Source: Fidelibacterota bacterium
Lineage (GTDB): Bacteria > Fidelibacterota > Marinisomatia > Marinisomatales > TCS55
Assembly (NCBI GenBank): GCA_004124385.1
Contig: SCKN01000005.1
Coordinates: forward strand, 1 to 64,000
Length of the DNA stretch: 64,000 nucleotides
Direction: 5' to 3'
In this document: one piece after another, positions 1-64,000 of the stretch
How positions within the stretch are numbered: the stretch's first letter is position 1
How the letters are laid out: each line of letters starts with the position of its first letter
Position numbers and translations under genes: made by a program
The notes under the pieces: generated by a model
The model's input: the letters and a program-made list of their open reading frames with translations, nothing else
What the model was told of the DNA's origin: nothing
Database searches by the model: none

Positions 1-1
1 A

Positions 2-178
2 TCTCTACGTGTTTATGATATAACCGGTCGGATGGTGGATGAGTTGGTTAATGGTGAAATGGTGAACGGTGAGCATAAAATAATCTGGAATGCGGAAGGA
101 TTGGCGAGTGGAGTTTATTTTGTAAAATTGATGAATGGTCAATTCCAAACCACTCAAAAGCTCATCTTATTGAAATAA
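2..178 (+). CDS. C-terminal fragment of a secreted protein with T9SS-type sorting tail
   Basis: Only the last 58 codons lie in the window; the start is off the left edge. The translation begins SLRVYDITGRMV, continues through ASGVYFVKL and ends TQKLILLK. This pattern (a V-Y-D-x-x-G-R turn, then S-G-x-Y-F and a short basic end) is that of the Por secretion / type IX sorting domains at the end of many Bacteroidetes-group and Marinimicrobia exported proteins. The domain is normally cleaved as the protein crosses the outer membrane. What the missing N-terminal part does cannot be seen. Confidence 0.75.
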   Translation, partial: SLRVYDITGRMVDELVNGEMVNGEHKIIWNAEGLASGVYFVKLMNGQFQTTQKLILLK

Positions 179-206
179 AAAAGGGGCAGAAATATGCCCC
201 TTTTTT
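179..206. terminator. Bidirectional rho-independent terminator
   Basis: A six-base stem (GGGGCA / TGCCCC) with loop GAAATA is flanked by a run of A on the left and six T on the right. It can end transcripts both from the plus-strand gene that stops at 178 and from the minus-strand gene that stops at 228. Confidence 0.8.
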
Positions 207-227
207 CATATTATTTATTACTGAAAT

Positions 228-914
228 TTAAATACCAAATCCTATACGCAGGTTTACACTTCCAAAACCGTCAGCGTCGGGGACAACATCATCCACAATA
301 GTATAACGGTAATTTAAAAAAGTATCCAGCATCAGCAACTTAAACTGTAGTCCTACTTGAAAATGAAAACCAGTAGCCTCGATTGTATTTTCCTCCAAAT
401 AATCCATAAGATTATCTTCAAGTGACGATGGATCACCATTAGTTAAATCACCACCCAACAATTCAGTAATCATATCTATATCAGCGATAGGTGTTGACAC
501 ATGCGTGTTATATCCACCACCGGCATGTATTTTTGCTCCAGCCAGAAATGGGATAGAAAGTCCAAAGACTTTCTTTCTTAAGGTATAGTAGACATCTGTG
601 CTCGCCCATCCAAATTTAATCGGTTCCATTGGACCGGCTTTGTTTTCAAAATTAATATCGTATTTGTTGCCACGAATATTTGCATCGACTTCAAGATCAA
701 TAAATGGGATTGCATCAATGTATAAATATCCTCCAATTACATATGCTCCATCAAAACTACTATTTGTTAAGGTTATATATTCAGAACCTGTTTCTGGGCT
801 GGTTTCAGCAACACTAAATGAGCTTTGTCCTACTTGAAGACCAAATCCGCCAATGGCAAAAAGGCTTGTTGCTGAAACAGTAATAATTAATAGAGCTATT
901 TTTAAATTTCTCAT
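228..914 (-). CDS. Putative outer-membrane beta-barrel protein
   Basis: I do not recognise the family. The protein has a signal peptide (MRNLKIALLIITVSATSLFA) followed by alternating hydrophobic and polar stretches rich in Gly, Tyr and Phe. It ends in a barrel-like strand, VNLRIGFGI, with a hydrophobic terminal residue, as expected for a small outer-membrane barrel of about 228 residues. An upstream ATG at 926 is in frame, but its ATGGAGG contains the Shine-Dalgarno GGAGG that sits correctly before the ATG at 914, so 914 is preferred. It is a single-gene unit closed by the shared terminator downstream. Confidence 0.65.
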   Translation of the reverse strand: MRNLKIALLIITVSATSLFAIGGFGLQVGQSSFSVAETSPETGSEYITLTNSSFDGAYVIGGYLYIDAIPFIDLEVDANIRGNKYDINFENKAGPMEPIKFGWASTDVYYTLRKKVFGLSIPFLAGAKIHAGGGYNTHVSTPIADIDMITELLGGDLTNGDPSSLEDNLMDYLEENTIEATGFHFQVGLQFKLLMLDTFLNYRYTIVDDVVPDADGFGSVNLRIGFGI

Positions 915-1057
915 GATTTCCTCCATTTGGTTTGTGGTTTAACTAGTAATAAGTTAAATGAACTAGTGCTAATAATTAAAGTTTTATAAATCGGAACTTA
1001 TCTCAATCAAAAATCGTTGATGAAGAGTAAATTCCAACAACATATTGAGGTAAAAAA

Positions 1058-1996
1058 ATGAAAAATATATTATTAACAATTCTATTCACATTTTCTGTGA
1101 GTCTGCTACAGGCTGATGATAAACATGTTATTATTAAGAAAATAATAGTTGGCTCTGAACAGGAAGAAAAAAATGTAGATATTAATGTTGAAGTGGAAGA
1201 TAATCAACTGACGTTAACCATCACCCAAGATGGAGAAGAAAATGTTTACACTGTAGACCTAAATGACGAAAACGCATTAGAAAGTCTTGAAAAAGAATTG
1301 GGTGATTTAGACATTGATGTGAATGTAATGGCCATGATGGCTCCGGGCATGGGTAGCGATTCGTACGTTTTCTTCGGCGGTGATCTGAATAAACCACATT
1401 TAGGGATGGGAGGTGGAGGATATTTAGGTGTTCAAATTCAAGATATTACAGACCAGCTTCGTGATTATTTTAAAGTGAAAGGCGCTGGTGGTGTTCTTGT
1501 TTCTGAAGTAGTGAAAGAAAGCCCCGCAGAAAAAGCAGGATTAGAAACAGGTGATATTATTGTTAAAATTAATGATGTTCGCATTAGTGACGCCAGAGAA
1601 GTAACCCAAACAATTCGCAAAGAAAAACCGGAAAGTAAAATAGACATAATTGTCGTTCGTAAAGGTCGGGAAAAATCAATTAAAGCAATTCTTGGCTCCA
1701 GTGAAAATTCGTTTTCATGGTTTGGTAAAATGGGAAATCACCCCAATATGGGTATGAAAAAACACAAAATGATGATGAAAAAAATAGGTCACATTTGCAC
1801 AACTGATTGTGGAGATGATTGCCCGATGAAAGGCCAAAAGAAAATAGATGTTGATATTGTTATACCTGATGGCATCAAAGGGATGATGAAAAAGAAAATG
1901 TTTATGGGCAAATGGGGACATGGCGAAGAACTCGAAAAACTCAAAAAGGAACTTGAAGAATTGCGTAAAGAATTACAGAAACAAAGTGATTCATAA
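1058..1996 (+). CDS. Exported PDZ-domain protein with Met/His/Cys-rich tail
   Basis: A signal peptide (about residues 1-19) precedes an acidic beta-rich region (about 20-90), a Gly/Met linker and one PDZ domain (about 121-213: YLGVQIQD, SPAEKAGLETGDIIVKIN). The PDZ domain resembles those of HtrA/DegQ proteases, but no protease domain is present. Residues 225-285 are unusual: clusters of Met, His and Lys with Cys247, Cys251 and Cys255, which could bind a metal. Residues 288-308 form a short charged coiled coil. It stands alone, with its own terminator. A periplasmic scaffold or metal-responsive role is possible; the function is unknown. Confidence 0.7.
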   Translation: MKNILLTILFTFSVSLLQADDKHVIIKKIIVGSEQEEKNVDINVEVEDNQLTLTITQDGEENVYTVDLNDENALESLEKELGDLDIDVNVMAMMAPGMGSDSYVFFGGDLNKPHLGMGGGGYLGVQIQDITDQLRDYFKVKGAGGVLVSEVVKESPAEKAGLETGDIIVKINDVRISDAREVTQTIRKEKPESKIDIIVVRKGREKSIKAILGSSENSFSWFGKMGNHPNMGMKKHKMMMKKIGHICTTDCGDDCPMKGQKKIDVDIVIPDGIKGMMKKKMFMGKWGHGEELEKLKKELEELRKELQKQSDS

Positions 1997-2018
1997 ACAA
2001 AACAAAATACTTTAAAAA

Positions 2019-2053
2019 GAAAAAGGTTCCCAAAAGGAGCCTTTTTCTTTTCT
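2019..2053 (+). terminator. Rho-independent terminator after the PDZ gene
   Basis: AAAAAGGTTCC and GGAGCCTTTTT pair (one G-U wobble) around a CAAAA loop, followed by a T-rich tract. It lies 20-60 bases after the stop codon of the PDZ gene. Confidence 0.75.
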
Positions 2054-2098
2054 ATACTATGCATCCCGCTATAAATTGAAGGTACTCCTTCAATATTT

Positions 2099-4342
2099 AT
2101 GAATCGTTTTATCATTTACAGTACAATACTTTTTGGGATACTTACTGCCCAAGAATACAATTGGCCCACAGATGCTGGGAAGTCATTGAGGTCAAATTTT
2201 GGAGAATTTCGTGATGGGCATTTTCACATGGGCATCGATATTAAAACGAATGGCAAGGAAGGTGCTTCTGTTTTTGCTGTGGAGGATGGTTACATTTCCC
2301 GCATGGTTGCCAATTTTAAAGGGTACGGAAGGGCGTTATATATAATTCATCCTGATGGCCGTACCAGCGTATATGCACATCTTTCCAGATTCAATCCAAA
2401 ACTTGAAGGATTTCTTAAATATTATCAAAATAATAATGCATCATATATATTGAACCACTATTTTAAAGCAAACGAAATTAAATTTAACAAGGGTGAGTTA
2501 ATTGGCTATACCGGAGATACGGGCCATTCCTTTGGACCGCATCTACATTTTGAAATACGCAATCAAAAAGATCAGCCATTAAACCCGCAATCCAATGGAT
2601 TTGAAATAGATGACCGGCAATCCCCCAGACTCGAAGAATTGGCTTTGATTCCTCTAGGGGAAAATTCCCGAGTAAATGGTAGTTCTCTGCCGGTACATAT
2701 TCCATTTTTCCGTAATTCAGATGGATCTTATGAACTAGCAGATACTTTAAATGTGTTTGGAGCAATCGGGCTGGCAATTCGCACTAAAGATAAACGTCAG
2801 GGATTTTCCGAAACCTATCAATTGAAAACCATCGAATTAAATATCGATGGTAAACTAGAGTACAAACTTGATTATGAGGTACTTGACTATCGTTTAAATG
2901 ACCATGTACAATTGGTTCGTAACCATTCTTTACATCGTTTAAACCTCGGTTCATTCCACACCCTTTATGATTTTAAGGAGAATCCTAAATCAACCGTTCA
3001 ACCTGAAAATCTATCGGGAGTTTTAAAATTGCTTCCGGGCTATCATAAACTGATTATCAAAGCAAGAGATGCAAACGGAAATTCTGCTGTAGTGTCAGGG
3101 TGGATTTTTACTCATCCTCCAATTGATTTGGTCATCCAAGATATAATCCAAAAAAGAAATGAAATCACTTTCAGTATTCTATCAAAAGCAATAAGCATTC
3201 CTTTGAAAAGCATCACATGCTATTCATTCTCTCCTTCTGGGTTCGCTGATAAAAAGATTGATCCTCTTCGAATTGAAAAAATGGATGGTGGATTATTGGT
3301 TACGTTAGATATGAGAATGATTCATAATCGTTCAATTCAATTTATTGCAAAAAATAAAATGGGAGCATTTTCTAAACCTCTAAATTGGCACTCAAAAAAT
3401 GTTTTTGTTGATTACAATGCCCGGCCAGATATAAAAGTGAATCAAACTGCTTCAGGTATAATTATCCAGATTGAAACGGGTAATATGGGGAGCGCAATAC
3501 CAGAACTCTATTTAGATTCTCCACAAAAACTAGTCAGCGTGCCCCTTGAACAAATTCAACCCTTTACATATATATCTGAAGCAATGGATGTTGAATTATT
3601 CGAAAATGTAACCTCATTGAATGTCAGCATTAACAATGGGACTGAATACACATTTAAATATGCATTTAAACCTGTTTTAGGAAAATCAGGGGAACAGACA
3701 GTTGTTGTGTCAGAAGATAAAATGTGTTCAATGCAATCCCTTCAATCAACTTTTTATACCCAAAGCTTACTCTGGATAGATGCTGTTGAAAATTCGGTTC
3801 AACCACCTCATGGTCACTTTTTATCAAATATCTACCAACTCCAGCCTTTTGATATACCATTACAAGATACACTTCAAATCGGGATTCGTTATGATGAAAA
3901 TGTAGCAAAACGTGAGAAAATAAGTTTATACTACTATGATCAGGATGAAGGTTGGACATTTATTCCTTCGAATAATTCTAAAAAACGGCAGGTTCTAACG
4001 GGCAGTTTGAACAGCTTGGAAGCTGTATGTATTCTCCAAGATGATGTACCACCCATCATCACATCAACGTTCCCTGCCCATGGCGGCCAGTATTACGTAG
4101 AAGACGTTAGACAATTACAAGCGCAGGTAGAGGATGTATTGTCCGGCATTGAACCTGAAGAAACATCTATGACCATGACATTGAATGGCAAGAGATTATT
4201 ATATGGATTCCAGCCCGTTAGACAACAAATATCATACAACTTATTCGAACATTTAACATTGGGAAATCATACAATGATGATAACAGTTAAAGATCGTGCA
4301 GGAAACTTTGCTAGTACAAAAGTAGATTTTGTGATTAAATAA
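2099..4342 (+). CDS. Secreted M23 (LytM-type) metallopeptidase
   Basis: This 747-residue protein has an N-terminal signal sequence (about 1-17) and an M23 peptidase domain at about residues 20-165. The zinc site is visible: HxGxD at His43/Asp47, a YAH His at 94 and the HLH motif at 148-150. Family members cut peptidoglycan cross-links or act as envelope regulators in the periplasm. The remaining 580 residues are beta-rich and end in an Ig-like segment (VKDRAGNFAST), which suggests substrate or wall binding. Its stop codon overlaps the ATG of the rhomboid gene by one base, so the two are co-transcribed. Peptidase activity is likely; the target is inferred. Confidence 0.88.
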   Translation: MNRFIIYSTILFGILTAQEYNWPTDAGKSLRSNFGEFRDGHFHMGIDIKTNGKEGASVFAVEDGYISRMVANFKGYGRALYIIHPDGRTSVYAHLSRFNPKLEGFLKYYQNNNASYILNHYFKANEIKFNKGELIGYTGDTGHSFGPHLHFEIRNQKDQPLNPQSNGFEIDDRQSPRLEELALIPLGENSRVNGSSLPVHIPFFRNSDGSYELADTLNVFGAIGLAIRTKDKRQGFSETYQLKTIELNIDGKLEYKLDYEVLDYRLNDHVQLVRNHSLHRLNLGSFHTLYDFKENPKSTVQPENLSGVLKLLPGYHKLIIKARDANGNSAVVSGWIFTHPPIDLVIQDIIQKRNEITFSILSKAISIPLKSITCYSFSPSGFADKKIDPLRIEKMDGGLLVTLDMRMIHNRSIQFIAKNKMGAFSKPLNWHSKNVFVDYNARPDIKVNQTASGIIIQIETGNMGSAIPELYLDSPQKLVSVPLEQIQPFTYISEAMDVELFENVTSLNVSINNGTEYTFKYAFKPVLGKSGEQTVVVSEDKMCSMQSLQSTFYTQSLLWIDAVENSVQPPHGHFLSNIYQLQPFDIPLQDTLQIGIRYDENVAKREKISLYYYDQDEGWTFIPSNNSKKRQVLTGSLNSLEAVCILQDDVPPIITSTFPAHGGQYYVEDVRQLQAQVEDVLSGIEPEETSMTMTLNGKRLLYGFQPVRQQISYNLFEHLTLGNHTMMITVKDRAGNFASTKVDFVIK

Positions 4343-4998
4343 TGTTTTTCCCGTATAAAGATGATAATCCTCGAGTTTTGGTTCCAATTGTTACCTATGG
4401 AATAATCGCAGCAAACATTCTCATTTTTCTGTATCAATTTTCTCTGGCAGCTTCTGGGCCGGAAACAGAAGCTCGATTTATTTATATGTTTGGATTAGTA
4501 CCTGCTCAATTTCACATTATTAATTTGTTCACCTCTATGTTTCTCCACGGCGGCATCGCTCATATTCTTGGGAATATGTGGTTCCTATGGATTTTTGGTG
4601 ATAATGTAGAAAGTGCTCTGGGCCATGCCCGTTATGCATTGTTTTATATTTTATGCGGTCTTGCTGCAGGGTTGGCGCAAGTTCTTTTCAATCTTGATTC
4701 AATGATTCCCATGGTGGGTGCCAGCGGAGCAATTGCCGGAGTTTTGGGCGCATACCTGATACGTTATCCTCACGCCCAAGTACATGTATTTGTTTTTATA
4801 TTCTTTTTCTTTACAACTATCAGAGTTCCAGCAATGATTGTTCTGGGTATCTGGTTTTTAACTCAATTAACAAATGGACTAGGGACTCTTGGTCTTGATA
4901 CCACCGGTGGCGTCGCCTGGTTTGCCCATATAGGCGGATTTATTGCCGGAGTCAGTTTCAACTATGCTTTTCAACACATAAAACTCAAAGAGTATTGA
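4342..4998 (+). CDS. Rhomboid-family intramembrane serine protease
   Basis: This 218-residue polytopic membrane protein has the rhomboid signature. The catalytic serine is in GASG (Ser128), the catalytic histidine is in AHIGG (His196), and the HGGIAHILGNMWFLWIFG block belongs to the second helix region. Rhomboids cut transmembrane substrates inside the bilayer. It overlaps the end of the M23 peptidase gene by one base and is followed one base later by cdd, so it sits at the head of the nucleoside-salvage run. Its substrate is not evident. Confidence 0.92.
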   Translation: MFFPYKDDNPRVLVPIVTYGIIAANILIFLYQFSLAASGPETEARFIYMFGLVPAQFHIINLFTSMFLHGGIAHILGNMWFLWIFGDNVESALGHARYALFYILCGLAAGLAQVLFNLDSMIPMVGASGAIAGVLGAYLIRYPHAQVHVFVFIFFFFTTIRVPAMIVLGIWFLTQLTNGLGTLGLDTTGGVAWFAHIGGFIAGVSFNYAFQHIKLKEY

Positions 4999-4999
4999 T

Positions 5000-5380
5000 A
5001 TGGAAAAATTAATTGCAATAGCTCAAAAAATGAGAGAACGAGCCCACGCCCCTTATTCTCACTATACTGTTGGTGCTGCTATTTTAACATCCGCCGGAAA
5101 AATAATCGGTGGTTGTAATGTTGAATCCAGCAGTTATGGTTTAACCTGCTGCGCTGAACGTGTGGCGCTTTTCCGAGCAGTTGCTGCAGGACATTCATCT
5201 TTTAAAGCGCTTGCTGTTGCAACGGAAAATGGAGGTTCCCTTTGTGGTGCTTGTCGGCAGGTTGTGTGGGATTTATGTGGAAATATTCCTATTATTATTA
5301 CTGATAAAAATGGTAAAATTAAAAAAACTACATCGGCAGATTTACTTCCGGATGCGTTTGATCAAACTAAACTAAAATGA
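5000..5380 (+). CDS. cdd: Cytidine deaminase
   Basis: This enzyme deaminates cytidine and deoxycytidine to uridine and deoxyuridine in pyrimidine salvage. At 126 residues it is the size of the small tetrameric form. The zinc and catalytic site is visible: Cys51-Ala-Glu53 within TCCAERVALF, and Cys82/Cys85 in LCGACRQV. The usual Pro before the second motif is Leu here. The substrate-binding NVESSSYG segment is present. It overlaps udk by four bases, which fits one pathway: cytidine to uridine to UMP. Confidence 0.95.
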   Translation: MEKLIAIAQKMRERAHAPYSHYTVGAAILTSAGKIIGGCNVESSSYGLTCCAERVALFRAVAAGHSSFKALAVATENGGSLCGACRQVVWDLCGNIPIIITDKNGKIKKTTSADLLPDAFDQTKLK

Positions 5381-6009
5381 CAAAAAAATCTATTTTAATT
5401 GGGATTGCTGGTGGCACTGGCTCTGGGAAAACATCTGTTTCTCATGAAATTGTGAAAGAATTCAAAACAGGCGAAGTTGCCGTAATCCAACTCGATTCCT
5501 ATTATAAAGATTTAGCACATATGTCTTTTGAAGAAAGAAATAAACAAAATTTTGACCATCCAGAAGCCATGGATTTTGAACTGTTGCATAATCATTTATC
5601 AACTTTAATGAAAGGGGAATCAACCAATATCCCCTGTTATGATTTCGGCTCACATACTCGCAAAGAAGAGTCGGAACTGATTGAACCGCATCATGTACTT
5701 GTTCTAGAAGGAATACTTGCTCTTTGGGACTCTTTACTGCGCGATTTAATGGATATAAAATTATTTGTGGAAACTCCAGATGATATTCGGTTTATACGTC
5801 GTTTGACCCGCGATCGGGTAGAACGCGAACGCACAACACAATCTGTCATTGATCAATATTTACATACGGTTCGCCCTATGCACAAACAGTTTGTTGAACC
5901 TACAAAAATATATGCAGATTTAATTATTCCTGAGGGCGGAAGAAACACTGTTGCTATTGATCTCATACGAACTAAAATCAAATCTATACTACCAAACAAG
6001 AGAGCTTAA
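5377..6009 (+). CDS. udk: Uridine kinase
   Basis: It phosphorylates uridine and cytidine to UMP and CMP. The 210-residue protein carries the P-loop GGTGSGKTS (12-20), the substrate-site segment QLDSYYKDL and the helix LTRDRVERERT that closes over the nucleotide. This is normal length for bacterial Udk. ATGA coupling with cdd upstream and direct abutment with tdk downstream (stop at 6009, start at 6010) place it in one transcript. Confidence 0.95.
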   Translation: MTKKSILIGIAGGTGSGKTSVSHEIVKEFKTGEVAVIQLDSYYKDLAHMSFEERNKQNFDHPEAMDFELLHNHLSTLMKGESTNIPCYDFGSHTRKEESELIEPHHVLVLEGILALWDSLLRDLMDIKLFVETPDDIRFIRRLTRDRVERERTTQSVIDQYLHTVRPMHKQFVEPTKIYADLIIPEGGRNTVAIDLIRTKIKSILPNKRA

Positions 6010-6573
6010 ATGACCCTTACACCACGTACAGGCGGATGGATAGAAGTAATATGCGGACCCATGTTTTGTGGAAAAACAGAAGAACTGATTCGCAGATTAA
6101 AACGAGCCCAAATCGCCAAAATGAAAACAGCAATTTTTAAACCGATGATTGATAATCGCTACAGCGAAGAACATATTGTGTCGCACAACCAATCAAGATT
6201 GGAATCGTACCTCATTGATGATGTTACTGAAATACTTGATAAGGTAGACGATGCAGAAGTGGTGGGAATTGATGAAGCACAATTTTTTAACGATAATTTA
6301 ATTGGCGTGTGTCAAGAATTGTCAGCAAATAATACCCGTGTACTTGTCGCAGGATTAGATAATGATTATTTGGCGCGTCCATTTGGACCCATGCCAAAAA
6401 TAATGTGCGCAGCTGAATATCTTGATAAACTGCGAGCCATTTGTATCCTCTGTGGTGAGCCAGCTAGTTTTACACAACGTTTATCTAAAGATGCCGAGCA
6501 AGTTGTAATTGGTGAAACGGATAAATATGAAGCACGCTGCAGAAAATGCTATCAACATCCGGAGAAACTATAA
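6010..6573 (+). CDS. tdk: Thymidine kinase (type II)
   Basis: It makes dTMP from thymidine. It has the P-loop GPMFCGKT (16-23), the DEAQFF Walker B-type motif and four zinc cysteines in the C-terminal lasso domain (CILCGEP and CRKCYQHPEKL). This is the type II (TK1-like) form of 187 residues. Its stop codon shares one base with the ATG of the transporter that follows, so import and phosphorylation of nucleosides are translationally linked. Confidence 0.95.
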   Translation: MTLTPRTGGWIEVICGPMFCGKTEELIRRLKRAQIAKMKTAIFKPMIDNRYSEEHIVSHNQSRLESYLIDDVTEILDKVDDAEVVGIDEAQFFNDNLIGVCQELSANNTRVLVAGLDNDYLARPFGPMPKIMCAAEYLDKLRAICILCGEPASFTQRLSKDAEQVVIGETDKYEARCRKCYQHPEKL

Positions 6574-7793
6574 TGGAACAATTTACTGGGTTAATTGGAA
6601 TTGTCGTTTTATTAGCCATAGCGTTCGCCCTATCGAATAATAGAAAAAAGATAGATTTGCGAATCATTGGGTGGGGGTTAGGATTGCAAATGGTTTTTGC
6701 AATATTTATTCTGAAATTACCTTTTGGCGGTATACTTTTTGGATATCTTGATAAAGCTGTCCGTAAACTCATTAGCTTTTCTGATGCTGGCAGTGATTTT
6801 CTTTTCAAATCGTTTATCCCTGATGTGGGATACCATGTTGCTATGATCAATTTTGCTTTTAGAGCTCTTCCCACTATCATTTTCTTTTCAAGTCTTATGG
6901 CTGTGTTATACCATTTTGGGATTATCCAGGTTATTGTAAAATGGATTGCACGAGCAATGCAAAAAACCATGGGTACCAGCGGATCAGAAACGCTGAGCAT
7001 ATCTGCCAATATCTTTGTTGGTCAAACAGAAGCACCGCTCATGGTCAGGCCTTTTATCAGTAAAATGACAAAATCTGAACTGACCGCCGTAATGACTGGA
7101 GGATTTGCTACTGTAGCTGGAGGTATATTAGCGATTTATGTCATGTGGCTTGGTGATATACCCGGGATTGCAGGTCATTTATTAGCTGCATCTGTCATGT
7201 CTGCACCCGCAGCACTTGTAATGGCAAAAATTATTTATCCTGAAACAGAAATATCGGAAACGATGGGAGATATGAAATTTGATATTGAACAACAAAAAAC
7301 CAATGTCTTTGAAGCGTTGGGCGACGGAGCATCAACCGGTTTAAAACTAGCTGCAAATGTCGGTGCTATGCTGATTGCATTTGTTTCGCTTGTTGCTATG
7401 ATTAATTATCTCCTTAGTTTTGTTGGTATATCAATGGATGGAGTTTTGGGCTTTATCTTTAAACCATTAGCATGGACAATGGGAGTTCCTTGGGAAGAAG
7501 CTGGAACATTAGGTATGTTAATGGGAGAAAAAATTGTATTTACAGAATTGATTGCTTACGGCGATTTGAAAGAATTGATGGCTTCAGATGCTATTTCTGA
7601 TCGGACAGCGATCATCGCCAGTTATGCTTTGTGTGGATTTGCTAATTTTGGATCAATTGGTATACAATTAGGTGGATTGGGGGGTATGGCGCCAGATCGA
7701 AAAACGGATCTTGCAAAACTTGTTACAAAAGCGATGATAGGCGGAGCATTAGCATCTTGGCTTACAGCAACTATTGCAGGATTATTAATTTAA
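6573..7793 (+). CDS. Concentrative nucleoside transporter (NupC/CNT family)
   Basis: It imports nucleosides with H+ or Na+. This 406-residue inner-membrane protein has many hydrophobic helices and CNT core motifs: the gate region FVGQTEAPLMVRP, GGFATVAGG and the C-terminal YALCGFANFGSIGIQLGGL. I chose the ATG at 6573, overlapping the tdk stop, because CNT proteins begin close to the first membrane helix. A start at 6546 would only add nine residues inside tdk. Which ion drives it cannot be decided from motifs alone; a marine lifestyle would favour Na+. Confidence 0.92.
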   Translation: MEQFTGLIGIVVLLAIAFALSNNRKKIDLRIIGWGLGLQMVFAIFILKLPFGGILFGYLDKAVRKLISFSDAGSDFLFKSFIPDVGYHVAMINFAFRALPTIIFFSSLMAVLYHFGIIQVIVKWIARAMQKTMGTSGSETLSISANIFVGQTEAPLMVRPFISKMTKSELTAVMTGGFATVAGGILAIYVMWLGDIPGIAGHLLAASVMSAPAALVMAKIIYPETEISETMGDMKFDIEQQKTNVFEALGDGASTGLKLAANVGAMLIAFVSLVAMINYLLSFVGISMDGVLGFIFKPLAWTMGVPWEEAGTLGMLMGEKIVFTELIAYGDLKELMASDAISDRTAIIASYALCGFANFGSIGIQLGGLGGMAPDRKTDLAKLVTKAMIGGALASWLTATIAGLLI

Positions 7794-7822
7794 TTTTTAT
7801 AATTGACAAATAATTTTGCCTT

Positions 7823-8383
7823 ATGCGTTTAATTTTTATTGGCCCACCCGGAGTAGGAAAAGGAACACAAGCTAAAAATATCTGTGCCCATTTTGGCATA
7901 ATACACCTTTCAACAGGTGTTATTTTACGCAATGAAATAAAACAGATGTCTTCCATTGGTCAATCTGCAAAAACATTTATTGATGCAGGTCAATTAGTCC
8001 CAGATGATGTTTTATTAAAAATAATGTATGAGCGACTTACCCAAGAGAATTGCTATAATGGTTTTTGTTTGGATGGATTCCCTCGTACAATGCCTCAAGC
8101 CGAGGGATTAGATCATATTCTTAAAAATTTAAATCAATCATTGGATGCGGTTGTCAGTGTAGAAGTCGATGAAGAGGAGTTGATAAATCGATTAGTATTA
8201 AGAGGTATCACCTCCAGACGGACAGATGATACCCATGATATAATCCGCCAACGCCTACAAGTATATAAGAAGCAAACAGAACCATTGATAGAATTTTACG
8301 AGGAAAGAGATTTGGTGAAAACAATCAATGGTGTTGGTGAAATAACTGAAATAACTGAACGAATTTTGAATACATTGATTTAA
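7823..8383 (+). CDS. adk: Adenylate kinase, short (LID-less) form
   Basis: It catalyses ATP + AMP to 2 ADP. It has the P-loop GPPGVGKGTQ at the N-terminus, the AMP-binding STGVILRNEI and the DGFPRTMPQA motif. At 186 residues it lacks the long zinc-type or flexible LID insert: the link RLVLRGITSRRTDD goes straight to the C-terminal helix. It lies 30 bases after the transporter gene and two bases before coaE. Confidence 0.93.
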   Translation: MRLIFIGPPGVGKGTQAKNICAHFGIIHLSTGVILRNEIKQMSSIGQSAKTFIDAGQLVPDDVLLKIMYERLTQENCYNGFCLDGFPRTMPQAEGLDHILKNLNQSLDAVVSVEVDEEELINRLVLRGITSRRTDDTHDIIRQRLQVYKKQTEPLIEFYEERDLVKTINGVGEITEITERILNTLI

Positions 8384-8384
8384 A

Positions 8385-8978
8385 ATGCTGAAAATTGGAT
8401 TAACAGGCGGACTCGGTTGCGGAAAAAGTACAGCAGGAATCGTTTTAGCAGAATTGGGGGCTTACATTTTTGATGCGGATAATGAAGCAAAAACGATGAT
8501 AAGCAAAAACCTAACTGTGCAAAGTGAATTGATAGCTGAATTTGGAACAGATATTATGGGGCCAGATAATGTGATTGATTTAAAAAAATTGGGTCGTATT
8601 GCATTACAAGACGAAGATCATAAATTGCGTCTCAATTTAGTTGTACATCCATACATTTATGATTTGATCGATGAACAATTCGATAAAATATCTGCAAAAA
8701 ACAAGCATACAATGTTCATCGTTGACGGCGCACTGATTTATGAATCCGGATATGACCAACATCTTGACTATGTAATTGTTGTCACTGCATTGATGAAAAA
8801 TAGAATGGAACGAGCAATGGGACGGGGGACACTTACACGGGAACAAATATTACAGCGCATAGAACTACAATGGTCAGAGGAAGAAAAAACAGGATTAGCT
8901 GACTTTGTAATTCATAATGATAGCACAGAAAACTCTCTGCGCAAAGAAATTACAGAAATCTACGAACAGATTGTTTAG
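8385..8978 (+). CDS. coaE: Dephospho-CoA kinase
   Basis: This is the last step of coenzyme A synthesis: ATP-dependent 3'-phosphorylation of dephospho-CoA. The 197-residue protein starts MLKIGLTGGLGCGKST (P-loop) and carries the FDADNEAKTMI adenine/ribose-side motif and the ATP-lid VVTALMKNRMERAMGR. It is the last gene of the plus-strand salvage run and converges with the gene ending at 8975 (four bases of overlap). Confidence 0.94.
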   Translation: MLKIGLTGGLGCGKSTAGIVLAELGAYIFDADNEAKTMISKNLTVQSELIAEFGTDIMGPDNVIDLKKLGRIALQDEDHKLRLNLVVHPYIYDLIDEQFDKISAKNKHTMFIVDGALIYESGYDQHLDYVIVVTALMKNRMERAMGRGTLTREQILQRIELQWSEEEKTGLADFVIHNDSTENSLRKEITEIYEQIV

Positions 8979-9445
8979 CGGATGCTGTGCCGTAGTGCCC
9001 GGGGTTTATCCATAATTTCTTTATAGATCATTGCCATACGCACATCTTGCAGATCTTTGAAAAATATGGCACGGTGGTGTTTTTTCTTTTTACTTACTTT
9101 ATGGACAAGGGTACCAATTGTCCGATCTCCCTGGACTACTGAAAAATCTACTTTAGGTTCAGGCGTCGATATCTGCGGTTGCTCTTCAAATTCATTTTCA
9201 TCCAGTTCTGCTTCTAATTCTTCATCTAATTCTTCATCTAATTCTGTATAGGTAACTTCATCTAAATCGCTTTCGCCTTTATCCACGAAATCAGTGAATG
9301 TTTCCTTTACAAAATCCGGTGTCTTCCAATCATTCTCACCTTCTTGATTAAGTCCTTTTCTAGCTTCTTTTTGCCGCCGCTTTTTCATCATAGTTGACAG
9401 CAAATATATTATGAGTAGAAAAAGCCAATACCCAGGATTATCCAT
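8975..9445 (-). CDS. Small acidic membrane-anchored protein of the NfeD/FloA operon
   Basis: I do not recognise the family. It has one N-terminal transmembrane helix (YWLFLLIIYLLSTMM), a basic stop-transfer patch (KKRRQKEARK) and then a very acidic middle made of E-L-D-E units (about residues 60-95). The C-terminus is basic, with KVSKKKKHHRAIFF. The acidic part is encoded by a nine-base microrepeat near 9200-9245. Its start codon shares base 9445 with the floA stop, so it belongs to the nfeD-floA transcript and may work with those membrane-domain proteins. Confidence 0.6.
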   Translation of the reverse strand: MDNPGYWLFLLIIYLLSTMMKKRRQKEARKGLNQEGENDWKTPDFVKETFTDFVDKGESDLDEVTYTELDEELDEELEAELDENEFEEQPQISTPEPKVDFSVVQGDRTIGTLVHKVSKKKKHHRAIFFKDLQDVRMAMIYKEIMDKPRALRHSIR

Positions 9446-10452
9446 TAATTATTATCCTCAGGGTTTTTTGAAGGTGCTTCTTCCATACCGGATATTGATT
9501 CACGCATTCCTGTATCTGATTTAATATTCTGCATATTATAATAATCGAATATTCCCAGATTACCATCTCTAAATGCCTGTGCCATCGCTTTGGGAACTTC
9601 AGCTTCAGCAGCTACAACGGTGGCTTGCATTTCTTGGGTTCTGGCTTTCATTTCCTGTTCTTCTGCTACTGCCATCGCTCTACGTGTTTCAGCTCTGGCT
9701 TGAGCAACTCTTAAATCAGCTTCTGCCTGGTCGGCCTGCAGACTCGCACCGATATTTTTCCCCACATCAAGATCCGCAATATCAATGGATAAAATTTCAA
9801 ATGCTGTTCCTGCATCAAGGCCTTTACTCAGCACCGCTTTGGAAATATTATCAGGATTTTCCAACACAGTAGTATAAGTATTGGAAGAACCAATCGCACT
9901 CACAATTCCTTCTCCCACGCGTGCAATTATTGTTTCATCTGTTGCGCCGCCTATTAAGCCCGGAATATTTGTTCGGACCGTCACACGTGCACGAGCTTTC
10001 AATTCAATACCATCTTTCGCAACAGCAGCCAAATATCCATCTTCTGGGACATCTATCACTTTTGGGTATACACTTGTCTCAACTGCTAATTTAACATCGC
10101 GCCCGGCCAAATCAATGGCTGTGGTCGTTTTAAATGTTAAAGCAATATTTGCTTTTTCTGCTGCAATAAGTGCAATAACTATATTTTTTACATCTCCACC
10201 AGCAAGATGATGTGTTTCCAGCATATCCGTGGAGATTGATGGTAGTCCTGCTTTATTTAGATTGATTACTCCATCCACAATCAAGCGCGGAGGGATTTTC
10301 CGCAAGCGCATACGGATAAGGTCAATAATGGAAATGGGGCCCAAACCCAAACTCACAACTGACTGCACCCATAATCCCAACGGTACAAAATAGAAAAACA
10401 GCATTATAAAAAGCAGTAAAAATGACAACATTATTATTGATCCAACAGCCAT
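9445..10452 (-). CDS. floA: Flotillin-like protein FloA (SPFH domain)
   Basis: This 335-residue membrane scaffold has an N-terminal hydrophobic hairpin (about 5-40), then the SPFH domain, then an Ala/Glu-rich coiled coil ([20 protein letters not shown]). FloA proteins form mobile membrane assemblies in bacteria. Motifs such as [15 protein letters not shown] and the length match the YqfA/FloA family. It lies 12 bases after the NfeD gene, the standard pairing for these families. Confidence 0.92.
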
Positions 10453-10464
10453 TATATCATTCCT

Positions 10465-11814
10465 TTATTTTTGATTAATTTTTCTTACGACAACCCTATT
10501 CCCATCTACAGAAAGGATTTTAACTTTTTCATTCTTATTAATATATGAACCTTCCGTTACAACAAATATTCGCTGATCTCCAACATTAACCCACCCGGAT
10601 GGGCGTAAATCTGTATCCGTAACTCCCTCTTCTCCAGTCAAATCTTCAAGACCAATTGAAGATGAATATCCTTTTTCTTTTTCTTGGACATTTGGAGAAG
10701 TTAGTTTTTGCCAAAATTCTGTTTTAGTCATCAGCTTAAACATTAATATGAAACCGATGATACCGCCAATGATTCCTATCGTAAAACCCGTTAGTACCAT
10801 GGAATGAATTTCCTGACCTACAGGTACATCAGGCAACAGCAATTCATATAATCCCCATAATATAATACCAATACCTGATAAACCAGCTAAACCAAACCCG
10901 GGAATCAAAAAAACTTCCACTAGTAATAGTAAAACACCCACAAAAACAATTAAAAGATCCGTCATTGTGGCAAGGCGCACAATATAGGATGCCCCTAAAG
11001 ACAAAGCTAGGCATACAGCACCAAACGTACCGGGTATACCCCAGCCGGGGCTTTGCAATTCAAACAATATGCCCAAAAAACCAAATGTAGTTAATAATGA
11101 AGCCACAACTGGATTCGTCAAAAAACGGACAAAATTTTCAGACCAGTTTTCTTTTGCAGAACGGATAGTTGCATTTGCAATACCCAATGCCGACAGCACC
11201 TCTTCAAACGTTTCTCCTTCTCCATCAGCAATTTTATATTTCAATGCTTTTTCTGTAGTCAACGTTATCAACTTCCCCTCTTTTCGGCCTTCCAAATCCG
11301 TTACTTCTACTGAATCGCCTGAAATAACTAAATGAGTAAATGATAACTCCTCATCCACCATGCCGGTGGCAATTGTTGTGTTTCTACCGCGTTTTTCTGC
11401 TGTGGAAGCCATTTCTTCACGCATATAACTAATAACTTTTTCTGATGCTTTTTTTCCTTGCATATCCACAGCAGTGGCAGCTCCAATTGTACCGCCACCT
11501 GTCATGTATATCTTTTCACAGGATAGGGAAATCAATGCACCTGCTGATATAGCACGCCGATTGATAAAAGCAACTGTCAATACTTTCGATCCGAGGATGG
11601 CATCTTTAATCTGTGTAGCAGCATCCACTCGCCCGCCAAACGTATCAATATCAAAAATAATCGCGACTGCTTCTTCTTCTTCAGCCGCTGCAATTGTCCT
11701 TTCAATAAATGGAGGGAGCCCTAAATCAATGGTGCCTTGAATAGGAACTCGATAGACAATCGGCTCGGCAATTAATACGTTGATAAATAAAGATAGAATT
11801 ATGGGTATTTTCAT
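10465..11814 (-). CDS. NfeD-family membrane-bound serine protease
   Basis: This 449-residue protein has a signal/anchor, a ClpP-like protease domain (about 20-220), four or five membrane helices (about 230-370) and a C-terminal OB-fold (about 385-449: SGWVNVGDQRIFV). The serine nucleophile is in RRAISAGALISL and the lysine general base probably in the following QGKKASEKV region. This is the long NfeD1b form. It is the first gene of a three-gene unit with floA. It probably cleaves membrane-associated proteins; the substrate is unknown. Confidence 0.9.
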   Translation of the reverse strand: MKIPIILSLFINVLIAEPIVYRVPIQGTIDLGLPPFIERTIAAAEEEEAVAIIFDIDTFGGRVDAATQIKDAILGSKVLTVAFINRRAISAGALISLSCEKIYMTGGGTIGAATAVDMQGKKASEKVISYMREEMASTAEKRGRNTTIATGMVDEELSFTHLVISGDSVEVTDLEGRKEGKLITLTTEKALKYKIADGEGETFEEVLSALGIANATIRSAKENWSENFVRFLTNPVVASLLTTFGFLGILFELQSPGWGIPGTFGAVCLALSLGASYIVRLATMTDLLIVFVGVLLLLVEVFLIPGFGLAGLSGIGIILWGLYELLLPDVPVGQEIHSMVLTGFTIGIIGGIIGFILMFKLMTKTEFWQKLTSPNVQEKEKGYSSSIGLEDLTGEEGVTDTDLRPSGWVNVGDQRIFVVTEGSYINKNEKVKILSVDGNRVVVRKINQK

Positions 11815-11909
11815 GCCCGTGATGTTACCTCAATTCAGCGGTAATTTCAATACTGTCATCATAAAATATTTTATAGATTTAACATTAGTATTGATCATTA
11901 TATAAACCA

Positions 11910-12776
11910 ATGCGATTTCATCATAAACTATCATTTGCATCATTAACTCTCTTTTCTCGCTGGTTGAGTAGTCTTTCTGAAACTGAAAGAAATAGACTGG
12001 GGATTAGAATTGCGGGTCTTGCATATTACTTTCTTGGTTTACGAAAAAAAGATGCATCAAAAAATATAGCCATAGCTTTTCCGGAAAAAAGTGGTGATGA
12101 ACGTACATTACTCTTAAAAAAAACATATTCATTTTTTGCACAATCATTTTTGCAATTTTTATCATTACCTAAATCTTTCCGTTTTGTGGATTTTGATGTA
12201 GAAGGTAAAGAACTTTTAGAGAATTCATTGGAAAAAGGAGGGGGAGTTATTTTAGCTACAGGTCATTTCAGTAAATGGGAAATGATGTCTGCATGGCTTG
12301 GGTTTTCCGGATACCCCTGTGTCGCTGTTGCTCTAAAACAAAAAAATAGGGGCGCGGATATATTCTTTAGGAAATTTAGAGAGAGCACCGGGATGAGGAT
12401 GATTTTTCGAAAATCATCATTAGATGACATGTACCAAATATTGAAAGATAATAAAATTTTAATTTTGGCTAGTGATCAAGATGCAAAGCAGAGGGGTGTA
12501 TTTGTTAATTTTTTCAATACCCCTTCTTCTACACCAAAAGGCGTTTCTCGTTTCCATCTACAGACAGGTTCCGATATGTTTTTTATCACTTGTCATGTAG
12601 AAAATAGTGGAAAATATAAACTACATATTCAACCCATTCTCCCAGAGGGAGAAAGTACAATTGAGTCTATTACTCAATCATTTACGGCATTATTAGAGAA
12701 AAAAGTTCGAAAGTTCCCTGATCAGTATTTTTGGTTTCATCGTCGTTGGAAGACTAAACCTCCTTTAGTTACATGA
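11910..12776 (+). CDS. Lipid A biosynthesis acyltransferase (LpxL/HtrB-like)
   Basis: This 288-residue inner-membrane acyltransferase probably adds a secondary acyl chain to a lipid A precursor. The HX4E catalytic motif is visible in GHFSKWEM. Other family blocks are LILASDQDA and the RFHLQTGSDMFF region followed by a C-terminal FWFHRRWKTKP. It starts 95 bases from the divergent NfeD gene and overlaps tsaC by four bases. Which position it acylates (LpxL or LpxM role) cannot be told. Confidence 0.87.
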   Translation: MRFHHKLSFASLTLFSRWLSSLSETERNRLGIRIAGLAYYFLGLRKKDASKNIAIAFPEKSGDERTLLLKKTYSFFAQSFLQFLSLPKSFRFVDFDVEGKELLENSLEKGGGVILATGHFSKWEMMSAWLGFSGYPCVAVALKQKNRGADIFFRKFRESTGMRMIFRKSSLDDMYQILKDNKILILASDQDAKQRGVFVNFFNTPSSTPKGVSRFHLQTGSDMFFITCHVENSGKYKLHIQPILPEGESTIESITQSFTALLEKKVRKFPDQYFWFHRRWKTKPPLVT

Positions 12777-13345
12777 TAGAGATTGATGTTCATAACAAAG
12801 ATGCAATTAAAACTGCTTTACGTGTCATTGGTAAAGGCGGAGTTATAATATATCCTACAGATACACTATATGGCTTTGGCGTTGATGCGGCTAATGATAA
12901 TGCTATAGAAAAATTAAATAGTATAAAAGGGCGAAGTGGGCCCTTAAGTGTTTTAGCCCCCGATGAAACGACTGCATTAAGTTGGGCTAATATTTCGTTA
13001 AATGAAGCGGAGATTATTCGACCACATCTGTCAGGGTATTCTACAATGATTTATAAAGTAGTTAATAATATTGTAAGTCATAAAATATTAGGGAATGATC
13101 ATTCTCTTGGCGTACGGATTCCTCATCACACATTTTGTAATGAATTGTCAAAATTATACCCACACCCAATTACCACTACAAGCGTGAACAGACATGGCGG
13201 CACTGCTTTGAATGACCCCAAAAGCATTTTGAAAGAGTTTAGAGCAGAAATTGATTTGTTCATTAATAGTGGCAGATTAATAGGTAATAAAGGATCTAGT
13301 ATTTATCAACTGGATCATGGTAAACTGATTCAATTACGGAGTTGA
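12773..13345 (+). CDS. tsaC: L-threonylcarbamoyladenylate synthase (TsaC/YrdC)
   Basis: It makes threonylcarbamoyl-AMP from Thr, bicarbonate and ATP, for t6A37 in ANN-decoding tRNAs. The 190-residue protein is the short YrdC-domain form without the Sua5 extension. Motifs: GGVIIYPTDTLYGFG, KGRSGPLSV, LGVRIPHH and TTSVNRHGG. It overlaps the acyltransferase gene by four bases and is followed one base later by the DUF3108 gene. Confidence 0.92.
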   Translation: MIEIDVHNKDAIKTALRVIGKGGVIIYPTDTLYGFGVDAANDNAIEKLNSIKGRSGPLSVLAPDETTALSWANISLNEAEIIRPHLSGYSTMIYKVVNNIVSHKILGNDHSLGVRIPHHTFCNELSKLYPHPITTTSVNRHGGTALNDPKSILKEFRAEIDLFINSGRLIGNKGSSIYQLDHGKLIQLRS

Positions 13346-13346
13346 A

Positions 13347-14060
13347 ATGCGGATTGCAATCATTTTTCTTCTAGCAATATTAAATGGTCAAAGCCACCCT
13401 TTTCAAATTGGGGAAAAACTGATTTATTCAGCTAGTTTCAATATTATTCCTTCGGGAGTAGCTACTCTAGAAATCCTTGGCCGTGATACAATAAATAACA
13501 ATTCAACGTTTCATGCTAAATTTACAGCGAGTACTAATCCCGCGCTTGATCGCTTATATAAGTTGAGAGATCGAGTGGATATTTGGATGGATGAAACTGA
13601 TCTTTATACTCATCAATTAAAAAAGAATTTGAGAGAAGGTAAATACCATAAAAATATTCATACTACTATATATTACGATGCTTCATTCGCAATTGTGAAT
13701 TCTGATACTGTAACAATTACAGGGCCGGTTCGAGATCCATATTCCCTTTTTTACTATTTACGCACCCTACCATTAAGTGTGGGTCTATTAATGGAATTCA
13801 CATCATTCGAGAATAAAAAATCAACTCCCTTTAAATTAGTTGTAACGGGAAGAGAAACCGTTAAAACGTTGGCGGGCACTTTCAACTGTCTTGTAGTAAA
13901 GCCATTTAGCCAAGGCAAAGCATTATTCAAAAATGAAGGAGATATGCAAATTTGGTTTAGTGATGATGAAAAACGCTTACCAGTTCAAATACAAATAAAA
14001 ATGAAATTTGGGTCCATGCGTTTGAAGCTGAAAGAAATTACTAACCGAAAAGCCGACTAA
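13347..14060 (+). CDS. Exported DUF3108-family protein
   Basis: The 237-residue protein has a short signal peptide ending near AILNGQS. It then shows the DUF3108 pattern: IGEKLIYSASFNIIPSGVATLEI near the N-terminus, DPYSLFYYLRTLPL in the middle, and a closing segment where IWFSDDEKRLPVQIQ precedes KLKEI. Family members are envelope proteins thought to form beta-structures; their role is not established. It converges with rseP, overlapping its 3' end by 20 bases. Confidence 0.78.
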   Translation: MRIAIIFLLAILNGQSHPFQIGEKLIYSASFNIIPSGVATLEILGRDTINNNSTFHAKFTASTNPALDRLYKLRDRVDIWMDETDLYTHQLKKNLREGKYHKNIHTTIYYDASFAIVNSDTVTITGPVRDPYSLFYYLRTLPLSVGLLMEFTSFENKKSTPFKLVVTGRETVKTLAGTFNCLVVKPFSQGKALFKNEGDMQIWFSDDEKRLPVQIQIKMKFGSMRLKLKEITNRKAD

Positions 14061-15213
14061 TATCGTTCACTATCACTGTAGCAATTAATAATAATAAAAA
14101 TGCCATCCCAACTTGCTGAATACGCATACGGGTTTTGATTCTTAATTTTCGTCGAATAATCCCCTCGATAATAATAATAAAAATATGACCGCCGTCCAGG
14201 CCAGGAATCGGTAAAATATTAATAAAAGCTAAATTACAACTGATCAAAGCCATAAAGGTTAACAAAGCTGCCCAGCCTGCTTTTGCTGTTTTACCGGCTA
14301 ATTGAGCAATCATAATTGGACCGCCAATATCTTTCAAAGACGCTTCACCGCTGGCAAGCATGGATAGAGACATTATGATCATCCCAAAACCATTTACTGT
14401 AGCTATAGAACCAGCTTTTAAAGCTTCAATCATGCCAATTGGTCGATAACTATAATTTTGGATAATGCCAATTGCTCCGAGTGTATCTATATGACCATCA
14501 ATGACAGCTACTTGATATTTTGTTGTAATATCAATATCAAACTCATCGGTATTTCTTTGAATTTTTAAAAGAATTTGTGTGTTTGGTTTAGGGTGTATTT
14601 TAGTAGAAATATCCGACCATGTTTCAACTACCTCATGATTAATTTCAAGAATTTGATCGCCAACTTGCAACCCTGCAGCTTGTGCCGGCATTTCAGGCAC
14701 CAATTGAGCTATGATAGGTTTGTCACTTAATTCAGGAATACCCATGTATCGTGCAATTCCTGTAAATAAAACAAATGCCAGCAGTACATTCATCAACACT
14801 CCTGCGCTCATAACCCAAACTTGTTGAAGGGGTGTTTTACTCATTAATTCATCATCGGCATTCGTAATATTATCATTAAGGCTCTCATCTATTGTACCGG
14901 CCATTTTTACATAACCACCCAACGGAACTATAGCTAAACAATATTCAGTATTACTGCCTACGCGCTGTTTATTACCAAATGTTTTTTCAAATATCGGCCC
15001 CCATGAAAATGTGTTATCTTTATTACGATGATAAAAGAAAAACCTGAATATCCAACCACCATTAATTGAAGTAAATGTAAATAAGCGTGGTGGAAAGCCT
15101 ATAGAAAACCGATCCACGCGTACTCCAACAGACCGAGCTGCCATGAAGTGTCCCAGTTCGTGCACAGTTACAAGAACGCCTAATACAATGATTGTTGCCC
15201 AAAGAGTCGTCAT
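14041..15213 (-). CDS. rseP: Site-2 zinc protease RseP
   Basis: This intramembrane metalloprotease, in known systems, cuts anti-sigma factors and remnant signal peptides. The zinc motif HELGH is at residues 18-22, one PDZ domain lies around 160-240 (MPAQAAGLQVGDQILEIN), and the second metal motif NILPIPGLDGGH is near residue 330. At 390 residues it has one clear PDZ domain, where E. coli RseP has two. It is the last gene of the envelope run, 19 bases after dxr, an arrangement common in bacteria. Confidence 0.93.
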   Translation of the reverse strand: MTTLWATIIVLGVLVTVHELGHFMAARSVGVRVDRFSIGFPPRLFTFTSINGGWIFRFFFYHRNKDNTFSWGPIFEKTFGNKQRVGSNTEYCLAIVPLGGYVKMAGTIDESLNDNITNADDELMSKTPLQQVWVMSAGVLMNVLLAFVLFTGIARYMGIPELSDKPIIAQLVPEMPAQAAGLQVGDQILEINHEVVETWSDISTKIHPKPNTQILLKIQRNTDEFDIDITTKYQVAVIDGHIDTLGAIGIIQNYSYRPIGMIEALKAGSIATVNGFGMIIMSLSMLASGEASLKDIGGPIMIAQLAGKTAKAGWAALLTFMALISCNLAFINILPIPGLDGGHIFIIIIEGIIRRKLRIKTRMRIQQVGMAFLLLLIATVIVNDISRLFG

Positions 15214-15232
15214 GAATTTTTTACCTTATATT

Positions 15233-16378
15233 TCAATTATATGCATTAACAAAATCGGTTGCCCAGAGTTCCAATTCCAATAAATCTATTAAAGTTGGAT
15301 TAGCAATATAATGATGATTCGCACATGCTTTTTCTATAATTGTTGGAATAGCTGTAAATTTTATTTTGCCTTCTAAAAATCGATACACCGCCTGTTCATT
15401 AACAACATTTAATACGGCTGGGGTTGAGCCACCGGCTCGAAGAGCTTCATACGCCAATTTAATGCAGGGAAATTTTTCATAATCTGGCTCTTCAAAAGTG
15501 AGTTTTCCATATTTTACCAAATTGAGCTGCCCCCAACTTGCAGAACTATGACGTGGATAAGTTAGCGCATATTGAATAGGAATTTTCATATCTGGAACGC
15601 CTAATTGGGCTTTAACAGATCTGTCGGCAAATTCAACCATAGAATGGATGATTGATTGGGGGTGAATAACTATTTCTATTTCATCTGCTCCCAGTCCAAA
15701 GAGCCACCTTGTTTCAATCACTTCCAGCCCTTTATTCATCATTGTTGCAGAATCAATTGTAATTTTATTTCCCATATCCCAATTGGGATGCCGCAGTGCC
15801 TCTTCCCGCGTTATATCTTTAAATGAATTAATATCTTTTGTTCGAAATGGACCGCCGCTGCCAGTTAAAATTATTTTCTTAACATCAGTCATTTCTTCCC
15901 CAGCTAAACATTGCCAAATCGCTGAATGTTCACTATCTACAGGGAATATAGTCGCTCCGGATTTCTGTTTTGCTAATTCTATAATTGAGCCCGCCATCAC
16001 CAAACTTTCTTTGTTGCTCAATGCAACATCTACGCCTGCTTCAATCGCTTTCAATGTTGGTTCCATACCGGCACTGCCCACCAATCCATTCATAACAATA
16101 TCTACATCATCTCGCCCAGCAAGTTCTAATAACCCAGATCGCCCTGTTAATACTTCAATCGGATCGTTTAAAGCAGCCCTTACTTTTTTACCGGCTTCTT
16201 CATCAATTATTGCAACCGCTTTGGGAGCATATTTTTTGGCTTGCGCGATCAGTCTATCTGAATTCTTATACGCAGTTAAATATGTAATATCAAACCGCGG
16301 TGCAAGATTATCAACAACAAGAAGGGAGTTAACCCCAATAGAACCAGTTGAACCAAGTATAGATAATTTTTTTGTCAT
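15233..16378 (-). CDS. dxr: 1-deoxy-D-xylulose 5-phosphate reductoisomerase
   Basis: It is the second enzyme of the MEP isoprenoid pathway, converting DXP to MEP with NADPH and a divalent metal. The protein starts with the NADPH-binding LGSTGSIGVNSL. The active site is visible in PVDSEHSAIWQ, in LTGSGGPFR and in the NMGNKITIDSATMMNKGLE block. At 381 residues it is full length. ispD, ispF and ispE lie together at 54206-56215, so much of the pathway is in this window. It shares one base with the gene upstream. Confidence 0.95.
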   Translation of the reverse strand: MTKKLSILGSTGSIGVNSLLVVDNLAPRFDITYLTAYKNSDRLIAQAKKYAPKAVAIIDEEAGKKVRAALNDPIEVLTGRSGLLELAGRDDVDIVMNGLVGSAGMEPTLKAIEAGVDVALSNKESLVMAGSIIELAKQKSGATIFPVDSEHSAIWQCLAGEEMTDVKKIILTGSGGPFRTKDINSFKDITREEALRHPNWDMGNKITIDSATMMNKGLEVIETRWLFGLGADEIEIVIHPQSIIHSMVEFADRSVKAQLGVPDMKIPIQYALTYPRHSSASWGQLNLVKYGKLTFEEPDYEKFPCIKLAYEALRAGGSTPAVLNVVNEQAVYRFLEGKIKFTAIPTIIEKACANHHYIANPTLIDLLELELWATDFVNAYN

Positions 16379-17097
16379 CAGAAAAATAATCGGAAAATTG
16401 TAAAGTTAAGTTGGAAAAATTTAGAATTAATCCTGGCTTGTAATTCAAAATCTAATGCGCTTATCCGTAGTTCAGTTCCTGCAATTAAATATGTTATAGA
16501 ATTATCTATCGATCTGGAAATATCATCTTTTTCAAATCTTATAATACTTCCTCTATAGTTATTGTATCCTAAACCTAACAAAATGGGAATGTCTGCAACA
16601 GTCCTTTTTACAATGAAAGCAGAATCTACATATCGAATACGTAAATGGGTTGGCCCTTTCAACCACCCTAGATAAATACTTGTAAACCATGAATCTTCAA
16701 GATAATTAAAACCATACCCTGCAATATTCACCATTTCTCCTTTATTGGATATTAAATTCATTTTCCCTTTAATTGCTAGATTATCCGTAACTAAAAATTG
16801 CCCTTCTAACATGAACGGATGTAAAAGAGGATTTGATTGATACGATGAAAATGCTCTATCAAATCCCATGTACATGGAAACTGCAACTCCTAACCGCTTA
16901 TTTTGCGTGAGTCTTATCAATGTGGATTGGCCTCCTGAAAGCGCTGCTGAAATAATTGTTGGTTCTACCTGTTTTTCAAAAGTTGATTTATCCGCTTTAG
17001 ACAAATCAAAAGATAGCCATTGACCTTTTAACGAAGATAGAGTGATTAGAATAAATATAGTATAACGTAAAGTCATAATCATGATGAACCGTTTCAA
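16378..17097 (-). CDS. Unknown exported protein in the LPS/BAM operon
   Basis: I do not recognise the family. It has a hydrophobic N-terminus (about residues 5-25, ending LKGQW) and many alternating strands such as LGVAVSMYMGF, LRIRYVDSAF and ITYLIAGTELRI. The C-terminus is QLNFTIFRLFF, with a terminal Phe as in outer-membrane barrels. It overlaps lpxA by four bases upstream and shares one base with dxr downstream, so it is translated as part of the envelope operon. A small barrel protein is the best guess. Confidence 0.6.
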   Translation of the reverse strand: MKRFIMIMTLRYTIFILITLSSLKGQWLSFDLSKADKSTFEKQVEPTIISAALSGGQSTLIRLTQNKRLGVAVSMYMGFDRAFSSYQSNPLLHPFMLEGQFLVTDNLAIKGKMNLISNKGEMVNIAGYGFNYLEDSWFTSIYLGWLKGPTHLRIRYVDSAFIVKRTVADIPILLGLGYNNYRGSIIRFEKDDISRSIDNSITYLIAGTELRISALDFELQARINSKFFQLNFTIFRLFF

Positions 17098-17867
17098 ATT
17101 ATACCGCGATTAGTAGATTCGATAAAATTAATGATCATCTTGATTTCATCAAATTGATTAAAATCTTTTTTAATTTTATCAAGGGCATCTTTTCGGTTCA
17201 TATCTGATCTGAAATATAGCCTATATACTTCTTTAATTAATTTTCTCGAGTCGCCGTTAAAACCTCTTCGACGTAAACCAATCTGGTTAATGCCACTATA
17301 TTCCAGTGGCTCTCCAGCGCCAAGAATAAACGGTGGCACATCTTGCACTATACGGAAACCGCCTCCAATAAAAGAATGGGCACCTACTTTCGAAAATTGA
17401 TGCACGAGAACTCCACCACCTAAAAATACCCAATCTCCTAGTTCTACATGTCCTCCTAATGTAGTTAAGTTTGCCATAATTACATTATTGCCTAAAACGC
17501 AATCATGTGCTACATGGGTACAGGCCATTAATAATACATTATGACCAATCTCTGTACATCCTCTAGCAGATGTCCCCCGATTAATTGTTACAGATTCACG
17601 GATAGTTACATTATCGCCTATTAAAGTAGTTGTTTCTTCTCCGCCAAATTTTAAATCTTGGGGAATTTCACCTATAGAGCAATTATGAAATATACGTGTG
17701 TTCTTTCCAATCGTTGTCCCGGCTTTTACTGTTGTATGGTTACCTATGCTAGAATCATCTCCAATATGTACATTATTTTCAATGACACTGTACGGACCTA
17801 CAGATACATTATTACCCAAGATTGCATCATTTGAAATGAGAGCGGAAGGATGAATGAGTGTGGAAAT
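17094..17867 (-). CDS. lpxA: UDP-N-acetylglucosamine acyltransferase LpxA (probable ATT start)
   Basis: This is the first step of lipid A synthesis: 3-O-acylation of UDP-GlcNAc by hydroxyacyl-ACP. It has a left-handed helix of hexapeptide repeats, the catalytic segment CTHVAHDCVLG and a C-terminal helical domain. A start at the TTG at 17819 would lose the first coil, although the conserved start (STLIHPSALISNDAIL) is encoded upstream. Between the in-frame TGA and that segment there is no ATG, GTG or TTG. Two ATT codons (17870 and 17867) follow GGAG at 17878-17875, and the one at 17867 has the better spacing of seven bases. I annotate that ATT start, which gives 257 residues. Translation is probably coupled to fabZ, which stops at 17870. 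Confidence 0.85.
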   Translation of the reverse strand: MSTLIHPSALISNDAILGNNVSVGPYSVIENNVHIGDDSSIGNHTTVKAGTTIGKNTRIFHNCSIGEIPQDLKFGGEETTTLIGDNVTIRESVTINRGTSARGCTEIGHNVLLMACTHVAHDCVLGNNVIMANLTTLGGHVELGDWVFLGGGVLVHQFSKVGAHSFIGGGFRIVQDVPPFILGAGEPLEYSGINQIGLRRRGFNGDSRKLIKEVYRLYFRSDMNRKDALDKIKKDFNQFDEIKMIINFIESTNRGII

Positions 17868-17869
17868 AA

Positions 17870-18310
17870 TTACGCTCCAGCGCGATCAACAATATTTGCC
17901 ATAATTATGGCTTCAGTCACTACTTCACCATCAACATAGGCAGTGCCCTTAAGCCTAGCTGCATTCATGCGGATTTTCAGTAATTCCATTTCTATTTTAA
18001 CTTGGTCGCCGGGGATAATTGGTTTACGAAATTTGGCCTTTTCAACTGCTGAAAAAAACATGTTTTTGCTTAAGGGATCTTCCACAGAATTAAGAACTAA
18101 GAATGCTCCGGCTTGGGCCATTGATTCTAAAATAAGTACACCGGGCATTACGGGTTGATTTGGGAAATGCCCCTGGAAATAAGGTTCGTTAATAGTAATA
18201 TTTTTTATTGCTGTGCATCTCTTCCCCGGTTCTATTTCAATAATTCTATCAATTAATATGAATGGATAACGATGCGGGAGAAGCTCCATTAACTCTTCTA
18301 TATACAACAT
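17870..18310 (-). CDS. fabZ: 3-hydroxyacyl-ACP dehydratase FabZ
   Basis: This dehydratase of fatty acid synthesis sets the balance between lipid A and phospholipid acyl supply. It has the hot-dog fold signature HRYPFILIDRI, catalytic His in HFPNQPVMPGVL and the ESMAQAGAF helix. At 146 residues it is a stand-alone protein. In many Bacteroidetes FabZ is fused to LpxC, but here the two genes are separate and adjacent, 21 bases apart. Confidence 0.94.
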   Translation of the reverse strand: MLYIEELMELLPHRYPFILIDRIIEIEPGKRCTAIKNITINEPYFQGHFPNQPVMPGVLILESMAQAGAFLVLNSVEDPLSKNMFFSAVEKAKFRKPIIPGDQVKIEMELLKIRMNAARLKGTAYVDGEVVTEAIIMANIVDRAGA

Positions 18311-18331
18311 AAGCGCTCTCTGTTTTAAAAT

Positions 18332-19285
18332 TTAAATATTATGTTTTTTAAAATAATCAGCATATTCTTGGCGAATCATTTTAACGAATTCTACATTACT
18401 GGCATGTCCACTTCTGGCAGCTGTCACATGACCTTTAATCGGAACGCCTAACAATGCCAAATCTCCAATCAAATCAAGAGTTTTATGACGGACAGGTTCG
18501 TTGCGATAACGCAATGCTTTACCATTCAAAATTCCGTTCGCTCCGGAAATAATTTTTTCTTCAATACCAAATAGTTTTCTTAAATGATCAATGTCTTTGG
18601 TGTCAATTTCTTTATCAATTATCACCACAGCATTCTCCAAGCTCCCACCTTTAATTAATCCTTGTTCTTTTAACATTTCAACTTCACTCATGAAACAAAA
18701 TGTTCGCGCAGGGGCTACTTCTTTAGCAAAATCCTCTTTCATATTATAAATCGCTTCATACTGTGTCCCTAGTTGCGGAAGCGGGTATTCAACCATGAAT
18801 GTCACACGAAAACGATTTGCAGGAATAACATGAATATCTATTTCTTTAACAGGATCTGAATAAGTCACCGCCTTGCCAATTGTTAACACTTTTCGTTCTG
18901 CATCTTGGGTTATTTGACCCGAACTTTGTAATGCTTCAACAAAGTCTTTGGCGCTACCATCCATCACCGGAGTTTCTTTGCTGGTTAATTCAATCAAAAT
19001 ATTATCTATTCGCAACCCTGAAACGGCTGCTAAAGTATGCTCCACTGTATGAATACGTACACCTTTTTGTTCAATAGTCGTACCACGGGATATATCAACC
19101 ACATGATCGATATCTGCTTTAATAACAGGACTTCCTTTAATATCCGTACGCTTAAATCGAATACCATAGTTTTCCGGTGCAGGTTTGAATGTAATAGTAC
19201 TTTCTACGCCTGTGTGCAATCCAACGCCTGTGCAAGAGGATGGTTTTTCTATAGTTCGTTGATTATTATGATTTGCTAATGGCAT
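18332..19285 (-). CDS. lpxC: UDP-3-O-acyl-N-acetylglucosamine deacetylase LpxC
   Basis: This zinc amidase is the committed step of lipid A synthesis. Visible motifs are TGVGLHTG at the N-terminus, zinc His in HTVEHTLAA, the second metal site around RHKTLDLIGDLALLG and the C-terminal catalytic His in KGHVTAARSGH. The length of 317 residues is typical. Its 5' end overlaps the 3' end of lpxD by 20 bases, indicating tight co-translation. Confidence 0.95.
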   Translation of the reverse strand: MPLANHNNQRTIEKPSSCTGVGLHTGVESTITFKPAPENYGIRFKRTDIKGSPVIKADIDHVVDISRGTTIEQKGVRIHTVEHTLAAVSGLRIDNILIELTSKETPVMDGSAKDFVEALQSSGQITQDAERKVLTIGKAVTYSDPVKEIDIHVIPANRFRVTFMVEYPLPQLGTQYEAIYNMKEDFAKEVAPARTFCFMSEVEMLKEQGLIKGGSLENAVVIIDKEIDTKDIDHLRKLFGIEEKIISGANGILNGKALRYRNEPVRHKTLDLIGDLALLGVPIKGHVTAARSGHASNVEFVKMIRQEYADYFKKHNI

Positions 19286-20276
19286 TTTCTATTGTTTTTA
19301 ATCTTTTTTGAATTGAAGCTATTTCAGTCATTACTGCTTCTCTTTTATGCTGTTCTTTAATTTCTCTAGCAGGCACTCCAGCATATGTTTTTCCACCCGG
19401 AAGAGATTTTGTTGCGACGCTTTTAATAGCGAAAATAGCGCCATCTCCTATCTTCACATGCGGAATAGCGCCCGAGTTACCTGCAAATATACAAAAATCT
19501 CCCAATTCAACGCTCCCTGCAATCGAAACTCCGGCAGCAAACAAACATCCCTTTCCAGTTTTCACATTATGAGCAATATGAACCAAATTATCAAACTTAC
19601 TTCCTGCGCCAATAACTGTATCACCAATGGTTCCTCTATCAATAGTACAATTGGCTCCGATGTCTACATTATTTCCTGTTATAACGGCTCCTGTTTGAGG
19701 AATTTTATTATGAATTCCACCCTCTTCTACATAACCAAAACCATCACATCCAATTACCGCCCCACTGAAAATAGTATTTGTGTTACCTACTGTGCAATTA
19801 TGATAAATGTTTACACTGTTATGTATATTACAACTCTCTCCAATAATTGAGCCACTGCCAATTATAGTATTGGAGCCAATAATTGTATTACTACCAATTG
19901 AAACATCTGCTTCAATAATTGAATAGGGACCAATACTTACTTCACTAGCTATTAGTGCAGATTCAGATATAATCGCTGTTTGATGAATCCCTTTCCTTGG
20001 TGTTGGAGGTGTATAAAAAAACTCCATCACTTTTGCAAAAGCCAATTGCGAATTTTTAACTATAATGCCAGGAGACCCAGACAAGGATTCTTCATTAGCT
20101 ACAATGATGGCCGATGCGCCCGTATTTGCAGCATATTTAAGATACTGAGGATTACTTAAAAACGTTATCGTACCGTTTACTCCATTCTGTATTTCAGAAA
20201 AGCCCGTAATTTCAAGATCAGAATTACCAACAACCTGACCGGCCGTAAGTTTGGCCAGTTCCTGCAATGTTGCCAA
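19266..20276 (-). CDS. lpxD: UDP-3-O-acylglucosamine N-acyltransferase LpxD
   Basis: This is the third enzyme of lipid A synthesis: N-acylation of UDP-3-O-acyl-glucosamine. An N-terminal uridine-binding domain (about 1-100) is followed by the hexapeptide helix (about 100-300), with the catalytic His in VHIAHNVKTG and GCDGFGY before it, and a short C-terminal helix. The length of 336 residues is normal. It lies eight bases after the OmpH gene. Confidence 0.95.
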   Translation of the reverse strand: MATLQELAKLTAGQVVGNSDLEITGFSEIQNGVNGTITFLSNPQYLKYAANTGASAIIVANEESLSGSPGIIVKNSQLAFAKVMEFFYTPPTPRKGIHQTAIISESALIASEVSIGPYSIIEADVSIGSNTIIGSNTIIGSGSIIGESCNIHNSVNIYHNCTVGNTNTIFSGAVIGCDGFGYVEEGGIHNKIPQTGAVITGNNVDIGANCTIDRGTIGDTVIGAGSKFDNLVHIAHNVKTGKGCLFAAGVSIAGSVELGDFCIFAGNSGAIPHVKIGDGAIFAIKSVATKSLPGGKTYAGVPAREIKEQHKREAVMTEIASIQKRLKTIENAISKS

Positions 20277-20284
20277 CGGAAATG

Positions 20285-20818
20285 TTACTTATTGTCTTCG
20301 GGAATATTATACTTCCGAAGTTCATAAAGTATATCATCCGTTACATCATAGGCAGGATTTCCATACAGCAGTGAAACTGAACCATCAATGATGTAATCAT
20401 ATTCTTTTTCAGCAGCAACTTTATCTACAGCTCGTTTTACTTTGGATAGAATTTCAAATTCCATCTGCGCTTGTTTCTGATAAAGCAATCCTTCCGGACC
20501 AACATTTTCTGCTTGAAAAACCTGTAGGTTGCGCTCCATTACAGCCACTTCCTGTTCTTTTTCACGACGCCATTCCGGCGAGCTCATTAACCGTTGGGTT
20601 TCAAAAGCATTTTTTACGCTGTCCAATGCCATTAGTTTTATCTGGTATTCCATTTGTACTCTACGGAATTCCATTTGTAATTGAGCTTCAGAATCACGAA
20701 ACTCTTCATATTCTGCACGAATTCGATCTGATTGGACAAAACCAATTCTTATTTGACCCAGCAATGCTGATGACAGCATGACTAATGCAATTATCATATT
20801 TACGATGTGTTTAGGCAC
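20285..20818 (-). CDS. OmpH/Skp-type periplasmic chaperone
   Basis: The protein has a signal peptide (about 1-20, ending SALLGQ) followed by IRIGFVQSDRI, the usual Skp/OmpH entry strand. A long charged helical segment (about 45-135) would form the tentacle coiled coil, and a closing strand contains YDYIIDGS. Skp-like chaperones carry unfolded outer-membrane proteins to the BAM complex. The location directly between bamA and lpxD is the classical one and supports the call. Confidence 0.88.
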   Translation of the reverse strand: MPKHIVNMIIALVMLSSALLGQIRIGFVQSDRIRAEYEEFRDSEAQLQMEFRRVQMEYQIKLMALDSVKNAFETQRLMSSPEWRREKEQEVAVMERNLQVFQAENVGPEGLLYQKQAQMEFEILSKVKRAVDKVAAEKEYDYIIDGSVSLLYGNPAYDVTDDILYELRKYNIPEDNK

Positions 20819-20842
20819 AAGACCTCCTTGTTTGTGAATTAA

Positions 20843-23248
20843 TTAAAAAGTTTGACCAAAAATGATTGTGTAGTTCCATCCATCAGGGTTTCCATCGCCG
20901 GCATTATCATCAAAACCATAACCCATATCAAACCCAAGCATCCCGATCATAGGCATGAAAAAACGAATACCAAACCCAGCTGAACGTTTTAAGCTTAAGG
21001 GACCTGACCTTGGGATACTGAATGGTTCGCTCATGGAATTTGCATTCCATACATTTCCCGCTTCAGCAAACATCAATCCATAAATTACAGGATTTTCCGA
21101 AAAGGGTACTCTAATCTCTGAAACAAATCTCATCATCATAGTCCCTGGAACCGTATTACCACTTGATGATTTTGGTCCGATTGAATTTTCTGTATATCCT
21201 CGGAGCATATTACCATAGGGAATTCCATTCCCTCCCATAATAAATTTTTCATCAAAAGGTATTATAGAACGTTTTTCCTTTGATGTCAGTGCTTCAACTA
21301 CACCCATTTTCAATGAACTCATCAATACAAATTTCCAGAATGTAGGTGTATACCATTCCAAATTCAAGACGTGTTTAAAAAAGTCCTCATTGCCGCCAAA
21401 AGGTCCACCAGAAAGAGTGGTCTCCCATGTAAAATGCGATCCTCTGCTTGTAAATTCCTGTCTATCACGGCTATCACGGCTGATAACCTGAGTAATTCCA
21501 AGCCCTCTTGTTTTATCAAGCCCTCCAGCATATGTATCAATATCGCTTTGTGCGCCATTGTATGATTTTGTTGATGAATTTAATACCCAATAGCCCCTAA
21601 AGTAATCATCCGGCCATTTAAAACGCCGACCCCATTGCACCGATCCACCCACAACTTGAATATCTAAAGGAATACCATAACTCATTGAACGGCCTCTAAA
21701 CGAGTTATAAAATGAAAACCCTACGCGATTTGGTGTGTCAAAAATCATAGGGTCCATAAAGCGCACACTGAAAGATTCATATTTAGCAACCTGATTTTGA
21801 CTATAATAATTCAAGGATTGTTGAGACCCTACATTATAACTCATTACGAGCTGCTGACCTAATCCGCGAAAATTATTGAACTCAATTCCACCACCGCCCA
21901 TAAGTCCATATACACCGCTATAACCAACGTTTGCATTGGCTCGGTCAGATGACTTTTCTTCAACAGTAATTTCCAGATCAATTTCATCCTCATCAACAGG
22001 AACAACATCAGGAATCACATTCCCAAAATAATTTAAAATAAATAATTCTCTAGCACTCCTTTGTAAAAGCTGCCTATTAAACACATCTCCAGGATAGACA
22101 TGGAGCTCTCTACGAATCACATTTTCTCGTGTTTTATCATTCCCCAGTACATAAATATTGCGGATATACACTTTATGGTTCTCGGTAATTTCAAAATGAA
22201 TATCCAAAGAGTCTTTACCAATAGGAGTGAATTTTGGAGTCACATTGCTGTAAATATATCCGCGATCCATATACAGCCCATGCATACGTTCGTAAACGGC
22301 TATATTAAATTCTTCTTCATTATATTTTTCTCCTTTTGATAAGTCTAGTGCGCGTCCTAATTCATCCTCCGTATAAAGCGAATTTCCATCCCAAGTAAAA
22401 TTTCTATAGCTGTATTGAGGGCCTTCATTGATTCTGATTAAAATAGTCATGGCTTTGTTATCTGCATTATAATAAACTGAATCAGATACAATTGTTGCAT
22501 CACGATAACCAGAATTACGATAAAAATTGACAAGGTTTAATTTATCTTCTTCAAATTTCTTTTCGTCAAAATGTGATCGCCAAAATAAGTACCATCGTTG
22601 CATTTTTGTTTCTTTTAGTTCGCGGCGCAATTTGAATGAAGAAAATTGTTCATTTCCTTCAAAAATAATTTTTCGCAGTTTTACTTTTTTGTTTTCACGA
22701 ATATTGAATACTAAATCGCGTGTTTGTTTTTTCTTTGCAGAGCTTGTTTCAGAAAGGTTTTCCGGCTCTTCAATCTCGGCGTCAATATCCACTAATAAAT
22801 AACCATCATCGGCATAAAGGTCTTCCATTTTTCTAATAGTCTCATTGATTAGATTTGGACGAATTCTCATTCCGCTTCTTAACTCCAATTCTTCATTAAA
22901 CTTTTTTTCTTTTATTTTTTTATTTCCTTCATAGCGAACTTCACCCAGTATGAAATTTTCCTTTACTACGATGGTTAGGATTAAACCATCATCAGTTTCA
23001 TCATCGATCCTAATTTGAATATCACTAAATAATCCAAGTTGCCAAAGGCGTTTTACTGCTCTGGAAAAATCCCCGGGTGCTATATTTTCTCCTTCTCGCA
23101 ATCCAGCTGTATAACGTATCATCGTTTCTGATGTTAAATTATTTCCTTCAATTTTAAATTCAAGAAGTTTGATATCGCCCTGTTGGGCGAAAAGAAAAGT
23201 CACCGACAAGACAAGCATTGGTATACATTTACAAAGTTTATACAACAT
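20843..23248 (-). CDS. bamA: Outer-membrane protein assembly factor BamA
   Basis: This is the core of the machinery that inserts barrel proteins in the outer membrane. An N-terminal signal is followed by POTRA domains over about residues 25-420 (a clear unit is IRNIYVLGNDKTRENVIRREL). The Omp85 barrel runs from about 440 to 801. The conserved barrel segments FIMGGNGIPYGNMLRGY and GFGIRFFMPMIGMLGFDMGYG are visible, and the protein ends in aromatic Phe. The length of 801 is typical. It overlaps the 3' end of uppS by 11 bases. Confidence 0.95.
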   Translation of the reverse strand: MLYKLCKCIPMLVLSVTFLFAQQGDIKLLEFKIEGNNLTSETMIRYTAGLREGENIAPGDFSRAVKRLWQLGLFSDIQIRIDDETDDGLILTIVVKENFILGEVRYEGNKKIKEKKFNEELELRSGMRIRPNLINETIRKMEDLYADDGYLLVDIDAEIEEPENLSETSSAKKKQTRDLVFNIRENKKVKLRKIIFEGNEQFSSFKLRRELKETKMQRWYLFWRSHFDEKKFEEDKLNLVNFYRNSGYRDATIVSDSVYYNADNKAMTILIRINEGPQYSYRNFTWDGNSLYTEDELGRALDLSKGEKYNEEEFNIAVYERMHGLYMDRGYIYSNVTPKFTPIGKDSLDIHFEITENHKVYIRNIYVLGNDKTRENVIRRELHVYPGDVFNRQLLQRSARELFILNYFGNVIPDVVPVDEDEIDLEITVEEKSSDRANANVGYSGVYGLMGGGGIEFNNFRGLGQQLVMSYNVGSQQSLNYYSQNQVAKYESFSVRFMDPMIFDTPNRVGFSFYNSFRGRSMSYGIPLDIQVVGGSVQWGRRFKWPDDYFRGYWVLNSSTKSYNGAQSDIDTYAGGLDKTRGLGITQVISRDSRDRQEFTSRGSHFTWETTLSGGPFGGNEDFFKHVLNLEWYTPTFWKFVLMSSLKMGVVEALTSKEKRSIIPFDEKFIMGGNGIPYGNMLRGYTENSIGPKSSSGNTVPGTMMMRFVSEIRVPFSENPVIYGLMFAEAGNVWNANSMSEPFSIPRSGPLSLKRSAGFGIRFFMPMIGMLGFDMGYGFDDNAGDGNPDGWNYTIIFGQTF

Positions 23249-24005
23249 GTCTTTTCCCCAGTTGTTCGCTTACCTTACCAAAACGTCTTTCACGTTCTTG
23301 GTAATTTTGAATTGCTATAAGTAATTCTTCTTCCCTAAAAGCCGGCCAATAAACATCTGTTACAAACAATTCTGTGTACGCTATTTGCCATAGTAAAAAA
23401 TTACTAATCCTGTTTTCGCCGCCTGTTCGAATAAGTAATTCTGGGTCTGGTGTATTAGCTGTATATAAATAATTTTTAAACATTGTGGGATCAATATCGC
23501 TCGTTGTTATTTCTCCTTTTTCCAAGTCTGCACATAATTGTTTAACAGCCTTTAGTATCTCTTGACGTCCACCATAACTCAAGGCAAGCACAAGGTTTAA
23601 CCCTGTATTATTTTTCGTTTTTTCTATTCCGTCTAGAATTCCCTGACGGGCTTCTTTTGGCATCTCTTCTAATGCACCAATAGAGGTTAAACGAACATTA
23701 TTTTTATTCAATTCACTTACTTCTTTCGTTATTGTTTTCAGTAGCAATTTCATTAACGCTGACACTTCCATTTTAGGGCGAGACCAGTTTTCCGATGAAA
23801 ACGTATAAAGTGTCAAATGTTTGACATCAATTTCTCCACATACACGAGTGATTTCCCGGACAGAATTAATCCCTTCGCCATGGCCGGCAAAGCGTGGTAA
23901 CATTTTTTCTTTTGCCCAGCGACCATTGCCATCCATAATGATAGCAATATGACTGGGGATATTACCGTTTTTAATTATGACTTCCCTTAATGATTCAACT
24001 GACAT
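23238..24005 (-). CDS. uppS: Undecaprenyl diphosphate synthase
   Basis: It makes the C55 lipid carrier needed for peptidoglycan and O-antigen by cis-prenyl transfer. Motifs: HIAIIMDGNGRWAKE with the catalytic Asp, TLYTFSSENWSRP, and the C-terminal LLIRTGGENRISNFLLWQ plus ELFVTDVYWPAF. At 255 residues it is full length. It is the first gene of the long envelope operon (uppS to rseP). Confidence 0.95.
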   Translation of the reverse strand: MSVESLREVIIKNGNIPSHIAIIMDGNGRWAKEKMLPRFAGHGEGINSVREITRVCGEIDVKHLTLYTFSSENWSRPKMEVSALMKLLLKTITKEVSELNKNNVRLTSIGALEEMPKEARQGILDGIEKTKNNTGLNLVLALSYGGRQEILKAVKQLCADLEKGEITTSDIDPTMFKNYLYTANTPDPELLIRTGGENRISNFLLWQIAYTELFVTDVYWPAFREEELLIAIQNYQERERRFGKVSEQLGKRHVV

Positions 24006-24108
24006 ATAATGATTTGATTATTTATAAAAATAGCGGGCGAAATTACTCTTTACACTATCCATAAACAAACAGTGTCTCTTCACTTGTCACGAGTATAACG
24101 TACCTTAT

Positions 24109-24405
24109 TCAATCCGGTTCCTCATACAGTTCAGCTATATGATGATCGAAAGGTAATATGCGTTCAGGAATTTCAATATTTTTGAATTCTTCCCTGCATT
24201 TATAACATACAGCTTCATCCGGTACGCGTTTGTATAAAAACCAATCGATACCAGCAACAATAGCAAGACTTAATCCATATGTAAAAGGGACCAAAATGGC
24301 TCCTGCCATTATAACCAAACACCCAATTGCGCGATTAAAATCTTTCTGACGATAAAAATGTTCACACTCACAATGAGGACATTTTGAAAAATTCATTTCA
24401 CTCAC
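24109..24405 (-). CDS. Small zinc-ribbon membrane protein
   Basis: I do not recognise the family. The 98-residue protein has two cysteine pairs that could hold one zinc ion: CPHC with a nearby Cys (residues 8-13) and CYKC (about 66-69). Between them is a hydrophobic stretch (IGCLVIMAGAILVPFTYGLS) that could form one or two membrane passes. Its start overlaps the end of the upstream membrane-protein gene by four bases, so the two are co-translated. Confidence 0.6.
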   Translation of the reverse strand: MSEMNFSKCPHCECEHFYRQKDFNRAIGCLVIMAGAILVPFTYGLSLAIVAGIDWFLYKRVPDEAVCYKCREEFKNIEIPERILPFDHHIAELYEEPD

Positions 24406-25193
24406 AATAACAATCCATCTTGAAAAAGGACATACTTATAGCAAAGATCTCCGATCATTATAACTAAAACACTGATGTATAATAATCCCGTTGCGCTTTG
24501 CGTCGCATGGAGTTTCAATGTATTCCAAATGAAATAATGCAATACAAGTGGAACAATCAATCCAAAAAACAATGCAACACCGAGGAAAAATCCTTCTAAA
24601 GTAATCATATATTGAAAAGTAGAAAGCGTTTGTCCATATTGATCTATAATAGTCAGTGATTGTAATTGGGTCAAATTCCAAATTAACCTTACGGCTAAAA
24701 GAAGCGCCAGAGCATTGGATGTTTTACGCAATAAAACAATTGGTAATTGAATAACATTTAAATACCAATGGCCAAGGATCATTGCAAACATAACACCGGC
24801 AAGGATTGACTGGCTGACATATCCCGTAAAAGCTATCAAGTACGGATTACTATCTGGAAACATAGATCTTGCAAAAAGGATAAAAACTAAACTCCCTATA
24901 AATGATACAAACGATATAACTGCATTGGAAATTTTTTCATTATTCCAATACAAGTATGTCACTAATAAGTGCAGACCCAGCCAACCGGCTATGCCGAAAA
25001 TAAACATTTGATCCATCTCCGTAGCCCATGACAATATTAATGCCATGCCTCCAATTGTTCCAGAAAGGCCAAGATTGAAATTATAAAAACCAGAATCGAT
25101 TTTATGTCTAGGTGTGAACCATAAGAATAAGGGATACAAAACAGAAAAACCCAAAAGCGTGTACACGAGAATATCTCCTAAATGGGCTGTCAT
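24402..25193 (-). CDS. Uncharacterised polytopic membrane protein
   Basis: I do not recognise the family. The 263-residue protein is almost entirely hydrophobic, with about seven or eight predicted membrane helices separated by short loops; charged residues are few. No catalytic motif stands out. It lies 15 bases after the mrp gene and overlaps the zinc-ribbon gene that follows, so it probably belongs to the mrp transcript. Its helix count recalls haem-copper oxidase or cytochrome-assembly subunits, but I see no residues that prove this. Confidence 0.55.
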   Translation of the reverse strand: MTAHLGDILVYTLLGFSVLYPLFLWFTPRHKIDSGFYNFNLGLSGTIGGMALILSWATEMDQMFIFGIAGWLGLHLLVTYLYWNNEKISNAVISFVSFIGSLVFILFARSMFPDSNPYLIAFTGYVSQSILAGVMFAMILGHWYLNVIQLPIVLLRKTSNALALLLAVRLIWNLTQLQSLTIIDQYGQTLSTFQYMITLEGFFLGVALFFGLIVPLVLHYFIWNTLKLHATQSATGLLYISVLVIMIGDLCYKYVLFQDGLLL

Positions 25194-25208
25194 AATACCC
25201 TCCAGGCT

Positions 25209-26333
25209 TTACGATTGCAGAATAGTTTGAATACGGTCAACTATTTGAACAAACACCTGTGCCACAGGTGAGTCGGGGTTGCTTAATACCAGAGGCTTGC
25301 CATTATCGGTAGCATCCATTATTTCTTTGTTTATGGGAATTTCGCCTAATAAAGGAACGCCCAAGCGATCGCTTTCTACAACACCTCCGCCTTTTTTGAA
25401 AATGTCTATTTGGAATTCAAAATCACCATTTTCATCTACATTGACATCTCCAATGCCGGCTATATCCATTTTTGCATCATTGCTCCCGGAAATATGTCCT
25501 TTAATAACTAATCCAGACATGTTTTCTATAACTCCCAAAACAGGTGTTTGAACTTTTCGAAACATATCGGCTCCCTTACGTACGTCAGACAAAGCAATGT
25601 CTTGTGGAGTTGTTACAATAACAGCACCGCTCAAACGGAGTTTTTGAGTCAATGTTAATTGAACGTCACCGGTCCCAGGCGGTAAATCCAAAATCAAATA
25701 ATCTAATTCTCCCCAGAGGACATCTTTGAAAAACTGTTCTGTCATTCTGCCAACAAGCGGTCCACGCCAGATGGTAGGAGTTTCATTTCCACTTATAAAT
25801 CCAAAACTCATTACTTTCATACCATAACGATCGAGTGGAATTAATTTTTTCTCTTGAGTTAATTTAGGGCTTTCATTGAAACCTAGAATTATAGGCAGTG
25901 AAGGTCCATAAATGTCTAAATCGAGTAATCCTACTTTGTGACCTTTTTGAGTGAGTGCAACTGCAATATTTGCCGCCACGGTTGATTTACCCACTCCACC
26001 TTTTCCACTGGCAATTGCAACAATATGTTTTATTCCTTCCACGGGTGTAGGACCTGCAGGTGCTTTTTGCTGTTGAGTGGGGGGTGGCGTGTGGCCTTGA
26101 TTCGTCAGAGTAACATTTATATTTTCAAATGCATTTGTTTCTTGCAAAATATTTTTTACTGCATCCACCACCGTTTGTTTTTTTTCATCTTTATCAGTCG
26201 TTATTTTTAATGCAATAGAGACGTTTTTCCCATCAATCTCAACGTTTTCAATCATACCAAAAGAAACAATATCTCGACTGAAGCCGGGATAGTTAATTTC
26301 TTTTAAAAGATTTAATATTTCTTGTTTATTCAT
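25209..26333 (-). CDS. Mrp/ApbC-family P-loop ATPase without cysteines
   Basis: An N-terminal MIP18/DUF59-type domain (about 1-80) and a Pro/Gln-rich linker precede a MinD-like ATPase domain with GKGGVGKST (about residue 110), DLDIYGPSLP and DLPPGTGDVQLTL. Mrp proteins act as Fe-S cluster carriers and usually bind a bridging cluster through a C-terminal CxxC. Here that position (after VIENMSG) holds an insert of about 40 residues, and the protein has no cysteine at all. It is not clear that it can carry a cluster. The minus-strand ferredoxin gene lies upstream, separated by a terminator. Confidence 0.88.
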   Translation of the reverse strand: MNKQEILNLLKEINYPGFSRDIVSFGMIENVEIDGKNVSIALKITTDKDEKKQTVVDAVKNILQETNAFENINVTLTNQGHTPPPTQQQKAPAGPTPVEGIKHIVAIASGKGGVGKSTVAANIAVALTQKGHKVGLLDLDIYGPSLPIILGFNESPKLTQEKKLIPLDRYGMKVMSFGFISGNETPTIWRGPLVGRMTEQFFKDVLWGELDYLILDLPPGTGDVQLTLTQKLRLSGAVIVTTPQDIALSDVRKGADMFRKVQTPVLGVIENMSGLVIKGHISGSNDAKMDIAGIGDVNVDENGDFEFQIDIFKKGGGVVESDRLGVPLLGEIPINKEIMDATDNGKPLVLSNPDSPVAQVFVQIVDRIQTILQS

Positions 26334-26348
26334 TAATTATAAGAAGGT

Positions 26349-26381
26349 AAAAAACGGTTGTGTTGTCACAGCCGTTTTTTG
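26349..26381 (-). terminator. Terminator between ferredoxin and mrp
   Basis: AAAAACGGTTGTG and CACAGCCGTTTTT pair (one G-U wobble) around a TTGT loop. The runs of A and T at each side allow termination on either strand. It follows the minus-strand ferredoxin gene (stop at 26407) and precedes the mrp start at 26333. Confidence 0.75.
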
Positions 26382-26406
26382 AACTATGATTGATTGGGAG
26401 AGTGAA

Positions 26407-26712
26407 TCAGCCGTTGTATTCCTGGCCGAACCACTCATAATTGATTCTAATATATTTATTCCATTCTTCAGGGACTTCACTTTCTTCAAAAATTGCTTCT
26501 ACTGGACATTCTGGTTCACACGCACCACAGTCTATACATTCTTCAGGATCAATATATAGCGAATCTTCATCCTTTGGAACAAACCCATCTGCTTTTGCTT
26601 CTTCACCAACGCCAGTTTTATCGTATGGGCCATGAATACAATCCACAGGGCAGACTTCTACACAGGCTGTATCACATGTTCCTACGCATGGTTCGGCAAT
26701 TATGTAAGTCAT
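26407..26712 (-). CDS. Ferredoxin with two Fe-S clusters
   Basis: This 101-residue electron carrier has cysteines in CVGTCDTACVEVCPVDC near the N-terminus and CIDCGACEPECP in the middle. The spacing of the first group suggests a 7Fe-type ferredoxin ([3Fe-4S] plus [4Fe-4S]) of the FdxA kind, with an acidic surface and a C-terminal extension (YEWFGQEYNG). Redox partners are not evident from the neighbours. Confidence 0.9.
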   Translation of the reverse strand: MTYIIAEPCVGTCDTACVEVCPVDCIHGPYDKTGVGEEAKADGFVPKDEDSLYIDPEECIDCGACEPECPVEAIFEESEVPEEWNKYIRINYEWFGQEYNG

Positions 26713-26839
26713 TCTTTTCTCCTAAATATCTATTGCGTATTTCTTGTAAAAATGTAAGGTGAAAATTTAGTTGGTTTTTTAAAAGGTGGAAAGGATTTTA
26801 GACATTAAATTTCTAGCCAATTTACTCCCCATAAAATAT

Positions 26840-28027
26840 ATGAGAAACCGTAACGTAACCACTCTCTGGCTGGCCCAACTCATTTCATCTATGGGTGATG
26901 CCGTTTACCAGCTGGCCTTGATTTGGTTAATCCTGGACTTGACAGGCTCGACAATAATCACAGGGTTGGTGGCAATGAGCGCATATTTACCTGCAATGCT
27001 TTTTGGCTTACTCGGTGGAGTGTTTGCCGATAAATATAATCGATTAACAATCATGCACGTTGCCAATATCAGTCAATCATTAACGGTTATGATTATTCCT
27101 CTTACACTTTATTACGGCACAGCCGATGCCCTGCTCATTGGTATGCTAGCTTTCTTTCGCAGTAGTTTTGGTACCATGTTCCCACCGGCATTGTATGCGT
27201 TTATACCCGAAGTTGTTCCGGAGGATCAATTAACAAAAGTCAATTCTGTCATAGCAACCAGTTCACAGTTAGCTTATCTGGTCGGTCCTGCAATAGCGGG
27301 TATTTTATTGGGAATAATATCCTTGAACCAATTATTTATTTTTGATGCGCTATCATTTTTGTTAGCCAGCATTTTGTTATTGTTTATTGTTAAACCCAAA
27401 AGTCGCCCTGCGCAGGAAACTCACGCGACGCTCCAACATCTTAAATCCGGACTACACTACATAATGAAACACCGCAGCATTGGTTATTTAATCATCCTGA
27501 CCATTTTCCATAATATTTTCATCATGGGTCCTGCAATTGTAGGAATGCCCATATTTATAAAATCCACACTGGGGGGAAGTGTTTCTGATTTTGCTTTTGT
27601 GGAAGCGGGTATGGCTGGCGGAATGCTCATAGGATCATGGTTTATGTTCAAAAGCAGTCAACAATTGAGCAACGGTCTTCTTTTATTGTTAGCACTTATT
27701 TGGGACGGTATTACATATTCATTCTTTTTTTGGGTGCCTTCTGTTCCTGTGGCTATTGTAATGATATTTATTCATGGTCTTGGAATACCGGTTATTACAA
27801 TATCACGCACATCAATTATCCAAAAAAATACCCCGAATAAATTTCATGGTCGCTTATTTTCCATGGTACATTTGGCGGTCGTTGGCATGACAGCCATGTC
27901 ATCAGCACTGGTTGGTGTCCTGGCTGCAGTTATTTCAATACGTACACTTTTCTTGATATTTGGTCTGGGAGCTGTCATTATCGGGTTAATCGGACTTAGC
28001 TCTAAACAGTTGAGGCAATTGAATTAA
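26840..28027 (+). CDS. MFS transporter (MFS_3-type)
   Basis: This polytopic inner-membrane protein has about 12 hydrophobic helices. Its N-terminal RNRNVTTLWLAQLISSMGD pattern is typical of MFS_3/enterobactin-exporter-like carriers, and loop 2-3 contains GGVFADKYNR. The substrate is unknown. The start is uncertain. The ATG at 26840 gives the family-typical N-terminus, a GTG at 26786 would add 18 residues, and an ATT at 26804 sits nine bases after AAAGG. The gene is divergent from the ferredoxin gene. Confidence 0.85.
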   Translation: MRNRNVTTLWLAQLISSMGDAVYQLALIWLILDLTGSTIITGLVAMSAYLPAMLFGLLGGVFADKYNRLTIMHVANISQSLTVMIIPLTLYYGTADALLIGMLAFFRSSFGTMFPPALYAFIPEVVPEDQLTKVNSVIATSSQLAYLVGPAIAGILLGIISLNQLFIFDALSFLLASILLLFIVKPKSRPAQETHATLQHLKSGLHYIMKHRSIGYLIILTIFHNIFIMGPAIVGMPIFIKSTLGGSVSDFAFVEAGMAGGMLIGSWFMFKSSQQLSNGLLLLLALIWDGITYSFFFWVPSVPVAIVMIFIHGLGIPVITISRTSIIQKNTPNKFHGRLFSMVHLAVVGMTAMSSALVGVLAAVISIRTLFLIFGLGAVIIGLIGLSSKQLRQLN

Positions 28028-28081
28028 CGTTTGGTTTTACGCAAAGGCAGTATAATTTCACATCTAACTTAAAGAAGCAAA

Positions 28082-28417
28082 ATGGAAAAAACATATAAAT
28101 ACGAACATTATAAATCTGTCCCGGGACCTGCGGAAAAGATTAATAAAAAGAAAAAAAAACCAAAATTGATGGCTGTCGTTGATGAAGACAACTGTACCGG
28201 ATGCCAAGTATGCGTTCCTTTTTGTCCTGTTGATTGCATTGAAACAGTTCCCATCGAGAAATATGGTATACCCATTCCACCTGTACAAATTCGATTTGAT
28301 GAATGTATCGGCTGCCAAATATGTGCCAAGGTGTGCACCAAGCTCACTTGGGATGCCATTCACATGTTGCCAATGGAAGAATTTGAAACTCTTTACGAAT
28401 ATTCAGTAACAGAGTAA
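28082..28417 (+). CDS. 4Fe-4S dicluster ferredoxin-like protein
   Basis: The 111-residue protein has a basic N-terminal region with a run of lysines (KKKKKPKL), then two cluster motifs: CTGCQVCVPFCP and CIGCQICAKVC. In the second, the usual Pro after the fourth Cys is Thr. It probably carries two [4Fe-4S] clusters. A TATAAT box at 28051-28056 lies upstream, but its -35 spacing is poor. The FGGY kinase gene begins two bases after its stop. Confidence 0.85.
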   Translation: MEKTYKYEHYKSVPGPAEKINKKKKKPKLMAVVDEDNCTGCQVCVPFCPVDCIETVPIEKYGIPIPPVQIRFDECIGCQICAKVCTKLTWDAIHMLPMEEFETLYEYSVTE

Positions 28418-28419
28418 CT

Positions 28420-29862
28420 GTGCCGGTTTCATCCGGTTCACCATTTTTCCTTGTACTTGATCAAGGAACATCCTCGACAAAATGTTTTTTATTTAATGAA
28501 ATCAATGATGTTGTTTTTAGTCATCGGATTAAACACACATTATCTCGACCCGCTCCTCATCATGTTGAGTGCGATGCCAATCAAATTGTAGAGTCATGCC
28601 TCGAATTGATTAAACAATGTGTTGAGTTTGCAAAACAGCATTCCTCAAAGATTCAGAGTGTTGGTGTTGCAATTCAGCGTTCAACTTTTTTATTTTGGGA
28701 TAAAAAAACATGTACCCCCCAATCTCCTGTTTTGAGCTGGCAAGATAATCGATCATTTAAAATAGTAGATGAATTATCTAACCACAATCAACTGATACAT
28801 GAAAAAAGCGGTGTTCCTTTAAGTGCTCATTTCGGGGGAGCAAAATACCAGCATCTAATCCGCAATGACCCCAGTCTTAAATCAAAAGTAGATAATGGAG
28901 ATGTGTGGTTTGGCCCATTAAGCTCTTTTCTAGTACATAAATTGACAGGAGCGCCTGTCATTGATCATACAATAGCCGGTCGCTCTCAACTTATGGACAT
29001 AACTAATTTGAAGTGGGATGAAGAGTTGTGTTCGTTTTTCAATGTTAATCAAATCTGTCTGCCAACGATTGTACCATCGGCAGAACAATTTGGAATCATC
29101 CAGCCTTGGAATCTGCCTCTAGATTGCATCATAGGAGATCAGCAAAGTGCATTGATTGGACAAGGAGGATTGACCGATAATTTTCTGGCAATGAATTTTG
29201 GAACATCTGCATCTGTTTTATATCATTCAGGGCAGTCTCCAAAACACGTAAACGGATTACTAAATAATGTACTTTTTTCCAATGAACATGAAACCCACTA
29301 TGTTACTGAAGGATCTATCAATGCGTGCAATTCTCTTTTTTATTGGCTGGAAGATGAATTAAAGATTCCCCATAAAATAATGAAATGGGATACACGTTGT
29401 GAAAATGCAACTACAAACGGCGTTCTGATTCCGGGTTTTTCAGGGTTGGCGGCACCGTATTGGAAAAGTGGATTTGAAACTATTTTTCACCAATTGGATG
29501 GTGCAACGCATGATGAGATTATTCGAGCTGGAATGGAATCCATCGGTTTTTTGGTGAATGATATTTTAAACACCATGAACATGAATCTTACAGATAAAAT
29601 GGTCCCGGCAAGTGGTGGTGGAGCCAGGAAACCTTTACTTCAGTTCATATCCGATATAACAGGAAAGTCTATTGGCCATTCGTCTATGAAAGACAGAACG
29701 GCCTTTGGCGTATTCAGCTTATTAAAAAAAGCGGCCGGTGAACCAATAGTGGATGAACAAGTAGAATGCTACCAAATATTTACTCCTAGAATGGAAGAAA
29801 CTTTAAGAAAATCAAAGTTGAGTCAATGGCATTCTGCTTTAAAAAGTGCAGGAATACTTTAG
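28420..29862 (+). CDS. FGGY-family carbohydrate kinase (glycerol kinase-like)
   Basis: This 480-residue sugar or polyol kinase has the N-terminal ATPase motif LVLDQGTSSTKCFLF, IGDQQSALIGQ at the start of the second lobe, and the adenine-site VPASGGGARKPLL. The start is GTG at 28420, close behind the ferredoxin gene. The substrate cannot be fixed. Glycerol kinase is a candidate, but the conserved block before the second lobe is loose, and no glycerol facilitator or dehydrogenase lies nearby. Confidence 0.85.
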   Translation: MPVSSGSPFFLVLDQGTSSTKCFLFNEINDVVFSHRIKHTLSRPAPHHVECDANQIVESCLELIKQCVEFAKQHSSKIQSVGVAIQRSTFLFWDKKTCTPQSPVLSWQDNRSFKIVDELSNHNQLIHEKSGVPLSAHFGGAKYQHLIRNDPSLKSKVDNGDVWFGPLSSFLVHKLTGAPVIDHTIAGRSQLMDITNLKWDEELCSFFNVNQICLPTIVPSAEQFGIIQPWNLPLDCIIGDQQSALIGQGGLTDNFLAMNFGTSASVLYHSGQSPKHVNGLLNNVLFSNEHETHYVTEGSINACNSLFYWLEDELKIPHKIMKWDTRCENATTNGVLIPGFSGLAAPYWKSGFETIFHQLDGATHDEIIRAGMESIGFLVNDILNTMNMNLTDKMVPASGGGARKPLLQFISDITGKSIGHSSMKDRTAFGVFSLLKKAAGEPIVDEQVECYQIFTPRMEETLRKSKLSQWHSALKSAGIL

Positions 29863-29913
29863 GAATAATAACCTTGACCCTAACAAGTCTGTATATTTTT
29901 TAAAAAATTATTA

Positions 29914-30867
29914 TTAAGGATCTAGTGGACTTTTAACGGCCAATGGCCCTTTTTTCATAACATGGGTATAAATCATGGTGGTGCGCACATCTTTATGCCC
30001 TAGCAATTCCTGAACTGAACGTATATCATAGCCATTTTCCAATAAATGCGTCGCGAAAGAATGACGAAAGGTGTGACACCCTGCCTGTTTATGAATCCCT
30101 GCATTTCGAACTGCCTTTTTTACAGAACGCTGAATATTGGATTCATGAACGTGATGTCGCCTAATTATACCGGAAACCGGGTTTTTACTTAATGATTTAC
30201 CGGGAAACAAAAAATACCAACCCAATTCTTTCCCGGCTTTGGGATATTTTTTCTCAATTGAAAATGGAATAAAAGCATCGGGGACATCATTCTTTTGATC
30301 CAATTCATGGAGATAAGACACCCGATCCATTTGGTGTTTGATTAAATCTCTTAATGATTCGGGCAGTATAGTGACACGATCCTGTTCTCCTTTGCCATCT
30401 CGGACAACAATGAGGTTTTGAGCAAAATCCACATCTTTTATTCGTAGGTGTAAACATTCAGAAATTCGCATCCCTGTGCCATACAGCAATTTAACCACTA
30501 ATGCATTTCGCCCTTCTAACTGCGCAATAACCCTCTTGGCTTCATCCTGTGAAAAAACAGTCGGTACTTTTCTTGATCGCTTGGCAATAACATAGTTTTT
30601 TGAATCACCAATATCTTTGTTAAGGACATGCTTATACAAAAATAGAATTGCATTTCTCGCCAGGTTTTGTGTGGATGCTGATACGTTTTTTTCTTTGGCT
30701 AAATAGGTTAGATATGAATTGAGTGCTTCCCCGTCCAACTTTTCTGGGTGTGTTTTATTATGAAATAGGATATAATGTTTTATCCAATGTTTGTAGGATT
30801 TCTCTGTCCTATAGCTGTAATGCCTTAATCGAATTTTATCACTAACTTGATCTAATAATTTTGACAT
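29914..30867 (-). CDS. intI: Integron integrase IntI (tyrosine recombinase)
   Basis: The 317-residue protein has a SAM-like N-terminal domain (KSYKHWIKHYILFH) and a tyrosine recombinase catalytic domain. Catalytic residues are visible: Arg in GTGMRISECLHLR, Lys in the GKGEQDR strand, HTFRHSFATHLLE, the His of LGHKDVRTT and Tyr in MIYTHV. The IntI-specific insert is present (KKYPKAGKELGWYFLFPG followed by GIIRRHHVHESNIQR) and distinguishes it from XerC/D. The end, PLAVKSPLDP, matches the IntI tail. It recombines attI and attC sites. The gene reads away from the cassettes, as expected. It looks intact. Confidence 0.94.
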   Translation of the reverse strand: MSKLLDQVSDKIRLRHYSYRTEKSYKHWIKHYILFHNKTHPEKLDGEALNSYLTYLAKEKNVSASTQNLARNAILFLYKHVLNKDIGDSKNYVIAKRSRKVPTVFSQDEAKRVIAQLEGRNALVVKLLYGTGMRISECLHLRIKDVDFAQNLIVVRDGKGEQDRVTILPESLRDLIKHQMDRVSYLHELDQKNDVPDAFIPFSIEKKYPKAGKELGWYFLFPGKSLSKNPVSGIIRRHHVHESNIQRSVKKAVRNAGIHKQAGCHTFRHSFATHLLENGYDIRSVQELLGHKDVRTTMIYTHVMKKGPLAVKSPLDP

Positions 30868-30984
30868 GGTTATTTATACGAAATTATCCCTAATATTTAT
30901 ATGGAATTTAAAACATGGATAATTTAATGCAAATACAGTATAACACGCTCAATTCGAACGCTACATTGCACATCCGCTATATAG

Positions 30985-30998
30985 TAAGTAGTTATGTT
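30985..30998 (+). other. Candidate attI recombination core
   Basis: GTTATGT at 30991-30997 lies 124 bases from the intI start and begins the first cassette. The core of the next cassette junction, GTTATGC at 31634-31640, is almost identical. The strand exchange would fall after the first G. The accessory integrase-binding repeats of attI are not obvious by eye. Confidence 0.6.
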
Positions 30999-31028
30999 GC
31001 TTTTAACCACATATAGAAAGGTAGTTTG

Positions 31029-31514
31029 ATGAATAGACCAAATATGATTCCTTGTGCGTCTTGTGGAATCGAGAACAATATTTTATCAAGAAAAAAGGGG
31101 AAAGAATTTACCTGTTTTGATTGTGGGGCAGATTTGCAGCTTGCTATAGAGAAATATGACAGTTCAGAAAAGTTTGTAGAAACCAACCCCGATCTCACAC
31201 AAGCAGAAAAATCAGAAACCTCACCTCAAAAAGAAAAAAAATACCCAACCTTGAAATTAATTTCTGCAATTTTTCGAGTTCTTGCTTGGATAGTGGGTAT
31301 AGGTGCATTAATCCCTTTATTTTATGGCTTAACTCTTTTGGATAATGAAACGGGAATATTAATTATTGTTTCTTCTCTTATTTGTGGAGTTCTCGGTGTT
31401 GTTTTCTTACTTGCTATTTCTGAAGGAATAGTCCTTTTTGTGAATATTGCTAATGATGTGAATGAACTTAAGAATGAGAAAAAAGTGATTAATGGGAACA
31501 GTAAAGCAACATAA
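31029..31514 (+). CDS. Cassette 1 gene: zinc-ribbon membrane protein of unknown function
   Basis: I do not recognise the family. The 161-residue protein has an N-terminal zinc ribbon (CASC about residues 9-12, CFDC about 29-32) and a charged Glu/Lys-rich linker (about 45-75). Two membrane helices follow (about 85-107 and 114-140), then a short charged tail. The ATG at 31029 follows GAAAGG at 31016-31021 and is better placed than the TTG at 31026. The stop codon lies inside the R'' box of the attC site, the normal compact cassette arrangement. It would be expressed from a promoter near attI or in intI. Confidence 0.75.
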   Translation: MNRPNMIPCASCGIENNILSRKKGKEFTCFDCGADLQLAIEKYDSSEKFVETNPDLTQAEKSETSPQKEKKYPTLKLISAIFRVLAWIVGIGALIPLFYGLTLLDNETGILIIVSSLICGVLGVVFLLAISEGIVLFVNIANDVNELKNEKKVINGNSKAT

Positions 31515-31640
31515 CCCCCAGTGAACCGGACGTGAAATGATGGAAGCGTAATTTAGTGTTTGGAAGTTTAACAATCATAAGTTTGAAAAGGGAAAGTCCT
31601 GCGGTTAGAAATTTCACGCCGGTTACTTTTTCCGTTATGC
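31509..31640 (+). repeat. attC recombination site of cassette 1
   Basis: The four-box architecture is complete. R'' is ACATAAC (31509-31515), L'' is GTGAACCGGACGTGAAAT (31521-31538), L' is ATTTCACGCCGGTTAC (31611-31626) and R' is GTTATGC (31634-31640). L'' pairs with L' over 16 bases, leaving G31523 and A31530 unpaired. Such extrahelical bases, present only in the L'' arm, are a hallmark of attC. R'' and R' are complementary at six of seven positions. The 72-base centre is the variable terminal structure. The total of 132 bases is within the range of known attC sites. Confidence 0.88.
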
Positions 31641-31662
31641 AACATAAAAAGGAGGACCTACC

Positions 31663-32526
31663 ATTAAAAACTTTATCCTAATCACCGGAATTTCAATTCT
31701 ACTAATACCCATCATTTCTTGCGACAAAGAAGATAAAAATGTTGATGAATTTATTTATCCTCTTTCAGTTGGAAACAATTGGGAATATTCGAGAGAATGG
31801 AGTCTTTATTTTTATCCCGATTCAACAGTGGAAAATCCAGTTTATGAAGACACACTAACAATTACAGCTGATATTAATGTTACTATTACAGGTGTATTAT
31901 CGCTTAATGACACTTTAGAAACATTTGAGTTTTATACAACTGAAACAGAGTGTGGTCAAATAGAACCAGCAATTGGTATCGAATATTATAAAAACAATGA
32001 TGATGGTTTATTTATGTATGCTCATAAATCTATTGGTGGGATAGTTTTACCAAAGATTTATCTTGAAAAATCAATTTCATTTAAAGGTTTGGAGTTTAAT
32101 GATTTTCGCAATCTTTCGAACTTTGTACAACAGTTTGCACCCAATTATAGAGTTGTTTCTGATTCAATTTATTATGAAAACCCACCAGTAAAATCATTGC
32201 TGTATCCGATAGAAGTTGATGCACAGTGGACATATCGACAAGATAATAATCCCTGGCGAATGGATAAAAAGGTTATCAGTAGAATTGATGTTGAATTAGA
32301 TGGTCTTGGTACTTTTGATTGCTTTGAAATAAAATTTTTATATGATATGGATCATGACGGTGAATGGGATGATGATATTTGGATTACTGATTTAATAAGT
32401 AAAAAAGGTCTAATTCAAAGAGATGTTACAATTCTACGAATGGTAGAATTAACCGAAAATGGTTCAACGGGTAGGTTTTTTGATGGTTTTGATGTTTATT
32501 CACTTACTGATTTAAGCATTGAGTAA
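31663..32526 (+). CDS. Cassette 2 gene: lipoprotein of unknown function (probable ATT start)
   Basis: The family is not recognised. Read from the ATT at 31663, the protein has 287 residues. It has a lipoprotein signal with lipobox PIISC (Cys20), then beta-rich, acidic sequence with a WEYSREW block and a calcium-like acidic segment DMDHDGEWDDD near residue 230. The nearest conventional start in frame (GTG at 31828) would remove the whole signal peptide. The ATT lies seven bases after GGAGG (31651-31655), with an in-frame stop at 31645-31647, so no earlier ATG, GTG or TTG exists. It probably sits on an outer or inner membrane surface. Confidence 0.75.
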   Translation: MKNFILITGISILLIPIISCDKEDKNVDEFIYPLSVGNNWEYSREWSLYFYPDSTVENPVYEDTLTITADINVTITGVLSLNDTLETFEFYTTETECGQIEPAIGIEYYKNNDDGLFMYAHKSIGGIVLPKIYLEKSISFKGLEFNDFRNLSNFVQQFAPNYRVVSDSIYYENPPVKSLLYPIEVDAQWTYRQDNNPWRMDKKVISRIDVELDGLGTFDCFEIKFLYDMDHDGEWDDDIWITDLISKKGLIQRDVTILRMVELTENGSTGRFFDGFDVYSLTDLSIE

Positions 32527-32534
32527 TAAATGTT

Positions 32535-32657
32535 GCATAACCCTCACTCCACCGGACACACTATGATGATGGATTCTAAATTTTGGATTATGGATGAATC
32601 AAACATCCACCATCCAAAATCAAACATCGGTATTTACTGTGAGTTTGTTCGTTAAAA
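32535..32657 (+). repeat. Degenerate attC-like site after cassette 2
   Basis: The left half, GCATAACCCTCACTCCACCGGAC from 32535, closely matches the left half of the first attC (CATAACCC, then ACCGGAC at the same spacing, and a later ATGATGG). The right half is poor: only CGGT and GTGAG pair back to the left arm, and the best R' candidate is GTTAAAA at 32651-32657. An internal hairpin (TTTTGGATTATGGATG with CATCCACCATCCAAAA) resembles a variable terminal structure. Confidence 0.5.
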
Positions 32658-33782
32658 CATTTCCTCTAAAACCTCAATCAGTCTATCCGCATCTTTTTCA
32701 TCATTATAGGCATTGAAAGATATCCGAAATAAAATTTTATCTTTCCACTGATAAATTGGCATTTCAATTTTATATTTATCCAGCAACATCCATTTAAATT
32801 CCAATCCATTTTCTATATTGATTATAATACTGGACATTTGACCCAGCCATTCGTCATTATTCGGACAAATGGGTTCAGTTTTAATAATATCATAAACCCT
32901 GTCCCGTGTTTCTTGTGTCAAATTACGACACCGTTTTTTGACAGATTCCCAATCATTGTCAATCTGAAATTGAATAGCTGACGGCACTGTTAAAAATGCA
33001 CTCGGGTCCCACGTTCCTTGATATTGATTTTCATAAATAAAAGGCGAAGGAGACGGGTCAACCTCTGACCCCCAGCTAATTATTAAAGGATTAACATTCT
33101 CTTGTAATGAGTTTTTCACATACATAAATGAAGACCCTTTTGGTGCCGATAACCATTTATGGCACGCTCCAACATATACATCCGGATCCATTTCAGAAAT
33201 ATTTAAAGGAATATGTGCCGGCACATGAGCTCCATCTATTATTGTCATAATTCCTTCTGCCTTTGCCCGGCGGCAAATTTCCTCGGCGGGTAAAATCACT
33301 CCGGTTGCGCTTGTTATTTGACTAATAAAAATTACTTTCGTTTTTTCGTTTACATCAGACCAAAATTTGTTCACAAAATCTTCATGAGTTGTCATTGGAA
33401 ATTGAGTAACATGTTCAACTAATTTAAACCCGCGCTTATCAGCATATTGATTCCAAGTACGAATGAGCGCTCCGTATTCCTGGTCTGTAGTCAAAATCTC
33501 ATCTCCCGGACCAAAATCTAAACTGCGGATGATAGTATTGACGGCAGTTGTAGGGTTGGTGACATAGACTAAATCATCACCAGAACAGCCTACAAATTTT
33601 CCTAAAGAATCGCGAGCTTCTTTTAAGTAATCATAAATATCCCTGGCCATAAACTCAACGGGTTGCTGTTCCAATTTATGCTGCCAGCGTTGGTATTCCT
33701 CAAAAACCGGTTTTGGACATGCACCAAAAGAACCGTGATTTAGAAATGTTATTTCAGGATTTAATAAGTAGAGGTCTTTCAT
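32652..33782 (-). CDS. Class V PLP-dependent aminotransferase (isopenicillin N epimerase-like)
   Basis: This 376-residue fold type I PLP enzyme has FLNHGSFGACPKPV at the N-terminus, TNPTTAVNTIIRSL for phosphate binding, IDGAHVPAH with the PLP-pairing Asp and HKWLSAPKGSSF with the Schiff-base Lys. The closest known group is the isopenicillin N epimerase / cysteine desulfurase-like set. The substrate is not known. It starts three bases after pepC ends. Its stop codon lies at the right edge of the integron. Confidence 0.85.
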   Translation of the reverse strand: MKDLYLLNPEITFLNHGSFGACPKPVFEEYQRWQHKLEQQPVEFMARDIYDYLKEARDSLGKFVGCSGDDLVYVTNPTTAVNTIIRSLDFGPGDEILTTDQEYGALIRTWNQYADKRGFKLVEHVTQFPMTTHEDFVNKFWSDVNEKTKVIFISQITSATGVILPAEEICRRAKAEGIMTIIDGAHVPAHIPLNISEMDPDVYVGACHKWLSAPKGSSFMYVKNSLQENVNPLIISWGSEVDPSPSPFIYENQYQGTWDPSAFLTVPSAIQFQIDNDWESVKKRCRNLTQETRDRVYDIIKTEPICPNNDEWLGQMSSIIINIENGLEFKWMLLDKYKIEMPIYQWKDKILFRISFNAYNDEKDADRLIEVLEEMF

Positions 33783-33785
33783 ACA

Positions 33786-35126
33786 TTATTGGGCTAAAGC
33801 ACCCATTGGATCCCAAGGATGCAAATGGACAGGTTCACGATCATACGTGTCCTGCTCGTCTTGAGTGATATAATCTTTATGAACCACCACTTCGTATGTA
33901 TACTCATCAAACCATGAGTCTGTCATAATATCGTACCCTTTTTCACTGCGTTTATCCCCCCAGCTGTTTTCCACCCGCCATTTTCTAGGATTACCTTTAG
34001 CGTCTAGATCAACCCCTGTAAACAACATGGCATGTGTCATTTGACTATCGCCATATTCAAGTCGATCCGCTTTCGTCATGGGGAAACGAGTACTGTAAAA
34101 TAATTCAAAATCAAATATATCCATATCCATAACACCTAAATTTCGATGAAAATGTTTTCCTACATCACACCCAAACCAAACAGGATCATCTTTTTGAATT
34201 GATTCAACAGCTGTAGTCTTCAATCTTTTTGAAGTCAGGTTCAAATATCGAATTATTTCTCCTTCAATTACATTTCCCAGAAAATCCACAGTGTATACTT
34301 CATTATATGATTTATCGGACATAGGGCAGTTTATCAAACACACATAATCTTTCAGGTTTAATCCCACATGTTCACTGAAAAATTTCTTTGGGGTTAAATT
34401 GTCAAATCGGTGGAAATTTTTATCTTTATCACGGATTTGCCATTCAAATCTCTCTGGCGGAGATCCCAAGTTAATAGTCAACATCTGATAGACAGTGCCA
34501 AGCATATTGTTTTTTAAATCACGCAGTTTTTTTATGGAGGCTCCTTTTTGCCCGGCAGACCGTAGATCCTTCGCAAATCCCCTTAGTTTTCTGGTGATCA
34601 TCCGATTCATCCGCATAGACTGGCTAGATTGAAAACTTTCCGGCATGACAGATTGGGGTAACACTCCATATTTTTCAATGAGATTTACAAACATGTGCCA
34701 TTGGCCGCCGTCTTGGATTGGATCCGTAAGTAAGTGCATAACCAAACGCCCATCAAGTGGCTCATCAATCGTTTTAATAATACTTTCCAAAAAATAATTG
34801 GATTTTTCCAATTTATCACAAAACATAAAATAATTTTGACTGAATTCAAATTGTTTCAGATTGTACTTCCTGCCTAAATGCACACGAAACAGATTCAAAC
34901 CAGCAAAGCCCCAACATCGTCCGCTGGATTTCTGATTGGTTACTTTCATCTGTCCGCTAACCATTTCAGAAAACGTGTGATCAATTTTTCGAAAAGCTTC
35001 CCAATCCATTGCCAAGTCCATCACGTCGCCGCGAACAGCAGCATTTCGAGCTAAACGAACTTGGGGATTATTTACAGCTGCCTTATTGTATTCTTTAATA
35101 CTCTTAAGTGTGATTTTTGTACTCAT
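33786..35126 (-). CDS. pepC: Aminopeptidase C / bleomycin hydrolase (peptidase C1B)
   Basis: This cytoplasmic cysteine peptidase usually trims N-terminal residues from peptides. The catalytic Gln/Cys block NQKSSGRCWGFAGLNLFR, the His in SQMTHAMLFTGVD and the Asn in RVENSWGDK are all visible. The length of 446 residues matches the self-compartmentalising C1B family. It is followed three bases later by the aminotransferase gene; a link in peptide or amino acid breakdown is an inference. Confidence 0.92.
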   Translation of the reverse strand: MSTKITLKSIKEYNKAAVNNPQVRLARNAAVRGDVMDLAMDWEAFRKIDHTFSEMVSGQMKVTNQKSSGRCWGFAGLNLFRVHLGRKYNLKQFEFSQNYFMFCDKLEKSNYFLESIIKTIDEPLDGRLVMHLLTDPIQDGGQWHMFVNLIEKYGVLPQSVMPESFQSSQSMRMNRMITRKLRGFAKDLRSAGQKGASIKKLRDLKNNMLGTVYQMLTINLGSPPERFEWQIRDKDKNFHRFDNLTPKKFFSEHVGLNLKDYVCLINCPMSDKSYNEVYTVDFLGNVIEGEIIRYLNLTSKRLKTTAVESIQKDDPVWFGCDVGKHFHRNLGVMDMDIFDFELFYSTRFPMTKADRLEYGDSQMTHAMLFTGVDLDAKGNPRKWRVENSWGDKRSEKGYDIMTDSWFDEYTYEVVVHKDYITQDEQDTYDREPVHLHPWDPMGALAQ

Positions 35127-35139
35127 GATTTTTCCTTTC

Positions 35140-35559
35140 TTAAATAGTGAATGTCAATAATCCCAGTATAACCAAAATGAAATAACCAACCAATACGGCC
35201 GCTCCCTCATAATCCTTGGCAATTCGCTGTCCAAAAAAGAGCATTAGAAAATTAACTCCTGATATGGTTAAGCCATACATCAGCCAAAGAGAACATTCTC
35301 CGAATAACACCATCAAAGCACCTATACCACATAATAAACCACCTGCTAATTCAAGTAGTGTAACGACTGTTAACATGATAGGAACACTACTGCTTAAAAA
35401 GGTTTTACTGAAATGGCCCATCAGCCAATCCATATTTCCTTTGCGGTCGGTTATTTTATCCAAACCGGATTGAACTAAAGCAGCAGCAATAAAAAATCCA
35501 ATTAATGATTGAATAATAGTTAAAATTGAGACTTCACACCCAAAACATGTTATCATCAT
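35140..35559 (-). CDS. DoxX-family membrane protein
   Basis: This 139-residue protein has four hydrophobic helices in the DoxX arrangement: LIGFFIAAALVQSGLDKITD in helix 1, LLELAGGLLCGIGALMVLFG in helices 2-3 and a C-terminal YFILVILGLLTFTI. The family includes quinone-linked or redox-stress membrane proteins, but its function here is unknown. Its start overlaps the end of the plsC-like gene by four bases. Confidence 0.75.
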   Translation of the reverse strand: MMITCFGCEVSILTIIQSLIGFFIAAALVQSGLDKITDRKGNMDWLMGHFSKTFLSSSVPIMLTVVTLLELAGGLLCGIGALMVLFGECSLWLMYGLTISGVNFLMLFFGQRIAKDYEGAAVLVGYFILVILGLLTFTI

Positions 35560-36281
35560 TTTATTCCTTCACTTTTGTTATCTATTAATTGTTGAATTTT
35601 TTCTCGTAGATGAGCTCTGAGTGTATCAATATCCAAAGATTTATATTGATTTGCAGTTATGGGCTCTCCAAAACGAATAGTCAGTATGCCTGGAGATAGC
35701 CGCCAGTCCGTTTTTTTCTTTGCTTCATACGCACCCATCAACGCTACGGGAACTATCGTTACACCCGTATTCAAGGCAACATGAAAAGGTCCTTTTTTAA
35801 ATTCCCCAAGTTGGCCTGATAACGTTCGGGTACCTTCCGGAGAAATAATAAATGAGATTCCTTTCCGAATAGCTTCTTCTGCTTTATCTAAACTATAGAT
35901 AGCTTTTGTTAATTTATCCCGTTTGATAGGAATGGCGCCATGGCGCCTTGCAAGGGTTCCCCAAATAGGGTAAGAAAATTGATATTCAGCACCCACAGCA
36001 GTAATATAATGTTTAACTGAACCACCTAACATAAATGCATCCATTAATGACTCATGATTAAACAGATAGAGATATGGTTGGCCGTTTTTGTCTGGCCGCC
36101 GACCTTCCACTTTTAGCCATTGTCCCCCTGCTAATAACATCAATCTGCATACTATGTTTGCTACAGGGTATAATTGGGTGGGCTTGAAAATAAAGGTTAA
36201 CAGTATATATATAAATGCTCCTAAAACAAATACTGTTAATGCCAAAGGCCATAATATGATAGATACGATAGTTCTAAACAT
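35556..36281 (-). CDS. plsC: 1-acyl-glycerol-3-phosphate acyltransferase (PlsC family)
   Basis: It is likely to convert lysophosphatidic acid to phosphatidic acid. An N-terminal membrane helix (about 5-32) precedes the acyltransferase domain with the HX4D motif in FNHESLMDAF, PIKRDK and the glycerol-phosphate-binding SPEGTRT. The length of 241 is standard. It overlaps mutY by eight bases. The family is large, so a different lysolipid acceptor is possible. Confidence 0.88.
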   Translation of the reverse strand: MFRTIVSIILWPLALTVFVLGAFIYILLTFIFKPTQLYPVANIVCRLMLLAGGQWLKVEGRRPDKNGQPYLYLFNHESLMDAFMLGGSVKHYITAVGAEYQFSYPIWGTLARRHGAIPIKRDKLTKAIYSLDKAEEAIRKGISFIISPEGTRTLSGQLGEFKKGPFHVALNTGVTIVPVALMGAYEAKKKTDWRLSPGILTIRFGEPITANQYKSLDIDTLRAHLREKIQQLIDNKSEGIK

Positions 36282-37353
36282 GCCAACCTTGTTTATTCAG
36301 AATAGAAAATAGTTTATGATTAGCCTTAGGGAAAGGTAAATCCTTTATTTGAACAGGCTTTATCCACCTATAAGGTTGAGTCGTTTTTATAATTGTGTTG
36401 TTTTTTGAAACACAATGGAATGTTGTCATATGAATGGAAAAGTGACTATAAACATGTTTTATACTGCCAATTTTTGATTTCACATTTACCTCTAAACCGC
36501 ATTCTTCTTTTATTTCTCTAATCAGAGCCTCACTCTGGCTTTCACCATTTTTCATTTTTCCACCGGGGAATTCCCACAATCCACCCAAATGGTTCATCTC
36601 GTTGCGTTGGAGAATTAAAAATTGATCGTGGTCCCAGATTATACCCGTGACTACATCATAGTTAGGGATGGGTTTGTTCTGTTTAGGAGTTGGATAAGAT
36701 TCAGGTAAATTTGTTTTGGTTGCTCTACATGAATTTTCTAAAGGACATTTATAACAATGGGCTTGATTTGGCTTACAAATTTGACTTCCAATATCCATGA
36801 GCGCCTGATTTATATCCCCAGGTGATCCAAACTTCATCCACTTACAAATATGATTATAAATAACTTTTTTATTATAGCGTGATAATGTTTTTTTCTTCAT
36901 AAACCTAGACAAAACACGCATAATATTACCATCCAAGGCAGGATAAGATTTATCGTGAACAATAGATAAAACAGCGGCTGCAATATATTCACCCACACCA
37001 GGCATTTTTATAAAAGCATGAAAATCAGTAGGAACTTTTCCTTTATAATCAGACAAAACAATATCACATGCTTTCTTAAAATTCCTACATCGATTATAAT
37101 ATCCCAGGCCTTCCCATATTTTCAATAAATCACCTTCGGCTGCATGAGCAACATCTTTTAATGTAGGATATTTATTAAGCCATTTCTTATAATAGGGTAT
37201 AACTGTATCAACCTGAGTTTGTTGAAGCATTATTTCAGACAACCATATTTTATACGGATCCTTCGAATGTCTCCAGGGGAGATCTCTTTTATGTTTACTG
37301 TACCATGTTATAAGCTGTTCAGTTATTTTATTTGTATTATACATATTATTCAT
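36274..37353 (-). CDS. mutY: A/G-specific adenine DNA glycosylase
   Basis: It removes adenine mispaired with 8-oxoguanine. The glycosylase domain has LSEIMLQQTQVDTV with the catalytic Glu, the helix-hairpin-helix MPGVGEYIAAAV and the catalytic Asp in ALDGNIMRV. The Fe-S loop Cys ligands are in CKPNQAHCYKCPLENSC. The C-terminal half is a NUDIX-like domain that keeps a Nudix box (GGKMKNGESQSEALIREIKE) and recognises the oxidised base. The length of 359 is normal. It overlaps the MarR gene by eight bases. Confidence 0.95.
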   Translation of the reverse strand: MNNMYNTNKITEQLITWYSKHKRDLPWRHSKDPYKIWLSEIMLQQTQVDTVIPYYKKWLNKYPTLKDVAHAAEGDLLKIWEGLGYYNRCRNFKKACDIVLSDYKGKVPTDFHAFIKMPGVGEYIAAAVLSIVHDKSYPALDGNIMRVLSRFMKKKTLSRYNKKVIYNHICKWMKFGSPGDINQALMDIGSQICKPNQAHCYKCPLENSCRATKTNLPESYPTPKQNKPIPNYDVVTGIIWDHDQFLILQRNEMNHLGGLWEFPGGKMKNGESQSEALIREIKEECGLEVNVKSKIGSIKHVYSHFSIHMTTFHCVSKNNTIIKTTQPYRWIKPVQIKDLPFPKANHKLFSILNKQGWHV

Positions 37354-37771
37354 GTTTCATTAACATTTTTGAAAGTGTCCAGTGAAATGAAGACAATATT
37401 TCTTTAACCTCATCCCGATCTTCTACGGCTATTGATTCATAAACCATGTCCCCATAATAATCGATGCGGTCTTCAATTTTATTCTGAATGGCTTCACCTT
37501 TTTGAGTAAGTCCTAATAATGTAATACGCTTATCAATAGTGTTTTTTGTTTTAAAAACCCAATCGCGCCTAATCAAAACATCAACCAAGCGAGTGAGAGT
37601 GCTATTATCCACACCTATTTGTTGAGCTAAAGAAGTCATATCAATGCTTTCGTTTGGTATACACGATATGAGTAATATCTGTGAGAGAGTTAGTTCACTA
37701 TCCACAATTTTTGATCTGAATAAGCGCTGCAGATCTAAAAGGAATAATTTAAGAAGTTCACCAAATTCCAT
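37346..37771 (-). CDS. MarR-family transcriptional regulator
   Basis: This 141-residue winged-helix regulator has a recognition region with IGVDNSTLTRLVDVLIRRDW and the wing that follows (KTKNTIDKRITLLGLT), both typical of MarR. It is the first gene of a run with mutY, plsC and doxX, so it may control itself and DNA-repair or membrane genes. The ligand is unknown. Confidence 0.88.
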   Translation of the reverse strand: MEFGELLKLFLLDLQRLFRSKIVDSELTLSQILLISCIPNESIDMTSLAQQIGVDNSTLTRLVDVLIRRDWVFKTKNTIDKRITLLGLTQKGEAIQNKIEDRIDYYGDMVYESIAVEDRDEVKEILSSFHWTLSKMLMKHE

Positions 37772-37808
37772 ACTTGTATATTACAAATAATATAGTGATA
37801 AAACAATA

Positions 37809-38138
37809 TTAGCTTATTTTTGCTCCATTTTGGATAGGTTTATCCAAAACAAGCAGCATAATACCTCCTTCGTGTCCATCCACACCAAGAATAAGGACCT
37901 CTGATGTATAAGATGCAATTTTCTTTGGAGGAAAATTCACAATAGCTACAACTTGTTCTTTCAATAAATCATCAGAAGAATAATGTTCCGTTACTTGAGC
38001 GCTGGATTGTTTTATACCAAACCCTCCAAAATCAATTTTAAGTTTAAAGGCTGGTTTTTCTGCTTCAGAAAATTCATCTACAGAAATAATCGTCCCCACT
38101 CGTAATTCCACTTTCTTAAAATCGTTTATATTAATCAT
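37809..38138 (-). CDS. csaA: CsaA-like tRNA-binding-domain protein
   Basis: This 109-residue OB-fold protein consists of a single tRNA-binding (EMAP II-like) domain, with the family strand KKVELRVGTIISVDE near the N-terminus, VVAIVNFPPKKI in the middle and GVDGHEGGIMLL near the end. CsaA has been described as a secretion-related chaperone and also binds tRNA-like structures. It stands between the lipase gene and the MarR gene. Confidence 0.9.
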   Translation of the reverse strand: MININDFKKVELRVGTIISVDEFSEAEKPAFKLKIDFGGFGIKQSSAQVTEHYSSDDLLKEQVVAIVNFPPKKIASYTSEVLILGVDGHEGGIMLLVLDKPIQNGAKIS

Positions 38139-38254
38139 AATATCATTTTACATATTTATCTATCAAATCAAAAATATATTTATGAAGCACTTTCCTTTGG
38201 TTGGCAAAAACATTGGATTTGTTAAATATAATGGAAATTGCTTCAGGATCATTT

Positions 38255-39481
38255 TCATTCTTTATGAATAGGGAGAGAAGATAACAACCTACAATGGCGA
38301 TCTAAAAATTTTAACATTTCTTTAATATCTTCTTCAACTTCGAGACCGTGACCAAGAGGAGATTTATGGTCCATATTTATTGTTTTAATATGATACCATT
38401 GCCCTGGAATTAATAATTCATCTAAACGGTATTCTGCGATAGGATCAGCTCCATTTAAACCACTTGTAGGACCATATTGAGAAACTGTATTCACTATACC
38501 GTCATTTTGAAACCAGGTAGAATCCGTAGCAGAGCCATCAGCCCAATATGCTTTATTTCGACCCATCGCCCGTGCATTAGCACGTAAAATCAAGCTCATA
38601 GTTTCGTTGGGCACATGAAATCCACTAGAACTATCCAATCGCGTATTTGCAGTAGAAAATGAAAAATAATATATATTCGAATTGGCAGGGGCTATGGTAT
38701 TTAATTCGCGCGCGCCTTCTATACTGATATCCCATGCGCACATATTTTTTGTACCCCAGGCTTTATGTTCTCGCATGCGCCTGTAATAAGCGGCCCACGT
38801 TTCTTCTTCTTGTTTATCAAAACCCCATTGCTGAAGATCAAAATCATAAAAATTATTTCCCACCACTGCAGCAATGCCAATAATATCCTGCAGAAAAGGA
38901 ATTCCTTTTGTAATTATATTTGAAAGAGTTGTCCCATCGTGAGGAGTGGAAATTGATGTGATGGAACGAATCCAACCTTCATGTATTTTACTCATTATAA
39001 CGCTGGTTTCAGGAATCAATTCTTCCTCGTCCTGATATATTACATTTTCTAATAAATATTGCAGCATCCTAGCAGTTTGCCCGCCCATACTGTGTCCGAT
39101 AATATGTATCGGATGCTCTTTATCCCATTGCGGATATAACCCAACAAATATTTTTTCTGGAGGTTTTTGTATCAATCCATATTTTTCTGAATGGTTTTGA
39201 CCGTAATCAACTTGACCGCCTTTAATCTGATAAAATAATTCTACCGCACGATCCCAATTGGAAGAAACTGGCCCAACAGATGTTGTAAATACTTCAAAAC
39301 CTTCTTGGCGAAGATAGGCTTCATAATCATTTTTACCTCCCCAATATTTATACCCGGACATTTCATTACTTCCCCAGCCCATAAAACCATGGACAAGAAT
39401 AATGGGGTAGTTATTTTCTGCAAAAAGTAACGTGAAAAGAAAAAAGAAGGGGAGCCCTTTTCGTATAAAATAACAGATCAA
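38255..39481 (-). CDS. Secreted triacylglycerol lipase-like alpha/beta hydrolase
   Basis: This 408-residue exported hydrolase has a signal peptide (about 1-21), then NNYPIILVHGFMGWG (oxyanion region) and the nucleophile elbow GHSMGGQ, with a later SISTPHDGTTLS. The segment order and the large lid resemble the staphylococcal/Geobacillus family I.5 lipases. The start is TTG at 39481. An ATT at 39499 directly after the upstream stop codons is an alternative, with no Shine-Dalgarno sequence. The stop is at 38255, but an overlapping frame continues open to 38145 (see findings). Confidence 0.85.
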   Translation of the reverse strand: MICYFIRKGLPFFFLFTLLFAENNYPIILVHGFMGWGSNEMSGYKYWGGKNDYEAYLRQEGFEVFTTSVGPVSSNWDRAVELFYQIKGGQVDYGQNHSEKYGLIQKPPEKIFVGLYPQWDKEHPIHIIGHSMGGQTARMLQYLLENVIYQDEEELIPETSVIMSKIHEGWIRSITSISTPHDGTTLSNIITKGIPFLQDIIGIAAVVGNNFYDFDLQQWGFDKQEEETWAAYYRRMREHKAWGTKNMCAWDISIEGARELNTIAPANSNIYYFSFSTANTRLDSSSGFHVPNETMSLILRANARAMGRNKAYWADGSATDSTWFQNDGIVNTVSQYGPTSGLNGADPIAEYRLDELLIPGQWYHIKTINMDHKSPLGHGLEVEEDIKEMLKFLDRHCRLLSSLPIHKE

Positions 39482-39502
39482 GGATAAACGTCTAAAAATT
39501 TA

Positions 39503-40873
39503 TTAATCAGTATAATAATAGCCGAAGAGAATCATCATTTCATCTTCGCCCAATAATCCAAACCGAAGAGTTTTATCGGTCCAATTATCGTATGTAGCAT
39601 TCAATTTCAATCCTTCACCCGCTTCCAACGTTATGGGAGGATCTAGATCAAGGATTGGGGGGTGTTCCCAATCGTAGGCAAAATAAACTAGCTCGCCATC
39701 CCGATCACCGCCAACAATTTCCACGGAGAACTCTAGCAAATGTTCATGAGCATGGGAGAACAATTGGAATATATGTATGCGCTCACCTACAGAAATAGTA
39801 TGCTCTAGTGTTGTTATTTCGTGAGGAGGCAATTCAAAATCTGTTTTATTTATAAACATTACTTGTGCTTCGTGTTCTACTTCTGATGGATCAGCAAAAT
39901 AAATATTAGTGTAGACTTCTCCAATTTGCACTTCATCCGTTCTATTTATATAGTGGGAGTTTTGATCTAACCCATTATTTATATCCACCTTTAATGCGAC
40001 TCCTGGAGGGAAATGATAATTCATATATGGCCATTGTGTGCCGGCAAAATAAACATGGTAAGAGGTAATCGCTAGATTGTTTATTAGATAGTTGCCATTG
40101 GCATCCCGATAGTCTCTATACTCACCTGGATCAGGAACAAGCATCGGAGGGACAACATTTGTGAAAGTATATAAAATAAAATGGTGGCTACCTGAGCGCA
40201 TAGAAATTTCATATTGTTTAATATAAACCTCATCTAATGTATCAATATTCACGAAGTTTAAAAATTCGCGTTCATAATGAGGCTGTACTTCAAAAGGGCC
40301 TACGTGCACTTGAATACCATTTTCCGGAGGGGTTAGAGGGGCAAATTCAACTTCTACAAAACGAGTTGTGTCATCAAATAATGAAGAATCAGCCACAACT
40401 CCCGTTTCAGGTGCTCCTGCTACAATCCATTGTCGAATAAATTCTAACTGCCCATTGGTTAAATAAGGCATTCCCAACGGCATCAATGAGCCATAATGAG
40501 GGTGTTCACCATAAAAGTGCTCTTTATCGGGTGCATTTATTTTTTCCCACAAAAAACTTTTATACAAACTGCTTAAACCTTCTGTGCCCAATCTTTCTAG
40601 ATTATTATCCAACGCACTTTGATTGTTTACTGGATGATTCATAAGCTGATCATACGCCACATCAGAGGTCAGTAATAAATCGGATTGATTTGCAAAGGAT
40701 GTGCCAACTGTATGACAGTCAACACAGTTTGAAGCAAAAATATCTTCTTGTACAATTTTCCACGAATCACGGCCAATAACAGTTTGGTCTTTTTCTTTTG
40801 GTTTATCAACCGCATCGTCACAACCGAAAATCAGAATTATTAAAACTGTTAATATTATTTTTATTGTATTCAT
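39503..40873 (-). CDS. Lipoprotein with haem c motif and copper monooxygenase-like domains
   Basis: A lipoprotein signal (MNTIKIILTV, lipobox IFGC) precedes one CxxCH haem c motif (CVDCH, about 35 residues after the lipid Cys). The C-terminal half resembles the two copper domains of type II ascorbate-dependent monooxygenases (PHM/DBM fold). It has a His-His pair in SGSHHFILYTF, HxH in SHAHEHLLEFSV and a Met in the GEDEMMILFGYYY strand. It probably hydroxylates or oxidises a small organic substrate at the cell surface with electrons from the haem. The start was chosen at 40873 to give a compact lipoprotein signal; an ATG at 40888 is possible. Confidence 0.72.
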   Translation of the reverse strand: MNTIKIILTVLIILIFGCDDAVDKPKEKDQTVIGRDSWKIVQEDIFASNCVDCHTVGTSFANQSDLLLTSDVAYDQLMNHPVNNQSALDNNLERLGTEGLSSLYKSFLWEKINAPDKEHFYGEHPHYGSLMPLGMPYLTNGQLEFIRQWIVAGAPETGVVADSSLFDDTTRFVEVEFAPLTPPENGIQVHVGPFEVQPHYEREFLNFVNIDTLDEVYIKQYEISMRSGSHHFILYTFTNVVPPMLVPDPGEYRDYRDANGNYLINNLAITSYHVYFAGTQWPYMNYHFPPGVALKVDINNGLDQNSHYINRTDEVQIGEVYTNIYFADPSEVEHEAQVMFINKTDFELPPHEITTLEHTISVGERIHIFQLFSHAHEHLLEFSVEIVGGDRDGELVYFAYDWEHPPILDLDPPITLEAGEGLKLNATYDNWTDKTLRFGLLGEDEMMILFGYYYTD

Positions 40874-40926
40874 AAGCGGTGAGAGCATAGATATTCTATT
40901 TCATTTTTCCAAGAATCTTTAACTAA

Positions 40927-40957
40927 AACAAACCCCCCGCAAAGCGGGGGTTTGTTT
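40927..40957 (-). terminator. Strong terminator after glnA
   Basis: AACAAACCCCCCGC and GCGGGGGTTTGTT pair around an AAA loop. The stem is GC-rich, flanked by AACAAA and TTTGTTT. It lies 25 bases after the glutamine synthetase stop on the minus strand. Confidence 0.85.
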
Positions 40958-40981
40958 ATTAATATAAGAGGATCAAATTAA

Positions 40982-41992
40982 CTAATCACAACACGTTTCT
41001 ATCAAGGCTGCGCAGACTAAATAAGGATCCATGTTGGCAGATGGCCGACGGTCTTCTAAATACCCGTATCCATCTTTGGCTGTGGCCATGGGTATACGTA
41101 TAGAAGCACCACGGTCACTCACCCCATATCGAAATTCGGAAATTGAACACGTTTCGTGAAGTCCAGTTAAGCGCTCCTCATTATGCGCTCCATACACAGC
41201 AATATGTTCATCATGTTTTTTTCCTAATGCCTCACAGGCGGCTTCAATTACTTTAATTCCACCACTTTCTCGCATGGATTTTGTACTGAAATTGGTGTGT
41301 GCACCGGCACCGTTCCAATCACCCTTGACAGGCTTTGGATGAAGGGTGGCATTAACACCGTATTCTTCAGCAATACGATATAATAACCAGCGGGCTAACC
41401 ATAGTTGATCCCCCGCATCTGTTGCACCTACAGGCCCGATCTGAAATTCCCATTGACCAGGCATAACTTCAGCATTAATACCTGAAAATTCTATTCCAGC
41501 TTCTAAGCAGGCTTCCATATGATCTTCAACGATATCACGGCCAAATACTTCATCGGCACCCACACCGCAATAAAATGGGCCTTGAGGGGCCGGATAACCA
41601 CCTTCAGGCCATCCCAATGGAGAACGTCCTACAAAAAATGTATATTCTTGCTCAATGCCAAACCAAGGTTCATGATGTTTAAACTTTTCTGCGATTTCCG
41701 CTAACCTCGCCCGAGTATTCGATTCATGGACAGACCCATCTGGTTGGCGGACTTCATTCATTACCAGAATATCATCTTCACCTCGAATAGGATCTTTTAT
41801 ATAATATACAGGAACAAGCAAACAATCACTATCGTTTCCTACGGCCTGCATTGTACTCGACCCATCAAAGCTCCATTCGGGGATATCCTCTAAACTGGTA
41901 ACCGGACCCTCAAGTACCTTGGTTTTAGATCTGAGTTTAGATGTCGGTTTATGACCATCTATCCATATGTATTCTGCTTTTACTTTTCCCAT
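40982..41992 (-). CDS. glnA: Glutamine synthetase type II (GSII, eukaryotic type)
   Basis: It forms glutamine from glutamate and ammonia. At 336 residues it is far shorter than GSI. It has the GSII beta-grasp start (AEYIWIDG, EWSFDGSSTMQA), WFGIEQEYTFF, AEVMPGQWEFQIGP, and GAGAHTNFSTKSMR for the metal and ATP site. It ends SANMDPYLVCAALIE. GSII is common in eukaryotes, some actinobacteria, rhizobia and Bacteroidetes-group bacteria. The Lrp/AsnC gene lies just 14 bases upstream and may control it. Confidence 0.94.
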   Translation of the reverse strand: MGKVKAEYIWIDGHKPTSKLRSKTKVLEGPVTSLEDIPEWSFDGSSTMQAVGNDSDCLLVPVYYIKDPIRGEDDILVMNEVRQPDGSVHESNTRARLAEIAEKFKHHEPWFGIEQEYTFFVGRSPLGWPEGGYPAPQGPFYCGVGADEVFGRDIVEDHMEACLEAGIEFSGINAEVMPGQWEFQIGPVGATDAGDQLWLARWLLYRIAEEYGVNATLHPKPVKGDWNGAGAHTNFSTKSMRESGGIKVIEAACEALGKKHDEHIAVYGAHNEERLTGLHETCSISEFRYGVSDRGASIRIPMATAKDGYGYLEDRRPSANMDPYLVCAALIETCCD

Positions 41993-42006
41993 GACTTTTC
42001 CCTTTG

Positions 42007-42471
42007 TTATGTGTTATTTATTGAAGTTAAATCCAAATCAAACCCTTCTTTATACGTACTCATAATCACAGACGTATGGGTCCTAATCACTCCAGGCCAG
42101 GATTGTATTTGTCGGAGGAGTTTCTCAAGGTCTGAAGAGTTTCTCACCATCACTTTTAGCATATGACTCCCATCTCCCGTAACGGAATGACACTCCATAA
42201 CAGCTGGTTGATTTATCGCCTTTTGTATAATTTCTTCATAATGTTCAGAGGATGAGCTAACTACGGCAATATATGCAGAAAGGTTGAACCCCAATTCCTT
42301 TGCATTTAATTTTGCTGTAAATGATTCGATAATACCATTATCTGATAGTTTTTTGATACGTTCGGATACGGCTGGTACTGACATCTCTACTCGATCGGCG
42401 ATTTCACTGGCCGTTGTTCGCGAATTTTTCTGTAGAATAGTGAGGATTTGAAAATCTTTTGAATCAAACAT
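42007..42471 (-). CDS. Lrp/AsnC-family transcriptional regulator
   Basis: It has an N-terminal HTH (DFQILTILQKNSRTTASEIA, then SVPAVSERIKKLSDNG) and a C-terminal RAM ligand-binding domain with VTGDGSHMLKVMVRN. Members of this family respond to amino acids. It lies immediately upstream of, and co-directional with, the GSII gene, so glutamine or leucine control of nitrogen assimilation is plausible. The ATG at 42471 is preferred to the TTG at 42480. Confidence 0.9.
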   Translation of the reverse strand: MFDSKDFQILTILQKNSRTTASEIADRVEMSVPAVSERIKKLSDNGIIESFTAKLNAKELGFNLSAYIAVVSSSSEHYEEIIQKAINQPAVMECHSVTGDGSHMLKVMVRNSSDLEKLLRQIQSWPGVIRTHTSVIMSTYKEGFDLDLTSINNT

Positions 42472-42579
42472 TAACAACAAATTATAATAATATATAACTG
42501 TAAAACAATAATATTTTAATATATACCCAAATAAACCTAATAATTTTAACTATTCAATTTATAATATGTCCAAAATTAT

Positions 42580-45342
42580 TTAAAAATAGAACCCCCATTG
42601 CATAAGCATTCTCATGGCTAGATTGTTTTCACCTCCGACTGGATGCGAAACCCAAAAGGGGAAATATAGACCAATTTCCATCATAGTTTGGGACTCCAAT
42701 CCAATTCCGGCGGTAATATATACATTATTACTTTTACTTAATTGATCGATACGATCCATAAATGATCCTTCATAATCGCTTACGACTGCTCCATCAATAT
42801 AGACCATGGGCCATGCCACTGTATTTGTTTCCCACCCAATGCTAAAACCACTGCTGAAAATGTTGTTTTGCCATTCTTTCTCGATTTCGGAAACTCCCCG
42901 AAAAAGAGGAATTTGACCTTCACGCTGCTGCCACACTTTTGGGACATATAATAGCCTATAAGAAAGTTCATCACTTGTTCGCTCATCCCAAACAAACCCA
43001 GCTTCACCATGTAATCGTATAATATATCCTGCGACTTTATGTGTTTCTATATCGGCAGAAAGGCCAAAATTATAAAAAGTGTCTTCGTCTTGGAATCCGC
43101 CAAGTAAATGAGCTTCCATAAGATAACGCTGATCTGAAGTATATGAAAAAAGAGTCCATTTCTCTTTCAATCTCATGCTGCGACCTGATGACCACCAGTC
43201 GCCCGAATCAGCTTGAGTATATTCAGTATTGGTAAATGTGGTCGTTAATCTAGAATAAAAGGATTCCCCGTGAGCTGCAAAATATTTAGGCTCACTCACA
43301 TAATTATTGAATGAAATTTTTGTCCATTTCTTTGGATACTCATAACCGGTTTCCATTTCCCAATAGGTATTAACTGTAGATTTCAATGGTGTTCTATAAT
43401 TGATTTTCCCTCCCCAATTATATTCTGGAACTCCGGTTGAAAATGTGATTTCCAGATCAAATAAATTTTGATAAAAAGCAGGTATGATTGGCATCATATT
43501 TATACCAATACCTCCAGAGAATTTTAATCCTGTACGCCAATTCCCACGCCAATCGCGTTTAATTCTAGGTCTGTAATAGACTTTATATGTCTCCCAGCTT
43601 GGTAATCCATATTCGGGCAATAATGAAATTCGGCGAGGCCAGCGATTATTAAAGCGGTTATCGTCAAATAGCCGTTTATTCGGATCCAACACCACGGATG
43701 CGAGAGGAGACAGGGTGTTTAATTCAATAATATTATTCGTAATAATATCTACCTGTTTCAATAATGTGCTATCACCATGTTCAGTAATGAACAAAATATC
43801 AATCGGCATTATCCAGCTACCTTCAAACGATGTGGTGATTTTATTATTCCAAACTCTATTTTTATTATAATTAGTTTCAACGTTTTGTATCTCAATGTCT
43901 GACTTCAGATTAGTAGTAAGTGCCAATCTGAAATTATCGGCTATTTGATTATCTGTATATTTATTAATAGCTTGAATAAAATTTTCTGTGCTAGCTGTTT
44001 TTCCTTTAAACATTATACAATAATCATACACAATCTTTTTCATAATGGAATCACCTACTGTTGCCTGCAGGGTTTGAAGAGCATGGTTTCCCACAATATA
44101 TTTGCTGTAAATATTAGCAGCGGCTTCCCAATTTATTTGTTTACCGGGGCGATAAACAGGGGGGAGCGATTTTTGTCCAATGACATCCATTAAAAACCGT
44201 GTCCAATCTTCCATACCCATTGCTTTTAGATCTGCCCAAATATTTAAATCCGGGATTGGTTCAGTAAATGTAAACGGATCTGGTTTTTTCTTTTGAGACT
44301 GGGCAAATAGCCAACTTGCGTATTCAGCAAATGATTCATTCAACCACGTTTCGGTATAATAATCTGTTTGAATAGAATGGCCAAACCATTGATGTGCTAA
44401 TTCGTGATCTAATACGTGTCCGTCATCAATAACATCTTGAAAAATCAAATAATTATTTTCTGTAATTACTCTAGCGCCGATATCATATCCAATGCTGATG
44501 ACCAGTTTATCCATTAATGCTTTACCAAATTGCTCTTCGTAAAAGGGTATTAATATTTTCAGGCGTTCTACAACTTTTTGAATATGTTTAGATTGACTTC
44601 GAGATGAAATAATTTCAACTTTAATACCGTTTATATTTATTTTCGTTTTTATCATCCCTCGTACAAACAACGCACTAAATGATAATGAATAGTCGTCTCT
44701 AATAATATATTTGACATGCCCCGTTTCCGTTTCATTTAGTTTTATAACTTTTCCCGATGAGCTTACAAGTATATCTCTAGGCACTGATAAAGAAATATCA
44801 TATTTAGCAAAATTCGTATAGGGCTTGATTGAATTATGATAATTTTTAGAATGCCAGCCGTCTCTATAATAATATTCAAGCACCGGGTAAAATGAAATCG
44901 CATTGTATATGGTCGTATCTTTTCGAGTGCCTTGTGTGGATAAGTACATATCCTTTTTTGTAGAAAATTGTGTTTTAAAAGAAATATCAATAATGACAGA
45001 TTCTCCAGATTGAACCGGGGGAGACAAGCCAATTTTCATCACCAGACTGTTTTGTCCACTAATATGTCCCAAATGAGAACAGCGCACCTTTATAATTTCT
45101 GTTAATGGAATTTGATTTAGGTCATGATTACCTGCAGTATGAAAATATAATTCTTTTAATTCTGTCTGGGAATTATTCACAATGCGAACATGGTTCACAC
45201 CTTCAATATACCCTTCCGATTGGTTAGAACTTGGATGAAAATAAATATCAAGATTATAATATACATCAAGTCCGTTTGCCAACAAACAGATCGGTATCAG
45301 CAAACATCCTTTAATGAAGTATGATATTCGTTTGTTAAACAC
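42580..45342 (-). CDS. Exported M1-family zinc metallopeptidase with barrel-like C-terminus
   Basis: The 920-residue protein has a signal peptide (about 1-23), an M1-type N-terminal beta domain and the catalytic domain. The zinc site HELAH is at residues 313-317, with the third ligand Glu336 in WLNESFAEYASW. The usual GAMEN exopeptidase motif is not seen; the equivalent reads ARVITENNY. From about residue 600 the sequence turns into long amphipathic strands (RPRIKRDWRGNWRTGLKFSGG) and ends in MRMLMQWGFYF, like an outer-membrane barrel. It may be a surface-anchored peptidase. It overlaps no neighbour, but the porin-like gene starts close by. Confidence 0.8.
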   Translation of the reverse strand: MFNKRISYFIKGCLLIPICLLANGLDVYYNLDIYFHPSSNQSEGYIEGVNHVRIVNNSQTELKELYFHTAGNHDLNQIPLTEIIKVRCSHLGHISGQNSLVMKIGLSPPVQSGESVIIDISFKTQFSTKKDMYLSTQGTRKDTTIYNAISFYPVLEYYYRDGWHSKNYHNSIKPYTNFAKYDISLSVPRDILVSSSGKVIKLNETETGHVKYIIRDDYSLSFSALFVRGMIKTKININGIKVEIISSRSQSKHIQKVVERLKILIPFYEEQFGKALMDKLVISIGYDIGARVITENNYLIFQDVIDDGHVLDHELAHQWFGHSIQTDYYTETWLNESFAEYASWLFAQSQKKKPDPFTFTEPIPDLNIWADLKAMGMEDWTRFLMDVIGQKSLPPVYRPGKQINWEAAANIYSKYIVGNHALQTLQATVGDSIMKKIVYDYCIMFKGKTASTENFIQAINKYTDNQIADNFRLALTTNLKSDIEIQNVETNYNKNRVWNNKITTSFEGSWIMPIDILFITEHGDSTLLKQVDIITNNIIELNTLSPLASVVLDPNKRLFDDNRFNNRWPRRISLLPEYGLPSWETYKVYYRPRIKRDWRGNWRTGLKFSGGIGINMMPIIPAFYQNLFDLEITFSTGVPEYNWGGKINYRTPLKSTVNTYWEMETGYEYPKKWTKISFNNYVSEPKYFAAHGESFYSRLTTTFTNTEYTQADSGDWWSSGRSMRLKEKWTLFSYTSDQRYLMEAHLLGGFQDEDTFYNFGLSADIETHKVAGYIIRLHGEAGFVWDERTSDELSYRLLYVPKVWQQREGQIPLFRGVSEIEKEWQNNIFSSGFSIGWETNTVAWPMVYIDGAVVSDYEGSFMDRIDQLSKSNNVYITAGIGLESQTMMEIGLYFPFWVSHPVGGENNLAMRMLMQWGFYF

Positions 45343-45345
45343 GCA

Positions 45346-46245
45346 TCAAAAATTGATGCCCACAGCCAATCCGGATATAAAACCGCCGGGACCGTAGGAA
45401 TACATTCCAGTTTCAAAATGATATATATCATAATCCCAACCTATACCAAAACCAGTGTCTGCAAAAAAGTCTTTAGCAAGGTTGTCATGTTTTGATTGTT
45501 TTAATCGATTTATAGATGTTCCAAATTTTAATTGCAATTGATACGGGAGCTTAAAAACGCCCCCCAATCGAATTTCCGCCGTCTCTTTACTTAATCGATT
45601 ATAAATATCAACCGATAATGACAAGGGTAAGTACGCGAGTTTTTTAGATAAAGAAAGGACGAGTGCCGTAGGAAGCTTTTCTTCGCTTTCTGAATATTTT
45701 TTTAGTATAGAACCAGCATTAATTAAACTGATTCCTAATTTTGATTTAAGCTTTTTAGAATTGATTATAATACCACTGGAAAAGGTGAATAATACTGCTT
45801 GCTTATCATCAAGGGAACTGATAAAGACCCCTGCGCACATACCCCAGGATAATGGCCATCGTGAAGAGTGCCCTGCTACAGCCCAATTTAACCACGTATC
45901 TGTTGCTGAATAATTTTCTGTCTCTTGGTTTAGCTCATCCCGGCCATCAAACAAACCATAGTTAATTTGACGCAATCCATACACAGTTACAGATTGTTTT
46001 CCTGGTAAAGACAAATGGATTGATTGCGCAGTAATATCAGCAGGATAAGAAACAAAACTAACCTCAAACAGCCTTGGTAATGTCCATAGAGCCGCTGGAT
46101 TAATTATATCAGAAGTTACATTTGAAACAGTCCCGCCAGCGCCTGTAAGTGATATGCGGTGTGGATGATACCAGTTTTCTAAACCGGGGAATGTAACTCC
46201 TGCAGATAATGCGCTTAATAAGATACTAAAAAGAACACCTTTCAT
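45346..46245 (-). CDS. Outer-membrane protein, PorV/PorQ-like
   Basis: The 299-residue protein has a signal peptide (about 1-17), then ISLTGAGGTVSNVTSDIINPAAL, the N-terminal pattern of the PorV/PorQ group, whose members are barrel proteins tied to type IX secretion. Alternating strands follow (LSLSVDIYNRL, YQLQLKFGTSI) and the end is GLAVGINF with a terminal Phe. Its start overlaps the priA stop by four bases and the M1 peptidase gene lies three bases downstream, so it may help that peptidase at the surface. Confidence 0.65.
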   Translation of the reverse strand: MKGVLFSILLSALSAGVTFPGLENWYHPHRISLTGAGGTVSNVTSDIINPAALWTLPRLFEVSFVSYPADITAQSIHLSLPGKQSVTVYGLRQINYGLFDGRDELNQETENYSATDTWLNWAVAGHSSRWPLSWGMCAGVFISSLDDKQAVLFTFSSGIIINSKKLKSKLGISLINAGSILKKYSESEEKLPTALVLSLSKKLAYLPLSLSVDIYNRLSKETAEIRLGGVFKLPYQLQLKFGTSINRLKQSKHDNLAKDFFADTGFGIGWDYDIYHFETGMYSYGPGGFISGLAVGINF

Positions 46246-48476
46246 AAGACTGACACCGGATTTACATCAACAAATGCTTTTATACTTGAAGGCAGTGAAT
46301 CGAATAATTTTGCAGACATTCGTTTTTGCAAATAATCATGCAGCTTTTTACCATTACTATCATGGGCTTTATCTGACTTTAGCATGATATGCATACGATA
46401 TTTCCCCCGTAATCGTTCCCGATAACAATTTGCTGGTCCTAATATTTCTATTCCCCTTGGAGAAGGGTGTAATTTTCTTTTTATTTTTTCAGCATGCGTT
46501 ACCACATGTTCTTTTTTTATCCCTTGAATTTCTATGCGAAGCATCCATGAAAACGGTGGATAATTAAGTTCCTGCCGCTCGCTTAAGGCAATATTATAAT
46601 ATGTTTTTTGATCCAGTTTTGCCGCATGTTTTAATACGGGATTATCGGGATTATATGTTTGGATAATGACTTCGCCAGGTCTTCTTCTTCCTGAACGACC
46701 TGCTGCCTGATAAAGAAGTTGAAACACTTTTTCCCCAGAACGGAAGTCTGGTAAAAAAAGACCTGTATCGCCATTGATAATCCCTACCAAAGTTACATTA
46801 TCAAAATCTAATCCCTTGGCAATCATTTGCGTACCAATCAATATGTGAATTTCTCCTTTAGAAAATTTTTCTAATATATTTGTAAGCGCAGAAATATTTC
46901 GTGCAGTATCCATATCGATTCTTGCAATTATAATATCCGGATATTGTTCATGAATAATATCTTCAACTTTTTGTGTGCCAATACCAAGAAGCTTCATATT
47001 GATGCTTGTACATTTTAAACATGCAGTAGCAATATTACGTGTTTCAAATCCACAAAAATGGCACTTCATTGCGCGTTCATGGCTATGGTATGTTAGTGCA
47101 ATTTCACATTGGCTGCATGATTCAACATAACCACAATCTCCACACCTCATAATCGGAGCAAAACCCCTTCTGTTTTGTAGCAGTATCACCTGCTCGCCTT
47201 TGGCAAGCGTGTTTTCTATTTTTTTCTGTAGTTGACTAGAAAGAACTTGCTGAAACTTGCCAGTTTCTTCCTGCTCCTTTATCATATCAACAATGTGGAC
47301 TTGAGGGTAAGGCGCTCCGCCATATCTTTCATTTAATTTTAAATATAAATATTTTCCCTGAACATGATTATAATAACTTTCCAGACTTGGTGTTGCGCTA
47401 GACATGATAACAACCGCATTATTCAGCTTCCCCCGCATTAGAGCAACATCTCTGGTATGATATCTCGGGGCGGGAGATTCCTGTTTAAATGAAGATTCCT
47501 GTTCTTCATCAATAATGATAACTCCTATATTTTTTAATGGAGCGAACACGGCGCTTCTGGCCCCGATGACAACTTTAAATTCCCCTGCACAAATTTGTTT
47601 CCATGTCCATGCTCTGGCGGCATGGGGCAATTTTGAATGCCACAACGCAACTTGATCGCCAAATACTGCTCTAAACCGACCGGCTATTTGCGGCGTTAAT
47701 GATATCTCCGGAAGTAATAATATTGCAGATTTATTCATTGCTAACGCTTGACGCACTATTTCAATATATATTTCCGTTTTTCCACTGCCCGTTACGCCAT
47801 GCAGTAACGTTGGGCTGAATTCCCCCGAATTCAATTTTATACTTAAATCATCAATTGCCAGTTGTTGTTCAACCGTGAATGCAATTTCCTTATGTATTTC
47901 TGAAAATGTAAACCCCGTCACATCAGGCAAATTCGTTATTTCATCTAGCGTAACGAGGCCTTTTTCAAATAACGTTTTACACACTGTATTAGGATTGCTT
48001 ACCATTTGTTTCAGTGCAGCAATTGGAATTGCGTTTTCTTGATCCGAAAGGTATTGTAATATTTTTGCTTGGCGCGGAGCTCTTTTCTTTAACATTTCTA
48101 TATTCTCACCGAACGACTTAAACGTAACGCGTTGTGTTGTGGGCGGTGAATAATGTGTAGAGAGCTTTGCTGGCAAAACTGTTTTAACAACTTGTCCAAG
48201 TGGCGTAAAATAATATTTACTCATCCATTGTACCAGTTTCCACAGTTTCTTATCCATAACCGGTTGTTGGTCTACAAGCTCTTTAATACTTCTGTGCTTA
48301 CCTTTATAATCTGATTCAGTAGATTTAGACACTACAATTCCCGTAACCAATCTCCGGCCTAATGGCGCTTTTACGCGTGTTCCTATTTGAATTTGATCAA
48401 TGAATTCTTTTGGAATACTATACGTAAACTGAGTATAACTAGAAATCGGAAAGGCAACTTCTGCAAACATTATCAT
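46242..48476 (-). CDS. priA: Primosomal protein N' (PriA helicase)
   Basis: This replication-restart helicase has the N-terminal DNA-binding domain FPISSYTQFTYSIP, then the SF2 helicase with LLHGVTGSGKTEIY (Walker A) and IIIDEEQE. The eight-Cys zinc domain has clusters MRCGDCGYVESCSQCEIAL and CHFCG, followed by the C-terminal helicase motifs. At 744 residues it is full length. The start may be the second Met, at 48470. It is the head gene of this three-gene run. Confidence 0.95.
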   Translation of the reverse strand: MIMFAEVAFPISSYTQFTYSIPKEFIDQIQIGTRVKAPLGRRLVTGIVVSKSTESDYKGKHRSIKELVDQQPVMDKKLWKLVQWMSKYYFTPLGQVVKTVLPAKLSTHYSPPTTQRVTFKSFGENIEMLKKRAPRQAKILQYLSDQENAIPIAALKQMVSNPNTVCKTLFEKGLVTLDEITNLPDVTGFTFSEIHKEIAFTVEQQLAIDDLSIKLNSGEFSPTLLHGVTGSGKTEIYIEIVRQALAMNKSAILLLPEISLTPQIAGRFRAVFGDQVALWHSKLPHAARAWTWKQICAGEFKVVIGARSAVFAPLKNIGVIIIDEEQESSFKQESPAPRYHTRDVALMRGKLNNAVVIMSSATPSLESYYNHVQGKYLYLKLNERYGGAPYPQVHIVDMIKEQEETGKFQQVLSSQLQKKIENTLAKGEQVILLQNRRGFAPIMRCGDCGYVESCSQCEIALTYHSHERAMKCHFCGFETRNIATACLKCTSINMKLLGIGTQKVEDIIHEQYPDIIIARIDMDTARNISALTNILEKFSKGEIHILIGTQMIAKGLDFDNVTLVGIINGDTGLFLPDFRSGEKVFQLLYQAAGRSGRRRPGEVIIQTYNPDNPVLKHAAKLDQKTYYNIALSERQELNYPPFSWMLRIEIQGIKKEHVVTHAEKIKRKLHPSPRGIEILGPANCYRERLRGKYRMHIMLKSDKAHDSNGKKLHDYLQKRMSAKLFDSLPSSIKAFVDVNPVSVL

Positions 48477-48520
48477 TGAAAATAGATGCTGTTAAAATAT
48501 TGGGCAAGAATTCTTTGTAA

Positions 48521-48558
48521 AAAAAATAGCCCTCTGCTTTGCTGCCAAGGGCTATTAA
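48521..48558 (-). terminator. Terminator after rplI
   Basis: On the minus strand AATAGCCCT and AGGGCTATT form a nine-base stem around a 14-base loop, followed by eight T. It closes the rpsF-rpsR-rplI operon, which stops at 48580, just before priA. Confidence 0.85.
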
Positions 48559-48579
48559 ATATAATCATTTTTATCTGGT

Positions 48580-49023
48580 TTATGCTTTAATCACATATAC
48601 TTTTAGTTCTGGTTTCATGTCTGCAGAAACACGTACCGGAACATGATAAATGCCCAACGCTTTAATAGATTCATTCAGTTCGATATGATGGCGTTCAATA
48701 ACAATACCTTTTTCATCCAATTTTTTGTGAATATCATTCGTGGTTACTGCACCAAACATTTTTTCTTCTTCCCCCACTTGAACTTCAAAAGTCATTTCCA
48801 GATCTTTTAACTGATCGGAAAGTTCAAGATTGATTTTCATATCATGTGCGCGACGTTTTTCTGAATTACGTTTGCGTTCGTCTGCTATTGCCAGATTACG
48901 TTTTGAAGCCCGCAACGCCAGCCCTCTGGGGAAGAGAAAATTTCGAGCAAAACCCGGTTTTACATTTACAATATCACCGGCAGTACCCAAGAGATCTACA
49001 TCCTGAAGTAATATTATGTCCAT
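48580..49023 (-). CDS. rplI: Ribosomal protein bL9
   Basis: This large-subunit protein has the typical N-terminal domain MDIILLQDVDLLGTAGDIVNVKPGFARNFLFPRG, here in two overlapping segments, and a long central helix (KRNSEKRRAHDMKINLELSDQL). The C-terminal domain ends YVIKA. AAAGGA lies eight bases before the ATG. It is the last gene of a ribosomal operon with rpsR and rpsF. Confidence 0.96.
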   Translation of the reverse strand: MDIILLQDVDLLGTAGDIVNVKPGFARNFLFPRGLALRASKRNLAIADERKRNSEKRRAHDMKINLELSDQLKDLEMTFEVQVGEEEKMFGAVTTNDIHKKLDEKGIVIERHHIELNESIKALGIYHVPVRVSADMKPELKVYVIKA

Positions 49024-49052
49024 TGTTTAATTCCTTTTGGTTATTGAATTAT

Positions 49053-49280
49053 TTAACTATCGCCTAATTGCGTATAAGGCATTAGAGCAATGTTTCTTGC
49101 TCGTTTAATTGCTCGAATCAATTTCCGATGCATTTTTGCGCTCGTTCCTGTAACTCGCCTAGGCATAATCTTACCTTGTTCTGTTACAAAACGTCTAAGC
49201 AACTTAACATCTTTATAATCGATATTTGTGATACCGTTTTCTTTAAAATAACAATACTTCTTACGACTTACGAATGCCAT
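49053..49280 (-). CDS. rpsR: Ribosomal protein bS18
   Basis: The 75-residue small-subunit protein carries the conserved [39 protein letters not shown] and [14 protein letters not shown]. It pairs with bS6 on the 30S platform. It sits between rpsF (18 bases upstream) and rplI (29 bases downstream). There is no ssb gene inserted, unlike in many bacteria. Confidence 0.96.
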
Positions 49281-49298
49281 AATTTCCTCGCTTAATTA

Positions 49299-49748
49299 TT
49301 ATGCTGAAGTTTCTTCTTCAACGGTTTCAGTCGCTTCTTCAGCGTCCTTGTTTTTATTTTCATCAGATGTTTTTTCCGTTTCAATATTTTCCTGACTGTT
49401 TTCTATTATTTGTTTTGCTTTGCTTGTTTTCATAATGTCATCAACTTCGATTTTTTCCGGCTGTGCATCAAGACGGACATTTTGATAACGCAAAATAAAC
49501 TTATTCAGCTTCAAATAATTATCAAAACTAATCAAAGATCCTTGGTCTTCTGACTCGAATTGCAAGAGTACATAAAATCCATATTTATGGTTATCAACCG
49601 GGTATGCCAGTCGTTTTTTATTCCAAACACTATGGTTTATAACCTTGCTAAATTTGCTAGCCTCTTCTTCAACTTCCTTTAAAATGTTATCTATTCTTTC
49701 CTGTTCATATTCAGGGTTTAGAATATATAATGTTTCATAGTATCGCAT
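49299..49748 (-). CDS. rpsF: Ribosomal protein bS6 with acidic tail
   Basis: The S6 fold covers residues 1-95 (MRYYETLYILNPEYEQE at the N-terminus and FILRYQNVRLD as the last strand). Beyond it comes a 50-residue, strongly acidic, low-complexity tail (ENIETEKTSDENKNKD and on). Acidic tails on S6 exist in several phyla, and the E. coli protein has Glu residues added by RimK. It is the first gene of the operon, which starts just after the hppA stop. Confidence 0.95.
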   Translation of the reverse strand: MRYYETLYILNPEYEQERIDNILKEVEEEASKFSKVINHSVWNKKRLAYPVDNHKYGFYVLLQFESEDQGSLISFDNYLKLNKFILRYQNVRLDAQPEKIEVDDIMKTSKAKQIIENSQENIETEKTSDENKNKDAEEATETVEEETSA

Positions 49749-49767
49749 AGATTCTCCTAAAATTCCT

Positions 49768-51888
49768 TTATACTAATAATGGTGCTATTACCAATGACAC
49801 CACCGACATTAACTTAATTAAGATATTTAATGATGGTCCGGATGTATCCTTAAATGGATCACCAACCGTATCGCCAATGACTGAAGCCTTATGAGCTTCC
49901 GATCCTTTTTTAAGTATTTCACCATTCACATCAACACCTGCTTCTATCATTTTTTTGGCATTGTCCCAGGCGCCACCTGCATTGGATTGAAAAATCGCCA
50001 AAAGGACACCTGTTACAGTGACACCTGCGAGCAATCCACCCAGTGTTTCCGGTCCAAAAGTAAACCCAACCAATAAGGGAGAAACAATCGCCAAAATTCC
50101 CGGAACGACCATTTCTTTAAGAGCTGACTCTGTAGAAATTTCAACACATTTACCGTGCTCAACTTTTGTTAATCCTAACTCATACACTTCTCTATCAGCC
50201 TCTGACCAAGTTGATTCATCGCCTTTATTGAGAACACTCAAGGCTGCTTTTAATTCGGGAATATCTCTGAATTGACGCCGAACTTCTTCGATCATAGACA
50301 TAGCTGCACGACCAACGGCACCCATAGCCATGGATGAAAAGAGAAATGGCAACATACCGCCTACAAATAAACCAGCCATTACTTTGGGTTTAGAAATATC
50401 AATACTTTCGATTCCAGTTTGGACCATGAATGCTGCGAAAAGCGCTAATGCTGTCAAAGCTGCGGATCCAATTGCAAAGCCTTTTCCAATAGCTGCAGTT
50501 GTATTGCCAACTGCATCAAGCTTATCTGTACGCTCGCGGACATCTTCTGGCAATTGAGCCATTTCAGCAATACCGCCTGCATTATCAGAAATCGGGCCGT
50601 AAGCATCTACGGCAAGTTGAATTCCAGTATTTGCAAGCATTCCTAATGCAGCCATTGCAATACCATACAATCCTGCAAAATGATGTGCGCCCATAATTGC
50701 TGAAGCTAAAATTAAAATAGGAATTGCAGTCGATTGCATCCCAACACCAAGACCGGCAATAAGATTAGTAGCCGGACCAGTAACGGATTGCTTTACAATG
50801 GATAAAACAGGAGTTGTTCCTGTTCCGGTATAATGCTCGGTTATCATTCCAATTCCTAACCCTGCAACTAATCCTATGACTGTTGCCCAGAACACACCCA
50901 TTGAGTGAGATGCGGGTAAAAAATGATTAACCAAAAAGTAAATAACGGCTACCATGATTGCTGAACTTCCAAACTCACCAATATTTAATGCTTTTTGCGG
51001 GTCCCCACCTTCTTTAACGGATACCATAAATGTTCCAATTATAGAAACGATAATTCCAGATCCTGCAATAAATAAAGGCAATAATATAAAATTGAGACCA
51101 TTTGCAATCCCCGTTGCATATATACTTGCTCCAAGAATCATTGACCCAACAATTGAACCCACATATGATTCAAATAAGTCAGCGCCCATTCCGGCAACAT
51201 CTCCAACATTATCACCCACATTGTCTGCTATAGTTGCAGGATTAAGCGGATGATCTTCCGGGATACCCGCTTCTATTTTACCCACAAGGTCAGCACCAAT
51301 ATCAGCGGCTTTGGTATAAATTCCACCACCAACACGGGCAAATAACGCAATAGATGAGGCGCCTAAAGAAAACCCTGAAATCACATTTAAGACCGTTTTC
51401 ATAGAATGAGTATCTGAACCAAAGAGATTAGTATAATACATAAATAATCCCCCCAAACCTAAAACACCGAGACCCACAACGCTCAATCCCATGACTGTCC
51501 CCCCGGTAAAAGCGACATTTAATGCAGAAGCTAAACTTTTACGAGCAGCGTTTGTGGTACGGTTATTTGCTTTTGTAGCAACTTTCATCCCTAAAAACCC
51601 AGCCAATCCTGAAGCCATTGCGCCAACAATAAATGACATGGCAATCAATGCACTTGAATCATTGCGGCCGTAATTTGCAAATCCAAGCAATAAAGCAACA
51701 GCAATGACAAATATAGTCAATACGCGATATTCTGCTTTGAGAAACGCCATTGCACCTTCGGCAATACTGGCACCAATTTGCTTCATCCTATCTGTGCCTT
51801 CATCTTGTTTATTAATCCAAGTTGTTTTCCAAAATGAAAACACCATGGCCAAAACACCAGCACCCATAACAAATAATAGATTGTTCAT
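49768..51888 (-). CDS. hppA: Membrane-bound pyrophosphatase, K+-dependent type
   Basis: This ion pump hydrolyses pyrophosphate to move H+ or Na+ across the inner membrane, in about 16 helices over 706 residues. Family motifs are [45 protein letters not shown] and the C-terminal [17 protein letters not shown]. The diagnostic segment reads [16 protein letters not shown], with Ala and Gly where K+-independent forms have Lys and Thr. It therefore belongs to the K+-dependent branch, which includes the Na+ pumps. It lies 23 bases after pth (on the minus strand). Confidence 0.94.
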
Positions 51889-51910
51889 TTAAATTTCTTC
51901 CTTCATTTAA

Positions 51911-52462
51911 TCAGTTAAAATCGTTCATTGTTTTTTGTAGCCCACGTTTCAAAATAGATTCTACAGCATCAGCTACAGTTTGAACCATATCATCCGCTTC
52001 TGGCTGGTCGTTTTTTTTAAATGGTTTAAGAACATATTTTTCTGCTGGCCGTTTGTGATCAGCAGCTGCAACTCCGAACCGTACACGCGGAAAGCCCGTA
52101 TGCCCTAAATGATAAATAACAGATTCCATCCCCCGATGACAACCATCACCACCTTTGGACCGAAGCCTCATAGAGCCCAAAGGCAGATCCACATCATCTA
52201 TCACAATATTTAAATCAGCAAGCTCAATATTCCAATCTCTCATTACCGTTTTCACTGCAATGCCACTGGCATTCATTCCTGTCGTGGGTTTAACCAAAAG
52301 TGAATCTTTTTCTGACGATTCAGCGTACACAAACGATCCTTTCCCAGGTTGGAATTGAATTGACCAGCGCCTTGCCAATTCGTCCACAACCCAGAATCCG
52401 GCATTGTGTTTGGTGTCGGCATACACTGGTCCGGTATTTCCGAGGCCTATAAACGCTTTCAT
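51911..52462 (-). CDS. pth: Peptidyl-tRNA hydrolase
   Basis: It recycles peptidyl-tRNA released from stalled ribosomes. The 183-residue protein shows GLGNTGPVYADTKHNAGFWV with the catalytic His, VKPTTGMNASGIAV (the usual Asn-Ser is Asn-Ala), DVDLPLGSMRLRSKGG and the following CHRGMESV. It starts two bases after rplY stops, which is the usual rplY-pth pair. Confidence 0.95.
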   Translation of the reverse strand: MKAFIGLGNTGPVYADTKHNAGFWVVDELARRWSIQFQPGKGSFVYAESSEKDSLLVKPTTGMNASGIAVKTVMRDWNIELADLNIVIDDVDLPLGSMRLRSKGGDGCHRGMESVIYHLGHTGFPRVRFGVAAADHKRPAEKYVLKPFKKNDQPEADDMVQTVADAVESILKRGLQKTMNDFN

Positions 52463-52464
52463 AT

Positions 52465-53142
52465 TTATTCAGTTTTTTCCTCTTTGGTATCTCCACCTTC
52501 AGCTTGATCATCATCGCTCCTTTCATCATCAGCGGCCCCTTCGCCTTCCTCTCCTTCTTCTCCTTCTTCAAGATCAACAACTGGTTCTTCCTCTTCTTTG
52601 GGAGGCGTAATTGTAGCAATCGCAACTGCTTGATCGGTAAGAATTGTGTATTCGCCTGAAACAACGATATCTCCGACGGACAAACTGCTGTTCATTTCCA
52701 ACTCTGTCACATCAACAGGGATAAATTCAGGAACGTCTATTGGTAGACACTCAATCTCGATATTGGTGAGTAAATGAGAAAGAACACCACCTTCATTGAT
52801 GCCAACTGCATCACCTTCCAAATGTATTGGAACAGTAATGGTCATTTTCACATCACGACGTACACGCATAAGGTCCACATGTAAAACATTTTCTGTGACC
52901 GGGTGGTATTGTATTTCTTTAATCATCACATATTGAAGATCGCCTTCTAATTCCACTTCAAACACACGACTTCCCGAATGCAAGGCGTGAAATAGACCCT
53001 TTGTATCAAGAACTAAATTGATATTGTCTTGCCCTTTGTAATAATAGTTTGCCGGAATTTTACCATTACGGCGCAAAGTTTTTGTTGCGTTTATTCCGAT
53101 TTTCTCTCTTTTTTCTACAACTAATTGATAATAATCTGCCAT
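52465..53142 (-). CDS. rplY: Ribosomal protein bL25 (Ctc type) with acidic tail
   Basis: This 5S rRNA-binding protein has the N-terminal L25 domain (VEKREKIGINATKTLRRNGKI) and the TL5/Ctc C-terminal domain with GVLSHLLTNIEIECLPIDVP. The final 45 residues are a highly acidic low-complexity tail (LEEGEEGEEGEGAADDERSD). It is 13 bases downstream of prs and followed by pth, the standard order prs-rplY-pth. Confidence 0.95.
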   Translation of the reverse strand: MADYYQLVVEKREKIGINATKTLRRNGKIPANYYYKGQDNINLVLDTKGLFHALHSGSRVFEVELEGDLQYVMIKEIQYHPVTENVLHVDLMRVRRDVKMTITVPIHLEGDAVGINEGGVLSHLLTNIEIECLPIDVPEFIPVDVTELEMNSSLSVGDIVVSGEYTILTDQAVAIATITPPKEEEEPVVDLEEGEEGEEGEGAADDERSDDDQAEGGDTKEEKTE

Positions 53143-53155
53143 TGGTTAACTCCGG

Positions 53156-54103
53156 TTAAAATTCGAACAGTGAGCTTACAGATTCGCCTTCGTGAATGCG
53201 TTTAATCGCTTCGGCAAAAATATTGGACACTGTTACAATTTTCATTTTATTTAATGTTTTTTCTTCTGATATATTGATCGTGTCTGTTACTATCAGCTGA
53301 CTGATAGGTGATTCGTTAATTCTTTCTACTGCTGGTCCAGACAATAGCGCATGTGTTGCAACGGCCGTTACTGAATTGGCTCCGTTTTGCATTGCTGCTT
53401 CTGCAGCATTAACCAATGTGCCGGCTGTATCAATCATATCATCAATGATAAGAACATCTTTTCCATTCAAATCTCCAATTAAATGCATAACCTCTGCTTT
53501 GTTTGGAGCATATCTACGTTTATCAATTAACGCAAAATGCATTCCCAGTCGTTTTGCATATGCCTGACTCATACGCGCCGAACCTACATCTGGGGCTAGC
53601 GCTACTGATTTTTCCGGATTCAACCCTAATGCTTTAATCTCATCTATCAGAACCATCCGACTGTATAGATGATCGAATGGAATATTTGCAAATCCCTGAA
53701 TTTGTGTTGAGTGTAAATCCATTGTGACAATTCTATCTGTGCCGGCAGTCGTAAACATATCCACCATAACGCGAGCAGAGATTGGAACTCTTGGAGTGTC
53801 TTTCCTATCTTGTCGTGCATAACCAAAATAGGGAATCACAGCTGTAACGCTTTTTGCAGATGCTCGAACCGCTGCATCAATAATAAGGACAAGCTCCAAA
53901 ATATTTCTTGCTGGACTATGGGTGCTCTGAATAATAAACACGTCCCTACCGCGGATATTTTCCTCGAACTTCACCCAAGTTTCACCGTCAGCAAAATCCT
54001 TAATGGATAATTTCCCCAATGGAACATCCAGATATTTCGCAATTTGCTCCCCAAGTTGAGGGTTACTGCGGCCGGTAAATAATTTTATAGTATCTTTTCT
54101 CAT
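53156..54103 (-). CDS. prs: Ribose-phosphate pyrophosphokinase (PRPP synthetase)
   Basis: It makes PRPP from ribose 5-phosphate and ATP, for nucleotide, His and Trp synthesis. It has IKLFTGRSNPQLGEQIA, FADGETWVKFEENIRG, the flexible loop YFGYARQDRKD and the PRPP motif DVLIIDDMIDTAGT. I use the ATG at 54103, because a longer frame from 54139 would run into the tRNA gene. The 315 residues are normal for the class I enzyme. Confidence 0.95.
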   Translation of the reverse strand: MRKDTIKLFTGRSNPQLGEQIAKYLDVPLGKLSIKDFADGETWVKFEENIRGRDVFIIQSTHSPARNILELVLIIDAAVRASAKSVTAVIPYFGYARQDRKDTPRVPISARVMVDMFTTAGTDRIVTMDLHSTQIQGFANIPFDHLYSRMVLIDEIKALGLNPEKSVALAPDVGSARMSQAYAKRLGMHFALIDKRRYAPNKAEVMHLIGDLNGKDVLIIDDMIDTAGTLVNAAEAAMQNGANSVTAVATHALLSGPAVERINESPISQLIVTDTINISEEKTLNKMKIVTVSNIFAEAIKRIHEGESVSSLFEF

Positions 54104-54113
54104 ATTTTTTCTG

Positions 54114-54184
54114 CTGGGGCGCAGGGATTCGAACCCCAACTGCCTGGACCAAAACCAGGTGTCCTACCCTTAGACGACGCCCCA
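54114..54184 (-). tRNA. tRNA-Gln (anticodon TTG)
   Basis: The minus strand folds as a cloverleaf: acceptor TGGGGCG / CGCCCCA, anticodon stem CCTGG / CCAGG around loop TTTTGGT, and T arm with loop TTCGAAT. The anticodon is TTG, reading CAA and CAG. Base 54114 gives the discriminator G; CCA is not encoded. Two G-U pairs occur in the T stem. It lies between ispE and prs. Confidence 0.93.
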
Positions 54185-54205
54185 AAGAGTTGAATGGATT
54201 TGATT

Positions 54206-55051
54206 TCAGCTATGAATAGGGCAGGTTAGGAGGGTTCGGTAGTCGGACGATATAACAGACTCCGCTGCTTTTGCTGCAGTCTCTTCGTCAAACATTCCGA
54301 ACACAGTCGAACCACTGCCCGACAGACTCGTAAATCTGGCTCCGTTATTAATAAGAGCATCTTTGATTTTACCAATCTCTGGATGTGCTGGAATCACAAT
54401 CCGTTCAAAATCATTCTTAAAAAGCTCAAAAGGAATTATATCCCTTCTGAATAAGTCGGCAAATTTAGCTTTTTCAACCCTCTCCTCCAAACCATTTTTT
54501 AACTCATTATATGCCCATGCTGTGGAGATAAAAACAGGGGGGAGGACTAATAATAAAACGAAATCAAATTTTATATTTATTATGGATAATTTTTCACCAA
54601 TTCCTTCACCTAATTGTGTTCCCCCGCGAATAAAAAAAGGCCCGTCTGCTCCTATCTCTTGTCCAAGTTCTTGAAGTTCAGCAACTGATAAACCCAATTC
54701 ATATAACTCATTTATACCTTTTAAAACTGTAGCGCCGTTACTGGAACCACCACCCAATCCCGCTCCTTGGGGAATATTTTTTTCAACATGTACCTTTATT
54801 CCGTCCAGATTAGGAAATTGCTCAAGAATCACAGTGTAAGCCTTTGCGCATGTATTGGTGGAATCTAGGGGAAAACTTTTGTCGTTTGAGGATAGTTCAC
54901 ATCCTTCATCTGTTTTTTCTAATGTAACAATATCATGAAATTCCAATTCCTGAAAAATAGTGTGAATATTGTGGAAACCATCTTTACGCTGATCCAACAC
55001 CTGCAGACCAATATTCACTTTTGCGTGTGATTTTAATGTTAATAAATCCAT
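54206..55051 (-). CDS. ispE: 4-diphosphocytidyl-2-C-methyl-D-erythritol kinase
   Basis: This GHMP kinase phosphorylates CDP-ME in the MEP pathway. The ATP-binding motif PQGAGLGGGSSNGATVL, the N-terminal AKVNIGLQVLDQRKDGFH and the third motif SLSGSGSTVFG are visible. The length is 281. It is 20 bases after ispF and, with ispD, forms a three-gene MEP cluster ending at the tRNA. Confidence 0.95.
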   Translation of the reverse strand: MDLLTLKSHAKVNIGLQVLDQRKDGFHNIHTIFQELEFHDIVTLEKTDEGCELSSNDKSFPLDSTNTCAKAYTVILEQFPNLDGIKVHVEKNIPQGAGLGGGSSNGATVLKGINELYELGLSVAELQELGQEIGADGPFFIRGGTQLGEGIGEKLSIINIKFDFVLLLVLPPVFISTAWAYNELKNGLEERVEKAKFADLFRRDIIPFELFKNDFERIVIPAHPEIGKIKDALINNGARFTSLSGSGSTVFGMFDEETAAKAAESVISSDYRTLLTCPIHS

Positions 55052-55071
55052 TATAAATTAATTCTTGAAAA

Positions 55072-55545
55072 TTATTTAGATATGGTTGCAACCGCCACAG
55101 CACCCACACCTTCTCCGCGACCGATAAATCCCATTTTATCCGTTGTGGTGGCTTTGATGGATACCGATGTTTCTTCTATTTGGAGGGAATAAGATATTTT
55201 ATATGTCATTTCCGGGATAATATCAACCAGTTTAGGTTCTTCCAGAATAATTGTGCTGTCGAGATGGTCTATTTCATATCCTTGTTCTCTTACCAAACTT
55301 ATGGCGTGCTCTAAAAAATGGATACTTTCCTTGCCTTTCCATCGCTCATCGGAATTGGGGAAATGCTGGCCAATATCTCCCAAGTTTGCAGCACCCAATA
55401 ATGCATCCACTATGGCGTGAAGTAACACATCCCCATCCGAATGGCCCACTGAACCCAAAGGACTGTCGATTTTGACCCCGCCAATGATAAGCAATTCCCC
55501 TTTAGCCAAGGGATGAACATCGTAACCTATGCCCGTTTTAATCAT
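55072..55545 (-). CDS. ispF: 2-C-methyl-D-erythritol 2,4-cyclodiphosphate synthase
   Basis: This zinc enzyme cyclises CDP-ME2P to MEcPP. Metal ligands are in GYDVHPL (Asp and His). The GHSDGDVLLHAIVDALLGA helix, DIGQHFPNSD and KATTTDKMGFIGRGEGV follow. At 157 residues it is the normal trimer subunit. Its start overlaps ispD by eight bases. Confidence 0.96.
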   Translation of the reverse strand: MIKTGIGYDVHPLAKGELLIIGGVKIDSPLGSVGHSDGDVLLHAIVDALLGAANLGDIGQHFPNSDERWKGKESIHFLEHAISLVREQGYEIDHLDSTIILEEPKLVDIIPEMTYKISYSLQIEETSVSIKATTTDKMGFIGRGEGVGAVAVATISK

Positions 55546-56215
55546 GATTAGATACTAACATTTCCGCCAGCTGCCAATCTTCGCTGGTGGTAATTTTAAA
55601 GTTTTCGGCTAAACCTTCTGTTACGGCCACAGATCCGCCAGCTACTTCCACCATGGATGCTTCATCGGTTGCTTCCATGTCTTGTTGTAGCGCTTTGATT
55701 AAAATATCTTTGTGAAATGTTTGAGGCGTTTGGGCTAACCAAATCGCACTGCGGTCTAATGTTTTTTGAATTTGACTATTTATTACGTGTTTTACCGTGT
55801 CCTTTGAGGATAAAGCCGCAATGCATCCATCAGCATCTTTACAACCATTTATTGTTGATGATATAAGTTCAGGTGTTACAAATGGACGGGCGGCATCATG
55901 AACGGCAATAATATTTACATCATCAGATAAAGCCCTGCACCCATTCAAAACAGAGTCTTGTCGTCGTGTTCCACCCGTAACAGTTTTCACAGGTTTAGCA
56001 GATGTAAATGAAGCCAATTCACGCGAAGTGTTGAACACGTCTTCTTCCGGTATTACTACAACTATTTCAATAATTGCACTGCATTCCAGAAAGGGTGATA
56101 ATGTGTAAAACAGAAGAGGGCGTGATCCCAACAATTTGAACTGTTTTTTTTCACCAAAACGCACCCCCATGCCAGCCCCAACAATAACAGCACCGGCTTT
56201 GAATTCGGAAGACAT
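55538..56215 (-). CDS. ispD: 2-C-methyl-D-erythritol 4-phosphate cytidylyltransferase
   Basis: It transfers CMP to MEP in the isoprenoid pathway. It shows VIVGAGMGVRFGEKKQF (CTP-binding), VTGGTRRQDSV, HDAARPFV and AQTPQTFH. The length of 225 residues is typical. It shares one base with the queA stop and overlaps ispF, giving queA-ispD-ispF-ispE in one run. Confidence 0.95.
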   Translation of the reverse strand: MSSEFKAGAVIVGAGMGVRFGEKKQFKLLGSRPLLFYTLSPFLECSAIIEIVVVIPEEDVFNTSRELASFTSAKPVKTVTGGTRRQDSVLNGCRALSDDVNIIAVHDAARPFVTPELISSTINGCKDADGCIAALSSKDTVKHVINSQIQKTLDRSAIWLAQTPQTFHKDILIKALQQDMEATDEASMVEVAGGSVAVTEGLAENFKITTSEDWQLAEMLVSNHD

Positions 56216-57267
56216 TATTTTACAAACATGGCATCGCCGTAACTCAAGAAGCGATAATTATGTTTCTTGGCTTCCCTGTAAGCTTTCATTATCAAGTCTC
56301 TATCAGAAAATGCAGAAATCATCATAAGCATCGTGCTTTTGGGCTGGTGAAAATTGGTAATAATCCCGTTAACCATTTTAAAATTATATGGAGGATAGAT
56401 GAATTTGTCTGTCCAACCCCGCTTCGGCGAAACTTGGAATCCGGATACAGCTACCGTTTCAAGTCCGCGCACAGAAGACGTTCCCACGGCAAACACCTTA
56501 CGCCGTTTTTTCTTTGTTTCATTAATGGCCATTGCTGTTTTGGGGGACACTTCAAAATACTCGGAATCCATCTGGTGGCGGTTTAAATCTTCTACCTGTA
56601 CTGGGCGAAAAGTTCCTAAACCAATATGCAGAGTGGTGTATTCAATTCGAACGCCTTTTGCCTTTAGCCGATTCAAAAGGTCTTGCGTAAAATGAAGTCC
56701 GGCTGTGGGTGCGGCTACAGCCCCACGCTCATCGGCATATACAGTTTGAAAACGTTTCTTGTCTTTCGCTTCAGCTGGTCGTTTAATATACGGCGGTAAA
56801 GGCGATGTTCCGATGCGATCAATTATTTCATAAAAATTGTCCCCTTCATATTCAAATCGTACCACACGACCACCGGATATGGTATTATCGATTACGTCAC
56901 AAAAAACGTTTTTAGTAAACATGAGTTTGTTGCCAATTCGCACTTTTCTTGCTGGACGCACCATCACTTCCCACAGCTCGTTTTCCAGTTCGCGGAGTAA
57001 AAATACTTCCACTCGAGCATCTGTTTTATCTTTACTAGCATAGAGTCTAGCTGGAAAGACTTTGGTATTGTTCAAAATAATCAAATCATTTTTACGAAAA
57101 TATTCTACAATGTTTGAAAATATTTTATGTTCTATTTTTCCTGTCTCTTTGTCAATAACCATCAGTTTTGACCTGTCGCGGCGGGGTGCAGGGTACTGAG
57201 CAATATATTTTTCCGGTAACGGATAATCAAAATCAGCCAGTTTGTACTTTTTCTTTTTATTTATCAT
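56215..57267 (-). CDS. queA: S-adenosylmethionine:tRNA ribosyltransferase-isomerase
   Basis: It adds the epoxycyclopentanediol group from SAM to preQ1-tRNA, giving epoxyqueuosine. Motifs: [42 protein letters not shown] and [17 protein letters not shown]. The length of 350 is normal. It overlaps ruvB by four bases. Confidence 0.95.
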
Positions 57268-58289
57268 TTAAACAACCTCTGTTGTGTTTTTGAATTAAAT
57301 GTTCTGTTTAATAGTTTGAATGCTTTTTCTTGGGCTATCCGTCCTCTTGATGTGCGCTGAATAAACCCTTCTTTAATCAAATATGGTTCATACACATCTT
57401 CAAGGGTAGAAACATCTTCGCTTACAGCCACAGATAACGAACTGACACCTACAGGTCCGCCATTAAATTTATCAATAAGTGCAGTCAAAATTCGGCGATC
57501 CATATCATCTAAACCATGAATATCGATGCCCATACCATCTAGCGCTTCTTTGGCAACGTCTTTATCAATTTTACCGTTTGCTTTCACTTCGGCATAATCA
57601 CGAGCTCTCCTCAAAATACGATTGGCTATACGCGGCGTTCCCCGACTACGGCATGATAATTCTTTGGTGCCGCCATCATCTATATCAACTTCAAGGATTT
57701 CTGCAGAGCGCTGAATAATATAATATAGGTCATCCGCATTATAAAAATCCACGCGTAATATTACACCAAAACGATCTCGCAAGGGCGAAGTCAGATTTCC
57801 CAATCGTGTTGTGGCACCAATTAATGTAAATGGCTCCACATTCAGCTGTACGCTGCGGGCGCTGGGACCTTTATCGATCATAATTTCAATCCGGTAATCT
57901 TCCATGGCGGAATAAAGATATTCCTCCACGACTGAATTCAAACGGTGAATTTCATCAATAAAAAAGACATCTCTCCCCACAAGATTGGTTAATACTCCCG
58001 CCAAATCCCCAGCACGCTCAAGCACAGGCCCGGATGACTGTTTTAGATTTACGTTCAATTCTTTGGATATAATATTTGCCAGTGTTGTTTTTCCAAGACC
58101 GGGAGGACCAAATAACAATACATGATCTAAAGATTCTTTACGCTTATTAGCCGCTTCGATATACAGTTTCAAATTGTCCACGACTTCCTGCTGACCGATA
58201 AATTCATCGAACACTTTGGGGCGTAAAGACTTTTCAACAATAATATCTTCTTCGAGAGGCGTGGGATCTGTTATGTGTATTTCAGTCAT
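57264..58289 (-). CDS. ruvB: Holliday junction helicase subunit RuvB
   Basis: This AAA+ motor drives branch migration with RuvA. It has [11 protein letters not shown], the Walker [13 protein letters not shown], Walker B FIDEIHRL, sensor 1 [18 protein letters not shown], and a C-terminal winged helix with QRTSRGRIA. The length of 341 is standard. ruvA and ruvC are not beside it. Confidence 0.96.
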
Positions 58290-58378
58290 AAATTGAAGTG
58301 AATTGATTGTAAATCATGTCATTAGAGTCTTGAAAGATACTAAAATGATAGGGGGGTCGTCAAATTTATGAATTTTCT

Positions 58379-61228
58379 TCATTTTTTCTTTAATTTCCCA
58401 TTTTTTCTACTATTCAGTGTTTTTTTTAAAAATGCGCCTGTATAGGAGGATTTTTCCATGCTCAAATCTTCCGGTGTGCCGGCAAAAATTAATTCACCAC
58501 CTTCATCACCGCCTTCAGGACCTAGATCAATAATCCAATCTGCAGATTTAATGACATCCATATTATGTTCTATAACAATTACTGTGTTGCCTTTTTCGAT
58601 CAACCGTTGCAATACAGCCAGAAGCATCTTTACATCTTCAAAATGCAAGCCGGTTGTCGGTTCATCTAATATATATAGTGTGCGGTCTCTGCTGACACGT
58701 GATAACTCTGTGGCTAGTTTTATGCGCTGGGCTTCTCCTCCTGATAAAGTAGTGGCTTGTTGACCGAGGCGGATATAACCAAGACCGACTTCGAACAGTG
58801 TTTTTAATTTTTTCTTTACGGAAGGAATATTTTCAAAAAACGTAAGTGCTTCTTCTACTGACATACTTAAAACATCGGCGATTGTTTTTCCTTTATACAT
58901 AATCTCCAATGTTTCTCTATTATATCGTGCACCCTTGCACACTTCACAGGTAACATATACATCCGGAAGGAAAGTCATTTCTATTTTAATAATGCCGTCG
59001 CCTTCGCAGGATTCACATCGTCCGCCCTTAACATTGAACGAAAAACGTCCTGGTTTATAACCGCGTATTTTTGATTCCGGCAACTGGGAAAACAAATCTC
59101 TGATAAACGTAAACACACCTGTATATGTTGCCGGGTTCGATCGTGGGGTACGCCCGATTGGCTTTTGATCAATTTCGACCACTTTATCCAAATATTCCAA
59201 ACCAAACACTTTATCATAGGGGAGTGGATATGCGCGGGCGTTATTCAATTCTTTATATAAGATAGGAAAGAGCGTTTCGTTGACCAGTGTACTTTTTCCG
59301 CTCCCGGACACTCCGGTAACGATTATCATTTTTCCTAAGGGAAAAGATATATCCACATTTTTCAAATTGTTCCCCCAAGCTCCTTTTAAAAAAAGCGCTT
59401 TCCCATTACCTTGTCGACGTTTTTTCGGAATGTGAATTTTCCGTCGACCTGACAAATATAATCCCGTTATCGAAGATCTGCATTTCAAAAGTTCTTTTGG
59501 CGGACCGGAAAAAATGATTTCGCCGCCATGTTCCCCGGCTCCAGGACCAAGATCTATAACTTGATCAGCTGATTCCATTGTTTCTTGGTCATGTTCAACT
59601 ACTAGGATTGTGTTCCCCAGGTTGCGTAAAGTTTGCAACGTTTCTAATAAGCGTGCGTTATCACGAGGGTGGAGGCCAATGGATGGTTCATCCAATATAT
59701 ATAGCACACCTACAAGTTGGGAACCAATTTGTGTAGCCAATCGAATACGTTGTGCTTCACCTCCGGAGAGTGTCGTAGCAGAACGATCAAGTGTTAAGTA
59801 ATTCAAACCAACATTTACCAAAAACCCGAGCCTGTTTTTGACTTCTTTTAATATCTGTTCAGCAATCTGTGTTTCTGTTTCATTGAGTTGAATATTTTCA
59901 AAAAATTGCAGTGTTCCTTTTATAGATAAAGAAGCTACATCGCCCAAGCTCATTTCATTAATAAACACGGAGCGGCTTTCTATACGCAAACGAGCACCGT
60001 TGCATTCTGAACAGGGGCGCATGCTCATAAATTGTTCGATCCAGTTTTGTATATGACCTGATTTTGTCTGTTTATAGCGGCGCATAAGATTTGGGATTGC
60101 TCCTTCCCAACCGCCCGTATATGTCCCCGTCCACCGTTGAGAAGAATAGGTCATTTTCATTTTTTCGGACCCGGTACCATATAAGAGCATTTCTCTCACT
60201 TTTTGATCCAGTTTCATCCATGGCGTGGAAAACCTGAAATCATAATGACGGGACAGACTTTTTAAAATACTTCCGTACCAATTCCCTCGGGGCTGTTCAC
60301 CTAGCGGCGCTACAGCGCCTTGAATGATAGACTTTGTTTTATCGGGGACAACGAGTTCCGGATCAATTTCCATATGGGAACCCAAACCATCACAATTAGG
60401 ACACGCGCCATAAGGGGAGTTAAAGGAAAACATTCTTGGAGATAGTTCTTCCAATGACACTTCGCAATGAGGACAAGCAAAATGTTCGCTGAATAAATGA
60501 TCTTTTTTGGGCAGTTCATGAACAATGATTAACCCGGAACCAATTTTTAATGCAAGCTCAATAGACTCAGTTAAGCGTTCTTGGTAATCACCTTCAATAA
60601 TGAGCCTATCAACAACGACTTCAATAGTGTGTTTCTTATTTTTTTCTAATTTTATCTTACCATCTATTCCATACACCTTACCATCGACTCGAGCACGGAG
60701 AAATCCTTCTTTCTTAATTTCTTCCAATACACCTTTATGCTGGCCTTTTCGCCCACGGACAACCGGAGCCAGTATAAAAATCTTGGTCCCTGTTGTCAAT
60801 TTGCAAATTGTGTCAACAATCTGCTGGACTGTTTGTTTTTGAATCGGGCGGCCGCATATCCAGCAATGGGGCTTACCAATATGAGCATAAAGCAGCCGTA
60901 AATAATCGTGGATTTCTGTAACGGTTCCTACCGTTGATCTTGGATTGCGTGCTGAAGCTTTTTGTTCAATGGAGATTGCAGGAGATAAGCCTTCAATAGT
61001 ATCCACGTCCGGTTTTTCCATAAGGCCCAAAAATTGCCGAGCATAGGATGACAGCGACTCTACATAACGGCGCTGGCCTTCCGCATAAATTGTGTCGAAT
61101 GCCAAGGAGGATTTACCGGACCCTGACAGACCGGTTATAACCACTAATTTATTACGTGGAATCTCCAGATCAATATTCTTGAGATTATGCTGGCGGGCAC
61201 CCTTGATGATGATTTTATCTTGCTTCAT
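58379..61228 (-). CDS. uvrA: Excinuclease ABC subunit A
   Basis: This damage-recognition ATPase of nucleotide excision repair has two ABC modules. Walker A sequences are [14 protein letters not shown] and [13 protein letters not shown], and signature motifs [11 protein letters not shown] occur twice. Zinc Cys sites are in [18 protein letters not shown] and [17 protein letters not shown]. At 949 residues it is complete. It stands alone, with 89 bases before ruvB. No SOS box was recognised upstream. Confidence 0.96.
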
Positions 61229-61613
61229 AATACCGTTTTTGTCATTTCGAAATGAGAGCCTAGAATTTACGTATTATTCAGCCGTTTTCATAAAACCATT
61301 TGCAATTATCTTACTGGAATTTGGTGAGCGGTTGCTAAACACCCTTCTGCCGGAATGAAGTACGAACCTGTCTAAAACAGAAGAGGTAGACAGGCATTTT
61401 GATATGATAATGTACCAGGTTACGGTATGAACAACGGCTATCCTGAAACCACTACTGATTTCTTGTACTCCCTATCCCACATATAAAAAACCTTTCTCAT
61501 TGGCGAGGTTTAAATCAATAAATCCAGTTCTCTCTTGCTTGTTTCACAGAGTTTAAGCTTGGTATACTCCCGGGCTATTTTTTAACCGAAAAATCAACCT
61601 AAACAAAGAAAAT
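61229..61613. other. Intergenic region (385 bases) before uvrA and the P5CDH remnant
   Basis: No gene is seen. It must hold the uvrA promoter on the minus strand. It contains an eight-base inverted repeat, CCTGTCTA at 61367-61374 with TAGACAGG at 61387-61394, separated by 12 bases. The rightmost part (about 61560-61613) looks like a promoter and leader for the short reading frame that starts at 61614. Confidence 0.5.
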
Positions 61614-61754
61614 ATGTCAGACAAATTTTACATTCCAAAGCCCTTTAATGAGCCCATCAAAGATTATGCTCCCGGTTCGCCGGAAAAAGAAAGTTTATTA
61701 GCAAAATTTCAAGTTTCGATCCGGTTAATTATATTCATTATGGGTATAGAGTGA
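61614..61754 (+). pseudogene. N-terminal remnant of delta-1-pyrroline-5-carboxylate dehydrogenase
   Basis: This reading frame of 46 codons starts with ATG. Residues 4-28 (FYIPKPFNEPIKDYAPGSPE then KESLL) match the characteristic N-terminus of P5C dehydrogenase (ALDH4), in which N-E-P-(V/I)-K-x-Y-A-P-G-S/T-P-E is highly conserved. After about residue 32 the similarity stops (QVSIRLIIFIMGIE) and a TGA follows. No more of the roughly 540-residue enzyme is present nearby. It looks like the scar of a deletion that removed a proline or arginine catabolism gene. Confidence 0.7.
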
Positions 61755-61881
61755 TATTAGAATTAACAATTTGCTAGTTAATTTTTGGCGTACAAAATAA
61801 ATATTTGTTCAGTGGTCATTTGTCATTCCTCCAGATATCAATCAGCTTGTTTCAATATCTCAAAAATGGTACATTTAAACT

Positions 61882-62439
61882 ATGGCGTCATTAATAAATC
61901 AAATAATTATTTCCATGCCTCACATGCAGGATCCCTATTTTGGACGAGCTGTTGTGTTTATTTGTGAACATAATAAAGACGGTGCATTGGGATTTATTGT
62001 TAATAAGCCCTTTGAAACACTGGAGCTTCAGGATTTATTTTCAGACTTTTTTCCAGATGATGACGATATTTTAAAATTGGTTCCTGACGTTTATTTTGGC
62101 GGGCCGGTTCTCGTGGAGCGGGGAATCGTTTTGCATTCAGCTGATTATGAAATTGAAAGCACTATAGCGATCGGGAATGATTTTTCATTAACCAGCAATA
62201 AAACTATCATTAAGGAAATTGCAAAAAAGAAAGGGCCCAAACATTCTAAACTTATGCTGGGCCATGCCGGTTGGAAACAGTATCAATTAGAAGCAGAAAT
62301 TGAAAATGGTGACTGGCTTTTACAGCATACAAATCTTGATTTTATTTTCAATACAGAAGAAAAGTTCATGTGGGATATGGCGACTAAATCCTTTGGTATT
62401 AATATGTCTGAATTTTCCGGGCTGGGTGGATCGGCTTAA
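61882..62439 (+). CDS. YqgE/AlgH-family protein (UPF0301)
   Basis: The 185-residue protein has the family sequence: ISMPHMQDPYFGRAVVFICEH at the N-terminus, ALGFIVNKP, YFGGPVLVERG in the centre, and the later LGHAGWKQYQLEAEI. The E. coli member is YqgE. AlgH was linked to alginate regulation in Pseudomonas, but the molecular function is not established. It is separated by 127 bases from the P5CDH remnant and precedes the DMT transporter gene. Confidence 0.93.
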   Translation: MASLINQIIISMPHMQDPYFGRAVVFICEHNKDGALGFIVNKPFETLELQDLFSDFFPDDDDILKLVPDVYFGGPVLVERGIVLHSADYEIESTIAIGNDFSLTSNKTIIKEIAKKKGPKHSKLMLGHAGWKQYQLEAEIENGDWLLQHTNLDFIFNTEEKFMWDMATKSFGINMSEFSGLGGSA

Positions 62440-62486
62440 CACTTATTTATTATTTTTAGATATACCCTTTCTGTAATTTCCTGCCC

Positions 62487-63389
62487 GTGAAAAGATACCT
62501 TCCACCTCTTGCTGTCATTGCAGCTGCGTTTCTATGGAGTCTTGATGGATTACTTCGCCAAAAATTATTCAGCGTATCCTCTTTTTTAATCATTACATTG
62601 GAACATGCATTAGGAGCTATCCTATTTTTACCTTTCTTGATTAAAGGTTGGAAAAATGTAAAAAAATTGAATCAGCGAAGTTGGGGTTCAATAATGTGGA
62701 TCAGTATCTGCGGTGGAATTTTAGGTACGTTTTGTTACACAAAGGCATTGAGCTATATCAATTACATTGATCTTTCTGTTGTTGTATTGCTCCAAAAATT
62801 TCAGCCCCTTTTTGCCATTATACTCGCAGCCGTTATATTAAAGGAAAAATTGACGAAGAGGTTTTTGTTGCTAGCTATTACTGCTTTTGTTGGTGGGTAT
62901 CTGGTTACATTTGGAGTCAAACCAATAGCTGCTTGGGATGATAAAACAATTATCGCTTCCTTATTGGCTTTATTAGCCGCATTCAGTTGGGGCAGTTCCA
63001 CTGTACTGGGTAAGCACGCATTAAATAAATTGCCATTCCAGGTTGTAACATCATTAAGGCTTACTATTACCGCTTTCGTGGCAGGTTTAATTATGATAAG
63101 TATGGGGGACATATCCTCGATTACCTCATTAAATGCCGATCAATGGGGAGCTTTAGCTACCATTGTTATTTCCACTGGAGCGGTTGCACTTTTTATTTAT
63201 TATTACGGACTTAATCATTTGCCCGCATCGCACGCAACTATTTATGAATTATTCTGGCCGTTTTCTGCTATTTGTTTTGATTGGTTTATTCGAGGGCGAG
63301 CTATGTCACCCGCTCAAGCATCTGGTGCAATTATCCTGTTAACAGCTATTGTATTATTGACGCAGGAGCGGCAAAAGGCTCATGGTTGA
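62487..63389 (+). CDS. EamA/DMT-family transporter
   Basis: This 300-residue inner-membrane carrier has ten hydrophobic helices in two EamA repeats (AAAFLWSLDGLLRQKLF at the start of the first, AAFSWGSSTVLGKHAL at the start of the second). The family exports amino acids, purines or other metabolites; the substrate is not known. The start is GTG at 62487. It overlaps the next transporter gene by eight bases. Confidence 0.9.
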   Translation: MKRYLPPLAVIAAAFLWSLDGLLRQKLFSVSSFLIITLEHALGAILFLPFLIKGWKNVKKLNQRSWGSIMWISICGGILGTFCYTKALSYINYIDLSVVVLLQKFQPLFAIILAAVILKEKLTKRFLLLAITAFVGGYLVTFGVKPIAAWDDKTIIASLLALLAAFSWGSSTVLGKHALNKLPFQVVTSLRLTITAFVAGLIMISMGDISSITSLNADQWGALATIVISTGAVALFIYYYGLNHLPASHATIYELFWPFSAICFDWFIRGRAMSPAQASGAIILLTAIVLLTQERQKAHG

Positions 63390-64000
63390 ATTAACAAAAA
63401 AAAATCTTTCTCATAATTTATATTTAAACTGCTTTCATGAATTCAGCTGGGGGTTTGGTTTAGCGTTTCATACAACGTATGCAATTATACCATTGTTTTT
63501 AAAAAAACTGGGTGCCCCAGATAGTGTTATAATTTCAGTTGCCGGATTATTTAGTATTTTAATTGCATTTCCCATGTTTTTTTCTGCAATCCTTAGCCGA
63601 AATATTCGCAATATTAAAAAGGCTGTTTTTATATCTCATTTATTTGCTCTTCCACCTATGTTTTTTGCAGGATTTCTATTTGCATTTTTGACACCGACAG
63701 GACCAAATGCTTGGATGTATTACTATGCCTGTTTCATTTTATACTGTTTATCTTTGGGGTTTATTATTCCTATTTGGGCAGATTTTCTCTCCCATATTTT
63801 TCCGCGAAAATCCCGGGGTCATTATTTGGGTATTTCATTTGCATTTAATAGTGTTGGTGGTTTTTTTGGAGGTATTATTGTTAAAATACTGTTGAATAGT
63901 TCTGTCCCTTTTCCAAATAATTTTGGGTGGGGTTTCATCATTATGGGTGTTTCAATGGGTTTAGGTGTTTTTATTTACTTATTCTATAACGTTGAAAATA
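63382..64000 (+). CDS. MFS-like transporter (3' end beyond the window)
   Basis: The gene starts with ATG at 63382 inside the end of the EamA gene and stays open to the right edge, giving 206 residues. It has several hydrophobic helices (FGLAFHTTYAIIPLFLKKLG, SVAGLFSILIAFPMFFSAIL) and a mid-region (IIPIWADFLSHIFPRKSRG, HYLGISFAFNSVG) that fits a major facilitator. The substrate is unknown. The overlap suggests translation coupled to the EamA protein. Confidence 0.75.
   Translation, partial: MVELTKKNLSHNLYLNCFHEFSWGFGLAFHTTYAIIPLFLKKLGAPDSVIISVAGLFSILIAFPMFFSAILSRNIRNIKKAVFISHLFALPPMFFAGFLFAFLTPTGPNAWMYYYACFILYCLSLGFIIPIWADFLSHIFPRKSRGHYLGISFAFNSVGGFFGGIIVKILLNSSVPFPNNFGWGFIIMGVSMGLGVFIYLFYNVEN

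Follow-up and report, generated by a model that had tools for sequence, protein, structure and literature searches.

An attC site with two extrahelical bases in a two-cassette chromosomal integron of a Candidatus Neomarinimicrobiota bacterium

The inverted repeat at positions 31509 to 31640 of a 64-kb stretch of DNA (the window) from a Candidatus Neomarinimicrobiota bacterium raises the question of whether it is a genuine integron recombination site or a palindrome that happens to look like one. An initial annotation had called it a bona fide attC, and our analysis upholds that assignment: an independently built model returns the same coordinates, the repeat closes a cassette on its 3' side, intI is intact and, like the conserved attI, lies nearby, and the flipped bases of the repeat have the T-N6-C arrangement. 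With a probability of about 96%, we consider it the attC that belongs to the first of two cassettes in a sedentary chromosomal integron, and that IntI would recombine as a folded bottom strand. The site, attC1, has the following parts.

31509..31640, plus strand: attC1, the site under study; recombination presumably uses the bottom strand
31509..31515, plus strand: R'' box of attC1, ACATAAC (sequence and bottom-strand fold pairs)
31520..31538, plus strand: L'' arm of attC1, with extrahelical G31523 and A31530 (sequence and fold)
31611..31627, plus strand: L' arm of attC1, all bases paired (sequence and fold)
31634..31640, plus strand: R' box of attC1, GTTATGC, with the crossover 3' of G31634 (sequence and cassette-end complementarity)

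Direct sequence comparison bore out the complete arm pairing claimed earlier, since L' (31611-31626, ATTTCACGCCGGTTAC, reverse complement GTAACCGGCGTGAAAT) pairs at 16/16 bases with L'' (31521-31538, GTGAACCGGACGTGAAAT), and A31520-T31627 adds one further pair, bringing the L arm to 17. Exactly two bases of the L'' arm, G31523 and A31530, are left unpaired in the sequence as well as in the minimum free energy (MFE) and centroid folds. The in silico fold of the bottom strand, which had been proposed as a check, thus confirmed both flipped-out bases; MFE and centroid structures of 31509-31640 alike consist of a 6-bp R stem, an unpaired spacer with sides of 4 nt and 6 nt, and an L stem interrupted solely by two single-base bulges. 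On the bottom strand, these bulges are a T (opposite A31530) and a C (opposite G31523), six pairs apart, and their number lies within the one to three extrahelical bases expected on the L'' side of an attC. The R boxes were also found to be nearly complementary, as had been stated, with ACATAAC and GTTATGC pairing at 6/7 positions and carrying the AAC and GTT cores.

Could such a structure have arisen by chance, or be an unrelated inverted repeat, such as a terminator or an mRNA hairpin, that merely resembles an attC? Two observations would be compatible with this. First, the fold energy of the whole attC1 bottom strand is unremarkable (z -0.81), whole-strand folding z-scores fail to set the site apart from background, and the top strand is slightly more stable (-16.8 versus -12.8 kcal/mol), so that energy alone neither proves attC1 nor picks a strand. 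Second, although attC1 is the top-scoring attC-like arrangement in the window, with a score of 21 (R match 6 plus L score 15), a few of 40 dinucleotide shuffles of the whole 64 kb, scanned on both strands, come near it, the best reaching 20. Its shape alone is therefore only modestly above chance in 64 kb, and position and homology are decisive. The RYYYAAC core by itself proved useless as a detector, with 118 matches, below the chance expectation. A simple arm scanner gave many false matches in AT-rich DNA and missed several real sites, the latter because integrated R boxes are composite; it was replaced by homology and cassette-end complementarity.

For homology, we built a covariance model (R2) from six foreign attC sites, two from locus L027 and one each from L098, L100, L057, and L066, leaving out the sites of the window. 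The model recovered 31509-31640 to the base with 75.7 bits and an E-value of about 8e-16, a rough figure because calibration was shortened. A second match in the window, at 32535-32657, reached 37.4 bits, and the next in the 64 kb scored 10.6 bits. Across the six foreign sites and attC1, the L stem is 100% paired (63/63 cells), with compensatory changes on both sides at 4/9 L-stem pairs, and sliding the partner by one base in this seven-site alignment lowers pairing from 90% to 34-40%. In Rfam, neither an attC-like nor a competing family matched at attC1. The sole terminator pattern overlapping the site is a 5-pair match on the minus strand, of a kind found at chance level. The exact recovery of both ends, the compensatory changes, and the lack of a competing Rfam family, together with the complementary ends of both cassettes and the adjoining intI and attI described below, make a chance or unrelated repeat extremely improbable, despite its ordinary fold energy.

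If attC1 is a genuine attC, it should close a gene cassette. An integrated attC is composite, with the R' bases past the crossover deriving from the next cassette, and each cassette's own ends should consequently match beyond the R box. The array that we delimited in this way reads as follows.

30992..31634, plus strand: gene cassette 1, ends complementary over 13 nt
31029..31514, plus strand: cassette 1 gene, 161 aa, with CxxC pairs and two predicted membrane segments (by eye)
31635..32651, plus strand: gene cassette 2, ends complementary over 12 nt
31663..32526, plus strand: cassette 2 gene, a 287-aa putative lipoprotein with an apparent ATT start, preceded by AAGGAGG
32535..32657, plus strand: attC2, array-terminal, with a decayed L stem; the 37.4-bit match of the independent model R2

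The sequence that begins with GTTATGTTGCTTT at 30991 is complementary over 13 bases to the one that ends at R'' (31515); between the sequence that begins with GTTATGCAACAT at 31634 and the one that ends at 32541, the complementarity spans 12 bases. This places cassette 1 at 30992-31634 and cassette 2 at 31635-32651. No further pair of ends of at least 11 nt was found at a cassette-like distance in the window, and shuffled sequences gave a mean of 0.2 pairs of at least 12 nt, with two or more in 4/200. AttC1 thus closes cassette 1 on the 3' side, and the complementary ends of this cassette are, as read from the sequence, what is expected of an excisable circle; the same applies to cassette 2. 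This arrangement also accounts for the 6/7 pairing of the attC1 R boxes, since R'' is part of cassette 1 and the outer bases of R' come from cassette 2. At attC2, the family sequence is kept and the folded bottom strand gives no arm pairing, which suggests that the array may have eroded at its end. The apparent ATT start of the lipoprotein gene lies seven bases past AAGGAGG. In homologues, this position or one close to it holds GTG or ATG, and the ATT may be a true start or a lost start codon.

The sequence preceding cassette 1 contains the two remaining elements of an integron.

29914..30867, minus strand: intI, integron integrase, 317 aa (TIGR02249, 433 bits against a cut-off of 265)
30925..30999, plus strand: attI region, with the crossover between G30991 and T30992 (TAGTAAGTAG and TTATGTTGC), conserved with L027 and L080

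The intI gene is intact, and its TIGR02249 match assigns it to the integron-integrase family, with all catalytic residues in place (R134, K159, H265, R268, H291, and Y300). The stretch between intI and cassette 1 is kept, in position and sequence, in L027 and L080, loci of two related genomes, up to TAAGTAG/TTA (the slash marking the crossover), and this conservation of the crossover and its upstream sequence identifies the attI adjoining intI. Contigs of genomes G129 and G087 (L080 and L079) end at or beside the attI crossover, which would fit a first cassette that varies in the sampled population. For a cassette promoter, Pc, the consensus was matched weakly at two places, a count not above that of shuffled sequences.

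The best solved relative of the integrase is PDB 2a3v (279 bits), named IntI4 in its PDB entry and called VchIntIA by Larouche and Roy (PMC3053210), who describe the roles of residues contacting the flipped bases. This Vibrio cholerae enzyme and the window's IntI belong to one family and share the catalytic residues and the contacts to the first flipped base, T12'' (P230, H238, and H239, kept by comparison with 2a3v). In the region of the second flipped base, G20'', however, Q145 and W157 of 2a3v correspond to K144 and R156, and the partner enzyme of attC1 may thus prefer another second base. The second extrahelical base of the attC1 bottom strand is C, whereas G is commoner in known attC sites. 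According to the same study (PMC3053210), IntI1 efficiently excises T-N6-G as well as T-N6-C sites, the four integrases tested prefer a spacing of six nucleotides, and a C in the second position favors excision by several of them; T-N6-C variants were efficient excision substrates of IntI1, IntI2*179E, and SonIntIA, and IntI3 recombined mainly sites of this kind. These variants share base identity and spacing with attC1, but they were engineered from attCdfrA1, whereas attC1 is a natural site known here from its sequence. Taken together, the T-N6-C layout and these preferences lead us to expect that the neighboring IntI recombines attC1 through its bottom strand.

By analogy with characterized integrons, from which we infer binding, cleavage, strand choice, and present activity, the reaction would proceed as follows. 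The single-stranded bottom strand would fold into a 6-bp R box, a spacer bulge of 4 + 6 nt, and a 17-bp L box, with the T (A31530) and the C (G31523) flipped out on one side. IntI would bind these bases, fixing strand and polarity, and its cut in the R box would fall, in top-strand numbering, between G31634 and T31635. Through strand exchange with attI or a further attC, the cassette would then be excised or inserted in circular form. The integron system is already known, and what is new here is another member with a textbook attC. As in the 59-base elements of aadA cassettes and the VCR of Vibrio cholerae, attC1 has the order R''-L''-L'-R' with AAC/GTT cores, extrahelical bases on the L'' arm only, spaced by six pairs, and complementary cassette ends; it differs from these sites in its central loop, which is long, AT-rich, and poor in structure.

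A different alternative is that attC1 is a true attC by descent in an integron that is dead or frozen, recombination having been lost in the host. The array holds two cassettes only, the L stem of its terminal attC is broken, and the intI of the L027 relative carries a large internal deletion; given the decayed attC2, the array could be near-inactive. Against this, the intI of the window is intact, attC1 pairing is perfect, and the G129 and G087 contig ends would fit variable arrays, so that we regard a dead integron as unlikely, though with appreciable weight. At L027 (5934-6221), residues 1-84 of the integrase are joined straight to its C-terminal tail, the central part being absent, and three attC sites still lie beside the deleted gene.

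Relatives of IntI (88-92%) occur in records of Candidatus Neomarinimicrobiota, and 47 of the 245 sampled genomes of the phylum (about a fifth) have an IntI match with E < 1e-40. Within the genus, such a match is present in only 3/6 genomes, two of them partial. A more distant integron of the phylum, at L007 (5101-8156), departs from the divergent arrangement usual in integrons: its attC sites lie on the same strand as intI, downstream of the gene.

In the host's own genome, a DNA search with the whole of attC1 found no second copy, and the covariance model found the two sites of the window plus two weaker ones, which flank a single orphan cassette on contig 5. This locus (L111; contig 5 of G000, about 314788-316226, minus strand) has, in order, an msrA-like gene (by eye), half an attC, a lipoprotein gene, and a decayed attC, and 8 nt of its cassette ends can pair. 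Elsewhere in the phylum, homologues of the cassette 1 gene adjoin attC sequence (G182 and G129), and homologues of the cassette 2 gene occur in 14/244 genomes. One of the latter, in G026 (L099, around 6163, minus strand), is preceded by GTTATGCAACAT, 12 bases identical to the 5' end of cassette 2 and at a nearly equal distance to the start codon; its leader is duplicated, and no recognizable attC was seen 3' of the gene. It is possibly a captured cassette.

Integrons of this phylum appear to be little described: in the literature searched, integrons together with Marinimicrobia or SAR406 yielded incidental co-mentions or nothing, and an earlier description may still exist. While the mechanism of attC1 is ordinary, its value lies in being a clean marker that fixes cassette borders to the base, and as a natural T-N6-C site it lends itself to studying the second flipped base against integrase preference. 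With this locus, a complete small integron is documented in a marine phylum that is widespread and uncultured. The odds seem to us about even that the Neomarinimicrobiota have an integron lineage of their own, with a shared attC type, a phylum-wide cassette pool that moves membrane-protein and lipoprotein genes between orders, and orphan cassettes elsewhere in the same chromosomes.
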